Below, in pieces: positions 1 through 64,000 of a stretch of DNA of 64,000 nt. A model generated the notes under the pieces. The model did no database searches. It saw nothing but the letters and a program-made list of their open reading frames with translations, and was not told the origin of the DNA. Source of the stretch: Pseudomonadota bacterium (GTDB lineage: Bacteria > Pseudomonadota > Gammaproteobacteria > Burkholderiales > Thiobacillaceae). Position 1 is the stretch's first letter; each line of letters opens with the position of its first letter. The DNA is taken from the NCBI GenBank assembly GCA_021848725.1, contig JAJZTS010000004.1, positions 1-64,000 on the forward strand, given 5' to 3'. The position numbers and the translations under genes were made by a program.

Positions 1-33
1 GGGTTACAGGTTCGATCCCTGTCGGGCAGGCCA
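1..33 (+). tRNA. tRNA 3' end (truncated by window edge)
   Basis: The window opens inside a tRNA. A T-arm (ACAGG, loop TTCGATC, CCTGT) is followed by the 3' acceptor strand CGGGCAG, discriminator G and an encoded CCA. The anticodon lies outside the window, so the amino acid cannot be read. Arginine is possible because tRNA-Arg often precedes tRNA-His in proteobacterial tRNA clusters, but this is inference only. It lies 8 nt before tRNA-His and is probably co-transcribed with it. Confidence 0.85.
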
Positions 34-41
34 GTTTTAGT

Positions 42-118
42 GGCGGTGGTAGCTCAGTTGGTAGAGCACTGGATTGTGGCTCCAGGTGTCGTGGGTTCGA
101 TTCCCATCCATCGCCCCA
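42..118 (+). tRNA. tRNA-His (GTG)
   Basis: This is a complete cloverleaf with anticodon GTG at 76-78 in the loop TTGTGGC. The acceptor GCGGTGG (43-49) pairs with CCATCGC (108-114). The extra G-1 at position 42 faces discriminator C115, the identity feature of tRNA-His. The T-loop is TTCGATT and CCA is encoded at 116-118. It is the last tRNA of the cluster that enters from the left edge. Confidence 0.96.
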
Positions 119-130
119 TCTTCTTCTTTT

Positions 131-772
131 TCAGCTGCCTTTTCTGATCGGCCTCGGCATGGGGCTGTAGCTGGCCGGCAAGACGCCGGTGGTCCAGTGC
201 TTGCGCCAGGCGGCATAGACGGCATTAGGGTACTGGGCCTGGCCCAGGCTGCCGTTGTAGCGACCGAGGGCGCGGAACAGGTCGCCGTGTTCGATATCCA
301 GGTAGTGGCGCAGGATGGTGCAGCCGTAGCGCAGGTTGGTCCGCAGGTGGAACAGGTTCTGTTCGCGGCTGCCGATCAGGTCGACCCAGAACGGCATCAC
401 TTGCATATAACCGCGGGCGGCGACGCTGGACACGGCATATTTGCGAAAGCCGCTCTCCACCTCGATCAGGCCGAGCACCAGTTCAGGGTCGAGGCCGGCA
501 CGGGTGGCTTCGTAGTGGACGGTCTCGAGAAAGTCGGCGCGGTATTCGGCGTCGGGGATAAAGCGGGTGAGGCGTTGCGACATCAAGCTCAGCCAGGCCT
601 GGACTACGGGCGAATCGGCGAAGGCCGCCTCCACCGCTGTGTCCGCCACGGTCTTGGACAACTGGGTTTTGACGCTGGCCGACAAGGGTTCGTATTTTTG
701 TGCGCCGGCCAGGGCGTGACCTGCCGTCATGCCTAGCGCCAGAATCAGCAGCCTTGTCGTCCCTTTGTTCAC
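131..772 (-). CDS. Lytic murein transglycosylase (SLT domain)
   Basis: This 213-residue secreted protein has a signal peptide (residues 1 to about 22, ending ALA) and a C-terminal SLT (transglycosylase, lysozyme-like) domain. The catalytic glutamate sits in EVESGF, followed by the family signatures GYMQVMPFW and ALGRYNGS. It would cleave peptidoglycan glycan strands in the periplasm to give 1,6-anhydromuropeptides. The GTG start overlaps the proS stop codon (GTGA), so the two genes are translationally coupled. It is a short, single-domain member of the family; the exact subfamily was not resolved. Confidence 0.88.
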
Positions 773-2475
773 GCCTTGACCCGCTCCTCGATCATCTTCG
801 CCGCCTCGGTCTGCGGCAGCTTGGTCGCCGCTGCGTCCTGGCGGCCCTGGTATTCCAGCTGGCCTTCCTTCAGACCGCGCTCGCTGACCACGACCCGATG
901 CGGCACGCCGATCAGCTCCATGTCGGCGAACATCACGCCCGGCCGCTCGTCGCGATCATCCAGCACGACATCGATATCGGCCGCCTTCAACTGATTATAG
1001 AGGGCATCCGCCGCTTCTTTGACCGTGGGGTTCTTGCGATAGCCCAGGGCGACGATGGCCAGTTCGAACGGGGCGATGCCCTTGGGAAAGACGATGCCGC
1101 GCTCGTCGTGGCCCTGTTCGATGGCGGCGGCGACGATGCGGGAGACGCCGATGCCGTAGCAGCCCATGACCATGGTTTGGCTCTTGCCCTGCTCGTCGAG
1201 GAACTTGGCCTCCAGCGCCTCGGAGTATTTGGTGCCGAGCTTGAAGATGTGGCCGACCTCGATGCCGCGGCACAGCTCCAGCGTGCCCTGGCCATCCGGG
1301 CTGGGGTCGCCCTCGACCGCGTTGCGCAGGTCGGCGAACACCGGCTCCGGCAGGTCGCGGCCGAAGTTGACCCCGGTGAGGTGATAGCCGGCGACGTTGG
1401 CGCCGCAGACGAAATCGGCGACGTTCATCAGTGCCCGGTCGGCGACGATGGGTAGGTTCAGGCCGACTGGGCCGATGGAGCCGGGCGGGCAGCCGGCGGC
1501 GGCATGGACCTCGGCATCGGTGGCGAAGGTGAGCGGGGCGAAGACCTCGGTCAGCTTGCCGGCCTTGACCTCATTCAGCTCGTGGTCGCCGCGCAAGAGC
1601 AGGGCGACCAGGCCCTTTTCGCCCTTGACGATCAGGGTCTTCACCACCCGGTCGGCCGGTACTTTCAGGAACGCGGTGACCTCGGCGATGCTGTGCTTGC
1701 CCGGGGTGGCCACTTCCTGCTTGGCCTGGCTCGGCGCCGGGCGGCTGCCTTGGGGCGCCAGGGCCTCGGCCATTTCGACGTTGGCGGCATAGTCGGAGTT
1801 GGGGCAGAAGGCGATGGCATCCTCGCCGGAGTCGGCCAGGACATGGAACTCGTGCGAGCCGGAGCCGCCGATGGCGCCGGTGTCGGCGGCCACGGCGCGG
1901 AACTTGAGGCCCAGCCGGGTGAAGATGCGGCTGTAGGTGTCGTACATCGTGCGGTAGGTCTCGTCCAGGCTGGCTGCGTCGGCGTGGAAGGAGTAGGCGT
2001 CCTTCATCAGGAACTCGCGGGCGCGCATGACGCCGAAGCGGGGCCGGATCTCGTCGCGGAACTTGGTCTGCACCTGGTAGAAGTTGACCGGCAACTGGCG
2101 GTAGGAGCGGATCTCCTTGCGCGCGAGGTCGGTGATCACCTCCTCGTGGGTCGGGCCGAACAGGAAGTCGCGCTGGTGGCGGTCCTTGATCTTCAGCATC
2201 TGCGGTCCGAACACGTCCCAGCGGCCGGATTCCTGCCACAGCTCAGCCGGGATCACTGCCGGCATCAAGAGCTCGATGGCGCCGGCGCGGTTCATCTCCT
2301 CGCGCACGATGGTCTCCACCTTGCGCAGGATGCGCAGGCCCAACGGCATCCAGGTATAGAGGCCGGAGCCCAGGCGCTTGATCAGGCCGGCCCGGAGCAT
2401 CAGCTTGTGGCTGACCAGTTCGGCCTCGGCCGGGGCTTCTTTGCTGGTGGAGAGGAAGAATTGGGAGGTGCGCAT
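769..2475 (-). CDS. proS: Prolyl-tRNA synthetase
   Basis: This 568-residue class II aminoacyl-tRNA synthetase charges tRNA-Pro. Motif 2 is visible at about residues 139-160 ([10 protein letters not shown], then REFLMKD). A YbaK-like editing insertion follows (about 235-380) and hydrolyses Ala-tRNA-Pro, then motif 3 ([10 protein letters not shown]) and an anticodon-binding C-terminus. This is the bacterial type with the editing insert. The start is the ATG at 2475, giving the family N-terminus MRTSQFFLS; an upstream in-frame ATG at 2517 would add 14 residues unlike the family. It is divergent from the spermidine-synthase-like gene and leads into the transglycosylase. Confidence 0.97.
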
Positions 2476-2517
2476 GATAGGCTTGGGGGATTCGGAATAA
2501 AGCGCGGATTCTAGCAA

Positions 2518-3303
2518 ATGCGGTTGTTTTCAAGGCAGCGGACCCAGGGCCAGGGTGGCTTCGACCCGGTTGAGATCAGTGAAAAAGGCGGCGTCCGCTT
2601 TCTGCACCTGGGCGGCATGGCCGTGCAGAGCGCCATGCGCTTGCGCGACCCCTTCGCGCTGGAACTGGAATACACCCGGGCGATGATGGCCTTTCTGTTG
2701 TTCCACCCCGAGCCGCGCGAGGCCGCGCTAATCGGCTTGGGTGGCGGCTCCATCGCCAAGTGCATCCATCGCAACCTGCCGGCGTGCCGGCTGACCGCGG
2801 TGGAGCTCAACCCGGGGGTGATTTCGGCAGCGCGGGCCTATTTCTTCCTGCCGCCCGACGACGAGCGGCTTCAGGTGATCGAGGGCGATGGCGCGGCCTT
2901 TGTCCGCGAGCAGCCGGACAGCCGCGACGTGCTGCTGGTCGATGCCTACGATGCCAAGCGTATCGTCGAGGCCTTGGCCAGCGCTGAGTTCTACCAAGCC
3001 TGTTATGCCCATCTGCGGCCCGGCGGGGTGGCGGCCTTCAATCTCTGGGGCTCGGAAGACCGTTTCGGCATCTATCTCCATCGGATCGGTCAGGCCTTTG
3101 GCGGCCATACGCTGATCCTGCCCGCCGAGAAGAAGAGCAATATCATCGTGTTCGGCTTCAAGCCGCCATTGCCGGATCCGGGCTTTCAAACGTTGGCTGC
3201 GCGGGCGCGCGAGCTGGAGGGGGTTCTCGGGCTGGAATTCCCTGGCTTCGTTGACCGGATGCGGGCCTTCAATAACGTCGGCAACAGCGGCTTTGCCCTC
3301 TAG
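2518..3303 (+). CDS. Spermidine synthase-like methyltransferase-fold protein
   Basis: This 261-residue protein has a Rossmann fold of the polyamine synthase (PABS) type. The nucleoside-binding glycine motif GLGGGS is at residues 73-78, the acidic ribose contact is in VELNP (E96), GDGA is at 123-126, and LVDAYD is near residue 140. These match spermidine synthases and their non-canonical relatives. No speD (AdoMet decarboxylase) lies nearby, so a true aminopropyl transfer role is not shown. The ATG at 2518 has no clear Shine-Dalgarno and the gap to the divergent proS is only 42 bp. A later start is possible. Confidence 0.75.
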
Positions 3304-3374
3304 TCGAAGCGGCTTTTCTCCCGCCGCGAAGGGTGGGAGAATGGAAACAATTCATGAACTTTTAAGGTGCGGCC

Positions 3375-3923
3375 ATGATCGACAAAGACGGTTACCGGCC
3401 GAACGTCGGGATTGTGCTCTGCAATACCCGCAACGAGGTGTTCTGGGGCAAACGCATCCGCCAGTCCTCGTGGCAGTTTCCACAGGGCGGCATCAAGAGC
3501 GGCGAGTCGGCCGAGGAGGCCATGTACCGGGAGCTGACCGAAGAGGTCGGCCTGGAGCCTGTCCATGTGCGCATCCTCGGGCGTACCCGCAGCTGGTTGC
3601 GCTACGACGTGCCCAAGGATTGGGTGCGCAAGGAATGGCGCGGCCATTACCGCGGCCAAAAGCAGATTTGGTTCTTGTTGCGCTTGGTTGGCCGCGAATG
3701 TGACGTCCGGCTGAAGGCGAGCGATCATCCCGAGTTCGATGCTTGGCGTTGGCACCAATATTGGCAGCCGGCCGAAGAGGTGGTCGAATTCAAACGCGAG
3801 GTCTATCGTTTGGCCTTGGGCGAGTTGGAGAAATTCCTCCAGGCCGATGCCGCGCCGCGCGTGCGCCATCCTTATCTCCATGTTTTGCATACTCACGGCG
3901 GCGGCCGTGGGTATGAACGTTGA
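3375..3923 (+). CDS. rppH: RNA pyrophosphohydrolase RppH
   Basis: This 182-residue Nudix hydrolase removes pyrophosphate from 5'-triphosphate mRNA and so exposes it to RNase E decay. The Nudix box runs from G38 to L60, with the metal-binding RELTEE at 52-57. The N-terminus [15 protein letters not shown] and the downstream WFLLRL and FKREVY segments are typical of RppH. Length is slightly above the E. coli protein because of a C-terminal tail rich in His, Gly and Arg. It sits opposite proS and upstream of a CBS protein. Confidence 0.95.
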
Positions 3924-3950
3924 CCCCGTAAAACCAAAGGCAATCGAATC

Positions 3951-4544
3951 ATGAGCGAAAACTACAACGTCATCCCGTCCGCCCCCCTGCAGAAAGGGGC
4001 CAGCTTCCAAAAACCGAGCCAGGCCTTGCCTGAGAGGGTGAGCTTGGACGACCCGGCGTTGATGGTGATGACTGATTTCCGCAGCGTCACCGCCCATAAC
4101 ACCCACCCGCTGGAGAGCATCGAGTCGGCTCGGCTCAAGATGATCAACCGTTCGGTGCGTCTGCTCTTGGTGGTGGACGAGCAGAACCACATCCTGGGTT
4201 TGGTGACCTCGACCGATCTCACGAGCGAAAAGCCGATGCAGATCATCCAGACCCAGGGCATTCGCTACAGCGACGTGCTGGTCAAGGACATCATGACCCC
4301 GCGCGAGAAGATCGAGGTGCTGTGTATGGACGATCTGGTCAAGGCCAGGGTTGGCGATATCGTCGCCACCTTGCGGACTTGCGGCCGTCAGCATGCGCTG
4401 GTCGGCGAACGGCAGGCCGATCGCAGCCAAGTCCTGCGTGGCGTGTTCTCGGCCTCGCAGATATCCCGTCAGCTTGGTGCGCCGGTGCATGCCATCGATG
4501 TGGCACGCACTTTCGCCGAGATCGGCGCGGAATTGACGCGCTAA
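3951..4544 (+). CDS. CBS-domain protein
   Basis: This 197-residue cytoplasmic protein carries two CBS modules, at about residues 42-97 and 110-170. Recognisable segments are RLLLVVDEQNHILGLVTSTDL in the first and DIMTPREK at the start of the second. Paired CBS modules form a Bateman unit that usually senses adenine nucleotides. There is no fused catalytic domain. The next gene starts 4 nt after its stop, so the two are probably one transcript. The ligand and target are unknown. Confidence 0.85.
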   Translation: MSENYNVIPSAPLQKGASFQKPSQALPERVSLDDPALMVMTDFRSVTAHNTHPLESIESARLKMINRSVRLLLVVDEQNHILGLVTSTDLTSEKPMQIIQTQGIRYSDVLVKDIMTPREKIEVLCMDDLVKARVGDIVATLRTCGRQHALVGERQADRSQVLRGVFSASQISRQLGAPVHAIDVARTFAEIGAELTR

Positions 4545-4548
4545 GGCT

Positions 4549-4914
4549 ATGGAACTCACGGTGCGCCCAGGCCAGCAGCTGCTTGGCGCACCGAATTGGC
4601 AAGCTGGTCAACCGCTATGGCAGCGGGTGCCAAAACGCGATGCCCAGGGGCATTTGTTGGCCGATTTCGTCATGGGGGCGCCTAGCCTGAAGGGGTGGCT
4701 GCCGGGCGAGTTCGCGCCGTGGTTGACCCTGGTCGAGGGCGCGCTCAAGCGTTTCGGCCCCGCGGTGGTGTTTGCCGATTTCAATCTCCAAACCCGCCTG
4801 CTTTGGGTGTCGCACGAGGCGCGGCGCGGTCTGGGCCTACAGATCGTGGCGGCGCTGCGGGCGGTGGCCCCGGAGTTGCTGCTGGTGGCGCAGCCCGCTG
4901 ACCTGGCCAGATGA
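4549..4914 (+). CDS. Unknown 121-residue protein downstream of CBS gene
   Basis: I do not recognise this family. The ORF encodes 121 residues with no signal peptide or clear membrane segment. It has a tryptophan-rich N-terminal half (NWQAGQPLWQR, LKGWLPGEFAPW) and an Ala/Leu-rich helical C-terminus. It begins 4 nt after the CBS gene stop, in the same codon-usage style, which supports real translation and a functional link. A role as a partner of the CBS protein is only inference. Confidence 0.65.
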   Translation: MELTVRPGQQLLGAPNWQAGQPLWQRVPKRDAQGHLLADFVMGAPSLKGWLPGEFAPWLTLVEGALKRFGPAVVFADFNLQTRLLWVSHEARRGLGLQIVAALRAVAPELLLVAQPADLAR

Positions 4915-5111
4915 TCTAGGACTTACCCGGCCCGATAATATTTGAGTAAAATGCTTGGCTAATTGCCGCTAGCTGATGCGCCCCGCTGCTTAGTCGACGG
5001 AATGACCTTGAAATTCGACGCATTGCCGTCAGTTATCCGGGTGGCGATCGAGGCTTGAGCCCCCAGGGCGCGGGGCGCCGGTTTTACGTTTAATTCAATA
5101 GAGGCTCTACG

Positions 5112-6200
5112 ATGTCAGTGACCGAACAGCAAGTGCAAGCAGCTCTAAAGGAGCTGATCGACCCCAATACCCAGCGCGATTTCATCAGCACCAAATCCGT
5201 CCGCAACATCAAGATCGACGGCGGCAAGGTCAGCTTCGATGTGGTGCTGCCCTACCCGGCCAAGCTGGTGCAAGGCCAGATCAAACAGATGGTCGAAGAC
5301 AAGGTCAAAACCGTGGCAGGCGTCGAGTCGGCCGCTGCCAATATTTCCTGGAAGATCGTCGCTCATGGTGTGCAGAAAGGCGTCAAGCTGATCCCCGGCG
5401 TGAAGAACATTATCGCCGTCGCCTCTGGCAAGGGCGGCGTCGGCAAATCGACCACCGCCGTGAACCTGGCTCTGGCCCTGGCCGCTGAGGGGGCCAGCGT
5501 CGGCATGCTCGACGCCGACATCTACGGCCCGTCGCAACCGACCATGTTGGGTATTCATGGCCGCCCGGAGTCGGCCGATGGTGAGAACTTGGAGCCGATG
5601 ATCGGTCACGGCATCCAGGCCATGTCCATCGGGTTCCTGATCGACGTCGACACCCCCATGGTTTGGCGCGGCCCCATGGTCACCCAGGCCTTGGAGCAGT
5701 TGCTCAACAACACCAAGTGGAAGGACATCGATTACCTGGTAATCGACCTGCCGCCGGGCACCGGCGACATCCAGCTGACCCTGGCCCAGCGCGTGCCGGT
5801 GACCGGCGCCGTGATCGTAACCACGCCGCAGGACATCGCCCTGATCGACGCCCGCAAGGGCCTGAAGATGTTCGAGAAGGTGGGTGTGCCCATCCTCGGT
5901 ATCGTCGAGAACATGTCGCTGCATATCTGCTCGAAGTGCGGCTGTGAAGAGCGCATCTTCGGCGAGGGTGGCGGCGAGAAGATGTGCAAGGACTACAGCG
6001 TCGAGTTCCTCGGCGGCCTGCCGCTGGATATCCACATCCGCGAGGATGCCGACTCCGGCAAGCCTTCCGTGGTGGCCGACCCGAACGGCCGGGTGGCCGA
6101 GATCTATCGCCAGATCGCCCGCCGCGTGGCGGTCAAGGTCGGCGACCTGGCGGTGGACCACAGCTCCAAGTTCCCTAGCATCGTGATCCAAAATACGTGA
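5112..6200 (+). CDS. apbC: Iron-sulfur cluster carrier ATPase ApbC (Mrp)
   Basis: This 362-residue Mrp/NBP35-family P-loop ATPase carries [4Fe-4S] clusters to apo-proteins. An N-terminal MIP18-like (DUF59) domain occupies about residues 1-85. The deviant Walker A, SGKGGVGKST, is at about 105-114. The cluster-binding CxxC is C273/C276 with a further C278. YLVIDLPPGTGD is the Walker B/switch region. The start has a plausible Shine-Dalgarno (AGAGGC). In many betaproteobacteria apbC is followed directly by dcd; here a two-gene islet separates them. Confidence 0.96.
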   Translation: MSVTEQQVQAALKELIDPNTQRDFISTKSVRNIKIDGGKVSFDVVLPYPAKLVQGQIKQMVEDKVKTVAGVESAAANISWKIVAHGVQKGVKLIPGVKNIIAVASGKGGVGKSTTAVNLALALAAEGASVGMLDADIYGPSQPTMLGIHGRPESADGENLEPMIGHGIQAMSIGFLIDVDTPMVWRGPMVTQALEQLLNNTKWKDIDYLVIDLPPGTGDIQLTLAQRVPVTGAVIVTTPQDIALIDARKGLKMFEKVGVPILGIVENMSLHICSKCGCEERIFGEGGGEKMCKDYSVEFLGGLPLDIHIREDADSGKPSVVADPNGRVAEIYRQIARRVAVKVGDLAVDHSSKFPSIVIQNT

Positions 6201-6214
6201 AACGTAAGACGTGT

Positions 6215-6244
6215 GGGGTGAGGAGGTGCATATCTCCTCACCCC
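6215..6244 (+). terminator. Strong hairpin after apbC
   Basis: An 11-bp perfect stem (GGGGTGAGGAG with CTCCTCACCCC) closes an 8-nt loop 14 nt after the apbC stop. Only two T residues follow, so it is either a weak intrinsic terminator or a 3'-end stabiliser. Confidence 0.5.
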
Positions 6245-6500
6245 TTGCGAGGCCATGCTTGGCTGCAGGCATAAAACTAGGTCGCTCATAGACCTGAAAC
6301 GCTTGGCGTTCATTTACCCTGTTCGTCCTATCTAGGGTGAAACAGTCTCTATATGTCTTCTGGCCTAAAGGCATATAACCAATGGCCGATGTTGCCTGAT
6401 CTCGTGATGTGCTAGTTTGCATTCGGCCATTCGTTCCGGATTTCAAATTACCGGGAAAATTGGTCCAAATTTCAATTTAAAAATCAGGGAGCACACCATC
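6245..6500. other. Gene-free, AT-richer left border of the subtilase islet
   Basis: This stretch holds no convincing ORF, RNA gene or clear promoter. Its base composition becomes visibly AT-richer than the flanking housekeeping DNA, and it ends in the Shine-Dalgarno CAGGGAG of the subtilase gene. It probably contains the subtilase promoter, but I cannot place a convincing -35/-10 pair. Confidence 0.4.
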
Positions 6501-7829
6501 ATGCGCAACATATTGCTATCGGCCATGGTTTTCTCCATCGCCATTACATCGACAATTCGGCCTGCTGCTGCGGGCGTCATTGAGGGCTCATACATTGTCA
6601 CCTTCAAAAAAGACGCTGGCATGGTGCTGCCAGCGACCGCTGAGAATCGGGTAAAGGGGCCAATCCCTTTCGGGCAGCATAGCACTGGCCAAAACAAGCG
6701 TGAGCTGGCGGCCAAGTTGGGCACCACGGGTGAAGTGGCGTTAATCTTGGATGCCATCAATGCGGTAAATATAAAAATGGATGCGAAGGAAGCGGAGAGG
6801 CTAAGGCAGGATAAACGTGTATTGCGTGTTACCCAAAGCGTGATACCGACACCTTATATCACCCAGGATGCAACGTACAATTGGGGGCTGGATAGATTTG
6901 ATTCTAAAACCGCCGATCTGAACAATACATACAACTATACCAATACAGGCGCCGGTCGAACGATCTGGATTCTGGATTCCGGTTTGGCCTTGTCCAATCC
7001 GACTGTGGCAGCGGAATTCGGCCCTCGCGCATCGATATTCTACGATTGGTTTAATACTGTTCCGTATGGCGATGATTGTTCTTTTAATAGTCACGGAACC
7101 AAGGTGGCTAGTGTTGCGGGGGGTAGTACTCTTGGCACAGGAAGGGGCGCAACGTTAAATATTGTAAAACTAACCAATTGGCCGGCCGGTGGGTCGACAT
7201 GCGGCACTGATCCCGGTATAGACACATTTTTAGGTTCTCTCAATTGGTTGGCTACTCCGGGCAATGCTTCGAGGGGGTCAATCGTAAATCTGAGTTTTGG
7301 ATTTTCAAACTCTACCTGCACCGCTGCAACCAATCCTGATTGGGACAATGCTATTCGAGGTATGCACAACAATGCGGGTCTTATCGTTGTGGTCGCTGCC
7401 GGAAATAATGGATGTAATGTTGCTGATTTTTCGATGACCAATCTGCCGGAAGCGTTTGTTGTCGGTGGAACCAGCAACGAAGGCTTATACTTAGCAAGTA
7501 ATAGATATGATGCCCTTTATTCCAATGCCTATGGCAGCACTAATACTGGGGCCAACGTATCCACTTTTGCTCCGGCAGAAGACGTTAGAGCGATGATGAA
7601 TAATGGGCTTGTGCCACGCGAAAGTGGAACCTCGCTAGCTGCTCCCTATATTGCTGGTGTGTTCGCTGTTGCATGCCAGGCAGCGGGGACATATTGCGAT
7701 ACAGCGCCCATGGCTAACGTTTATAGTGATCTCAGGAATACCGGTGAACTAAACACGGTTAAAAACGCAGATGGCAGCACCCCGTTACCCAATGGATCAA
7801 CTTCCCGATTCATATGGCAGCAATGGTGA
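6501..7829 (+). CDS. Secreted subtilisin-like serine protease (S8) with I9 propeptide
   Basis: This is a 442-residue pre-pro-protease. A signal peptide (about 1-24, ending AAA) is followed by an inhibitor-I9-type propeptide (about 28-115, with SYIVTFKKD). The catalytic domain carries the triad D159 (WILDSG), H198 (NSHGTKVAS) and S378 (SGTSLAAPYIAG), plus the oxyanion segment VVAAGNNG. Several cysteines suggest disulfides in an exported enzyme, and all triad residues are present. The start at 6501 follows a good ribosome site; an in-frame upstream ATG at 6417 would bury the signal peptide. Codon and base use are AT-richer than neighbouring genes, suggesting acquisition. Confidence 0.93.
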   Translation: MRNILLSAMVFSIAITSTIRPAAAGVIEGSYIVTFKKDAGMVLPATAENRVKGPIPFGQHSTGQNKRELAAKLGTTGEVALILDAINAVNIKMDAKEAERLRQDKRVLRVTQSVIPTPYITQDATYNWGLDRFDSKTADLNNTYNYTNTGAGRTIWILDSGLALSNPTVAAEFGPRASIFYDWFNTVPYGDDCSFNSHGTKVASVAGGSTLGTGRGATLNIVKLTNWPAGGSTCGTDPGIDTFLGSLNWLATPGNASRGSIVNLSFGFSNSTCTAATNPDWDNAIRGMHNNAGLIVVVAAGNNGCNVADFSMTNLPEAFVVGGTSNEGLYLASNRYDALYSNAYGSTNTGANVSTFAPAEDVRAMMNNGLVPRESGTSLAAPYIAGVFAVACQAAGTYCDTAPMANVYSDLRNTGELNTVKNADGSTPLPNGSTSRFIWQQW

Positions 7830-7852
7830 TTTTTTGGCGCAATGCAATTCCA

Positions 7853-7881
7853 TAGCGAACCCCTCATTATGGGGTTCGCTA
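7853..7881 (+). terminator. Hairpin after subtilase gene
   Basis: An 11-bp perfect stem (TAGCGAACCCC with GGGGTTCGCTA) has a 7-nt loop and begins 23 nt after the subtilase stop. No T-tract follows, so it may be a weak terminator or an mRNA stabiliser before the next gene. Confidence 0.5.
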
Positions 7882-7932
7882 ATGGGGCGCCTCCTTGCCG
7901 GCTAGCAATCGTTAATCCATTGGAGGTACATA

Positions 7933-8484
7933 GTGCGCTATATAAATATCCTGCCCCTGACCATCGCTTTATTACCCGCCATGTCCGCTTTGGGGGCAGA
8001 CGCTCCGGTTTATAAAAACGGGTTGCTTACGATTCCCACTGTGAACACCGCCGAGCAAGTCGGCCAATATCAGGATGTCACCTTCAAGCTCACCGAACAA
8101 GGCTACTGGCAGTTATCCAGTTTAAAAGCTATGGGCTCCGTCATCGGGAATTCAGGCCTTGGATTGGCACCAATAAGCAAAGTGGAGGTGGTAAAGACCG
8201 ATACGTTTCCTACGCAAGTATTCTTGCGTGTAAGCGGCGCGTTCTCCGATGGCTGTCCGCACATGGGACAAGTCAATCAAAGGCTGGAAAATAATCGGTT
8301 CGATATTACGGTCGCTAACCAATATGTTGTTGGCATCCCCTGCCCGGCGATTCAAACACCCTTTGTTAAGACCTTCCCCTTGGCCGTTTATGGCTTGAGC
8401 GCCGGCGCTTATTCCTACAACGTCAACGGCACCACGGGCACGTTCACCTTGGCGACGGACAACAAGTATCCTGGCGATTACTAG
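7933..8484 (+). CDS. Unknown secreted protein downstream of subtilase
   Basis: I do not recognise this family. The 183-residue product has an N-terminal signal peptide (about 1-21, cleavage near SALGA) and a mature part rich in beta-type segments, Thr and Gly. It has two cysteines (in DGCPHM and GIPCPA) that could pair in the periplasm or outside the cell. The GTG start lies 6 nt after a clear GGAGG. It shares the AT-richer composition of the subtilase gene, about 100 bp upstream. A substrate, inhibitor or partner relationship with the protease is possible but unproven. Confidence 0.75.
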   Translation: MRYINILPLTIALLPAMSALGADAPVYKNGLLTIPTVNTAEQVGQYQDVTFKLTEQGYWQLSSLKAMGSVIGNSGLGLAPISKVEVVKTDTFPTQVFLRVSGAFSDGCPHMGQVNQRLENNRFDITVANQYVVGIPCPAIQTPFVKTFPLAVYGLSAGAYSYNVNGTTGTFTLATDNKYPGDY

Positions 8485-8573
8485 GCTTTAATATCCCAGT
8501 AGGCAATATGGGTGGCAGGGCGTGAGGCGGTGTAGAATCGTCTCACTCCTAACCCCTCACTCCTCACGCGAAT

Positions 8574-9140
8574 ATGAGCATCAAATCCGACAAGTGGATT
8601 CGGCGCATGGCCGAGCAGCAGGGCATGATCGAGCCGTTCGAGCCGGGCCAGGTCAAGAGCGTCAACGGCCACAGCATCGTCTCCTACGGCACATCGAGTT
8701 ACGGCTACGATGTGCGCTGCGCCAACGAGTTCAAGCTGTTCACCGACATCAACACCACCATTGTCGACCCCAAGTCCTTCGATCCCAACAGCTTCGTCGA
8801 GGTCAAGGGCGATTCCTGCATCATTCCGCCCAATTCCTTCGCCCTGGCCCGCACGGTCGAGTATTTCCGCATCCCGCGTAGCGTATTGACCATCTGCCTG
8901 GGCAAGAGCACCTATGCCCGCTGCGGGATCATCGTCAACGTCACGCCCTTGGAACCGGAGTGGGAAGGTCACGTGACCCTGGAGTTTTCCAATACCACGC
9001 CGCTGCCGGCCCGTATCTACGCCAACGAGGGCGTGGCCCAAATGCTGTTCCTGGAGTCGGACGAGGTCTGTGAGACGTCTTACCGTGACCGGGGCGGCAA
9101 ATACCAGGGCCAGACCGGCGTCACCCTGCCTAAAATCTAG
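8574..9140 (+). CDS. dcd: dCTP deaminase
   Basis: This 188-residue enzyme deaminates dCTP to dUTP, the main source of dTMP precursors in proteobacteria. It matches the family over its whole length: [23 protein letters not shown] at the start, SSYGYDVRC, the catalytic-loop region with [11 protein letters not shown], the conserved EGVAQMLF, and [12 protein letters not shown] near the C-terminus. Length equals the E. coli type. It lies between the subtilase islet and the decarboxylase. Confidence 0.97.
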
Positions 9141-9224
9141 GCGAGGCATCCATCCTGGCCGGCCAATGCAATTTCTACCCCACGCCGGCCGGATGCTCCC
9201 TATAATCCGCGCTTTCCTTTAATC

Positions 9225-9311
9225 CCCTCTCCCCTCGGGAGAGGGTTAGGGTGAGGGATTCTGCCGATCCAGCTACCCTCACCCCCGGCCCCTCTCCCGA
9301 TGGGAGAGGGG
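9225..9311. repeat. Inverted pair of GGGAGAGGG palindromes (REP-like)
   Basis: Two hairpins face each other. The first (9225-9245, CCCTCTCCC/GGGAGAGGG, loop CTC) is followed by TTAGGGTGAGGG. The second is the mirror unit: CCCTCACCCC, then CCCCTCTCCC/GGGAGAGGGG (9289-9311, loop GAT). This layout is that of dispersed REP/BIME-type palindromes common in proteobacterial genomes. The pair lies between dcd and the decarboxylase start and would form strong structure in that mRNA leader. A related single unit occurs at 25336-25371. Confidence 0.8.
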
Positions 9312-9329
9312 GGCGAATGGAGTAAGGCC

Positions 9330-11573
9330 ATGCGATTCCGCTTTCCCGTCGTCATCATCGACGAAGACTTCCGTTCCGAAAATCAGAGCGGCTTGTCCAT
9401 TCGCGCCCTGGCCAAGGCCATCGAGGAAGAGGGGATGGAGGTGCTGGGGGTGACCAGCTACGGCGACCTGTCCTCCTTTGCCCAACAGCAGTCGCGCGCG
9501 TCGGTCTTCATCCTGTCGGTCGATGACGAGGAATTGGCCAACGAAGAAGAAGAGACCATCGCCGAGCTGCGCGCCTTCGTCGAGGGGATTCGCTTCCGCA
9601 ATGCCGAGATTCCGATCTTCCTGCACGGCGAGACCCGCACCTCGCGCCATATCCCGAATGACATCCTGCGCGAGCTGAACGGCTTCATCCACATGCTGGA
9701 GGACACACCCGAGTTCCTCGCCCGCTATATCGTGCGCGAGGCGCGGACCTATCTGGACTCCATCGTGCCGCCGTTCTTCCGGGCGCTGACCCATTACGCC
9801 TCGGACGGCTCCTATTCCTGGCATTGCCCGGGCCATTCCGGTGGTGTCGCCTTCCTGAAGTCGCCGATCGGCCAGATGTTCCACCAGTTCTTCGGCGAGA
9901 ACCTGCTGCGGGCCGATGTCTGCAACGCCGTGGACGAGCTGGGCCAGCTGCTCGATCACACCGGCCCAGTGGCGGCCTCCGAGCGCAATGCGGCGCGCAT
10001 CTTCAACTGCGACCATCTGTTTTTCGTCACCAACGGCACTTCGACCTCGAACAAAATGGTCTGGCACTCGACTGTGGCGCCGGACGACATCGTGGTGGTC
10101 GACCGCAATTGCCACAAATCCATCTTGCACTCGATCATCATGACCGGCGCGATCCCAGTGTTTCTGACGCCGACCCGCAACCATTACGGCATCATCGGCC
10201 CGATCCCGCTGAGTGAATTCAAGATCGAGAACATCCAGAAGAAGATCGAGGCCAACCCCTTCGCCAGCAAGCTCAAGAACAAGAAGCCGCGCATCCTGAC
10301 GATCACCCAGTCGACCTACGACGGCGTGATGTACAACGTCGAGACGGTCAAAGAGATGCTCGATGGCCGGATCGATACCCTGCATTTCGACGAGGCCTGG
10401 TTGCCGCACGCCGCCTTCCACGACTTCTATGGCGACTACCACGCCATCGGCGAGGGCCGCTCGCGCTGCAAGGATTCGATGATCTTCGCCACCCAGTCGA
10501 CCCATAAGTTGTTGGCCGGCTTAAGCCAGGCCTCGCAGATCCTGGTGCAGGACTCGGAGCAACGCCAGCTCGATCGCGACGTGTTCAATGAGGCCTATCT
10601 GATGCATAGCTCGACTTCGCCGCAATACGCGATCATCGCCTCTTGCGACGTGGCGGCGGCGATGATGGAACCGCCGGCCGGTACCGCCCTGGTCGAGGAG
10701 TCCCTGGTCGAGGCGATGGATTTCCGTCGCGCGATGCGCAAGGTCGAGCGCGAGTTTGGCCAGTCCTGGTGGTTCAAGGTTTGGGGGCCGCAATACCTGG
10801 CCGAAGAGGCGGAGGGGGTGGGCGACCAGGAAGACTGGATGCTGAAGGATAATGAGCGTTGGCACGGTTTCGGCAACATCGCGCCGGGCTTCAATATGCT
10901 CGACCCGATCAAGGCGACCATTATCACCCCGGGCCTGGACGTGTCCGGTGAGTTTGCCGACCGGGGCATCCCGGCCGCCATTGTCACCAAGTACCTGGCC
11001 GAGCACGGCGTCATCGTCGAGAAGACCGGCCTGTATTCCTTCTTCATCATGTTCACTATCGGTATCACCAAGGGCCGTTGGAACACACTGTTGACCGCCT
11101 TGCAGCAGTTCAAGACCGATTACGACGCGAACCAGCCGCTGTGGAAGGTGTTGCCGGAGTTCATCGAGAAACAGCCGCGTTACGAGAAGATCGGCCTCGG
11201 GGACTTGTGCGACCAGATTCACAGTATCTACAAGGCCAATGACGTCGCCCGGTTGACGACCGAGATGTATCTGTCCGAGATGGCGCCGGCGATGAAGCCG
11301 GCCGAGGCCTTCGCCAAGATGGCGCACCGCGAGATCGAGCGGGTCGAGATCGACAAGTTGGAAGGCCGCATCACCAGCGTGCTGCTCACCCCCTATCCGC
11401 CGGGTATCCCCTTGCTGATCCCGGGCGAGCGCTTCAACAGCACCATCGTGCGCTACTTGCAGTTCGCCCGCGATTTCAATGAGCAATTCCCGGGTTTCGA
11501 GACCGACATCCACGGCCTGGTCAAGGAAGCCATCGACGGCAAGGTGGCTTATCACGTCGATTGCGTGGCCTGA
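9330..11573 (+). CDS. PLP-dependent Orn/Lys/Arg decarboxylase (AdiA-like length)
   Basis: This 747-residue fold-type-I amino acid decarboxylase has three parts: an N-terminal CheY-like wing domain (about 1-130), a PLP-binding core and a C-terminal domain. K393 in STHKLL is the Schiff-base lysine, and FDEAWLPHAAF is the conserved cofactor-contacting aspartate region. SWHCPGHSGG is the family signature. Length is closest to biodegradative arginine decarboxylase, but lysine or ornithine cannot be excluded from sequence alone. The start at 9330 follows GGAGTAAGG; an upstream ATG at 9300 lies inside the palindromic repeat and is rejected. No antiporter gene is adjacent. Confidence 0.92.
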   Translation: MRFRFPVVIIDEDFRSENQSGLSIRALAKAIEEEGMEVLGVTSYGDLSSFAQQQSRASVFILSVDDEELANEEEETIAELRAFVEGIRFRNAEIPIFLHGETRTSRHIPNDILRELNGFIHMLEDTPEFLARYIVREARTYLDSIVPPFFRALTHYASDGSYSWHCPGHSGGVAFLKSPIGQMFHQFFGENLLRADVCNAVDELGQLLDHTGPVAASERNAARIFNCDHLFFVTNGTSTSNKMVWHSTVAPDDIVVVDRNCHKSILHSIIMTGAIPVFLTPTRNHYGIIGPIPLSEFKIENIQKKIEANPFASKLKNKKPRILTITQSTYDGVMYNVETVKEMLDGRIDTLHFDEAWLPHAAFHDFYGDYHAIGEGRSRCKDSMIFATQSTHKLLAGLSQASQILVQDSEQRQLDRDVFNEAYLMHSSTSPQYAIIASCDVAAAMMEPPAGTALVEESLVEAMDFRRAMRKVEREFGQSWWFKVWGPQYLAEEAEGVGDQEDWMLKDNERWHGFGNIAPGFNMLDPIKATIITPGLDVSGEFADRGIPAAIVTKYLAEHGVIVEKTGLYSFFIMFTIGITKGRWNTLLTALQQFKTDYDANQPLWKVLPEFIEKQPRYEKIGLGDLCDQIHSIYKANDVARLTTEMYLSEMAPAMKPAEAFAKMAHREIERVEIDKLEGRITSVLLTPYPPGIPLLIPGERFNSTIVRYLQFARDFNEQFPGFETDIHGLVKEAIDGKVAYHVDCVA

Positions 11574-11588
11574 TGCGGGGTTTCTGCC

Positions 11589-11617
11589 TTGCTATCCGAC
11601 TGATTTTTCATTAGAAT
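11589..11617 (+). promoter_or_regulatory. Sigma70-type promoter for rpsF operon
   Basis: TTGCTA and TAGAAT are separated by exactly 17 bp, starting 16 bp after the decarboxylase stop and about 110 bp upstream of rpsF. Position and spacing fit a housekeeping promoter. Confidence 0.65.
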
Positions 11618-11723
11618 CCCGCCCCTTCCCCGGCTTGTTGGTTCGGGCCGGGTTCCTTGCTCCACCGCTGCTTCGGCTGTTAGGCCGAAACGGACGGGGG
11701 GCCGTTAGTCCGAAAGGAGTGTT
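11618..11723 (+). promoter_or_regulatory. Structured 5' leader of rpsF operon (possible S6:S18 autoregulatory leader)
   Basis: About 100 nt of untranslated leader contain two predicted hairpins before the Shine-Dalgarno AAAGGAG: TTCGGC/GCCGAA and CGGAC/GTCCG. The near-repeated segments CTGTTAGGCCGAAA and CCGTTAGTCCGAAA are seen here. In many bacteria the S6:S18 complex binds a structured leader of this operon. Assignment to that motif is inference from position. Confidence 0.4.
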
Positions 11724-12104
11724 ATGCGTCACTACGAAATCGTCTTTATCGTCCATCCGGACCAGAGCGAGCAGGTGCCCGCCATGGTCGAGCGTTACCG
11801 CAGCCTGATCACGTCCAAGAGCGGTCATATCCATCGTCTGGAAGACTGGGGCCGCCGCCAGATGGCCTACACCATCCAGAAGGTGCACAAGGCCCACTAC
11901 GTGTTGATGAACATCGAGTGCGACCAGGAGACCCTGGACGAGCTGGATCACGGCTTCCGCTTCAACGATGCCATCCTGCGCCACATCGTCATCAAGCGTG
12001 ACGAGGCCGTCACCGGCGCTTCGCCGATGATGAAGGAAGAGAAGTCCCGCAATATGCTGGCTCCTCAGTCGCAGCAGGAGGCTTCGACCGAGGCTGCCGC
12101 CTAA
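11724..12104 (+). CDS. rpsF: 30S ribosomal protein S6
   Basis: This 126-residue protein matches S6 from [18 protein letters not shown] through the [10 protein letters not shown] motif. It has an extended Glu/Ser/Gln/Ala-rich tail where polyglutamylation occurs in some bacteria. S6 pairs with S18 on the 30S platform. It is the first gene of rpsF-priB-rpsR-rplI, with a good Shine-Dalgarno (AAAGGAG) before ATG. The priB GTG starts 2 nt after its stop codon. Confidence 0.97.
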
Positions 12105-12106
12105 GG

Positions 12107-12400
12107 GTGGCCAACCGGGTCGAGTTGACAGGGCAGATACTGGAGACCAGCGGCCTGCGCTATACCCCAGCCGGCCTGCCCACCGTGCAAATGCGTTTGG
12201 CGCATGGCTCGGAGCAGGGCGAGGCAGGGCGGATGCGGCAGGTGGTGTGCGAGATTGAGGCGATCGCCTTCGGCGACATTGCCAACAAGCTCAGCCAAGG
12301 CCAGATCGGTACCCAGCTCAGCGTGTCCGGCTTTCTCGACCGTAAGAGCCCCCGCAGCAGCCTGTTGACGTTGCACGTAACCGATTACGAATTGATTTAA
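12107..12400 (+). CDS. priB: Primosomal replication protein N (PriB)
   Basis: This 97-residue single OB-fold protein is related to SSB and binds ssDNA in PriA-directed replication restart. It begins at a GTG two bases after the rpsF stop and reads [21 protein letters not shown], the family N-terminus. Location between rpsF and rpsR is diagnostic of priB in beta- and gammaproteobacteria. The close gap implies translational coupling. Confidence 0.92.
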
Positions 12401-12411
12401 GGAGTACCACC

Positions 12412-12687
12412 ATGGCGTTTTTCCGACGCAAGCCTGATAACAAAGGCAAGGGCAAGACCGGCGGCGCGTTGTTCCGTCGCAAGAAATTCTGCCGTTTCAC
12501 TGCCGAGGGCGTGAAAGAGATCGACTACAAGGACACTGAAGTTCTGAAGGACTTCCTGACCGAGCAGGGCCGCATCATCCCCGCTCGCATCACCGGCACC
12601 CGTGCCCACTATCAGCGCCAACTGGCCACCGCGATCAAGCGTGCCCAGTTCTTGGCCCTGCTGCCTTACACCGACCTGCACCAGTAA
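12412..12687 (+). CDS. rpsR: 30S ribosomal protein S18
   Basis: This 91-residue S18 begins after the Shine-Dalgarno AAGGAG. The conserved core is [34 protein letters not shown] and the basic [23 protein letters not shown]. It has a slightly longer basic N-terminus ([15 protein letters not shown]) than the E. coli protein, a variant seen in betaproteobacteria. It forms a heterodimer with S6. Confidence 0.97.
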
Positions 12688-12699
12688 GAGGAGCGCAAC

Positions 12700-13149
12700 A
12701 TGGAAATTATTCTGCTGGAAAAGGTTGTCAACCTGGGTGCTTTGGGCGATATCGTCCGGGTCAAGGACGGTTTTGCCCGTAACTTCCTGATCCCCCAGGG
12801 CAAGGCCAAACGCGCCACCGCCGCCAACCGCGAGGAATTCGCGCAGCGCCGCGCCGAGCTGGAAAAGATCGCTGCCGAGAAGCTGGCTACGGCTCAGACC
12901 CGTGCCGAAAAACTGACCGGCTATATGTTGCAGATCAGCCAGAAGGCCGGTGTCGATGGCCGTCTGTTCGGCTCCGTCACCAACGTCGATATCGCCGAAG
13001 CCTTGAAGGCGCAAGGCTTCGATGTGAGCAAGGCCGAGGTGCGCATGCCCGCGGGTCCGTTCAAGATGGTCGGCGACTACGACCTGACCTTGGCCCTGCA
13101 CAGCGACGTCTCCGTCGACATCAAGGTGTCCGTGCTCGGCGAACACTAA
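12700..13149 (+). CDS. rplI: 50S ribosomal protein L9
   Basis: This 149-residue protein binds 23S rRNA near the L1 stalk base. The N-terminal domain shows [13 protein letters not shown] and [16 protein letters not shown], followed by the long connecting helix (about 40-75) and the C-terminal domain. Length equals the usual 148-150. It is the last gene of the rpsF operon and is followed by a strong terminator. Confidence 0.97.
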
Positions 13150-13166
13150 GTCGCTATGGCCCAAGT

Positions 13167-13194
13167 ACAAAAGGCCGCACATGCGGCCTTTTGT
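13167..13194 (+). terminator. Intrinsic terminator of rpsF-rplI operon
   Basis: A 12-bp perfect inverted repeat (ACAAAAGGCCGC and its complement) closes an ACAT loop and ends in TTTTGT, 17 nt after the rplI stop. The A/T tracts on both sides could let it work in both directions. Confidence 0.85.
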
Positions 13195-13217
13195 CATTTA
13201 GGGGCCAAGGCTACAAT
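13191..13217 (+). promoter_or_regulatory. Possible dnaB promoter
   Basis: TTGTCA lies at the end of the terminator and TACAAT at 13212-13217. The 15-bp spacer is short, so the call rests mainly on the good -10 element 24 bp before the dnaB ATG. Confidence 0.3.
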
Positions 13218-13240
13218 GCCCCTTTACGAATCGAGCCACT

Positions 13241-14638
13241 ATGTCCGCTGTTTTTGCCGATCCCGATCTGTCCGCCATCAAGCTGCCGCCGCATTCGGTG
13301 GAAGCGGAACAATCTGTGTTGGGCGGGCTCTTGTTGGAAAACGGCGCCTGGGATCGGGTGGCGGACGCGATCTCCGAGGTCGATTTCTACCGAGCCGATC
13401 ACAAGCTGATCTGGAAGCAGATCACGCGCTTGATCGAGGACAACAAACCGGCCGACGTGATCACCGTGGCCGAGGCCTTGGAGTCGCACAAACAGCTCGA
13501 CGAAGTCGGCGGCCTGCCGTACCTGACGACGCTGGCGCAGAACACACCGTCGGCGGCCAATATCCGCCGTTATGCCGAGATCGTGCGCGAGCGCGCGGTG
13601 CTGCGTCGGCTGGCCGAGGTCGGTTCCGAGATTGCCGAGTTGTCCTACAACCCGGCCGGACGCAGGGCGAGCGAGATCCTCGACGAGGCCGAGGCCAAGG
13701 TGTTCGAGATCAAGGAGGCCGGGGCCCGTGGCGGCCAAGGCTTCCAGGAGATCAAACCGGTGCTGATCGAGGTCGTCAACCGCATCGACGAACTCTACAA
13801 CCGGGATAACCCGAGTGAGATTACCGGCGTGCCGACCGGCTTCGCCGACCTGGATGGCAAGACCTCCGGTTTGCAGCCGGGCGATCTGGTCATCGTCGCC
13901 GGCCGGCCGTCCATGGGTAAGACCGCCTTCTCGCTCAATATCGCGGAGAACGTCGCCTTAGCGGCCAATTTGCCGGTGGCGGTGTTCAGTATGGAAATGG
14001 CCTCGACCCAATTGGTCATGCGGATGCTGGGTTCGGTCGGCAAGCTGGACCAGCATAAGCTGCGTACCGGCCGTATCAGCGCCGATGATTGGCCCAGGCT
14101 GACCCATTCCCTTGGCGTGTTGAGCGAGGCGCCGATCTTCATCGACGAGTCCGGTGGCCTCACCTCGATGGAGGTGCGCGCGCGCGCCCGGCGCCTGGCG
14201 CGCCAATGCAAGGATGGCCGCTTGGGCTTGATCGTCATCGATTACCTGCAGCTGATGTCGGGCAGTGGCGGTTCTGGCGAGAACCGCGCGACCGAGATCT
14301 CCGAGATCTCGCGTTCGCTGAAGAGCCTGGCCAAGGAACTGCACGTGCCGGTGATCGCGCTGTCTCAGCTCAACCGTTCGCTCGAACAGCGGCCGAACAA
14401 GCGGCCGGTGATGTCCGACTTGCGCGAATCCGGCGCCATCGAGCAGGACGCCGACGTGATCTTGTTCATCTATCGCGACGAGGTGTACAACCCGGATAGC
14501 CAGGACAAGGGTACGGCTGAGATCATCATTGGCAAGCAGCGGAACGGTCCGACCGGCACCGTGCGCCTGACCTTCATGGGCGAATTCACTCGCTTCGAGA
14601 ACTTCGCGGCCGACATCTACCTGACGTCGAACAACTAA
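13241..14638 (+). CDS. dnaB: Replicative DNA helicase DnaB
   Basis: This 465-residue hexameric helicase unwinds DNA at the replication fork. An N-terminal helical domain that contacts primase (about 1-150) begins with KLPPHSVEAEQSVLGG. The RecA-like motor has Walker A GRPSMGKT at 221-228, VFSMEM, Walker B LIVIDYLQLM, and SQLNRSLEQRPNKRP. No intein or insertion is visible. It follows the rpsF operon, a common proteobacterial arrangement, and lies 6 bp before alr. Confidence 0.97.
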   Translation: MSAVFADPDLSAIKLPPHSVEAEQSVLGGLLLENGAWDRVADAISEVDFYRADHKLIWKQITRLIEDNKPADVITVAEALESHKQLDEVGGLPYLTTLAQNTPSAANIRRYAEIVRERAVLRRLAEVGSEIAELSYNPAGRRASEILDEAEAKVFEIKEAGARGGQGFQEIKPVLIEVVNRIDELYNRDNPSEITGVPTGFADLDGKTSGLQPGDLVIVAGRPSMGKTAFSLNIAENVALAANLPVAVFSMEMASTQLVMRMLGSVGKLDQHKLRTGRISADDWPRLTHSLGVLSEAPIFIDESGGLTSMEVRARARRLARQCKDGRLGLIVIDYLQLMSGSGGSGENRATEISEISRSLKSLAKELHVPVIALSQLNRSLEQRPNKRPVMSDLRESGAIEQDADVILFIYRDEVYNPDSQDKGTAEIIIGKQRNGPTGTVRLTFMGEFTRFENFAADIYLTSNN

Positions 14639-14644
14639 GGGTTT

Positions 14645-15715
14645 ATGTCCCGCCCGCTCGTTGCCCGCATCGATACCGCCGCCCTGGCCCATAATCTGGG
14701 TCTGGCCCGCCGCTTGGCCGGTGAAGCCCGCATCCTCGCAGTGATCAAGGCCAACGGTTATGGCCATGGACTGCTCCGCGTCGCACGTGCCCTGCGCGCG
14801 GCCGATGGCTTCGCCGTGCTGACCTTGGACGAGGCCGAGGCCCTGCGGGCGGAGGGTTTGACCCATCCGATCGTGATGCTCGAGGGCTTCTTCCATCCTG
14901 ACGAATTGCCGGCGCTGGCGCGCTGGCGTTTGCAGCCGGTGATCCACCGCGAAGATCAGGCCGATCTCTTAATGCGTGCCCGCCTTGACCATCGGCTCGA
15001 TGTCTTCGTCAAGGTCGATACTGGCATGCATCGCTTAGGCCTGCATCCTAAGCGGCTCAAGGCCGTGGTGGCGAGGCTGCAAGAGGCCGAATCGGTCGGC
15101 CACATTACCCTGATGACCCATTTTGCCAATGCCGACGATGCCGGGCTAGGCATCGTCGAGCCGATGCAGCTTTTCCACGAAGCGACAGAAGGGCTGGGGT
15201 TGCCCGCGAGCTTGGCCAATTCTGCTGCATTGCTGCGCTATCCGCAGTCCCATGGCGATTGGGTGCGACCTGGCATCATGCTCTATGGCGCATCGCCCTT
15301 CGGTGGTCAGAGTGGACAGGATGTCGGCTTGCTGCCGGCCATGACCCTGGAGAGCCGGCTCATTGCCCAGCGGTCTTTGCGCAAGGGCGAGGCGGTTGGC
15401 TATGGCAGCACCTTTGTCGCGCCCAAGGATATGCGTATTGGCATCGTGGCCTGCGGTTACGGCGACGGTTATCCGCGCCATGCCGATACTGGCACGCCGG
15501 TCTTGGTCGAGGGGCATCGCACGCGTACCTTGGGCAGGGTGTCGATGGATATGCTGTGCATAGACCTGAGCCCCATCCCGCATGGTCATGTCGGTAGCCT
15601 GGTGACGCTTTGGGGTGGCGACCTGCCGGCGGAGGAGGTGGCGGCCAGTGCCGGCACCATCGCCTATGAGTTGTTCACCGGCATCACGCCGCGGGTGCGC
15701 ATCGAGGAACATTAG
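14645..15715 (+). CDS. alr: Alanine racemase
   Basis: This 356-residue PLP enzyme converts L- to D-alanine for peptidoglycan. K35 in [10 protein letters not shown] forms the internal aldimine. Y272 in [12 protein letters not shown] is the opposing catalytic base. [11 protein letters not shown] and RPGIMLYG are further signatures. The dnaB-alr pairing with a 6-bp gap matches the conserved gamma/beta order and suggests co-transcription. Confidence 0.95.
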
Positions 15716-15753
15716 GACGACGGGTGGCGCTGACGCTGCCGAGGGAAAACACC

Positions 15754-16542
15754 ATGTCAGACATTCTGGACAAGATATTAGCGGTCAAACATGAAGAGAT
15801 CGCCGCTGCCCGCAAGGCTGAACCGTTCGAAGCGATCCGCGAGGCGGCCGAATTGGCGCCGCCGCCGCGTGATTTTGTCGGTGCCGTCCGGGCCAAGCTG
15901 GAGGCCGGTCGGCCAGCGGTGATCGCCGAGATCAAGAAGGCCAGCCCGAGCAAGGGCGTTATTCGTGCCGACTTCAGGCCGGCCGAGATTGCAGCCAGTT
16001 ACGAGCGGGGCGGGGCGGCCTGCCTGTCCGTGCTCACTGATCGCCAGTTCTTCCAGGGCGCCTCGGAATACCTCAGGGAGGCGCGCGCGGCCTGCGCGCT
16101 GCCGGTGTTGCGCAAGGACTTCATGGTCGACCCCTATCAAGTCTACGAGGCGCGGGCCATGGGGGCGGACTGCATCCTGCTCATCGTGGCCGCCCTGGGG
16201 CTGGCACAAATGCAAGAGTTGGAGGCGCTGGCAGCGGAATTGGGCATGGCCGTGCTGGTCGAATCGCATAATGCAGCTGAATTGACGCAGGCCCTGCAGT
16301 TGAAGACGCCGCTCATCGGCATCAACAATCGCAACCTGCGCAGTTTCGAAGTCAGCTTGGCAACCACGCTGGACCTGCTGCCCGGCATCGCCCAGGATCG
16401 GATTGTTATTACTGAAAGCGGCATCCTCGTGCCGGCCGATGTCACGCTGATGCGGCAAAACGGCGTCCATGCCTTCCTGGTGGGTGAAGCCTTCATGCGG
16501 GCGGCCGAGCCGGGGGTGGAATTGGCTAATTTGTTCGGTTAA
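15754..16542 (+). CDS. trpC: Indole-3-glycerol phosphate synthase
   Basis: This 262-residue (beta/alpha)8 enzyme closes the indole ring in tryptophan synthesis. Visible signatures are [11 protein letters not shown] (catalytic lysine region), [38 protein letters not shown] and ITESGI. The ATG at 15754 has the Shine-Dalgarno GAGGGA and gives the family N-terminus MSDILDKI; an in-frame GTG at 15724 is less likely. It stands alone 38 bp after alr, without trpE, trpG or trpD, and it is not fused to trpF. Confidence 0.95.
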
Positions 16543-16578
16543 CTCATTGATAATTAACGGGATGGTTAAAAACTACCA

Positions 16579-16619
16579 GCCCCGGCCTTGTTGTTGGCAA
16601 GCAACAAGGCGACCGGGGC
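16579..16619 (+). terminator. Long hairpin after trpC
   Basis: GCCCCGG plus CCTTGTTG pair with CAACAAGG and CCGGGGC, with a 3-nt bulge (CGA) and an 8-nt loop. This is a 15-bp stem 36 nt after the trpC stop. No T-tract follows, so termination would be weak; it may also act in the porin upstream region. Confidence 0.45.
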
Positions 16620-16747
16620 GGGTGGCAAAAGTGGGAAAACCTTGGAGCCGAGCCCCCTGGCTTTGAGAAAATGGGCCCCGAACTTCTCGCGCGAGAGGTT
16701 GTAGATTCCCGGAAACCCGGGTGGTTTTCATCACAAAGGAGAGTTAC

Positions 16748-17809
16748 ATGAAGAAGTCTCTGATCGCTCTGGCTGTGGCCGGCGCCTTTGCCGCTCCCGC
16801 CTTCGCTGCCACTTCCAACGTGGACATTAGTGGCCAGCTCCACCTGTCTTTGGACTATCTGGACGCCGACACCGCTGCTGCCAGCGGCAACTGGAACGTT
16901 TCCAGCAACGCTTCTAACATCGTCGTCAAGGGTACCGAGGACCTGGGCGGTGGCATGAAGGCTGTTTGGAACATCCAGACCTACTTCGACGTGGGCGCCA
17001 CCGGCAATGCCGACGGTTCCTTCGGCGGCACCGCCAACGGCGTTGGCTCCGGCAACACCTATGTCGGCCTGAACGGCGGTTTCGGTACCGTTATCCTGGG
17101 CAAGGCTGAGTCCCCCCTGAAGATCGTCAGCCGCAAGGTCGACCTGTTCAACAACCAGATCGGTGATACCCGCAACCTGCTGAATGCCGATGGCGCCGCT
17201 GGTGACGTTCGCCCGAACAACGTTGTTGCTTACATCACCCCCGACATGAACGGCTTCAACGCCACCCTGGCCTACGTGACCAACACCGCTGCGGGTGCCG
17301 CTACCGACGCATCCGACACCGTTGTCGCTGCAAACGCCTTCTACACCAACGGCCCCCTGCTGTTGGGTGCTGGCTACCAGAACCGTGATTTCGGTACTGC
17401 GGGCAAGCCTGACGAGACCATCTGGCGCTTGGCCGGTGGCTACACCTTCGGCGACTTCAAGGCGGTTGCCTTCTATCAAGACGCTGGCGATGCGAACGGC
17501 GTTAAGAATGCCGACCGCAAAGTCTGGGGTCTGGGTGGCGCCTACGCGATGGGTCCGATGACCCTGAAGGCCCAGTACTATCAGGCCGATGACCGCAAGA
17601 GCACCAGCAACAACGGTGCCGATATGTGGGCCCTGGGTGTGGACTATGCCATGTCCAAGCGCACCACCGCTTACGTTGCTTATGCTAGCACCGACAACGA
17701 CTCCGGCGCTGCCTTTAGCGCCTTCGGCGGCGGTCACGGTGACAACCCCGGTACCGGCCTGGGCGGCAACCCGCACGGCGTTTCCCTGGGTCTGATCCAC
17801 AACTTCTAA
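16748..17809 (+). CDS. Outer-membrane porin, betaproteobacterial trimeric type
   Basis: This 353-residue porin has a clean signal peptide (MKKSLIALAVAGAFAAPAFA). The mature part of alternating beta strands starts SNVDISGQLHLSLDYLD and ends in the terminal phenylalanine typical of BamA-inserted barrels (GLIHNF). The segment GSGNTYVGLNGGFGTVILGKAESPL is the conserved region before the constriction loop. The start at 16748 follows AAAGGAGAG. Codon use is strongly biased to C-ending codons, consistent with very high expression. Solute specificity cannot be told. Confidence 0.93.
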   Translation: MKKSLIALAVAGAFAAPAFAATSNVDISGQLHLSLDYLDADTAAASGNWNVSSNASNIVVKGTEDLGGGMKAVWNIQTYFDVGATGNADGSFGGTANGVGSGNTYVGLNGGFGTVILGKAESPLKIVSRKVDLFNNQIGDTRNLLNADGAAGDVRPNNVVAYITPDMNGFNATLAYVTNTAAGAATDASDTVVAANAFYTNGPLLLGAGYQNRDFGTAGKPDETIWRLAGGYTFGDFKAVAFYQDAGDANGVKNADRKVWGLGGAYAMGPMTLKAQYYQADDRKSTSNNGADMWALGVDYAMSKRTTAYVAYASTDNDSGAAFSAFGGGHGDNPGTGLGGNPHGVSLGLIHNF

Positions 17810-17840
17810 TCGCCTAGATTTCTAGTCGTTTAGTGGTTGA

Positions 17841-17870
17841 AACGGGCGTCTTCGGACGCCCGTTTTTTTT
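17841..17870 (+). terminator. Intrinsic terminator of porin gene
   Basis: A 10-bp stem AACGGGCGTC/GACGCCCGTT closes a UUCG tetraloop and is followed by a run of T residues, 31 nt after the porin stop. This is a textbook terminator. Confidence 0.95.
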
Positions 17871-17991
17871 GTTCTCATGCCTATATCTTTCGATGGATCG
17901 CTCGGCCAAATGGCCGATTGGATATTTCGCTCGATTCGTTATGCTCCCATGGACGCCTGTTGCGTCCTTTTTGATCATTAGGGAGAACATG

Positions 17992-18285
17992 ATGAAGAAA
18001 TTAATGCTTGCGGTTTTGTTGTCGGCCTTGTTTGCTTTCCCGGTTTGGGCTGTTGTCGATATCAACAGTGCGACGCCATCGCAATTGGAAACGGTCAAGG
18101 GTATTGGCCCAGCCAAGGCGAAGGCGATCGTCGACTATCGCGATAAACATGGGGCATTTAAAAGCCTCGACGATCTAGCCAATGTAAAAGGCTTCGGCAA
18201 AGCCAGTGTCGCGAAGCTCAAAGACAAGCTTGCGGTCGATGGCAAGGTCGGAGAAAAAGCCATGCCAGCGACGAAGTCCAAGTGA
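17992..18285 (+). CDS. Secreted helix-hairpin-helix protein (ComEA-like)
   Basis: The 97-residue product has a signal peptide (MKKLMLAVLLSALFAFPVWA) and one ComEA-type double helix-hairpin-helix domain. That domain contains VDINSATPSQLETVKGIGPAKAKAIVDYR and the second hairpin VKGFGKASVAKL. Such periplasmic proteins bind dsDNA without sequence preference; in competent bacteria they pull DNA across the outer membrane. No other competence genes are in the window. Start 17992 is preferred over the adjacent ATG at 17989 because it leaves normal spacing from GGGAGA. A lysine-rich tail follows the domain. Confidence 0.88.
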   Translation: MKKLMLAVLLSALFAFPVWAVVDINSATPSQLETVKGIGPAKAKAIVDYRDKHGAFKSLDDLANVKGFGKASVAKLKDKLAVDGKVGEKAMPATKSK

Positions 18286-18298
18286 GTCTCAAACGGCA

Positions 18299-18327
18299 TT
18301 GAGCCCGAGAGGGGGATGCGCTAGAAT
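18299..18327 (+). promoter_or_regulatory. Sigma70-type promoter for 35-residue ORF
   Basis: TTGAGC (18299-18304) and TAGAAT (18322-18327) are separated by 17 bp, ending 30 bp upstream of the ATG of the small membrane ORF. Spacing is ideal. Confidence 0.65.
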
Positions 18328-18357
18328 CCGCCGGACTTTGCGATTTTGGAGCCTGCG

Positions 18358-18465
18358 ATGAAAGAGCTATTCAACAAGACCAACTTGCCGATGACCGTGG
18401 TGATCGCTTTGATCGCGTGGGCATGGCTGAGCCTGATCACGGTACTGATTGGCAAGCTGTTCTGA
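18358..18465 (+). CDS. 35-residue single-pass membrane microprotein
   Basis: This short ORF encodes 35 residues: a polar, positively charged start (MKELFNKTNLP), one hydrophobic helix (about residues 12-32, with two Trp) and the end GKLF. It has a Shine-Dalgarno (GGAG, about 9 nt before ATG), a well-spaced promoter 30 bp upstream and a strong terminator 23 bp downstream, so it is an independent transcription unit. I do not recognise a family. The main alternative is a chance ORF within a small-RNA gene bounded by the same promoter and terminator. Confidence 0.6.
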   Translation: MKELFNKTNLPMTVVIALIAWAWLSLITVLIGKLF

Positions 18466-18482
18466 CCTCGGCGCCACTCAAT

Positions 18483-18511
18483 AAAAAAGCCCCGCATCGC
18501 GGGGCTTTTTT
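18483..18511. terminator. Bidirectional terminator between microprotein ORF and rpoH
   Basis: The stem GCCCCGC/GCGGGGC with loop ATC is flanked by six A residues on the left and six T residues on the right. It therefore ends transcripts from both the plus-strand small ORF and the minus-strand rpoH. Confidence 0.92.
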
Positions 18512-18528
18512 ATTGTTGAGGGTGTTAA

Positions 18529-19380
18529 TCAACTAAGCAGCATGGCCTTCATTTTCTGCAAGGCCTTCGCCTCGATCTGCCGTACCCGTTCGGCCGAGAT
18601 GCCATATTGCGCGGCCAACTCATGCAAGGTTGCAGGATTCTCTTCGTTCAGCCAGCGGGCTTGGACGATATGCCGGCTGCGCTCGTCGAGCGCCTCCAAT
18701 GCTCGGGCCAGGCCGGTGGTGGCCAGTTGCTCGCGCTCCTTGCGTTCGATATCGAGGATCGGTTCTGCATCGGGTGCGGCGAGGTAGGCGATGGGGGCAA
18801 AGCTATCTTCGTCCTCATCGGTGTTGGCCTCCAGCGCAACGTCCTGGCCATAGAGCCGGGTTTCCATCTCGCGTACGTCGTGTCTACTGACGTTCAAAGT
18901 CTGAGCCATGGCTTCGACTTCGTCTGGGCTCAGGCTGCCGCCATGTTGCTTGAGGCTGCGCAGATTGAAGAACAGCTTGCGTTGGGCCTTGGTCGTGGCT
19001 ACCTTGACCAGGCGCCAGTTGCGCAGGATGTACTCGTGGATTTCCGCCTTGATCCAATGCACGGCAAAGGAGACCAGGCGCACGCCACGCTCGGGGTCGT
19101 AGCGTTTGACGGCCTTCATCAGGCCGACATTGCCTTCCTGGATCAGGTCGGCATGGGGTAGGCCATAACCCAAATAGCCGCGGGCGATGGAAACGACCAA
19201 GCGCAGGTGGGACAGCACCAACTGACGTGCGGCTTCCAAGTCCTGCGCGTCGCGGAAGCGGCGGGCGAGGCTGGTTTCCTCTTCGGCGCTGAGCAGCGGG
19301 AAGCGGTTCGCGGCCTGGATGTAGCTCTCGATGCTACCTAGGCTGGAAGGGACTGGAAAGCTTAGGGCCTGTGCGGTCAT
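18529..19380 (-). CDS. rpoH: RNA polymerase heat-shock sigma factor RpoH (sigma32)
   Basis: This 283-residue sigma70-family factor directs transcription of chaperone and protease genes. Region 2 contains DLIQEGNVGLMKAVKRYDPERGVR and FAVHWIKAEIHEYILRNWR. The RpoH box, QRKLFFNLR, spans residues 133-141 and identifies the family. Region 4 ends with GISAERVRQIEAKALQKMK. The start has the Shine-Dalgarno TTGGAGG. A CIRCE operator lies 31-57 bp upstream and overlaps the likely promoter, suggesting HrcA control. It is followed by ftsX upstream on the same strand, the usual ftsYEX-rpoH order. Confidence 0.97.
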   Translation of the reverse strand: MTAQALSFPVPSSLGSIESYIQAANRFPLLSAEEETSLARRFRDAQDLEAARQLVLSHLRLVVSIARGYLGYGLPHADLIQEGNVGLMKAVKRYDPERGVRLVSFAVHWIKAEIHEYILRNWRLVKVATTKAQRKLFFNLRSLKQHGGSLSPDEVEAMAQTLNVSRHDVREMETRLYGQDVALEANTDEDEDSFAPIAYLAAPDAEPILDIERKEREQLATTGLARALEALDERSRHIVQARWLNEENPATLHELAAQYGISAERVRQIEAKALQKMKAMLLS

Positions 19381-19407
19381 ATCAAAACCTCCAAGGGACT
19401 GAAGCGG

Positions 19408-19437
19408 ATTCTAGCACTCGGTAATGGAGAGTGCTAA
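19408..19437 (-). promoter_or_regulatory. Likely rpoH promoter embedded in CIRCE
   Basis: Read on the minus strand, TTAGCA and TAGAAT are 18 bp apart, with predicted transcription start about 20 bp before the rpoH ATG. The -35 is formed by one CIRCE arm and the -10 overlaps the other, so a bound repressor would block polymerase. Confidence 0.55.
19411..19437 (-). promoter_or_regulatory. CIRCE operator (HrcA site) upstream of rpoH
   Basis: On the minus strand the sequence reads TTAGCACTC, 9 bp, GAGTGCTAG. This matches the CIRCE consensus TTAGCACTC-N9-GAGTGCTAA in 17 of 18 arm positions with the correct spacer. CIRCE is the operator of the heat-shock repressor HrcA, best known at groE and dnaK. 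hrcA itself is not in this window. Confidence 0.92.
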
Positions 19438-19466
19438 TCCCGATAAGTTCCGTCAACTATAGAGGG

Positions 19467-20372
19467 TCAGGCAATGCGCAAGCTGCGTTGGGTATGGGCG
19501 ACGGCATAGAGGGCGCCGATCAGCCCCAAGAGGCCGGAGATTGCCGCCAACGCCATGCCGTCCAGCCAACTCAAGCCGGCCAGCGCGAATTCGCTGCCGT
19601 AAGCCGCAGCGAGTTCTGCGATGCGGCCATGCAGCAGAAAGAGCGCCAGGCTCAGCAGGCCCCAGGCGGTCAGGCCGCCGAGCAGGCCCTGTAGGCCGCC
19701 AAAATAGAGGAATGGCCGGCGGATGAAGCGGTCGGTCGCGCCGAGTAGGCGGGCGACCTCGATCTCATCGCGCTGGGCGTAGATTTGCAGGCGGATGGTG
19801 TTGCCGGTAATGGCGGCCAAAGCCAGGCCGAATAAACCGGCAAGCAGCCAGATCACGCGCTCGCCCAGCTGCATGAAGGCATTCAGCCGGCGTGCCCAAC
19901 CGCTATCGAGGTTGACTCGGTCCACCTCCGGCCGCTTACGTAAGGTCTCGGCCAGGCGGTCTAAGGCGGCCGGGTTGGAATCGCGGGTGCGGAGGATCAG
20001 CGCATGCGGTAGCGGGTTGCCGGGCAGGCCGGCGGTGATGTCGCCCAGCCCCAGTTTCTCCAGGCGTTTTAGGGCCTCGTCGCGACCGATGAAGCGGACG
20101 GAGGCAACATCCGGCTGCTGTTGCAGCACCTGGCCGATTTGCCGGGCTGTCGCCTCGGGGGTGTTGAGCTTGAAGAATACACTCAGCTCTGCGCGCGGTG
20201 CCGCATCGGCGGTCGCCTTTTTGAGGTTGTCGAGCAGCAGATACAGGCCGGCAGGCAGGGTGATGGCGGCGGCGATCACCAGCACGGAGATCAAGGCGGC
20301 GAGGGGCGCGCGGCGCAGGCGGTCGAATGCGACAGCGAAGCTGTGCGCATGGTGGGCAAACCAGGCGTTCAT
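19467..20372 (-). CDS. ftsX: Cell division protein FtsX
   Basis: This 301-residue inner-membrane protein has an N-terminal helix (about 24-46) and a periplasmic loop of about 120 residues. Three further membrane segments at the C-terminus follow the conserved IYAQRDEIEVARLLGATDRFIRRPF. FtsX with the ATPase FtsE transmits septal signals to amidase activators such as EnvC. Its start overlaps the ftsE stop by 4 bp (ATGA), so the two are translationally coupled. Confidence 0.95.
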   Translation of the reverse strand: MNAWFAHHAHSFAVAFDRLRRAPLAALISVLVIAAAITLPAGLYLLLDNLKKATADAAPRAELSVFFKLNTPEATARQIGQVLQQQPDVASVRFIGRDEALKRLEKLGLGDITAGLPGNPLPHALILRTRDSNPAALDRLAETLRKRPEVDRVNLDSGWARRLNAFMQLGERVIWLLAGLFGLALAAITGNTIRLQIYAQRDEIEVARLLGATDRFIRRPFLYFGGLQGLLGGLTAWGLLSLALFLLHGRIAELAAAYGSEFALAGLSWLDGMALAAISGLLGLIGALYAVAHTQRSLRIA

Positions 20373-21019
20373 AGCAGCTTGCCCTCCGCCAAATGGATGG
20401 CGCGGCCGCCATAACGTTGCGCCTGGCTTTGGTCATGGGTGGAAATGATCAAGGTCACGCCGACCTGGTTGAGGGCGTGAAACATCGCCATGATCTCGCC
20501 CGCATAGGTTTCGTCCAGGTTGGCCGTGGGCTCGTCGGCCAATAGCAATTGCGGTCGGCCGACGATGGCGCGGGCAATGCATAAACGCTGTTGCTCGCCG
20601 CCCGACAGGGTAATCGGGCGTGCACGTTCCTTTCCGGTCAGACCGGCCTTGTCCAGCGCGGCGCGTACGCGTTTGCCGGCTTCATGGCCGGTCAGGCCCT
20701 GGATTTGCAAGGGCAGCAGCACATTGTCGAAGACGCTACGGTCATAGAGCAATTTGTGGTCTTGGAAGACCAAGCCGAGATTGCGGCGGAAATAGGGCAG
20801 ACCCGTGCGGCGCATGCGGCCAATGTTCTGGCCGAACACGACGACACTGCCCGAGGTGGGCCGCTCGGTGGCGGCGATGAGCTTGAGCAGAGTGCTCTTG
20901 CCCGCGCCGGAGCGGCCATTGACGAATACCATCTCGCCCTTGGCGATACCGAGCGAGACATGGGACAGCGCCTCATGGCCGCCAGGATAGCGCTTGGTGA
21001 CGTCGTTCAGTTCGATCAT
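20369..21019 (-). CDS. ftsE: Cell division ATP-binding protein FtsE
   Basis: This 216-residue ABC ATPase has Walker A GRSGAGKST at 35-43, signature LSGGEQQR, Walker B LLADEPTANLD and the H-loop histidine in ISTHDQ. It pairs with FtsX at the divisome. It lies 25 bp after ftsY in the conserved ftsY-ftsE-ftsX order. Confidence 0.96.
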   Translation of the reverse strand: MIELNDVTKRYPGGHEALSHVSLGIAKGEMVFVNGRSGAGKSTLLKLIAATERPTSGSVVVFGQNIGRMRRTGLPYFRRNLGLVFQDHKLLYDRSVFDNVLLPLQIQGLTGHEAGKRVRAALDKAGLTGKERARPITLSGGEQQRLCIARAIVGRPQLLLADEPTANLDETYAGEIMAMFHALNQVGVTLIISTHDQSQAQRYGGRAIHLAEGKLL

Positions 21020-21044
21020 GCGGCGAGTCTATCAGGACTGCATA

Positions 21045-22010
21045 TCAGGAAAACAGGGCGTCGACGAATTCATCGACGCGGAAGGGTTGCAAGTCTTCCA
21101 AGCCCTCGCCGATGCCGATAAAGCGCACGGGGATCGGCCGGCGTTTAGCCAGCGCGGCGATCACGCCGCCCTTGGCTGTGCCGTCGAGCTTGGTCAGCAC
21201 CAGGCCGGTGACCTTGATCGCCTCGTCGAAGGCCTGGGCCTGCAGGATCGCGTTTTGGCCGATGTTGGCGTCGAGCACCAGCAATACCTCATGCGGTGCG
21301 GTCGGGTCGGCCTTCTGGATCACTCGGCGGATCTTCTTGATCTCTTCCATCAGGTGCAGTTGGGTCGGTAGCCGGCCGGCGGTATCGGCCAACACGATGT
21401 CGATGCCGCGCGCGGTGGCGGCCTGGATCGCATCGTAGATCACCGCCGCCGGGTCGCCGCCCTGGCCGCCGATCACTTCGACCTGATTGCGCTCACCCCA
21501 TTCCGCCAGTTGTTCGCGTGCGGCGGCGCGGAAGGTGTCGCCGGCGGCGAGCATCACGCTCTTGCCTTCTTGCCGAAAACGCCAAGCCAGCTTGCCGATG
21601 GTGGTGGTCTTGCCCGCCCCGTTGATGCCGGCCAGCATGATCACGAAGGGTTTGTGGCCGGTCGGCACGAGCGGATGTTCCAAGGGCGCGAGCAGTTCCG
21701 CCAGCACGCTTTTTAGTGCGGCCTTGAGTTGCTCGGATTCGGTCAGGCCATCGCGTTTGACCCGGGCGCGTAGCGCGCTCAGCAAGTGTTGGCTGGCCTC
21801 GACGCCGACATCGGCGGTGAGCAGGATGTCTTCGAGTTCCTCATATAGGGCCTCGTCGATCTTGGCATGGCTGGAGAACAGCCTAGCGAAGGGCTGGGTC
21901 AGGGCCGAACGGGTACGGCCCAGGCCGGTCTTCAGGCGCTCGCCCCAACTGGGCTTGGCCGCCGCTTTGGCCTGGTCGTCGTCCTGGTTTTTCTTGAAGA
22001 AACTAAACAC
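21045..22010 (-). CDS. ftsY: Signal recognition particle receptor FtsY
   Basis: This 321-residue SRP GTPase brings translating ribosomes to SecYEG. The NG domain shows the P-loop GINGAGKTT (128-136), DTAGRLPT, TKLDGTAKGG and GIGEGLEDLQPF. The N-terminal acidic A domain of E. coli is reduced to about 40 mostly basic residues (MFSFFKKNQDDDQAK). It is the first gene of ftsYEX and is divergent from the M16 protease pair. Confidence 0.96.
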   Translation of the reverse strand: MFSFFKKNQDDDQAKAAAKPSWGERLKTGLGRTRSALTQPFARLFSSHAKIDEALYEELEDILLTADVGVEASQHLLSALRARVKRDGLTESEQLKAALKSVLAELLAPLEHPLVPTGHKPFVIMLAGINGAGKTTTIGKLAWRFRQEGKSVMLAAGDTFRAAAREQLAEWGERNQVEVIGGQGGDPAAVIYDAIQAATARGIDIVLADTAGRLPTQLHLMEEIKKIRRVIQKADPTAPHEVLLVLDANIGQNAILQAQAFDEAIKVTGLVLTKLDGTAKGGVIAALAKRRPIPVRFIGIGEGLEDLQPFRVDEFVDALFS

Positions 22011-22054
22011 GTGATATCGGGGTCGGATGGTGCGTTTGTGACGGAGATTTTATC

Positions 22055-23455
22055 ATGCGTGTCCTTAGGTCATTTTCGAACGATACGACGATGCGAATGC
22101 TAGCCTGTCTGCTACTGAGTTTTGGCCTGGCCCTGAATGCGCAGGCAGACCTGGCCGAGCGCACATTGGGCAACGGCCTCAAGGTGATCGTGAAGACCGA
22201 TCACCGCGCGCCGGTGGTGGTGAGTCAGGTTTGGTACCGGGCCGGCAGTATGGACGAAAGCTATGGTACGACCGGGGTGGCCCATGTGCTCGAACACATG
22301 ATGTTCAAGGGCACCCAGGCCGTGCCGGCCGGCGAGTTCTCCAAGCAGATCGCCGCGGCCGGCGGGCGCGAGAATGCGTTCACCTCGCGCGACCATACCG
22401 CCTATTTCCAGACCTTGCAGAAAGATCGCCTGGCATTGGCGTTCAAATTGGAGGCCGACCGTATGGCGAATCTGACCTTGGCGCCGGAGGAGTTCGCCAA
22501 GGAGATCCAGGTGGTGATGGAAGAGCGGCGCATGCGCACTGACGATGAGCCGCATGCCCTGCTCTATGAGAACTTCATGGCGACCGCGTTCGAGGCGCAT
22601 CCATATCGGCATCCGGTGATCGGCTGGATGGGTGACTTGAAAAACATGACGGTGGCCGACGCCCGGGCCTGGTATCGGCACTGGTATGCGCCGAATAATG
22701 CGACTGTGGTGGTGGCGGGCGATGTCGAGCCGGAGCAGGTGTTCGCGCTGGCCGAGCAATACTTCGGCCCCATTCCGGCACGCACCCTGCCCGAGCGCAA
22801 GCCATTGGTCGAGCCCGAACAGTCCGGCATGAAATCGGTGGTCACGCGGGCGCCGGCCAAGCTGCCTTATCTGCTGATGGCCTGGCCCGCGCCGAAATTG
22901 TCCGATCCAGCCAAGGATTGGGAGCCCTATGCCCTTGAGGTGCTGGCCGGCGTGCTCGATGGCAACGCCTCGGCCCGCTTGTCGCAGCGTTTGGTCAAGG
23001 AACGCAAAATCGCGACCGAGGTCAGTGCCGGCTATGACGATGCGGCCCGCGGTCCGGTGCAGTTCATGCTCGACGCGACGCCGGCCGAAGGCCACAGCGT
23101 CGGTGAGGTGCAGGCGGCGTTGAAACACGAGATCGTCCGCATTCAGCGTGACGGTATTTCCGGCAAGGAGTTGCAGCGGGTGAAGGCCCAGGTTCTGGCC
23201 GGGCAAGTGTTTCAGCGCGATTCCTTGTTCTATCAAGCGATGCAGATCGGCGAATGGGTCACGGCCGGGCTCGATTACCGCTTGCTCAAGCAACGCTTCG
23301 AGCGGATTCGGGCGGTGACGGCCGAGCAGGTGCAGGAGGTGGCCAAGCGCTATCTGGTCGACGACAAATTGACGGTGGCAACGCTCGATCCCCTGCCCTT
23401 GCCGGAAGGCAAGGCCGAAGCCTCCACCATGATGGGAGACGGTCATGTCCGCTAA
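22055..23455 (+). CDS. Active zinc M16 peptidase
   Basis: This 466-residue exported M16 protease carries the inverted zinc motif HxxEH (H77-E80-H81 in HVLEHMMFKG) and the distal acidic region in EIQVVMEERR. The ATG at 22055 has a Shine-Dalgarno (GGAG); an ATG at 22091 would give a more typical signal peptide (MRMLACLLLSFGLALNAQA). It overlaps the next M16 gene by 11 bp. Such pairs form heterodimers in which only this subunit binds zinc. The physiological substrate is unknown. Confidence 0.9.
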   Translation: MRVLRSFSNDTTMRMLACLLLSFGLALNAQADLAERTLGNGLKVIVKTDHRAPVVVSQVWYRAGSMDESYGTTGVAHVLEHMMFKGTQAVPAGEFSKQIAAAGGRENAFTSRDHTAYFQTLQKDRLALAFKLEADRMANLTLAPEEFAKEIQVVMEERRMRTDDEPHALLYENFMATAFEAHPYRHPVIGWMGDLKNMTVADARAWYRHWYAPNNATVVVAGDVEPEQVFALAEQYFGPIPARTLPERKPLVEPEQSGMKSVVTRAPAKLPYLLMAWPAPKLSDPAKDWEPYALEVLAGVLDGNASARLSQRLVKERKIATEVSAGYDDAARGPVQFMLDATPAEGHSVGEVQAALKHEIVRIQRDGISGKELQRVKAQVLAGQVFQRDSLFYQAMQIGEWVTAGLDYRLLKQRFERIRAVTAEQVQEVAKRYLVDDKLTVATLDPLPLPEGKAEASTMMGDGHVR

Positions 23456-24770
23456 GCAATGGTTTGGTGTGTTGCTCTGTGGCCTGTTGGCCTTGCCGGT
23501 CCAAGCCGCGCTGAATATTCAGCGCTGGCAGACCAGCCAGGGCGCGCGCGTGGTGTTCGTCGAGAATCACGACCTGCCGATACTGGATATCTCCGCCGAC
23601 TTTGCGGCCGGCACCGCCTACGATCGGCCCGGCCAATATGGCGTGGCTAGCCTGACCCGGCATTTGATGGGCCTGGGGGCCGGTGCTTGGTCGGAGCGCG
23701 CGATTGCCGAGCGTTTGGCCGACGTGGGGGCGAGCTTGGGCGGCAGCATCGATGGCGATCGGGCGAGCTTCGAATTGCGCACCTTGAGCAGCGTGGCCGA
23801 GCGGGAACAGGCGGTGGCCACCCTGGCCGCGATCCTGCAGCGGCCGCATTTCCCAAAACCGGTGATTGAGCGGGAAAAGGCGCGCACCATCGCCGGCCTC
23901 AAGGAGGCACGGACCCAACCCGAGGTCATCGGCGCCGAGGCCTTCCAGATCGCGATCTATGGCGATCATCCCTACTCGGCTGCCAGCCGGGTCGGCGAAG
24001 CGGGGCTGGCCAAGTTGCGGCAGGCCGATTTCATCGATTTCCATCGTCGGCACTATCGGGCCAAGGCCTTGTCGATCGCCCTGATGGGCGATGTCAGCCG
24101 AGCCCAGGCCGAGGCCATCGCCGAACAATTGGCCGACGGTTTGCCCGCCGGCGAGGCGCCAGCGGCCATTGCCCGGGTGACGGTAAACCCTGTCGGCAAG
24201 ACCCAAGTGTTGCCGCATTATGCGACCCAGAGCCACTTGTTCATGGGCCTGCCCGGCCTGAAACGCGAAGATGCCGACTATTTCCCCTTGCTGGTCGGCA
24301 ACTACGTGCTGGGCGGCGGCGGCTTCGACTCGCGCTTGATGAAGGAGATTCGGCAACAGCGCGGCTTGGCTTATAGCGTCTACAGCTATTTCTCGCCGAT
24401 GGCCGAGTTGGGCCCGTTTCAAATCGGCCTGCAGACCAAGCGCGAGAGTACCGACGAGGCGGTGCGGGTCGCGCGCGAGACTTTGCGCCGTTATGTGGAC
24501 GAGGGGCCGAGTGACGAAGAATTGACGCAGGCGAAGAACAATATGATCGGCGGCTTTCCGCTGCGCCTGGATAGCAACAAAAAGATCCTCGGTTATCTGA
24601 GCGTCATTGGCTTCTACCGGCTGCCTTCGGATTGGCTCGACAGTTATATGGCCAAGATCGCCGCAGTGACACGCGATGACATCGTGCAGGCCTTCCGGCA
24701 ACGCGTGCCCTTGTCGGCGGTGCAAACCGTGATCGTCGGTGGACAGCCGAATGCCGCCGCGGCCAAGTAA
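23445..24770 (+). CDS. M16 peptidase-like partner lacking the zinc site
   Basis: This 441-residue exported protein has an M16 fold and a signal peptide ending VQAA. At the position of the HxxEH motif it has TRHLMGLG (around H73), so the glutamate and second histidine are missing and it should not hydrolyse peptides alone. The C-terminal substrate-grasping R/Y region is kept (RQQRGLAYSVYSYF). It overlaps the catalytic M16 gene by 11 bp, fitting the known two-subunit M16B arrangement. Confidence 0.9.
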   Translation: MSAKQWFGVLLCGLLALPVQAALNIQRWQTSQGARVVFVENHDLPILDISADFAAGTAYDRPGQYGVASLTRHLMGLGAGAWSERAIAERLADVGASLGGSIDGDRASFELRTLSSVAEREQAVATLAAILQRPHFPKPVIEREKARTIAGLKEARTQPEVIGAEAFQIAIYGDHPYSAASRVGEAGLAKLRQADFIDFHRRHYRAKALSIALMGDVSRAQAEAIAEQLADGLPAGEAPAAIARVTVNPVGKTQVLPHYATQSHLFMGLPGLKREDADYFPLLVGNYVLGGGGFDSRLMKEIRQQRGLAYSVYSYFSPMAELGPFQIGLQTKRESTDEAVRVARETLRRYVDEGPSDEELTQAKNNMIGGFPLRLDSNKKILGYLSVIGFYRLPSDWLDSYMAKIAAVTRDDIVQAFRQRVPLSAVQTVIVGGQPNAAAAK

Positions 24771-25311
24771 TCAGGTCCGCATCATCGGCGGCAGCCATCG
24801 CGGCCGTAAGCTGCATTTCCAGGCGATGCCCGGCCTGCGGCCGACGCCGGACCGGGTGCGTGAGACCCTATTCAACTGGCTGGGGCAGCGTCTGCACGAC
24901 TTGCGCTGCCTCGACTTGTTCGCCGGCAGCGGCGCGCTCGGGTTCGAGGCGGCCTCGCGCGGTGCGGCCGAGGTCGTGCTGGTCGAACGCGATGCCCGGG
25001 CCTGCACGGCGCTGGAGGGTAACGCCGCCGTGCTGGGTGGGCGGGTAGTTCGGGCCGATGGCCTAAACTACTTGAACACCGAGTGCGGCTTATTCGATGT
25101 CATCTTCATCGACCCCCCTTTCGCCGAAGGGCTCTGGGACAGGGCTTTGGCGCTTGCGGCGACACGGCTCGCCCCCGAGGGTAAAATCTACCTTGAACAC
25201 GATGGCTCGCTATCCAAACCTGTGCTTGCCGCCTCGGGCTGGCAGGTCTTGCGCGAAGGGCGGGCCGGGCAATCGCATTTTTGTTTGCTGGAACGGGCAT
25301 GGTCCGAGTAA
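24751..25311 (+). CDS. rsmD: 16S rRNA (guanine-966-N2)-methyltransferase RsmD
   Basis: This 186-residue Rossmann methyltransferase modifies G966 of 16S rRNA. The N-terminus RIIGGSHRGRKL, the RPTPDRVRETLFNWL motif, the AdoMet site LDLFAGSGALGFEA and the catalytic FIDPPF are all present. The ATG at 24751 lies inside the end of the preceding M16 gene (20-bp overlap); a GTG at 24739 is an alternative. It sits upstream of coaD, the usual rsmD-coaD pairing. Confidence 0.94.
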   Translation: MPPRPSNQVRIIGGSHRGRKLHFQAMPGLRPTPDRVRETLFNWLGQRLHDLRCLDLFAGSGALGFEAASRGAAEVVLVERDARACTALEGNAAVLGGRVVRADGLNYLNTECGLFDVIFIDPPFAEGLWDRALALAATRLAPEGKIYLEHDGSLSKPVLAASGWQVLREGRAGQSHFCLLERAWSE

Positions 25312-25335
25312 TCGTCGCGAAGCGACGCTTTGTCC

Positions 25336-25860
<525 letters not shown>

Positions 25861-25867
25861 GAGTTAA

Positions 25868-26131
<264 letters not shown>

Positions 26132-26146
26132 GGCCGTGCGAGCCGC

Positions 26147-26962
26147 CTAATTTTTCTGGCAATGCGGGCAGTAATAGCTGGCCCGGTTTGCCTGGCGTAG
26201 CAACTTGATCGGCGTGCCGCATTGGCGGCAAGGCTCGCCGGCGCGGCCATAGGCGAAATAGCTCTGCTGGAAATAGCCCGGCTCGCCGTGGCCGTTGACG
26301 AAGTCGCGCAGCGTGCTGCCGCCGGCCTTGATCGCTCGACGCAAGGTATCTTTGATCGCGGCGGCCAGCCGGTCGCAACGGGGCCGGCTGAGTTTGTCGG
26401 CGCGCAGGGTCGGCCGGATGCCGGCCTGGAACAGGGCCTCGTTGGCGTAGATGTTGCCGACGCCGACGACGAGGTGGGCGTCCATGATCAGGTGCTTGAT
26501 CGCCGTCGTTTTGCGCCGGCTCATGGCATAGAGGCGCGCGCCGTCAAAGTCCTTGTCCAACGGCTCGACCCCAAGCGCGGCCAATAGCGGGTGGCTGTCG
26601 GGTTGCTCGCTCCATAGCACCGCGCCGAACCGGCGCGGGTCGCGTAGGCGCAAGGCTTGGCCATCATCGAGCAGTAGGTCGACATGGTCGTGCTTGTCCG
26701 GCGGCGTTGTCGCCTCGACCAGGCGCAAGCTGCCGGACATGCCCAAGTGCAGCAGCAGGCCACCGTGGTCGAGGCGCAGGATCAGGTATTTCGCGCGCCG
26801 CTCCAGCGCTTGAATGTGTTGACCGGCAATGAGCGCATCGAGCTTGTCCGGCACGGGCCAGCGCAGGCGGGGGTTGCGCACGCGGGCGCCGCGCAAGCGG
26901 TGGCCGACGATGTGAGGGGATAGGCCGCGGCGTACGGTCTCGACTTCGGGCAGTTCGGGCAT
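26147..26962 (-). CDS. mutM: Formamidopyrimidine-DNA glycosylase (MutM/Fpg)
   Basis: This 271-residue base-excision enzyme removes 8-oxoguanine and formamidopyrimidines and has AP lyase activity. After Met removal the N-terminus is PELPEVETVRRGL, with Pro as the catalytic nucleophile and the following Glu. The helix-two-turn-helix VGVGNIYANEALFQAGI and a C-terminal Cys4 zinc finger (CRQC, CPHC) are intact. The ATG at 26962 is required to place the catalytic Pro at position 2, so the upstream in-frame ATG at 27037 is rejected. It converges on the ferredoxin gene. Confidence 0.96.
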   Translation of the reverse strand: MPELPEVETVRRGLSPHIVGHRLRGARVRNPRLRWPVPDKLDALIAGQHIQALERRAKYLILRLDHGGLLLHLGMSGSLRLVEATTPPDKHDHVDLLLDDGQALRLRDPRRFGAVLWSEQPDSHPLLAALGVEPLDKDFDGARLYAMSRRKTTAIKHLIMDAHLVVGVGNIYANEALFQAGIRPTLRADKLSRPRCDRLAAAIKDTLRRAIKAGGSTLRDFVNGHGEPGYFQQSYFAYGRAGEPCRQCGTPIKLLRQANRASYYCPHCQKN

Positions 26963-27026
26963 GGCGCGATGATAGCGTGCGCGCCGCCGCTCTTGCATAA
27001 TGCTCCAAACCACACCGATTTCAGCT

Positions 27027-28769
27027 ATGACCTTCAATCCTTTCTTGATGCTGCTGGCCGTCTTGGGCCTCGTCGGCTGCGCTCAGTTGGCGCCCGCGCC
27101 CGAACAAGCTGTCGCCCCGCCCAAGCCCGCCCCGGCCAGCAACGACAAGACGGCCGCCGCCGCGCCCGTCGCCACGCCTGCCCAGCCGCTGACCGAGCAG
27201 GTGCTCTATCAATTCCTCCTGGCGGAGACAGCCTGGCAGCGCGGTGAACGCAAACTGGCGGCGGAGGCTTATGTCGATCTGGCCTTGCGTACCCGCGATG
27301 CGCGCATCGCGCGCCGTGCCACGGAGCTGGCCTTGCTCGCCCAGGCGCGCGAAGAGGCGGTGCAGTCGGCCAAGCTGTGGGTCGAGCTGGAGCCGGGGTC
27401 CGAGCAGGCGCAGCAGGTATGGATCTCGCTGTTGGCCGCCAGCGGCCATATCAAGGAGACCCGGCCCCATTTCGAGGTCCTGCTGCGGGCGGCGGGCGGA
27501 TCGCCAGGGCCGGTGTTCATGCAAATGCACACCGTGTTCAGCCGGCAGACCGATTACCGGGGCGTGCTCGATCTGGTCAGTGACTTGGCGCGGCCCTATC
27601 CGAATTTGGCCGAGGCACATTTCGCCGTGACCCAGGCGGCTTGGAATGCCGGCCAATACGACCGCGCCGAACAGGCGGTGGACCGGGCTTTGGCCTTGCG
27701 GCCGGACTGGGAGGCGGCGGCCTTGCTCAAGGGGCAGCTGCTGCAGCGCAAGGGCGATGCCGAAATGCTGGCCTATTGGGCGGGCTTCCTTGCGCAGCAC
27801 CCGGCCATGCGCGAACTGCGTTTGGCCTATGCCAAGCAGTTGGCACGCACGGGGCGTTATCCCGAGTCCCGGCAAGAATTCGAACGCTTGCTCGACGATG
27901 CGGCGGGCAATCCCGAGGCGACGTTGGCAGTCGGCCTGCTCGCCATGCAAGCGGGCGATTATGAAGCGGCCGAGACCTATTTGCTGAAAACGTTGGAACT
28001 GGGTTACCCCGAGGCCGATCAGGTCAAGCTGTATCTGGGCCAGATCGCCGAGGCGCGCAAGCGTGTGGCCGAGGCCTTGCGCTGGTACCAAGCGGTCGAC
28101 CGGGGGCCGCGCTATGTCGCCGCCCAGGTGCTGGCTGCGGCCTTGCTGGGCAAGCAAGGCCGCGTGGCCGAGGCGCGGGCGCTGCTGCAGGGCCTGAGCC
28201 CGGCCGACGACAGCGAGCGCATCCAAATCGTGCAGGCCGAGGCGCAGATTTTGCGCGAGGCGCACGATTATGCCGGGGTCTATAAAGTGCTGTCGCAGGC
28301 GCTGGCCGGCCAGCCGGAGGCGCCGGAGTTGCTGTACGACCGGGCGATGGCGGCGGAAAAGCTGAACAAGCTTGACGTGCTGGAAAAAGACCTCCGCAAG
28401 TTGATCAAGCTCAAGCCCGATTATGCGCACGCTTACAACGCTTTGGGTTATACCCTGGCCGACCGCACCAACCGCATTGCCGAGGCGATCGAGTTGCTGC
28501 AAAAGGCGCTGCAACTGGCGCCGGATGATCCATTCGTGCTCGACAGCATGGGCTGGGCGCAATTCAAGGCGGGGCGCTCGAAAGAGGCCGCCGAGTACCT
28601 CAAGCGCGCCTATGCCGCGCGCCCCGATCCCGAGATCGCCGCCCATCTGGGCGAAGTGCTGTGGAAGCAGGGCAAGCGCGACGAGGCGAAAAAGCTATGG
28701 GAGGGCGCGCTCAAGGCGCATCCGGACAACGAGGCCTTGCGCGAGACGATCTCGCGCTTCAAGCCCTGA
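27027..28769 (+). CDS. Tetratricopeptide-repeat lipoprotein
   Basis: This 580-residue protein has a lipoprotein signal (lipobox LVGC, lipidated C18), a Pro/Ala-rich linker (about 22-60), and tandem TPR units to the C-terminus. Typical repeats are seen at YAHAYNALGYTLADR and PFVLDSMGWAQFKAGR. It is probably anchored in the outer membrane facing the periplasm and acts as a protein-interaction scaffold. The start at 27027 is favoured over ATG 27000 because it gives a compact signal peptide. Its TGATG overlap with lolB indicates translational coupling. Confidence 0.85.
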   Translation: MTFNPFLMLLAVLGLVGCAQLAPAPEQAVAPPKPAPASNDKTAAAAPVATPAQPLTEQVLYQFLLAETAWQRGERKLAAEAYVDLALRTRDARIARRATELALLAQAREEAVQSAKLWVELEPGSEQAQQVWISLLAASGHIKETRPHFEVLLRAAGGSPGPVFMQMHTVFSRQTDYRGVLDLVSDLARPYPNLAEAHFAVTQAAWNAGQYDRAEQAVDRALALRPDWEAAALLKGQLLQRKGDAEMLAYWAGFLAQHPAMRELRLAYAKQLARTGRYPESRQEFERLLDDAAGNPEATLAVGLLAMQAGDYEAAETYLLKTLELGYPEADQVKLYLGQIAEARKRVAEALRWYQAVDRGPRYVAAQVLAAALLGKQGRVAEARALLQGLSPADDSERIQIVQAEAQILREAHDYAGVYKVLSQALAGQPEAPELLYDRAMAAEKLNKLDVLEKDLRKLIKLKPDYAHAYNALGYTLADRTNRIAEAIELLQKALQLAPDDPFVLDSMGWAQFKAGRSKEAAEYLKRAYAARPDPEIAAHLGEVLWKQGKRDEAKKLWEGALKAHPDNEALRETISRFKP

Positions 28770-29317
28770 TGTATCGCCGCTGGCTTGGGCTGGTCGCCCC
28801 ATTACTGATGTCGGCCTGTGCTGCATTGCCGCCGCCGTCGTTGGTGCCGGCGGCAGACGGTTATCGGCTGGAGGGTCGAATTTCGGTGCGTGCCGCCGAG
28901 CAGGGTTTTTCCGGCGGCATCGTTTGGCAATCCTCGGGTGGGCGGCAGGATATCCTGTTGCGCACGCCGCTGGGGCAGGGGGTGGCCGAGGTGCATGTGG
29001 ACGCGGCCGGGGCCGGTATGACCGATAGTGCCGGCAAGCAGTACCAGGCTGACAGCGGCGAGGCGCTGGTGCAGCAGGCCATCGGCGTGGCCCTGCCCTT
29101 GGCCGGGTTGGCGCATTGGCTGCGTGGCCAACCCGATCCGGCCCGCCCGTTCTCGGGCCAGCCGGATGGGCATGGCGGCTGGCTCAGTCTGGAACAGGAC
29201 GGCTGGCATATCGAATATGGCCAAGCCTTTGCGGGGACGCGCCTGCCGAAGCGACTGAGTGCGCATCGCGACGACCTGGAAATCCGTTTGGTGGTGGACG
29301 CATGGCAGGCCCCATGA
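28769..29317 (+). CDS. lolB: Outer-membrane lipoprotein receptor LolB
   Basis: This 182-residue lipoprotein has its lipobox at LLMSAC (C17). It accepts lipoproteins from periplasmic LolA and inserts them into the outer membrane. The conserved features are [10 protein letters not shown] near the start, a mid-protein LAHWLRGQP and the C-terminal [10 protein letters not shown]. The ATG overlaps the TPR gene stop (TGATG), and its own stop overlaps the ispE start. This lolB-ispE order is conserved in beta- and gammaproteobacteria and supports the call. Confidence 0.92.
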
Positions 29318-30156
29318 AGCCCGAGGGCGAGGCCTACCCGGCGCCGGCCAAGCTCAATCTGTTTCTGCACGTGGTCGGCCGGCGGCCGGACGGTTATCAC
29401 CTGCTGCAGACGGTATTCCGTTTTCTCGACCACGGCGATCGCTTGCATATCGCGGTGCGCCCGGATGGCGAGATCCGGCGCAGTAATCCCTTGCCCGGCG
29501 TGGGGACGGAGCATGATCTGTGCACGCGAGCGGCGCGGCTGCTGCAGAGCCATACCGGCTGCCGGCTGGGGGCGGAGATCGGCTTGGACAAGCGCCTGCC
29601 TATGGGCGGCGGCCTGGGCGGCGGCAGCTCGGATGCGGCGACTGTGCTCTTGGTGTTGAATCGGTTGTGGGGGCTGGGTCTGCCACGCGCCGAACTGCAG
29701 GCCATGGGCCTGCAACTTGGCGCCGACGTGCCGGTCTTCGTGTTCGGCCGCTCCGCCTTTGCCGAGGGGGTGGGCGAACGCTTGCAGGCGGTGGAATTGG
29801 CGCCGGCGAGTTATGTCGTGTTGACGCCGCCGGTACACGTGTCGACCGCGGAAATCTTCGCGCATCCGGCATTGACACGCGATACGCCAGCCGTCAAAAT
29901 GCGCGTCTTTTCAACGGGCTTCGGTCATAACGACCTGGAGCGCGTGGTCTGCAATCTCTATCCGCAGGTGGCTGAATGCTTGGCCTGGCTGCGGCAGTTT
30001 GGAGATGCGCGGATGACCGGATCGGGGGCGTGTGTGTTTGCCGCATTCCCCGATCGCCTAACGGCCGAGCGGGTTTTTGCGGCTCGCCCGGAAGGGGTGG
30101 ACGGTTTTGTGGCCGATGGCCTGGATCAACATCCTCTGCTGGGTTGGGCGGCATAG
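29314..30156 (+). CDS. ispE: 4-diphosphocytidyl-2-C-methyl-D-erythritol kinase IspE
   Basis: This 280-residue GHMP kinase acts in the non-mevalonate isoprenoid pathway. [20 protein letters not shown] is the substrate motif, [15 protein letters not shown] the ATP-binding glycine loop, and [10 protein letters not shown] the third GHMP motif. The ATG at 29314 overlaps the lolB stop (ATGA); another ATG at 29302 would also work. A tRNA-Gln gene follows 23 bp later. Confidence 0.95.
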
Positions 30157-30179
30157 GCGGTTCGCCGCCATGCAACGCT

Positions 30180-30254
30180 TGGGGAGTCGCCAAGTGGTAA
30201 GGCACCGGATTTTGATTCCGGCATTCGTAGGTTCGATCCCTACCTCCCCAGCCA
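30180..30254 (+). tRNA. tRNA-Gln (TTG)
   Basis: This is a complete cloverleaf closely similar to E. coli tRNA-Gln. The acceptor TGGGGAG pairs with CTCCCCA, the anticodon is TTG in the loop ATTTTGATT, the T-loop is TTCGATC, and the 3' end is GCCA. It sits between ispE and prs, a conserved location in proteobacteria. Confidence 0.97.
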
Positions 30255-30262
30255 CTTGAAAT

Positions 30263-30300
30263 AAGCGTGTAGCTTGTCTCTACACGCTTTTTTGTTTTTT
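30263..30300 (+). terminator. Terminator after tRNA-Gln
   Basis: The stem AAGCGTGTAG/CTACACGCTT (10 bp, 7-nt loop) is followed by a T-rich tract interrupted by one G. It lies 8 nt after tRNA-Gln and just before the prs ribosome-binding site, so prs needs read-through or a promoter I do not see. Confidence 0.85.
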
Positions 30301-30317
30301 GCGCGCGGAGTTTCCTC

Positions 30318-31268
30318 GTGGGATACGACAGCTTGATGGTGTTTACCGGCAATGCCAACCCCAGGCTTGCCGAAGACGTTGTCCGCCACCTGAACATCCA
30401 CCTCGGTCGTGCGAGCGTGGGCCGGTTCTCGGACGGCGAAACCATGGTGGAAATCCTCGAGAACGTGCGCGGCAAGGACGTGTTCGTCCTGCAGTCGACC
30501 AGCATGCCGACCAACGACAACCTCATGGAGGTGATGTTGATGGTCGATGCCCTGCGCCGGGCCTCGGCCGGCCGGATCACCGCGGCCATCCCCTATTTCG
30601 GCTATGCCCGCCAGGATCGCCGCGTGCGTTCGGCCCGGGTGCCGATCACCGCGCGGGTGGTGGCCGACATGCTGACCGCCGCCGGGGTCGATCGCTTGCT
30701 GACCATGGATTTGCACTCGGACCAGATCCAGGGCTTTTTCGATATCCCGGTCGATAACATCTATTCGGCGCCGATTCTGCTCGGCGATATTTGGAAGCAG
30801 AACTACGACAACTTGATGATCGTGTCGCCCGACGTCGGCGGCGTGGTGCGGGCCCGGGCCTTCGCCAAGCGCTTGGATTGCGATCTGGCTATCATCGACA
30901 AGCGTCGGCCCAAGCCGAACGTAGCCAAGGTGATGCACATCATCGGTGAGGTGAAAGACCGCACCTGCATCATCATGGACGACATGGTGGATACCGCCAA
31001 CACCCTGTGCGAGGCGGCGCGCGCGTTAAAGGAGTACGGCGCCAAGCGGGTGTTGGCCTACTGTACCCACCCGGTGCTGTCGGGCAGCGCGATCGAGCGG
31101 GTCAATAATTCCGCGCTGGACGAACTGGTGGTGACCGACACCATCCCGCTGCGAGACGAGGCCAAGGCCTGCGGCCGTATCCGGCAATTGACGGTGGCCG
31201 AGCTGCTGGCGGAGACCATCCGCCGCATCAGCAATGAAGATTCGGTGAGCTCGCTGTTCGTGGAATAG
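30318..31268 (+). CDS. prs: Ribose-phosphate pyrophosphokinase (PRPP synthetase)
   Basis: This 316-residue enzyme makes PRPP for nucleotide, histidine and tryptophan synthesis. The N-terminus [19 protein letters not shown], the flexible-loop [11 protein letters not shown] and the PRPP loop [14 protein letters not shown] are all typical. The GTG at 30318 is the start because it gives the family N-terminus and follows GCGGAG. The tRNA-Gln–prs–rplY–pth–ychF order is conserved. Confidence 0.96.
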
Positions 31269-31283
31269 CGGGCCGACGAAGGA

Positions 31284-31308
31284 CCGCCTGGTCGCGGGCG
31301 GCTTTTTT
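31284..31308 (+). terminator. Weak hairpin with T-tract between prs and rplY
   Basis: A 5-bp CCGCC/GGCGG stem with an 8-nt loop is followed, after one C, by six T residues, 16 nt after the prs stop. It may attenuate read-through into rplY. Confidence 0.5.
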
Positions 31309-31327
31309 GTTTGTTTAGGAGTTGATC

Positions 31328-31939
31328 ATGAAATTTGAAGTTATCGCTAGCAAGCGTGGCGTGCAGGGAACGGGTGCGAGCCGCCGCCTGCGTCACGGCG
31401 GCAAGGTGCCGGGCATCGTTTATGGTGCCGGCAAGGATGCCGTGGCCTTGGAGATGGACCATAACGATCTGCTGTTGCAGTTGCGCAAGGAGGCCTTCCA
31501 TTCCTCCGTGCTGACGCTGAATGTGGATGGCGAGAAAGAGCCCGTGCTGCTGCGCGACGTCCAGGCCCACCCGTTCAAGCGCCAGGTGCTGCACGTCGAT
31601 TTCCTGCGCGTCGACAAGACCCACAAGATCCACATGAAGGTGCCGTTGCACTTCTTGAACGGCGACAACGCGCCGGGCGTCAAGCTGCACGGCGGCGTGC
31701 TATCGCACGTGATCACCGAGGTGGAAGTGGTCTGTCTGGCCGACAAGCTGCCCGAGTACCTGGAGATCGACCTGTCTGCCTTGGATGTCGGCCATTCCGC
31801 GCACCTGTCCCACGTTAAGTTGCCGGCGGGCGTCGAGTGCACCGCTTTGCTGCGCGGCGAGGACCCGACCGTGGCGACCATCCTGGGCGTGCGCGGCGAG
31901 GCGGAAGCCGCTCCGGCGGCTCCGACCGAGGGCGCTTGA
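31328..31939 (+). CDS. rplY: 50S ribosomal protein L25, long (CTC) form
   Basis: This 203-residue protein has an N-terminal L25 domain (about 1-95) that binds 5S rRNA and the C-terminal CTC (TL5) beta domain found in general-stress-type L25 proteins. ASRRLRHGGKVPGIVYG and VQAHPFKRQVLHVDFLRV are diagnostic. ATG 31328 is used because it follows TAGGAG; a TTG six bases upstream is in frame but too close to the ribosome site. Confidence 0.96.
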   Translation: MKFEVIASKRGVQGTGASRRLRHGGKVPGIVYGAGKDAVALEMDHNDLLLQLRKEAFHSSVLTLNVDGEKEPVLLRDVQAHPFKRQVLHVDFLRVDKTHKIHMKVPLHFLNGDNAPGVKLHGGVLSHVITEVEVVCLADKLPEYLEIDLSALDVGHSAHLSHVKLPAGVECTALLRGEDPTVATILGVRGEAEAAPAAPTEGA

Positions 31940-31959
31940 TCTAGGCGCGAGACTGGGGC

Positions 31960-32568
31960 GTGGAGACCGGCATCCGACTGATCGTCGGTCTCGGCAATCC
32001 AGGCAGCGAATACATCGATACCCGGCACAATGCCGGGTGTTGGTGGCTAGACCGGCTGGCGGCTCGCCATGCCGGTCTTTTTCGTTCTGAGGGCAAGTTT
32101 TTCGGCGAGATCTGCCGCCTCGCGGTGGGCGGCGCCGACCTGTGGTTGTTGAAACCGACGACTTACATGAATGCCAGTGGCCGCGCAGTCGCGGCGCTGG
32201 CCCATTTTTACAAGATTCCGGTCGGCCAGATACTGGTCGCCCACGATGAGCTGGATCTGCCGCCCGGTGGTTTGCGCCTGAAGCTGGGCGGCGGTCACGG
32301 CGGCCACAATGGCGTGCGTGACATCAGTGCCGCGCTCGGCGCGGATTATTGGCGACTGCGCATCGGCATCGGCCATCCGGGCGACAAGGCCCAGGTGTCC
32401 GATTTCGTCTTGCACCGGCCGGGCCGGGAAGAAGCGAGTCTGATCGAGGATGCGCTCGATCGGGCGGTGCCGGCGTTGCCGGCCCTGCTCAAGGGCGAGT
32501 TCGATCTGGCGATGCGTCGGCTTAACATCCGGCCGAAACCTGACAAGAAAGCGGTGACAGAAGAATGA
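31960..32568 (+). CDS. pth: Peptidyl-tRNA hydrolase
   Basis: This 202-residue enzyme recycles peptidyl-tRNA released from stalled ribosomes. The N-terminus [20 protein letters not shown] includes the catalytic histidine; [10 protein letters not shown] and [16 protein letters not shown] are the other signatures. It starts at GTG after a GGGG-type ribosome site. Its stop overlaps the ychF start by 4 bp. Confidence 0.96.
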
Positions 32569-33656
32569 GTTTGAAATGCGGTATCGTCGGCCTACCCAAC
32601 GTCGGCAAGTCCACCCTGTTCAACGCGCTGACCAAGGCGGGTATCGCGGCGGAGAACTATCCCTTCTGCACCATCGAGCCCAATGTCGGCGTGGTCGAGG
32701 TGCCCGATCCGCGTTTGGATCAGTTGGCCGCGATCGTCAAGCCGCAGAAGACGCTGCCGGCCATCGTCGAATTCGTCGACATCGCCGGCCTGGTGGCCGG
32801 TGCCTCCAAGGGCGAAGGCCTGGGCAATCAGTTCCTGGCCAACATCCGCGAGACCGATGCCATCGTCAACGTGGTGCGCTGTTTCGAGGACGAGAACGTG
32901 GTGCACGTGGCTGGTCAGGTCGACCCGATTGCCGACATCGAGGTGATCGGCACCGAGTTGGCCCTGGCGGATCTGGCAACGGCGGAAAAGGCCCATGCCC
33001 GCGACGTCAAGAAGGCGCGGGCCGGCGACAAGGAGGCGCAAAAGCTGATTGCCGCGCTCGACAAGCTGCTGCCGCACCTGAACGAGGCCAAACCGGCGCG
33101 CAGCCTGAAGCTGTCGGACGATGAGATCGAGTTGATCAAACCCTTGTGCCTGTTGACGATCAAACCGGCGATGTACGTCGCCAACGTGGCGGAAGATGGT
33201 TTCGACAACAATTCCTATCTCGACCGTTTGCGCGCCCATGCCGAGGCGGAGGGCGCGCCGGTGGTGGCGGTCTGCGCCGCGATCGAGGCCGAGATCGCCG
33301 ACCTGGACGATGCCGACAAGGCAGACTTCCTGGCTGAGATGGGCTTGGAGGAACCGGGTTTGGATCGCCTGATTCGCGCCGCCTACGATTTGCTTGGCCT
33401 GCAGACCTATTTCACCGCCGGCGTGAAGGAGGTGCGGGCCTGGACGATCCACAAGGGCGACACCGCACCCAAGGCGGCCGCCGTGATCCATACCGATTTC
33501 GAAAAAGGCTTCATTCGCGCCGAGGTGATCGGCTTCGCCGACTTCATCGCCTGCAAAGGCGAGCAGGGCGCCAAGGAGGCCGGCAAAATGCGCCTGGAGG
33601 GCAAGGAATACGTGGTGCAGGACGGCGACGTGATGCACTTCCGGTTCAATGTCTGA
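32565..33656 (+). CDS. ychF: Ribosome-associated ATPase YchF
   Basis: This 363-residue Obg-family protein prefers ATP over GTP. P-loop GLPNVGKST is at 8-16, [20 protein letters not shown] forms the switch region, and the C-terminal TGS domain ends [17 protein letters not shown]. It binds ribosomes and modulates stress responses in E. coli. The ATG overlaps the pth stop (ATGA), the conserved pth-ychF coupling. Confidence 0.97.
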
Positions 33657-33686
33657 GTTTGTGCCTGATTGCTAGAGGAGCGGGGA

Positions 33687-34580
33687 GTGCGCGTGTCTCC
33701 CTATCTCCTGCTGACGCTGACCACGCTGTTTTGGTCCGGCAATTTCGTCCTGGCCCGTGCGGTCCACGCAGAAATTCCGCCGCTGGCCTTGTCTTTTTGG
33801 CGTTGGCTGCTGGCGTTACTGATCCTGTTGCCGTTTGCCGGCGCCCAGTTGTGGCGGCAATGGCCTATTGCGCGTGCGGCTTGGCGCCCGCTGCTGCTGC
33901 TGGCCACGTTCGGGGTGGCGGCGTTCAATAGTTTTGTTTATCTCGGCCTGCAGCACACCACGGCGACCAATGCGGTCTTGCTGCAAAGTGCTATTCCAGT
34001 CCTGATCATTGCGTTGAGTTGGCTGTTTCTCGGGCAACGGCTGGCTGCAACGCAGTTCCTGGGCTTGCTGGCATCCCTGCTCGGCGTGGGCGTTATCGTC
34101 TTTCATGGCGATCTCCAGCGCCTGCAACTGCTGGGGTTTAATCGAGGTGATTTGTTGGTGATGGCGGCAGTGATCAGTTGGGCGGCGTATTCGGTGCTGC
34201 TGCGTTATCGGCCGGCCGAGTTGTCTGCGCTGGCGTTCCTGTTGGCGATTGTGGCGTTCGGCGTGCTGATCATCAGCCCGTTTTATCTATGGGAACTGGC
34301 TGCGGGCAAGGGGTTCGCCCCGACGCTGCCGAACCTGCTGAGCGTGGGCTATGTCGGGATTTTTCCGTCGGTGTTGGCCTATATCTTTTGGAATCACGGT
34401 GTGGCTAGGGTGGGCGCCAGTAGGGCGGGTTTGTTTATTCACCTGATGCCGGTGTTCGGTATCCTGCTGTCGGTTGTCTTTCTTGGCGAGCGCATCCGGT
34501 TCTTCCATTTTGTCGGTATCGTTCTGATCTTCCTTGGGATTTTCTGGGTCCAGCACGGCCGTCCAAAGGTGCAGGGCTAG
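33687..34580 (+). CDS. EamA-family (DMT) transporter
   Basis: This 297-residue integral membrane protein has ten predicted helices in two EamA repeats. TLFWSGNFVLARAV and IPPLALSFWRW are the typical first-repeat motifs, and SWAAYSVLLRYR starts the second repeat. It probably exports a metabolite or amino acid, but specificity cannot be inferred. The GTG at 33687 follows GAGGAG with 6-nt spacing; the TTG at 33669 lies upstream of that site and is rejected. Confidence 0.88.
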   Translation: MRVSPYLLLTLTTLFWSGNFVLARAVHAEIPPLALSFWRWLLALLILLPFAGAQLWRQWPIARAAWRPLLLLATFGVAAFNSFVYLGLQHTTATNAVLLQSAIPVLIIALSWLFLGQRLAATQFLGLLASLLGVGVIVFHGDLQRLQLLGFNRGDLLVMAAVISWAAYSVLLRYRPAELSALAFLLAIVAFGVLIISPFYLWELAAGKGFAPTLPNLLSVGYVGIFPSVLAYIFWNHGVARVGASRAGLFIHLMPVFGILLSVVFLGERIRFFHFVGIVLIFLGIFWVQHGRPKVQG

Positions 34581-34630
34581 GGCGATGAGCGATCTCTAGC
34601 AATATTCCGGCCAGAAAACGTAAACCGTGA

Positions 34631-34659
34631 TTGACATAAATTGCTTGGATTAGGATAAT
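34631..34659 (+). promoter_or_regulatory. Near-consensus promoter of tRNA-Tyr-Gly-Thr-tuf operon
   Basis: TTGACA (34631-34636) and GATAAT (34654-34659) are separated by 17 bp. A GC-rich stretch (TCCGCGC) follows the -10, the discriminator type associated with stringent (ppGpp) control of stable RNA. tRNA-Tyr begins 14 bp downstream. Confidence 0.9.
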
Positions 34660-34672
34660 TCCGCGCTTTCGC

Positions 34673-34757
<85 letters not shown>

Positions 34758-34780
34758 GTTGTAAGCGCGAAAAGGCTGAT

Positions 34781-34854
<74 letters not shown>

Positions 34855-34885
34855 GAAGCTGGTCGCGCGAAAAGTTTAGTTAAAT

Positions 34886-34960
<75 letters not shown>

Positions 34961-34996
34961 CGAATTTTTATTGTGTTCAGTGTTGATTTGAGCTGA

Positions 34997-36200
<1,204 letters not shown>

Positions 36201-36226
36201 AGGCTGTATCTAAAAGGTGTTCAAAG

Positions 36227-36254
36227 CCAAAGCGCCCCGCGTTGGGCGCTTTGG
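36227..36254 (+). terminator. Hairpin between tuf and tRNA-Trp
   Basis: An 11-bp stem (CCAAAGCGCCC/GGGCGCTTTGG) has a 6-nt loop and starts 26 nt after the tuf stop. A T-tract is missing, so partial read-through into tRNA-Trp and secE is likely. Confidence 0.6.
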
Positions 36255-36266
36255 TGTCTCTGCCGC

Positions 36267-36342
36267 AGGGGCATAGCTCAATTGGCAGAGCGTCGGTCTC
36301 CAAAACCGAAGGTTGGGGGTTCGATTCCCTCTGCCCCTGCCA
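36267..36342 (+). tRNA. tRNA-Trp (CCA)
   Basis: This complete cloverleaf has anticodon CCA in the loop CTCCAAA. The acceptor AGGGGCA pairs with TGCCCCT, discriminator G, then encoded CCA. The position between tuf and secE is conserved in proteobacteria. Confidence 0.97.
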
Positions 36343-36380
36343 TTTCGAGATGAACAGCCGGATGGATGCGTAACAGATAA

Positions 36381-36728
36381 ATGGCGGAAAAGATCAAGTT
36401 GTTGATAGCGGCGATGCTGGCGGTGGCTGGCGTCGTGGGCTTTTATCTGCTGGCGGACAGTCCGGCCGTGGTGCGGGTGCTGTCCGTATTGGTGGGGCTT
36501 GGTCTTGCCGCTTTTGTGGCCCGCTATACCGAAGTGGGCGCTGGCTTCTATGCCTTCAGCCGTGATTCGGTCGACGAGGCGCGCAAGGTTGTTTGGCCGA
36601 CTCGGAAAGAAACCTTGCAGATGACCGGTGTGGTCATCTTGTTCGTGCTGGTCATGGCTTTGTTCCTGTGGCTGGTGGATGGTGTGCTGTTGTGGCTTGT
36701 CAAACTGCTAATGGGCAGAGGGAACTGA
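36381..36728 (+). CDS. secE: Preprotein translocase subunit SecE
   Basis: This 115-residue membrane protein is the proteobacterial three-helix form. Two N-terminal helices (about 7-25 and 32-50) precede the conserved cytoplasmic amphipathic segment [16 protein letters not shown] and the final membrane helix that clamps SecY. The stop overlaps the nusG start (TGATG), so the pair is translationally coupled. Confidence 0.95.
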
Positions 36729-37261
36729 TGGCGAAACAGTGGTATGTGGTGCATGCCTACTCGGGCTTCGAGAAAAGCGTGCAGCGTGCGCTGAAGGAGC
36801 GGATCGAGCGTGCCGGCATGCAGGACTCGTTTGGCGAGATCATGGTGCCGGTCGAAGAGGTCGTCGAGATGAAGGGCGGCCAGAAGAGCATCACCGAGCG
36901 CAAGTTCTACCCCGGCTATGTCCTGGTGCAAATGGAAATGAACGATGCGTCCTGGCACCTGGTCAAAAGTACGCCCAAGGTTTCCGGCTTCGTTGGCGGT
37001 ACGCCGAACAAGCCGTCGCCGATCAGCGAAAAGGAAGTCCAGGCCATCCTGCAGCAGATGCAAGAGGGTGTGGAGAAGCCGAAACCGAAGGTGACCTTCG
37101 AGGTGGGCGAGATGGTGCGGGTGACGGACGGTCCGTTTACCGACTTCAACGGTACGGTCGAAGAGGTCAACTACGAGAAGAGTCGTCTGCGCGTGAGCGT
37201 CACCATCTTCGGTCGGGCGACGCCGGTCGAATTGGAATTCGCTCAGGTCGAAAAAGCCTAG
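36728..37261 (+). CDS. nusG: Transcription termination/antitermination factor NusG
   Basis: This 177-residue factor links RNA polymerase to Rho and to the ribosome. The NGN domain ([25 protein letters not shown], then [10 protein letters not shown]) and the C-terminal KOW domain ([21 protein letters not shown]) are both complete. Start 36728 overlaps the secE stop. It is followed by a hairpin-rich gap before rplK. Confidence 0.97.
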
Positions 37262-37363
37262 TTCGCTCGCGCGAACTGGGCCTTTCGGCAAGGCTAACCC
37301 GCGTCGCGGGTTAAGCCCACGAAGTGGGCAGCCAGGGCCAAACGGCCTGAGTTTAGGTGGTCC
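37261..37363 (+). promoter_or_regulatory. Tandem array of short hairpins in rplK leader
   Basis: Six small stem-loops follow one another directly after nusG: GTTCGC/GCGAAC (37261-37276), GCCTT/AAGGC (37280-37294), TAACCCGC/GCGGGTTA (37295-37313), GCCCAC/GTGGGC (37315-37329), GGCC/GGCC (37336-37347) and CCGG/CCGG with a GCAA loop (37352-37363). None has a T-tract. They lie in the presumed rplK-rplA leader, where L1 represses translation in E. coli, but I see no clear copy of the known L1 site. Confidence 0.6.
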
Positions 37364-37427
37364 GGGCAACCGGGCCGATTGGGGAGGGACGGCCAGTCCC
37401 GCTACAACCCGTTTAATGGAGTGAAAC

Positions 37428-37859
37428 ATGGCAAAGAAGATCATCGGCTACATCAAGCTGCAAGTGCCGGCCGGCAAGGCGAACCCCTCGCCGCCGATCG
37501 GCCCCGCGCTGGGTCAGCGCGGCCTCAACATCATGGAATTCTGTAAGGCCTTCAACGCCCAGACTCAGAGTGTCGAGCCGGGGCTGCCGATCCCCGTGGT
37601 GATTACCGCCTATGCGGACAAGAGCTTCACCTTCGTGATGAAGACCCCGCCTGCCACCATTCTGTTGAAGAAGGCGGCCGGCCTCACCAAGGGCAGCCCG
37701 CGGCCGCATACCGACAAGGTCGGTGTGGTGACTCGCGCCCAGCTCGAAGAGATTGCCAAGACCAAGATGCCCGATCTGACCGCCGCGGACATGGATGCCG
37801 CCGTGCGCACGATCGCCGGTAGCGCCCGCAGCATGGGCTTGAATGTGGAAGGGGTGTGA
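37428..37859 (+). CDS. rplK: 50S ribosomal protein L11
   Basis: This 143-residue protein forms the GTPase-associated centre with 23S rRNA and is needed for RelA activation. [28 protein letters not shown] and the C-terminal RNA-binding domain ([12 protein letters not shown]) are intact. The rplA ATG follows 1 nt after its stop. Confidence 0.98.
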
Positions 37860-37860
37860 C

Positions 37861-38556
37861 ATGGCTAAGCAATCCAAGCGCGTGCAGGCCCTGAAGGCCA
37901 AGGTCGATCGCAACAAGCTGTATGTTGTGGATGAGGCGCTGGCCCTGGTGAAAGAGGCGGCTACCGCCAAGTTCGACGAATCCGTCGATGTCGCGGTGAA
38001 CCTCGGCGTCGATCCCCGCAAATCCGACCAGGTGGTGCGCGGCTCCGTCGTGCTGCCGCGCGGCACCGGCAAGGCCGTGCGGGTCGCCGTGTTCGCCCAG
38101 GGCGCCGCGGCTGAGGCCGCCAAGGGCGCCGGCGCCGATATCGTCGGTTTCGACGATCTGGCCGCCGATGTCAAGGCCGGCAAGATGGACTTCGACGTGG
38201 TCATCGCCACCCCGGACGCCATGAAGGTGGTCGGCCAGTTGGGCCAGATTCTCGGCCCGCGCGGCCTGATGCCGAACCCCAAGGTCGGTACCGTGACCCC
38301 GAACGTGACCGAGGCGGTGAAGAACGCCAAGGCCGGCCAGGTTCAGTATCGCACCGACAAGGCCGGTATCGTCCATGCCACCATCGGTCGCGCCTCCTTC
38401 GGCGTCGATGCGCTGAAAGAGAACCTGTCCGCGCTGGTCGAGGCCCTGAACAAGGCCAGGCCGGCCGGTGCCAAGGGTATCTACATGAAAAAAGTGGCCA
38501 TCTCCTCCACCATGGGTGTGGGTGTGCGGGTGGACCAGTCCAGCCTGGCCCAGTAA
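37861..38556 (+). CDS. rplA: 50S ribosomal protein L1
   Basis: This 231-residue protein of the L1 stalk binds 23S rRNA and usually represses its own operon. Conserved segments are [37 protein letters not shown] and [14 protein letters not shown]. The start at 37861 gives the family N-terminus MAKQSKR; an in-frame ATG 18 bp upstream lies in the rplK end. Confidence 0.98.
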
Positions 38557-38886
38557 TCGGCTTGGCGCAGTAAGTATTTTGGGCTGTCCGCTGCCGGTAT
38601 GGGGCGGGCAGGTTGTCCAAGACCGGAGGGGAGTCGGGTTTCGATTGCAGGGTACGGGTTAGAACAAACCCGGACTTGTTCTGAACGACGACTCTTAATC
38701 CAGGCTATAGGGCTATCGATTTTGGGGTTTTCTGAACCCTGCAGTCCGTACCCTGAATCCTGACCCACCGCAGACGGCGTCACCCGAACAGGTTTAACGC
38801 AAGTTGCTCCTGAATCAGGTCGCCGTAAGGGTGGTGCCTCGTCGTCGATGGGGCGCCGTTTTTAGGCTTGATAGGAGGAAGACCGC
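38557..38886 (+). promoter_or_regulatory. Structured rplJ-rplL leader (L10/L7-L12 autoregulatory region)
   Basis: This gene-free 330-bp gap has a foldable leader. A 10-nt element at 38648-38657 (CAGGGTACGG) is complementary to 38746-38755 and would enclose two inner hairpins: AGAACAA/TTGTTCT (38661-38682) and GGGTT/AACCC (38725-38739). A multi-branched leader bound by L10(L12)4 is well established upstream of rplJ in other bacteria. I do not see a confident promoter. Confidence 0.6.
38833..38863 (+). terminator. Attenuator-like hairpin before rplJ
   Basis: An 8-bp stem (GGTGCCTC paired with GGGGCGCC, including two G-U pairs) with a 9-nt loop is followed by GTTTTT, ending 23 nt before the rplJ start. 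It has terminator form within the leader, so conditional termination is plausible. Confidence 0.55.
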
Positions 38887-39384
38887 ATGAGTCTGAATCT
38901 GGAAGACAAAAAAGCCGTTGTGGCCGAGGTGGCGGCGCAGGTCGCCAACGCTCAGACCATCGTGCTGGCCGAATATGCCGGCGTTACGGTGGATGCACTC
39001 ACCCAACTGCGCGTCAAGGCGCGTCAGTCCGGTGTGTACCTGCGCGTGTTGAAGAACACCCTGGCGCGCCGTGCGGTGGCGGATACGCCGTTTGCGCCGC
39101 TGGCCGAGCAAATGACCGGCCCGCTGATCTACGGTATTTCCGTCGATCCGGTGGCGGCGGCAAAGGTGTTGAACGACTTCGCCAAGGGTAACGACAAGCT
39201 GGTGCTGAAGGTCGGCGTCTATTCGGGCAAGTTGCTCGATAAGGCCGGCGTGCAGGCCTTGGCCTCGATCCCGAGCCGCGACGAACTGCTGGCCAAGCTG
39301 CTCGGCGTCATGCAGGCGCCGGTATCCGGCTTTGCTTGCGCGCTGGCCGCCTTGGCCAAGCAGCGCGAAGAAGCCGCGGCTTAA
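38887..39384 (+). CDS. rplJ: 50S ribosomal protein L10
   Basis: This 165-residue protein anchors L7/L12 dimers to the ribosomal stalk. [31 protein letters not shown] at the start and the [12 protein letters not shown] rRNA-binding loop are typical, with an Ala-rich C-terminal helix for L12 binding. It has the strong Shine-Dalgarno TAGGAGGAAG. Confidence 0.97.
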
Positions 39385-39420
39385 TCGACCTTATACGTAT
39401 CTGGATTTAGGAGTATTGAC

Positions 39421-39798
39421 ATGGCTGTTACCAAAGAAGACATCCTCGAAGCCGTCGGCTCGATGACCGTGATGGAACTGAACGACCTGGTCAAGGCGTT
39501 CGAAGAGAAGTTCGGCGTGTCCGCTGCCGCGATGGCCGTGGCCGCCCCCGCCGGTGGCGGCGGCGCTGCCGCTGCAGCCGAAGAGAAGACCGAGTTCGAC
39601 GTGATCCTGTCCAGCGCTGGCGCCAACAAGGTCAACGTCATCAAGGTCGTTCGCGCGGTGACCGGCCTGGGCCTGAAAGAAGCCAAGGACCTGGTCGACG
39701 GCGCGCCCAAGGCGGTCAAGGAAGGCTGCCCCAAGGCCGAGGCCGAGGACATCAAGAAGCAGCTTACCGAAGCTGGCGCCACTGCCGAGATCAAGTAA
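39421..39798 (+). CDS. rplL: 50S ribosomal protein L7/L12
   Basis: This 125-residue stalk protein recruits translational GTPases. It has an N-terminal dimerisation helix pair, an Ala/Gly-rich hinge (about 38-54) and a C-terminal domain with [29 protein letters not shown]. It has a strong Shine-Dalgarno (TAGGAG). Only one copy is present. Confidence 0.98.
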
Positions 39799-39841
39799 TT
39801 TCGGCGTGCGCCGGGCTATTGCCGGTGTATGGCTGGTGGAC

Positions 39842-39866
39842 CCGGGTCTGCGAGGAGCAGGCCCGG
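39842..39866 (+). terminator. Hairpin in rplL-rpoB gap
   Basis: A 10-bp stem (CCGGGTCTGC/GCAGGCCCGG, one G-U pair) with a GAGGA loop lies 43 nt after rplL. A T-rich stretch (CCTTTTGGTTTTG) follows about 10 nt later. The equivalent E. coli gap holds an attenuator and an RNase III site that set the L12:RNA polymerase ratio; the same job is inferred here. Confidence 0.55.
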
Positions 39867-40027
39867 CCCGCCGGCCTTTTGGTTTTGAAAAAATCGTTCG
39901 CGTCATAGAGGAAAGCAGAAGTCAGATGAAAGAGGCGGTTGCCGTGCAAGCCCACTCTCACCTGTCTTTTGTGCAGGCAACGATCGATTTCCGTTCCTTG
40001 ATCGCCTTCTCCTGATAAGGGGTCACC

Positions 40028-44137
<4,110 letters not shown>

Positions 44138-44204
44138 TTAGCAAGAAGAGGGCCGCAAGGCGCATTTCTGGCACACGATTTAACCCTAACGGGGGTATAG
44201 CACG

Positions 44205-48397
<4,193 letters not shown>

Positions 48398-48401
<4 letters not shown>

Positions 48402-48426
48402 CAGCCCCTCTTTACACCTCTAGAAT
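48398..48426 (+). promoter_or_regulatory. Consensus promoter of the str operon, overlapping the rpoC stop
   Basis: TTGACA (48398-48403) and TAGAAT (48421-48426) have a 17-bp spacer. The TGA stop of rpoC (48399-48401) is part of the -35 hexamer. This is one of the best promoter matches in the window and would drive rpsL-rpsG-fusA-tuf. Confidence 0.88.
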
Positions 48427-48446
48427 GCGCGGTCTTTTTCTGGCGG

Positions 48447-48476
48447 CGGCCCGCGAGGCGACTCGTGGGCCGTTTT
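48447..48476 (+). terminator. Hairpin between rpoC and rpsL
   Basis: The stem CGGCCCGCGAG/CTCGTGGGCCG (11 bp, one G-U) has a GCGA tetraloop and is followed by TTTT. Because it lies downstream of the str promoter it may terminate rpoBC transcripts and also attenuate str transcripts. Confidence 0.75.
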
Positions 48477-48527
48477 GTACAGGCAAAACCGATTTTAAGT
48501 AGCTGATTTTTCGAGAAGGCGCGAGCA

Positions 48528-48905
48528 ATGCCAACCATTAACCAGCTTGTGCGCAAGGCGCGCAAGGCCCCGATTGAGAAGAGCAAGGTACCAGCCATGG
48601 AGTCCTGCCCGCAGAAGCGTGGCGTGTGTACCCGTGTCTATACCACGACCCCGAAGAAGCCGAACTCGGCCTTGCGTAAAGTCGCCAAGGTTCGCTTGTC
48701 CAACGGCTTTGAGATCATCGGTTATATCGGTGGTGAAGGCCACAACCTGCAAGAGCACTCGGTGGTGCTGGTGCGTGGCGGCCGGGTTAAGGACTTGCCG
48801 GGTGTGCGCTACCACATCGTGCGTGGCAGCCTGGATACCCAGGGCGTCAAGGATCGGAAGCAGTCGCGCTCGAAGTACGGTGCCAAGCGCCCGAAAGCGG
48901 CCTAA
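48528..48905 (+). CDS. rpsL: 30S ribosomal protein S12
   Basis: This 125-residue decoding-centre protein matches S12 throughout. K43 (in [12 protein letters not shown]) and K88 (in [13 protein letters not shown]) are wild type, so no streptomycin-resistance substitution is seen at the classic sites. It is the first gene of the str operon. Confidence 0.98.
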
Positions 48906-48928
48906 TGCTGAATTGAGGATAGAGAACT

Positions 48929-49399
48929 ATGCCACGTCGTCGTGAAGTCCCTAAGCGCGAGATCCTGCCGGATCCGAAATTTGGTAACCAGGAAGTTGCC
49001 AAGTTCATGAACGTCATCATGAGCAGCGGCAAGAAGTCCGTTGCCGAGCGCATCGTCTATGGTGCCTTCGATCAAATTAGTCAGAAGAGCGGCAAGGATC
49101 CCCTTGAGGTGTTCTCCTCCGCCCTGGCCAACATCAAGCCGGTGGTCGAGGTGAAAAGCCGTCGCGTCGGTGGCGCCAACTATCAGGTGCCGGTGGAAGT
49201 GCGTCCGGCTCGCCGTCTGGCTCTGGCCATGCGCTGGTTGAAGGAAGCTGCCCGCAAGCGGGGCGAGAAGTCCATGGGCGCTCGTCTGGCTGGCGAATTG
49301 ATCGATGCGGCCGAGGGTCGCGGCGGCGCCATGAAGAAGCGCGAGGAAGTGCACCGTATGGCCGAAGCCAACAAGGCCTTCAGTCATTTCCGTTTTTAA
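48929..49399 (+). CDS. rpsG: 30S ribosomal protein S7
   Basis: This 156-residue protein nucleates assembly of the 30S head. [19 protein letters not shown] and [21 protein letters not shown] are diagnostic ends. It lies 23 bp after rpsL; in E. coli S7 represses the operon through the rpsL-rpsG gap, but this gap looks too short for the same structure. Confidence 0.98.
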
Positions 49400-49417
49400 A
49401 GAATTAGGTGAAATAAA

Positions 49418-51506
49418 GTGGCTCGTACCACCCCCATCGAACGCTATCGCAATATCGGCATCTCGGCGCACATCGACGCCGGCAAGACCACCACGACCGA
49501 GCGTGTCCTGTTCTACACCGGTAAGTCCCACAAGATCGGTGAAGTGCATGACGGCGCTGCCACCATGGACTGGATGGAGCAGGAGCAGGAACGCGGTATC
49601 ACCATCACCTCCGCGGCGACCACCGCCTTCTGGCGCGGCATGGATGGCAAGTACCCCGAGCATCGCATCAACATCATCGACACCCCGGGCCACGTCGACT
49701 TCACCATCGAGGTCGAGCGCTCCATGCGGGTGCTGGACGGTGCCTGCATGGTCTATTGCGCGGTGGGTGGCGTGCAGCCCCAGTCTGAAACGGTGTGGCG
49801 CCAGGCCAACAAATACGGCGTGCCCCGCCTGGCCTTCGTCAACAAGATGGACCGTTCCGGCGCCAATTTCTTCAAGGTCTACGATCAGATGCGTGCGCGT
49901 CTGAAGGCCAACCCGGTTCTGCTGCAGGTGCCCATCGGCGCCGAGGATACTTTTGCTGGCGTGGTCGACCTGGTCAAGATGAAAGCGATCTTCTGGGATG
50001 ATGCCTCCCAGGGTATGAAATTCGAGTATCGCGACATCCCGGCCGAGTTGGTCGATACCTGCAAGGAATGGCGTGAGAAGATGGTCGAGGTGGCCGCCGA
50101 GGCTAGCGAAGACCTGATGAACAAGTACCTCGAGGAAGGCGATCTGCCGGAAGAGGAGATCAAGCAGGCGCTGCGTACCCGTACCATCGCCAGTGAAATC
50201 GTGCCGATGCTGTGCGGCTCTGCCTTCAAGAACAAGGGCGTGCAGGCCATGCTCGATGCCGTGGTCGACTATTTGCCGTCGCCGCTCGATATTCCGCCGG
50301 TCAAGGGCGAGAAGGAAAACGGCGAGCCGGACGAGCGCAAGGCCGACGACAGCGAGCCGTTCTCCGCGCTGGCGTTCAAGATCATGACCGACCCCTATGT
50401 CGGCCAGCTCACCTTTTTCCGGGTCTATTCCGGCGTGGTGAACTCGGGCGACACCATCTACAACTCGGTCAAGGGCAAGAAAGAGCGCCTGGGCCGCATC
50501 CTGCAGATGCACGCCAACAACCGGGAAGAGATCAAGGAAGTGCGCGCCGGCGACATCGCCGCCGCTGTCGGACTGAAAGAGGCGATCACGGGCGATACCC
50601 TGAGTGCGTTGGACAAACCGATCATCCTCGAGCGCATGGAATTCCCCGAGCCGGTGATCCACGTCGCCGTCGAGCCGAAGACCAAGGCCGACCAGGAAAA
50701 GATGGGCCTGGCCCTGAACCGCTTGGCCCAGGAAGACCCGTCCTTCCGCGTTCGTACCGACGAAGAATCCGGTCAGACCATCATCTCCGGTATGGGTGAA
50801 TTGCACCTGGAGATTCTGGTCGACCGCATGAAGCGCGAGTTCGGCGTCGAGGCCAATGTCGGTGCCCCGCAGGTGGCCTACCGCGAAGCGATCCGCAAGG
50901 CGGTCGAGGTCGAAGGCAAGTTCGTCAAGCAGTCCGGCGGTAAGGGTCAGTACGGCCACGTCTGGATCAAGATGGAACCGAACGAGATGGGCAAGGGCTA
51001 CGAGTTCGTCGACGCCATCAAGGGTGGCTCGGTGCCGCGCGAATACATCCCCGCGGTCGACAAGGGCCTGAAGGATTCGCTGCCGAATGGCGTGCTGGCC
51101 GGCTTCCCGGTGGAAGACGTCAAGGTGACCCTGTTCGACGGTTCCTACCACGAGGTGGACTCCTCCGAGCAGGCGTTCAAGATGGCCGCCAGCATGGCCT
51201 TCAAGGAAGGCATGCGCAAGGCCAATCCGGTTCTGCTTGAGCCGATGATGGCGGTCGAGGTCGAGACCCCCGAGGACTACATGGGCGACGTCATGGGCGA
51301 CCTGTCCTCCCGTCGCGGCATGATCCAGGGCATGGAAGACCTGCCCGGCGGCAAGGCGATCAAGGCCGAGGTGCCGTTGTCCGAGATGTTCGGTTACTCG
51401 ACCCAGCTGCGCTCGCTGTCCCAGGGTCGCGCCACGTACACCATGGAATTCAAACACTACTCCGAGGCGCCGAAAAACGTCGCGGATGCCATCATCAACA
51501 AGAAGT

Positions 51507-51508
<2 letters not shown>
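49418..51508 (+). CDS. fusA: Elongation factor G
   Basis: This 696-residue translocase GTPase starts at GTG after AGGTGAAATAA. G1 is [13 protein letters not shown], with [21 protein letters not shown] and [10 protein letters not shown] for nucleotide binding, then domains II-V ending with the [13 protein letters not shown] segment. Length is typical. The stop overlaps the ribosome-binding segment of the second tuf copy, which begins 11 bp later. Confidence 0.98.
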
Positions 51509-52710
<1,202 letters not shown>

Positions 52711-52721
52711 GAAGGCAAACC

Positions 52722-53033
52722 ATGCAAAGCCAGAAGATTCGCATCCGCCTGAAGGCGTATGACTACAAACTGATCGACCAGTCCGCCATGGAAATCGTGG
52801 ATACCGCCAAACGGACCGGCGCCGTGGTCAAGGGCCCCGTGCCCTTGCCCACCTCGATCGAGCGCTTCAACCTGCTGCGTTCGCCGCACGTCAACAAGAC
52901 CTCGCGCGACCAGCTGGAAATGCGCACCCACAAGCGCCTGATGGACATCATCGACCCGACGGATAAGACCGTCGACGCCCTGATGAAGCTGGACCTGCCG
53001 GCGGGTGTGGACGTCGAGATCAAGTTGCAGTAA
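52722..53033 (+). CDS. rpsJ: 30S ribosomal protein S10 (NusE)
   Basis: This 103-residue protein is both an S10 of the 30S head and the NusE partner of NusB and NusG in antitermination. [29 protein letters not shown] and the [22 protein letters not shown] loop are typical. It follows tuf by 11 bp and precedes a 110-bp gap with a hairpin. Confidence 0.98.
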
Positions 53034-53143
53034 ACTCGCGCCCTTTTCCACAGGCGGAACTATTCTTTCTTGCCTGTGGTCTGTGTGCGTTTAATTTAGA
53101 TACCGCCGGCCAATTGAAGTCGGCGCCTTAAAAGGAAACGAAA
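53034..53143 (+). promoter_or_regulatory. rpsJ-rplC spacer with hairpin and possible promoter
   Basis: An 8-bp stem CCACAGGC/GCCTGTGG (53048-53079) closes a 16-nt pyrimidine-rich loop. A weak promoter-like pair, TTGCCT (53070-53075) and TAATTT (53092-53097), overlaps its right arm with 16-bp spacing. In E. coli the S10 operon is regulated by L4 upstream of rpsJ; here the only sizeable gap is after rpsJ, so any control would act on rplC onwards. Confidence 0.4.
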
Positions 53144-53788
53144 ATGAGTCTAGGCCTTGTCGGTCGCAAGATCGGCATGACCCGCATTTTCGCTGATGAC
53201 GGTACCTCCGTCCCGGTGACTGTGCTGGACATGTCGAACAATCGCGTCAGCCAAGTAAAGACCGTAGCAACGGATGGCTATGATGCCGTTCAGCTTGCCT
53301 ACGGCAGCCGTAAGCCCAATCGCGTGACCAAAGCCATGGCGGGCCACTTCGCCAAGGCCAGTGTCGAGGCGGCGGCAGGCATGACCGAATTCCCCGTTGC
53401 CGCTGATGTTGCGGGCCAGTATCAGGCCGGCACCAGCGTGACTGTCGAAATTTTCCAGCCTGGCCAAATGGTCGATGTCTCGGGTGTGACCCAAGGTAAG
53501 GGTTTCGCCGGCACGATCAAGCGCCATAACTTCAGCTCGCAGCGTGCCTCGCACGGTAATTCCCGTTCGCACAATGTGCCGGGTTCTATCGGTCAGGCAC
53601 AGGATCCGGGCCGGATCTTCCCGGGTAAGCGCATGTCGGGTCATATGGGTGCGGCGAATCGCACCATCCAGAACCTGGAAGTGGTGCGTGTCGATAACGA
53701 GCGTCAGCTGCTGTTGATCAAGGGTGCCGTTCCGGGCCCTAAAGGTGGCGACGTGGTCGTGCGTCCGGCCGTGAAAGGGGGCGCATAA
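53144..53788 (+). CDS. rplC: 50S ribosomal protein L3
   Basis: This 214-residue protein binds near the 3' end of 23S rRNA and starts 50S assembly. [25 protein letters not shown] and the central loop [13 protein letters not shown], plus [34 protein letters not shown], are diagnostic. Its stop overlaps the rplD start (TAATG). Confidence 0.98.
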
Positions 53789-54411
53789 TGGAACTGAAGA
53801 TGATTAATGCCCAGGGTGCCGATGCCGGTGCCGTGTCGGCATCCGATACCCTGTTCGGTCGCGAGTACAACGAGGCCCTGGTGCATCAGCTGGTCAAGGC
53901 TTTTTTGGCCAATGCCCGTCAAGGCACCCGCGCCCAGAAGGATCGCGAGCAGGTCAAGCACAGCACCAAGAAGCCGTTCCGTCAGAAAGGCACCGGCCGT
54001 GCCCGTGCCGGTATGACCTCCAGCCCGTTGTGGCGCGGAGGCGGTCGGATCTTCCCGAACAGCCCCGACGAGAACTTCACCGAGAAGGTGAATCGCAAGA
54101 TGTATCGCGCCGGCATGGCCTCCATCCTGTCTAAGCTGGCCCAAGATGGCCGCTTGAAGGTGGTCGATGGCTTCACGGTCGAGGCGCCCAAGACCAAGTT
54201 GATGGCTGCCAAGATCAAGGATATGGGCATGAGCAACCGCGTGTTGATCATCACCCCCGAGGTCGATGACAACTTGTGGCTGTCTTCCCGTAACCTGCAC
54301 AACGTGCTGGTGCTGGAGCCTCATCAAGCCGACCCGTGGAGCCTGGTCCGTTTCGACCATGTGCTGATGACACGCGATGCGGTGAAGTCGTTCGAGGAGA
54401 TGTTCGCATGA
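53788..54411 (+). CDS. rplD: 50S ribosomal protein L4
   Basis: This 207-residue protein lines the peptide exit tunnel; in E. coli it also represses the S10 operon. The conserved loop [30 protein letters not shown] and the C-terminal [19 protein letters not shown] are present. It is translationally coupled at both ends: TAATG with rplC and ATGA with rplW. Confidence 0.98.
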
Positions 54412-54719
54412 ATACCGTGAAGATGAACGAGGAGCGCCTGATGCAGGTCATCCTCGCGCCGGTGATCTCCGAGAAGAGCACGCGCGTGGCCGATCAGAAC
54501 GAGCAGGTCGTATTCCAGGTGGCACCCGATGCCACCAAGCCTGAGATCAAGGCGGCGGTCGAGCTGCTGTTCAAGGTCCAGGTCAAGGATGTGAAAGTGG
54601 CCAATGTCAAAGGCAAGATGAAGCGTTTCGGTCGCTTCTTTGGTCGCCGCGACAACTGGAAGAAGGCATACGTTTGCCTGAAGCCGGGCCAGGAACTGAA
54701 CTTTGTGGCAGGGGAATAA
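54408..54719 (+). CDS. rplW: 50S ribosomal protein L23
   Basis: This 103-residue protein sits at the tunnel exit and docks trigger factor and [41 protein letters not shown] is the family core. The ATG overlaps the rplD stop (ATGA) and gives the short N-terminus [14 protein letters not shown]; an in-frame ATG at 54336 is inside rplD and rejected. Confidence 0.97.
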
Positions 54720-54722
54720 GCC

Positions 54723-55550
54723 ATGGCTCTGGTAAAACTTAAACCGACTTCCAACGGCCGTCGTGCCGTGGTCAAGGTGGTCACGCCTGGTTTGCACAAG
54801 GGTGCGCCCCATGCTGCTTTGCTGGAGAAGCAAAAGCAGAAGGCTGGCCGTAACAACAACGGTCATATCACCACCCGGCACAAGGGTGGTGGTCACAAGC
54901 ATCATTACCGTATCGTCGACTTCAAGCGCGACAAGGACGGCATCGTGGCCAAGGTCGAGCGTATCGAATACGACCCGAACCGCAGCGCCCATATTGCCCT
55001 GCTGTGCTATGCCGATGGCGAGCGGCGCTACATCATCGCCCCGCGCGGTCTCGAGGCTGGCGCCCAGGTGGTGAGCGGTGCCGAGGCTCCGATCAAGCCG
55101 GGCAACACCCTGCCGCTGCGCAACATCCCGGTCGGTAGCACGGTGCATTGCATCGAGATGCAGCCGGGCAAGGGTGCCCAGTTGGCGCGTGCTGCCGGCA
55201 CCAGCGTCCAGTTGCTGGCGCGCGAAGGCAGTTATGCCCAGTTGCGTCTGCGTTCCGGCGAAATCCGCAAGGTGCACGTCGATTGCCGTGCCACCATCGG
55301 CGAGGTCGGCAACGAAGAGAACAACCTGCGTTCCTACGGCAAGGCTGGCGCCATTCGTTGGCGCGGTATCCGCCCGACGGTGCGTGGCGTCGCGATGAAC
55401 CCGGTCGATCACCCGCATGGTGGTGGCGAGGGCCGTACCGGCGAGGGCCGTGTGCCCGTGTCGCCGTGGGGTCAGCCGACCAAGGGTTATCGTACCCGCA
55501 GCAACAAGCGCACCGACAATATGATCGTGCGTCGCCGTCACAAAGCGTAA
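54723..55550 (+). CDS. rplB: 50S ribosomal protein L2
   Basis: This 275-residue protein contacts the peptidyl transferase centre. [22 protein letters not shown] and the C-terminal [21 protein letters not shown], with the functionally important histidine, are intact. It starts 3 bp after rplW. Confidence 0.98.
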
Positions 55551-55563
55551 GGGGTGAGTTGAA

Positions 55564-55842
55564 ATGGCTCGTTCAGTAAAGAAAGGCCCGTTCGTTGACG
55601 GGCATCTCATGAATAAAGTAGTGGCGGCTCACTCCGCCGGCGACAAGCGCCCGATCAAAACCTGGTCGCGCCGCTCGACGGTTCTGCCCGATTTCATCGG
55701 TCTGACCATCGCCGTGCACAACGGTAAGCAGCATATCCCCGTGTATGTCACGGAAAACATGGTGGGCCACAAGCTCGGCGAGTTTTCGCTGACCCGTACT
55801 TTCAAGGGTCATGCCGCCGACAAGAAGGTCAAGAAGAAGTAA
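55564..55842 (+). CDS. rpsS: 30S ribosomal protein S19
   Basis: This 92-residue head protein contacts S13 and the A-site t[42 protein letters not shown] and [16 protein letters not shown] are typical. The Shine-Dalgarno GGGGTGAG precedes ATG. Confidence 0.98.
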
Positions 55843-55852
55843 GGAGAGCATG

Positions 55853-56182
55853 ATGAGAGTTTCTGCCGTATTGCGGGGCACTCGGCTTTCCGCACAAAAG
55901 GCCCGCCTGGTGGCTGATCTGGTTCGCGGCAAGCCCGTGGACAAGGCCCTGAACATCCTGGCCTTCACCCCGAACAAGGGTGCGGGCGTGATCAAGAAGG
56001 TGCTGGAGTCGGCGATCGCCAATGCCGAGCACAACGAAGGTGCCGATATCGATGCCCTGAAGGTCGCTACGATTTTCGTCGACGAGGGTCCGGTGCTCAA
56101 GCGCTTTACCGCGCGCGCCAAGGGTCGCGGCAACAGGATTACCAAGCCTACATGTCACATCACTGTGACCGTTGGCGACTGA
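55853..56182 (+). CDS. rplV: 50S ribosomal protein L22
   Basis: This 109-residue tunnel-constriction protein shows [26 protein letters not shown] and the extended loop [18 protein letters not shown]. Two adjacent ATGs (55850 and 55853) follow AAGGAGAG; the second gives better spacing and the usual N-terminus MRVSAVLRG. Confidence 0.97.
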
Positions 56183-56193
56183 GGGATAGCGAA

Positions 56194-56901
56194 ATGGGAC
56201 AGAAGATTCATCCGACCGGCTTCCGCTTGAGCGTGACCCGCAACTGGTCCTCCAAGTGGTTTGCCAATAGCAAGGGCTTTGGCAGCACCCTGATCGAAGA
56301 CATCAAAGTGCGCGACTTTCTGAAAAAGAAGTTGAACCATGCTTCTTTGAGCCGCATCCAGATCGAGCGTCCGGCCAAGAATGCCCGCATCACCCTGTTC
56401 TCGGCGCGTCCGGGCGTGGTGATCGGCAAGAAGGGCGAGGATATTGAGAATCTGCGCAAGCAGGTGCAGGCCATGATGAGCGTGCCGGTGACCCTGAACA
56501 TCGAGGAAGTGCGCAAGCCTGAGACCGATGCCCAGATTATCGCCGACTCGATCGCCAACCAGCTGGAAAAGCGGATCATGTTCCGCCGCGCGATGAAGCG
56601 TGCGATGCAGAACGCGATGCGCTTCGGTGCTCAGGGTATCAAGATCATGAGCTCCGGCCGATTGAACGGCGCCGAGATCGCCCGCACCGAGTGGTACCGC
56701 GAAGGTCGTGTGCCGCTGCACACCCTGCGTGCCGATATCGACTACGGTTTTGCCGAAGCCAACACCACCTACGGTGTGATCGGCATCAAGGTTTGGGTCT
56801 ACAAGGGCGAGAGCGTGGGTCGCGGCGAGAAGCCTGTGGCCGCTCCCGAGCCCGAGAAACGTGGCAAGAAGTCAGGAGTGAAACATGCTGCAGCCGGCTA
56901 G
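56194..56901 (+). CDS. rpsC: 30S ribosomal protein S3
   Basis: This 235-residue protein forms the mRNA entry site. [22 protein letters not shown], the KH-domain [18 protein letters not shown] and the C-terminal domain [31 protein letters not shown] are complete. It overlaps rplP by 17 bp, coupling their translation. Confidence 0.98.
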
Positions 56902-57301
56902 AAGGAAATTCCGCAAGGAGCAGAAGGGCCGCAACACCGGCGTCGCTACCCGCGGTGCCAAGGTGAGCTTCGGCGAATTCGGCTTGAAGGCGATCGGCCG
57001 TGGCCGGATTACCGCCCGTCAGATCGAAGCTGCGCGTCGTGCGATGACACGTCACGTCAAGCGCGGTGGCCGTATCTGGATTCGTATCTTCCCGGACAAG
57101 CCGATCTCCCAGAAGCCGGCGGAGGTGCGTATGGGTAACGGTAAAGGTACGCCCGAGTACTACGTGGCCGAGATTCAGCCGGGCAAGATGCTGTATGAGA
57201 TGGAAGGTGTGAGCGAAGAGTTGGCGCGTGAGGCGTTCAAGCTGGCCGCCGCAAAGCTGCCCATTCCCACCATGTTTGTGACCCGTCAGATCGGGGGCTG
57301 A
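56885..57301 (+). CDS. rplP: 50S ribosomal protein L16
   Basis: This 138-residue protein sits near the A-site tRNA elbow. [18 protein letters not shown] and [33 protein letters not shown] are diagnostic. The ATG lies within rpsC (17-bp overlap) after AAGTCAGGAG. Confidence 0.98.
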
Positions 57302-57303
57302 TC

Positions 57304-57504
57304 ATGAAAGCAAATGATTTGAGAGCCAAGAGCCAGGATGAGCTCAAGAAAGAACTGATGGACCTATTGCGGGCCCAGTTCAGCTTGCGCATGCAGCTTG
57401 GCACCCAGCAGACCAATAAGACCCACGAGCTTCGCAAGGTGCGCCGGGATATCGCCCGCGTGCGTACCGTCATGCACGAATCGAAGCTCAAGGCCGGCAA
57501 CTGA
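57304..57504 (+). CDS. rpmC: 50S ribosomal protein L29
   Basis: This 66-residue helical protein lies near the exit tunnel. [31 protein letters not shown] and the [13 protein letters not shown] helix are the family pattern. It starts 2 bp after the rplP stop. Confidence 0.97.
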
Positions 57505-57514
57505 GAGGTAGATG

Positions 57515-57787
57515 ATGGCCGAGCAAGAGAAGAGCAAAAACGTTCGCGCACTGACTGGCAAGGTCGTGAGCGACAAGATGGACAAAACGGTGACCGTGCT
57601 GGTCGAGCGTAAGGTCAAGCACCCGCTCTATGGCAAGATTATCCGCATGTCCAAGAAATATCATGCGCATGACGAGAAGAACGAGTATCACGAAGGTGAT
57701 ACCGTGCAGATCGAGGAGTGTCGCCCGCTGTCCAAGACCAAAGCTTGGACCGTGAGCAAGCTTATCGAAAAGGCGCGTATCGTCTAA
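57515..57787 (+). CDS. rpsQ: 30S ribosomal protein S17
   Basis: This 90-residue OB-fold primary 16S-binding protein shows [30 protein letters not shown] and [17 protein letters not shown]. Two consecutive ATGs occur (57512, 57515); the second has normal spacing from GAGAGG. It is the last gene of the S10 operon before an internal promoter/terminator region. Confidence 0.97.
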
Positions 57788-57794
57788 AAAGCGC

Positions 57795-57823
57795 TTGCAA
57801 GCAGAAAAGACCGTCGCTATAAT
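57795..57823 (+). promoter_or_regulatory. spc operon promoter
   Basis: TTGCAA (57795-57800) and TATAAT (57818-57823) have a 17-bp spacer in the rpsQ-rplN gap, where the spc promoter is found in E. coli. The -10 element sits in the loop of the hairpin at 57805-57834. Confidence 0.85.
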
Positions 57824-57834
57824 CGCGGTCTTTT
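57805..57834 (+). terminator. S10 operon terminator-like hairpin overlapping spc promoter
   Basis: The stem AAAAGACCG/CGGTCTTTT (9 bp) has a 12-nt loop containing TATAAT and a four-base T run formed by its own right arm. It lies 17 nt after the rpsQ stop. It is a plausible terminator for upstream transcripts that shares DNA with the next promoter. Confidence 0.65.
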
Positions 57835-57940
57835 CGTCGTGCCACCAGGTCTGGAATGTTGTTCCCGGCCTCGGCGCAAAACCCTTCGGGATCCAAAACT
57901 GCTTGGCTTTGCCGAGATAAGTTGGATTGGAGTTGAGATC

Positions 57941-58309
57941 ATGATTCAAATGCAGTCCATGCTGGACGTGGCCGATAACACCGGCGCGCGTACCGTGATG
58001 TGCATTAAGGTGCTGGGTGGTTCCAAGCGCCGGTATGCCAGCGTAGGCGACATTATCAAGGTGAGCATCAAGGATGCGGCCCCGCGCGGTCGCGTCAAGA
58101 AAGGCGATGTCTACAACGCTGTGGTCGTTCGTACGGCCAAGGGCGTGCGTCGTCCCGATGGTTCCCTGGTCAAGTTCGATGGCAACGCGGCAGTGTTGCT
58201 CAACAATAAGCTCGAGCCGATCGGCACCCGTATCTTCGGGCCGGTTACCCGCGAGCTGCGCACGGAGAAGTTCATGAAGATCGTCTCCCTGGCGCCCGAG
58301 GTTCTGTAA
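57941..58309 (+). CDS. rplN: 50S ribosomal protein L14
   Basis: This 122-residue protein bridges the subunits. [27 protein letters not shown] and the [18 protein letters not shown] segment are diagnostic. The ATG at 57941 gives the family N-terminus and leaves a leader of about 110 nt after the predicted spc promoter; the longer in-frame ORF upstream is not coding. Confidence 0.98.
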
Positions 58310-58320
58310 GGAGTCTGGTC

Positions 58321-58635
58321 ATGCGTAAAATTCGCAAAGGTGACGAGGTCGTCGTCCTGACCGGCAAGGACAAAGGCAAGCGTGGCACTGTGCTGCGCGT
58401 GCTGGAGAGCCATGTGGTCGTGGAGGGCGTCAATCGCGTCAAGCGCGCGGTGAAGCCTAACCCCATGAAAGGCACGACCGGTGGTTTCATGGACAAAGAC
58501 ATGCCGATCGAGATCTCTAACGTGGCGCTGTTCAACACCGCCACCGGCAAGGGTGATCGCGTCGGGATCAAAACGCTGGAGGACGGGCGCAAAGTGCGCT
58601 TTTTCAAGTCCAATGGCGAAGTCGTGGATGCGTGA
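58321..58635 (+). CDS. rplX: 50S ribosomal protein L24
   Basis: This 104-residue assembly initiator has an N-terminal KOW motif ([25 protein letters not shown]) and the conserved [18 protein letters not shown]. It has the Shine-Dalgarno AAGGAG before ATG. Confidence 0.97.
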
Positions 58636-58645
58636 GGACTGAGCC

Positions 58646-59185
58646 ATGGCGCGTTTGTACGATTATTACAAGGACACCGTTGTCGCTGAGCTGACCAAGC
58701 AGTTCGGCTACAAGTCGGTGATGGAAGTGCCCCGGATCGAGAAGATCACCCTGAACATGGGTGTCGGCGAGGCGGTTGGTGACAAGAAGGTCATGGAGTT
58801 CGCCGTCGGCGATCTGACCAAGATTGCCGGTCAGAAGCCGGTGGTGACCAAGTCCCGCAAGTCAATCGCCGGCTTCAAGATTCGCGACAACTACCCGGTC
58901 GGTTGCAAGGTCACCCTGCGCCGTGATCGGATGTATGAGTTCCTGGATCGCCTGGTGAATATCTCGATCCCGCGTATCCGCGACTTCCGCGGTATCGGCG
59001 GCAAGGGCTTCGATGGTCGTGGCAACTACAACATGGGCGTCAAGGAGCAGATCATGTTCCCCGAGATCGAGTACGACAAGATCGACGCCCTGCGTGGTAT
59101 GAACATCACCATCACCACCACGGCTAAGACCGACGCCGAAGCCAGGGCGCTCCTGGTTGCGTTTAAATTTCCGTTCAAGAGCTGA
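58646..59185 (+). CDS. rplE: 50S ribosomal protein L5
   Basis: This 179-residue protein binds 5S r[48 protein letters not shown] and RIRDFRGI are typical. In E. coli S8 represses the spc operon at the rplX-rplE junction; here the gap is 10 bp. Confidence 0.98.
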
Positions 59186-59193
59186 GGGTTGAC

Positions 59194-59499
59194 ATGGCTA
59201 AGACCGCGTTGATCAACCGTGAAGATAAGCGCCGCCGCATGGTCAAGAAGTACGAGGCCAAGCGTGCTGAGCTGAAAGCGATCTTTAATGACGTCAATCG
59301 CTCCGATGAGGAGCGGATGGCTGCCCGCGAGAAGTACCAGGCGTTGCCCCGCAATGCCAGTCCGATTCGCTTACGTAACCGTTGCCAGCTGACCGGCCGC
59401 CCGCGTGGCGTGTTCCGCAAGTTTGGCCTGTGCCGTAACAAGATCCGTGAGTTCGCCATGCGTGGTGAAATCCCGGGTGTGGTCAAGGCCAGCTGGTAA
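59194..59499 (+). CDS. rpsN: 30S ribosomal protein S14 (zinc-free form)
   Basis: This is the 101-residue long form of S14 with no zinc-binding cysteine cluster. The C-terminus [28 protein letters not shown] and IPGVVKASW are diagnostic. It needs no zinc-responsive paralogue for function. Confidence 0.97.
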
Positions 59500-59511
59500 G
59501 GGAGAGACGAT

Positions 59512-59907
59512 ATGAGTATGAGTGATCCCATTGCCGATATGCTGACCCGCATCCGCAACGGCCAGATGACCGAGAAGGTTACTGTCCGGATGCCGGCGTC
59601 CAAGCTGAAGAAGGCAATTGCCCAGGTGTTGAAGGACGAGGGCTACATCGAGGACTTCGCCGTGCGCGACAGCAACGGTCTGCCGGAGATGGAAGTGGCG
59701 TTGAAGTATTACGCCGGCCGCCCGGTGATCGAGAAGATCGAGCGCGTGAGCAAGCCCGGTTTGCGTGTTTACAAAGGTCAAGGCGACCTGCCGCGCGTGA
59801 TGAACGGCTTGGGTGTGGCGATTGTGTCCACCTCCCAGGGTGTGATGACCGACCGCAAGGCCCGCTCTCTGGGCGTGGGCGGCGAGGTCCTGTGCGTTGT
59901 GGCGTGA
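59512..59907 (+). CDS. rpsH: 30S ribosomal protein S8
   Basis: This 131-residue primary 16S-binding protein starts [18 protein letters not shown] and ends GEVLCVVA. It has the Shine-Dalgarno GGGAGA 5-10 nt before ATG. It is the expected translational repressor of this operon by analogy with E. coli. Confidence 0.98.
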
Positions 59908-59915
59908 GGTGAGCG

Positions 59916-60449
59916 ATGTCCCGAGTTGCTAAGAATCCGATTGCGGTGCCGTCCGGCGTGGAAGTCTCCATCGCTGCCGATGCGATCTCCGTCAAGGGCC
60001 CGTTGGGCGCGCTTAAGCAGGCGCTTACCAGCCGCGTCAAGGTCAACCTGGCCGACGGTAACCTGCAAGTGGCCGCTGCTGACGACAGTCGCGAAGCCAA
60101 TGCCATGTCTGGCACGACCCGTGCCCTGCTGGCCAATATGGTATTCGGTGTCTCCAAGGGTTTCGAGCGCAAGCTGACCTTGGTTGGCGTCGGCTACCGT
60201 GCGCAGGCCCAGGGCAACAAGTTGAACTTGAGCTTGGGTTTCTCTCATCCGGTCGAGCATGTCATGCCCGAAGGGATCAAGGTCGAGACCCCGAGCCAGA
60301 CCGAGATCCTGATCAGGGGTGCGGACAAGCAGAAGGTTGGTCAGGTGGCGGCGGACGTGCGCGCCTACCGTAGCCCCGAGCCTTACAAGGGCAAGGGCAT
60401 CCGTTATGCCGACGAAGTGGTGTCTCTCAAAGAGACCAAGAAGAAGTAA
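59916..60449 (+). CDS. rplF: 50S ribosomal protein L6
   Basis: This 177-residue protein sits next to the sarcin-ricin loop. [28 protein letters not shown] and [13 protein letters not shown] are family signatures. It starts 8 bp after rpsH. Confidence 0.98.
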
Positions 60450-60464
60450 CCTGGAGCGCTTGAA

Positions 60465-60818
60465 ATGGACAAGAATATCCGGCGTCTGCGCAGGGCGCGC
60501 AAAACCCGCGCCAAGATCGCAGAACTGGCTGTGGCCCGTCTGTGCGTACATCGCACGAATAGCCACATCTATGCACAAATTATCGACGCCACTGGCGGCC
60601 GCATCGTAACCAGCGCCTCCACCGTGGAAAAAGACGTGCGTGGCCAGATCAAGAATGGCGGCAACATCGAGGCGGCCAAACTGGTCGGTCAGCGCATCGC
60701 TGAAAAGGCGAAGCAGGCTGGCGTGACCACGGTTGCTTTCGACCGTGCGGGCAATGCCTATCACGGCCGGGTCAAGGCCCTGGCCGAGGCGGCGCGCGAA
60801 AACGGACTGAGTTTCTAA
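60465..60818 (+). CDS. rplR: 50S ribosomal protein L18
   Basis: This 117-residue protein binds 5S rRNA with L5 and L25. [34 protein letters not shown] and [24 protein letters not shown] are typical. Confidence 0.97.
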
Positions 60819-60831
60819 GCGAGGAATTAAG

Positions 60832-61344
60832 ATGGCTAGAGTCGAACAGCAGCAGGACGAGCGCAGCGACGGCCTCAAGGAAAAGATGATTGCGGTCAAC
60901 CGCGTCACCAAGGTGGTGAAGGGCGGCCGTATTCTGAGTTTCGCGACCCTCACCGTGGTCGGTGACGGCGAAGGCGGTGTCGGTATGGGCAAGGGCAAGG
61001 CTCGCGAAGTGCCGGTGGCCGTGCAGAAGGCGATGGAAGAGGCGCGCAAGAAGATGATCAAGGTGCCGTTGAAGAACGGCACCTTCCACCACTCGGTGGT
61101 TGGCTGCCATGGCTCCTCCAAGGTCCTGATCCAGCCCGCCTCCGAAGGTACCGGTATCATCGCCGGTGGCCCGATGCGCGCGATCTTTGAAGTGATGGGC
61201 GTGCACAACGTGCTGGCCAAGATTATCGGTTCCACCAACCCCTATAACGTGGTCCGTGCCACGCTGAACGGTCTGTCGCAGATGATGACCCCCAGCGAGG
61301 TTGCCGCCAAGCGTGGCAAGACCGTGGCCGAAATTCTGGAGTAA
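60832..61344 (+). CDS. rpsE: 30S ribosomal protein S5
   Basis: This 170-residue protein affects decoding fidelity. [48 protein letters not shown] and the C-terminal [17 protein letters not shown] are present; the spectinomycin-loop region is wild-type-like. Confidence 0.98.
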
Positions 61345-61347
61345 GCC

Positions 61348-61530
61348 ATGAGCGGCAAGATCAAAGTGACCCTGATCAAGAGCCCGATCGGCACCAAGCA
61401 AAACCACCGCGAGAGCGTGCGTGGCTTGGGCCTGAAGCGGATGCATCAAAGCGTCATCCTGGAAGACACGCCGTCCGTGCGCGGCATGATCAACCAAGTG
61501 CGCTACTTGGTGAAGAGCGAGGTGGTCTAA
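61348..61530 (+). CDS. rpmD: 50S ribosomal protein L30
   Basis: This 60-residue protein has the pattern [27 protein letters not shown] and [14 protein letters not shown]. It starts 3 bp after rpsE, and rplO starts at the base after its stop. Confidence 0.97.
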
Positions 61531-61968
61531 ATGCAATTGAACAATCTGAAACCTGCTGTCGGTAGCACCCACGCCAAGAAGCGCGTCGGTCGCGGCATCG
61601 GTTCCGGCCTGGGCAAGACTGCAGGCCGTGGCCACAAGGGCCAGAAGTCCCGCGCCGGTGGTTTCCACAAGGTGGGCTTCGAGGGCGGTCAAATGCCGTT
61701 GGCACGTCGTTTACCGAAGCGTGGCTTTATCTCCTTGAACCGCGCGTTCAAGGCTGAGGTGACCCTGTCGGACTTGAATAAATTGCCGATCGACGCGATC
61801 GATCTGCTGGCCCTGAAACAGGCCGGCGTTGTGCCTCAAATGGCCAACACCGTCAAGGTGATCCTGTCCGGCAAGATCGAACGTGCCGTCAAGGTCTCCG
61901 GCGTCGGCGTAAGCAAAGGCGCCAAGGCTGCGATCGAGGCTGCCGGCGGCAGCGTCGCCGAGGCCTAA
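61531..61968 (+). CDS. rplO: 50S ribosomal protein L15
   Basis: This 145-residue late-assembly protein shows [41 protein letters not shown] and the [17 protein letters not shown] motif. It is directly adjacent to rpmD with no gap and lies 12 bp before secY. Confidence 0.98.
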
Positions 61969-61980
61969 TTAGGAGCGCAC

Positions 61981-63306
61981 TTGAACACGGCTGCGGGCAA
62001 CTTCCTTGGCATGACCAGCAAGATGGGCGACCTTAAGCGTCGCCTTTGGTTTCTGCTGGGGGCCCTGATCGTCTATCGAATCGGCGCGCATATTCCTGTG
62101 CCCGGTATTGATCCGGCGACCCTGGAGCAATTGTTCCGCAGCCAGCAAGGCGGCATCCTGGGCATGTTCAACATGTTTTCGGGTGGTGCGCTGTCTCGCT
62201 TCACTGTTTTCGCGCTGGGCATCATGCCCTACATCTCGGCCTCGATCATCATGCAATTGCTGACGGTGGTATCGCCGCAGCTCGAGGCGATGAAGAAGGA
62301 AGGCGAGGCGGGCCGGCGCAAGATCACGCAATACACGCGCTATGGTACGGTCGTGTTGGCGCTGTTCCAGGCATTGGGTATTTCGATTGCCTTGGAAAGC
62401 CAGCCGGGCCTGGTGATCGAGCCTGGCCTGATGTTCCGCGTCACCGCGGTGATGACCCTGGTGGCCGGTACCATGTTCCTGATGTGGCTGGGTGAGCAGA
62501 TTACTGAGCGTGGTATCGGTAACGGCATCTCCATCATCATCTTTGCCGGTATCGCGGCAGGCCTGCCCCACGCGGTTGGCGGCACTTTGGAGTTGGCGCG
62601 CACGGGTGCCTTTTCAATCCCGCTCGTATTGATGCTGTTCATCGGGGCGCTGTTGGTTACGGCGCTGGTGGTGTTCATGGAGCGTGGTCAACGCAAGATT
62701 TTGGTCAACTATGCCAAAAGGCAGGTTGGTAACAAGGTGTACGGTGGCCAGAGCTCGCATCTGCCATTGAAGATCAATATGGCTGGTGTGATCCCGCCGA
62801 TCTTCGCGTCCAGCATCATCTTGTTCCCGGCCACCTTGGCGGGTTGGTTCGGCAGCAACGAGAGCATGTCTTGGCTGAAAGATATCGGCTCGGCGTTGTC
62901 GCCCGGTCAGCCGGTGTACGTGATTCTGTATGCGACGGCAATCGTCTTCTTCTGCTTCTTCTATACCGCCCTGGTGTTCAATCCCCGGGAGACGGCCGAC
63001 AACCTGAAGAAGAGTGGTGCCTTCGTGCCGGGTATCCGCCCGGGCGATCAGACCGCGCGTTACATCGACAAGATCATGACCCGTTTGACCTTGGTGGGTG
63101 CAATCTACATCACCCTGGTCTGCTTGCTGCCCGAGTTTCTGATCGTTAATTGGAACGTGCCGTTTTATTTTGGCGGTACCTCTCTGTTGATTATCGTTGT
63201 GGTAACGATGGATTTCATGGCTCAGGTTCAGGCCTACATCATGACGCACCAGTATGAGAGCCTGCTCAAGAAGGCCAACTTCAAAGGTGGTTTGGTCGGG
63301 CGCTGA
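61981..63306 (+). CDS. secY: Preprotein translocase subunit SecY
   Basis: This 441-residue channel has ten membrane helices. [24 protein letters not shown] leads helix 1, followed by the plug region and [15 protein letters not shown] (helix 2), then [14 protein letters not shown]-type sequence, and the C-terminal cytoplasmic loops for SecA and ribosome binding. It starts at TTG after TAGGAGCGCAC, a start codon that may limit expression relative to upstream ribosomal genes. Confidence 0.97.
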
Positions 63307-63311
63307 GGGGT

Positions 63312-63530
63312 ATGTCGAAAGAAGACGTCATCCAGATGCAGGGGGAGGTGTTGGAGATGTTGCCCAATGCCACCTTCCGCGTGAAATTGGAAAACGGCCA
63401 TGTTGTATTGGGCCATATCTCCGGCAAGATGCGGATGCACTACATTCGAATCCTGCCGGGCGACAAAGTTACCGTAGAGATGACGCCGTACGATCTCTCT
63501 CGGGCTCGGATCGTTTTCCGGGCGAAATGA
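63312..63530 (+). CDS. infA: Translation initiation factor IF-1
   Basis: This 72-residue OB-fold factor occupies the A site during initiation. [40 protein letters not shown] matches the family throughout. It starts 5 bp after secY, a typical betaproteobacterial position between secY and rpmJ. Confidence 0.97.
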
Positions 63531-63550
63531 GTTTTTAAAAGGAGCCGAAC

Positions 63551-63664
63551 ATGCGTGTTCAAGCCTCTGTGAAGAAGATCTGCCGCAAATGCAAAATCGT
63601 GCGCCGCAATGGTGTGGTGCGCGTCATTTGTAGCGAGGCGCGCCATAAGCAGCGCCAGGGCTGA
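63551..63664 (+). CDS. rpmJ: 50S ribosomal protein L36 (zinc form)
   Basis: This 37-residue protein ([17 protein letters not shown] at the start) retains the zinc ligands C11, C14, C27 and H32, so it is the C+ form. It has the Shine-Dalgarno AAAGGAG before ATG and lies 20 bp after infA. Confidence 0.97.
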
Positions 63665-63668
63665 AGGC

Positions 63669-63698
63669 TTGCGTTAAGCAAGCTTCAATTGTTATAAT
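63669..63698 (+). promoter_or_regulatory. Probable alpha (rpsM) operon promoter
   Basis: TTGCGT and TATAAT are separated by 18 bp in the rpmJ-rpsM gap. A small hairpin (GCTTGC/GCAAGC, 63667-63683) overlaps the -35. The predicted leader of about 24 nt is too short for an E. coli-like S4 pseudoknot. Confidence 0.6.
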
Positions 63699-63728
63699 TT
63701 TTAGCTTTATTTTGCTGGGAGTTTTTCA

Positions 63729-64000
63729 TGGCCCGCATTGCCGGGGTGAACATCCCCAACCATAAACATGCGGAGATCGCCTTGACGGCGATCTATGGTA
63801 TTGGTCGCACCCGTGCGCGCCTCATCTGTACTGAGGCTGGCGTTGCACCGTCGACCAAAATGAAGGATCTGACTGACGCTGAGGTCGACAAGCTGCGCGA
63901 CATCGTGGGCAAAATCACGGTAGAGGGCGACCTGCGCCGTGAAGTGACCATGAACATCAAGCGTCTGATGGATCTGGGCTGCTACCGCGGTCTGCGCCAT
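63729..64000 (+). CDS. rpsM: 30S ribosomal protein S13 (5' part)
   Basis: The first 90 codons of S13 run off the window edge. [29 protein letters not shown] and the [23 protein letters not shown] segment are diagnostic. It has the Shine-Dalgarno TGGGAG. It is the first gene of the alpha operon (rpsM-rpsK-rpsD-rpoA-rplQ expected to follow). Confidence 0.97.

Follow-up and report, generated by a model that had tools for sequence, protein, structure and literature searches.

A predicted HrcA operator overlaps putative housekeeping and sigma-E-type promoters upstream of rpoH in a Thiobacillaceae bacterium and its relatives

The activity of the repressor HrcA depends on the GroE chaperonin, as established in Bacillus. 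A CIRCE operator upstream of rpoH was reportedly predicted for betaproteobacteria by Permina and Gelfand in 2003. The same arrangement has been predicted in Geobacter sulfurreducens, with the operator at -51 (PMC545781), so the CIRCE-rpoH link itself is not new, as the first-pass annotation of the present locus had suspected. The textbook case of a sigma-E-dependent rpoH promoter is P3 of Escherichia coli (PMC8103513). The locus described here resembles the Geobacter and other proteobacterial HrcA-CIRCE regulons in its operator, its target gene, and a similar distance to the start codon, and it resembles P3 in the sigma-E -35 box GGAACTT and in a second sigma factor that would feed rpoH. It differs from the former in that the operator is co-constrained with a -10 element and shares sequence with a sigma-E-type promoter. 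E. coli lacks hrcA (our search control) and hence HrcA control, whereas here a promoter of this type interlocks with CIRCE. No description of the interlocking of CIRCE, a sigma-E promoter, and an extended -10 at rpoH, or of its breadth, was found in the open-licence literature, and the layout shared with a sigma-E promoter appears to be undescribed.

The window, that is, the whole stretch of DNA that was analyzed, comprises 64 kb. The following features were assigned at and around the gap between ftsX and rpoH.

18529 to 19380, minus strand: rpoH, heat-shock sigma factor sigma-32 (TIGR02392 equivalog model, scoring 415.7 bits where the cut-off is 323.1)
19388 to 19394, minus strand: Shine-Dalgarno-like TTGGAGG, from reading the sequence
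19408 to 19413, minus strand: sigma-70-type -10 TAGAAT, its first three bases being the operator's last three
19411 to 19437, minus strand: CIRCE operator (predicted HrcA site), TTAGCACTC-N9-GAGTGCTAG, from the motif match and its conservation at rpoH of hrcA-bearing relatives
19414 to 19416, minus strand: TGC, extended -10 element within the right operator arm
19424 to 19428, minus strand: TCCAT, degenerate candidate sigma-E -10 (TCNNA expected) that lies within the CIRCE spacer at a 16-nt distance from GGAACTT
19432 to 19437, minus strand: -35-like TTAGCA, with which the left operator arm opens, separated from the -10 by 18 nt
19445 to 19451, minus strand: GGAACTT, a perfect sigma-E-type -35 box, conserved before CIRCE in relatives
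19467 to 20372, minus strand: ftsX, the gene upstream of rpoH (stop at 19467; gene order ftsY-ftsE-ftsX-rpoH)

On the minus strand, the gap reads ...GGAACTT ATCGGGA TTAGCACTC TCCATTACC GAGTGCTAG AAT..., so that positions 19437 to 19411 are occupied by two arms separated by a 9-nt spacer. Seventeen of the 18 arm bases match the CIRCE consensus, TTAGCACTC-N9-GAGTGCTAA, leaving one mismatch. With up to three mismatches allowed, this was the sole match in the window, and none was obtained in 100 shuffles. The operator lies 31 to 57 bp 5' of the rpoH ATG at 19380. The first-pass annotation had reported the same number of matching arm bases, the same distance to rpoH, and a range of 19408 to 19437. 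Rereading of the minus strand and the TIGR02392 assignment of RpoH bear these claims out, the range being correct for the operator together with the -10. That annotation had also made its reading depend on the presence of hrcA and had proposed a survey of related genomes for CIRCE at rpoH and for hrcA. One hrcA is found in the genome (L004, 230 bits). The survey covered the rpoH upstream regions of 139 genomes of GTDB Burkholderiales (betaproteobacteria) with known hrcA status, and CIRCE was present at rpoH in 118 of 120 hrcA-positive and 0 of 19 hrcA-negative genomes. One of the two exceptions has a weak HrcA match (G085, E 1.5e-10); the other (L245 of G183) has intact CIRCE arms with a spacer of 10 nt instead of 9. 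Judged from these matches, CIRCE at rpoH is a near-universal trait of hrcA-bearing relatives and not peculiar to this genome. Because hrcA is present and CIRCE at rpoH tracks its presence, the predicted site is supported as a genuine CIRCE. As for an HrcA-controlled gene, the operator is near the promoter, hrcA is in the genome, and the operator is lost where hrcA is lost. Outside Burkholderiales, CIRCE preceded rpoH in 26 of 27 gammaproteobacterial genomes, which had been picked because CIRCE occurs somewhere in them and rpoH was matched.

The operator appears to contribute to a housekeeping promoter. The pair TTAGCA and TAGAAT, 18 nt apart, is formed by the operator as first noted, with TG one base ahead of the -10. 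It is the sole sigma-70-like site in 18300 to 20600, but 0.6 would be expected by chance, and it is not significant within the window alone. The -35-like TTAGCA is a consequence of any CIRCE and, by itself, weak evidence. The shared promoter is instead supported because of comparative evidence, drawn from 189 nonredundant rpoH loci that differ by at least 10 of 84 bases, with 27 groES operators of the same order as controls. The AT that lies past the operator and completes the extended -10, TGC-TANNAT, was found in 165 of 189 rpoH loci but in 3 of 27 groES loci (P = 1e-15); since loci share ancestry, P values overstate independence and are indicative, and the safer statement is the tally by family: of 45 families, 41 have CIRCE, 40 the extended -10, and 29 a strict sigma-E motif. 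The commonest forms of the -10 in relatives are TAAAAT, TAATAT, TAACAT, and TAGAAT. Operator position 24, the T that opens the -10, departs from the consensus in none of the 189 loci, whereas its palindromic partner, position 2, does so in 54; in 53 of these the base is G, and the resulting TTGGCA or CTGGCA is closer to TTGACA. At groES the two positions behave alike (3/27 and 2/27 mismatched). HrcA alone would not account for such asymmetric arm decay. The site thus has the TGN-TANNAT form of a sigma-70 extended -10 promoter with its informative bases conserved, and the proposed sharing of the -10 with the operator holds. A separate sigma-70 candidate using TTGACG at 19456 to 19451 was ruled out, as it has no acceptable -10 at 16 to 18 nt.

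Alignment of the operators revealed GGAACTT, the sigma-E -35 box, ahead of the left arm. This second promoter, and the extent of the arrangement through the GTDB class Gammaproteobacteria, had been missed by the first-pass annotation, which, as far as sequence evidence goes, was right about CIRCE and the shared -10. GGAACTT-N15-17-TCNNA overlaps or abuts the operator in 104 of 189 loci, with about 1 expected. The first set of 113 loci, which served to find the motif, contained it in 60 cases, compared to 0.8 in dinucleotide shuffles of flank and spacer; the second set, fetched after the model was fixed and therefore the cleaner test, contained it in 44 of 76, compared to 0.5. None of the 27 groES loci carries it. 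In relatives, GGAACTT is conserved either 5 to 10 nt or 21 to 28 nt before CIRCE. Where it ends 8 to 10 nt ahead of the operator, the TC of the -10 is the one at operator positions 7 and 8, and 68 of 76 loci have A at position 11, compared to 34 of 91 loci in which GGAACTT is absent or far upstream. Where it ends 7 nt before CIRCE, TC is found at positions 9 and 10 in all 18 loci, bringing the spacing back to 16 nt. In Paraburkholderia, Bordetella, Cupriavidus, and others, GGAACTT ends 21 to 24 nt before CIRCE, and TCNNA follows 16 nt on, just ahead of the operator. Because both boxes shift together against the fixed operator, they are well supported as a promoter in its own right in relatives. 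A strict match is lacking in 85 of the 189 loci, including some from rpoE-carrying genomes. The motif was weakly linked to rpoE presence (1/7 versus 64/107; P = 0.04, likewise indicative), which gives only weak support to rpoE absence as a predictor of a missing motif.

The layout recurs in other gammaproteobacterial families, where 17 of 27 CIRCE-rpoH loci have the strict sigma-E motif, most often with a gap of 9 and a spacing of 16 nt. The motif also occurs in 15 of 26 further gammaproteobacterial rpoH loci, nearly all of which have no CIRCE (0.4 expected), and the sequences suggest, without proof, that P3-type promoters are at least as old as the loss of the operator. Both sigma-E boxes are kept while the operator has decayed in two hrcA-less genomes (L158 of G034 and L156 of G115) and in two Nitrosospira loci with hrcA (L123 and L130). 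In Nitrosospira, where hrcA is retained, rpoH seems to have lost its HrcA control as a separate event. Pseudomonas-like loci (L375 to L377) carry GGAACTT-N16-TCAGA before rpoH, followed by AGTGCTACACT, which looks like a CIRCE fossil with surviving promoter bases. In one family (f63; L339, L369, and L384), variant palindromes of the type TTAGCAGTC-N9-GACTGCTAA precede rpoH, most clearly in L384, and these genomes have few or no standard CIRCE sites; the variants possibly reflect an HrcA of altered specificity or are relicts.

How the window's own copy should be read is less clear-cut. GGAACTT is perfect and the genome encodes one rpoE above the curated cut-off (G000:C18:74146-74718, 295 bits against 236), but the -10 is not TCNNA, and the strict rule (TCNNA at 15 to 17 nt) is failed by the window copy. 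We therefore call it sigma-E-like rather than a proven member, and regard a sigma-E promoter here as probable. The opposing reading is that CIRCE and HrcA govern just a sigma-70 promoter of rpoH and that GGAACTT is a relict or chance occurrence, with no sigma-E input in the genus. It would be in keeping with the TCCAT of the window and with the strict rule being passed by none of the five genomes of the family. The two nearest relatives or same-genus copies, though, read TCAAT at this place, and GGAACTT is perfect and in the same register in all three copies from the genus or its nearest relative (L009, L010, and L067). Given also that rpoE is present and that the two boxes are coupled in relatives, we consider the absence of sigma-E input unlikely, if still deserving of some weight.

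Another alternative is that -10 and operator overlap by accident, given that every CIRCE ends in GCTAA, and that the true promoter lies at another place, such as within ftsX or farther up in ftsYEX. TTAGCA-N18-TAA is indeed inherent in any CIRCE, and the promoter score in the window is near chance. This would leave unexplained why the A and T that complete the -10, which are no part of CIRCE, are kept at rpoH and seldom at groES, and why changes are seen at the partner of position 24 but never at position 24 itself; we regard an accident as improbable. Still less credible, and in our judgment very improbable, is that the palindrome acts as an RNA stem, for stability or as an ftsX/rpoH terminator, and not as a DNA operator. 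The inverted repeat does sit in an intergenic gap, but no T-run follows it and it was not called as a terminator, its conservation tracks the CIRCE consensus and hrcA presence beyond mere pairing, and with a start near 19401 it would not be transcribed. An RNA-level role is not supported.

From the elements seen in the sequence, and from the way they are conserved, coupled, and jointly lost, we infer that rpoH is probably under composite control, with a predicted HrcA operator, laid over the core promoter, gating a housekeeping and a sigma-E promoter together. The right operator arm would serve as the extended -10 of the housekeeping promoter, with a predicted start near 19401 and a leader of about 20 nt, and the overlapping sigma-E-type promoter (GGAACTT at 19451 to 19445, -10 in the CIRCE spacer) would bring a second input from envelope stress. 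HrcA bound to 19437 to 19411 would cover the -10 of both promoters and occlude both. Titration of GroEL by misfolded protein would then abolish HrcA activity and release rpoH and groESL together in this organism, a circuit proposed because HrcA depends on GroE and CIRCE is usually confined to groESL and rpoH. Falling chaperonin capacity would thereby lead to joint synthesis of chaperonin and sigma-32, with sigma-E as an extra route. In Cupriavidus metallidurans, rpoH has multiple mapped transcription starts (PMC7563307), which would agree with two promoters. If the composite reading is true, three inputs meet at one 45-bp site that controls rpoH, the gene of the master heat-shock sigma factor: chaperonin capacity, sensed by HrcA; envelope damage, signaled by sigma-E; and housekeeping transcription. 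This would provide a transcriptional route to sigma-32 control that is absent from E. coli, the textbook case. The site would be an example of one DNA arm held constant by two proteins, and the layout can be tested simply and generally in any culturable betaproteobacterium.

More tentatively, the three-way module, in which the HrcA operator, the sigma-70 extended -10, and the sigma-E promoter occupy the same 45 bp in fixed register, may be ancestral in beta- and gammaproteobacteria. The rpoH sigma-E promoters of hrcA-less lineages (E. coli P3 and those of the Pseudomonas-like loci) would then be what remained after loss of HrcA and its operator. We hold this to be possible, slightly short of an even case.

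Three CIRCE-like sites were found in the genome and none with the reversed-pattern control; in most genomes there are two, CIRCE being mostly limited to groESL and rpoH. The third site here, TTAGCACTG-N9-GAGTGCTAA with one mismatch (L002:1501-1527; G000:C20:7076-7102), is located behind nrdB and its terminator, close to a contig end, with the target gene outside view. A feedback loop of HrcA and sigma-32 onto hrcA was not found: in the 20 relatives scanned, no CIRCE precedes hrcA, and scores for a sigma-32 promoter there were at the level of shuffles. In the genome to which the window belongs, groES is preceded by a perfect CIRCE. The operator is the same at groESL and rpoH, and in the same genomes, but at groESL CIRCE closely follows a CCTAT(T/C)A-like -10, lies near the point where transcription starts, and has neither GGAACTT nor the conserved AT after it. 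This -10 precedes CIRCE in nearly every one of the groES loci L037 to L066, which implies that, within one genome, the repressor would act at another position relative to the promoter.
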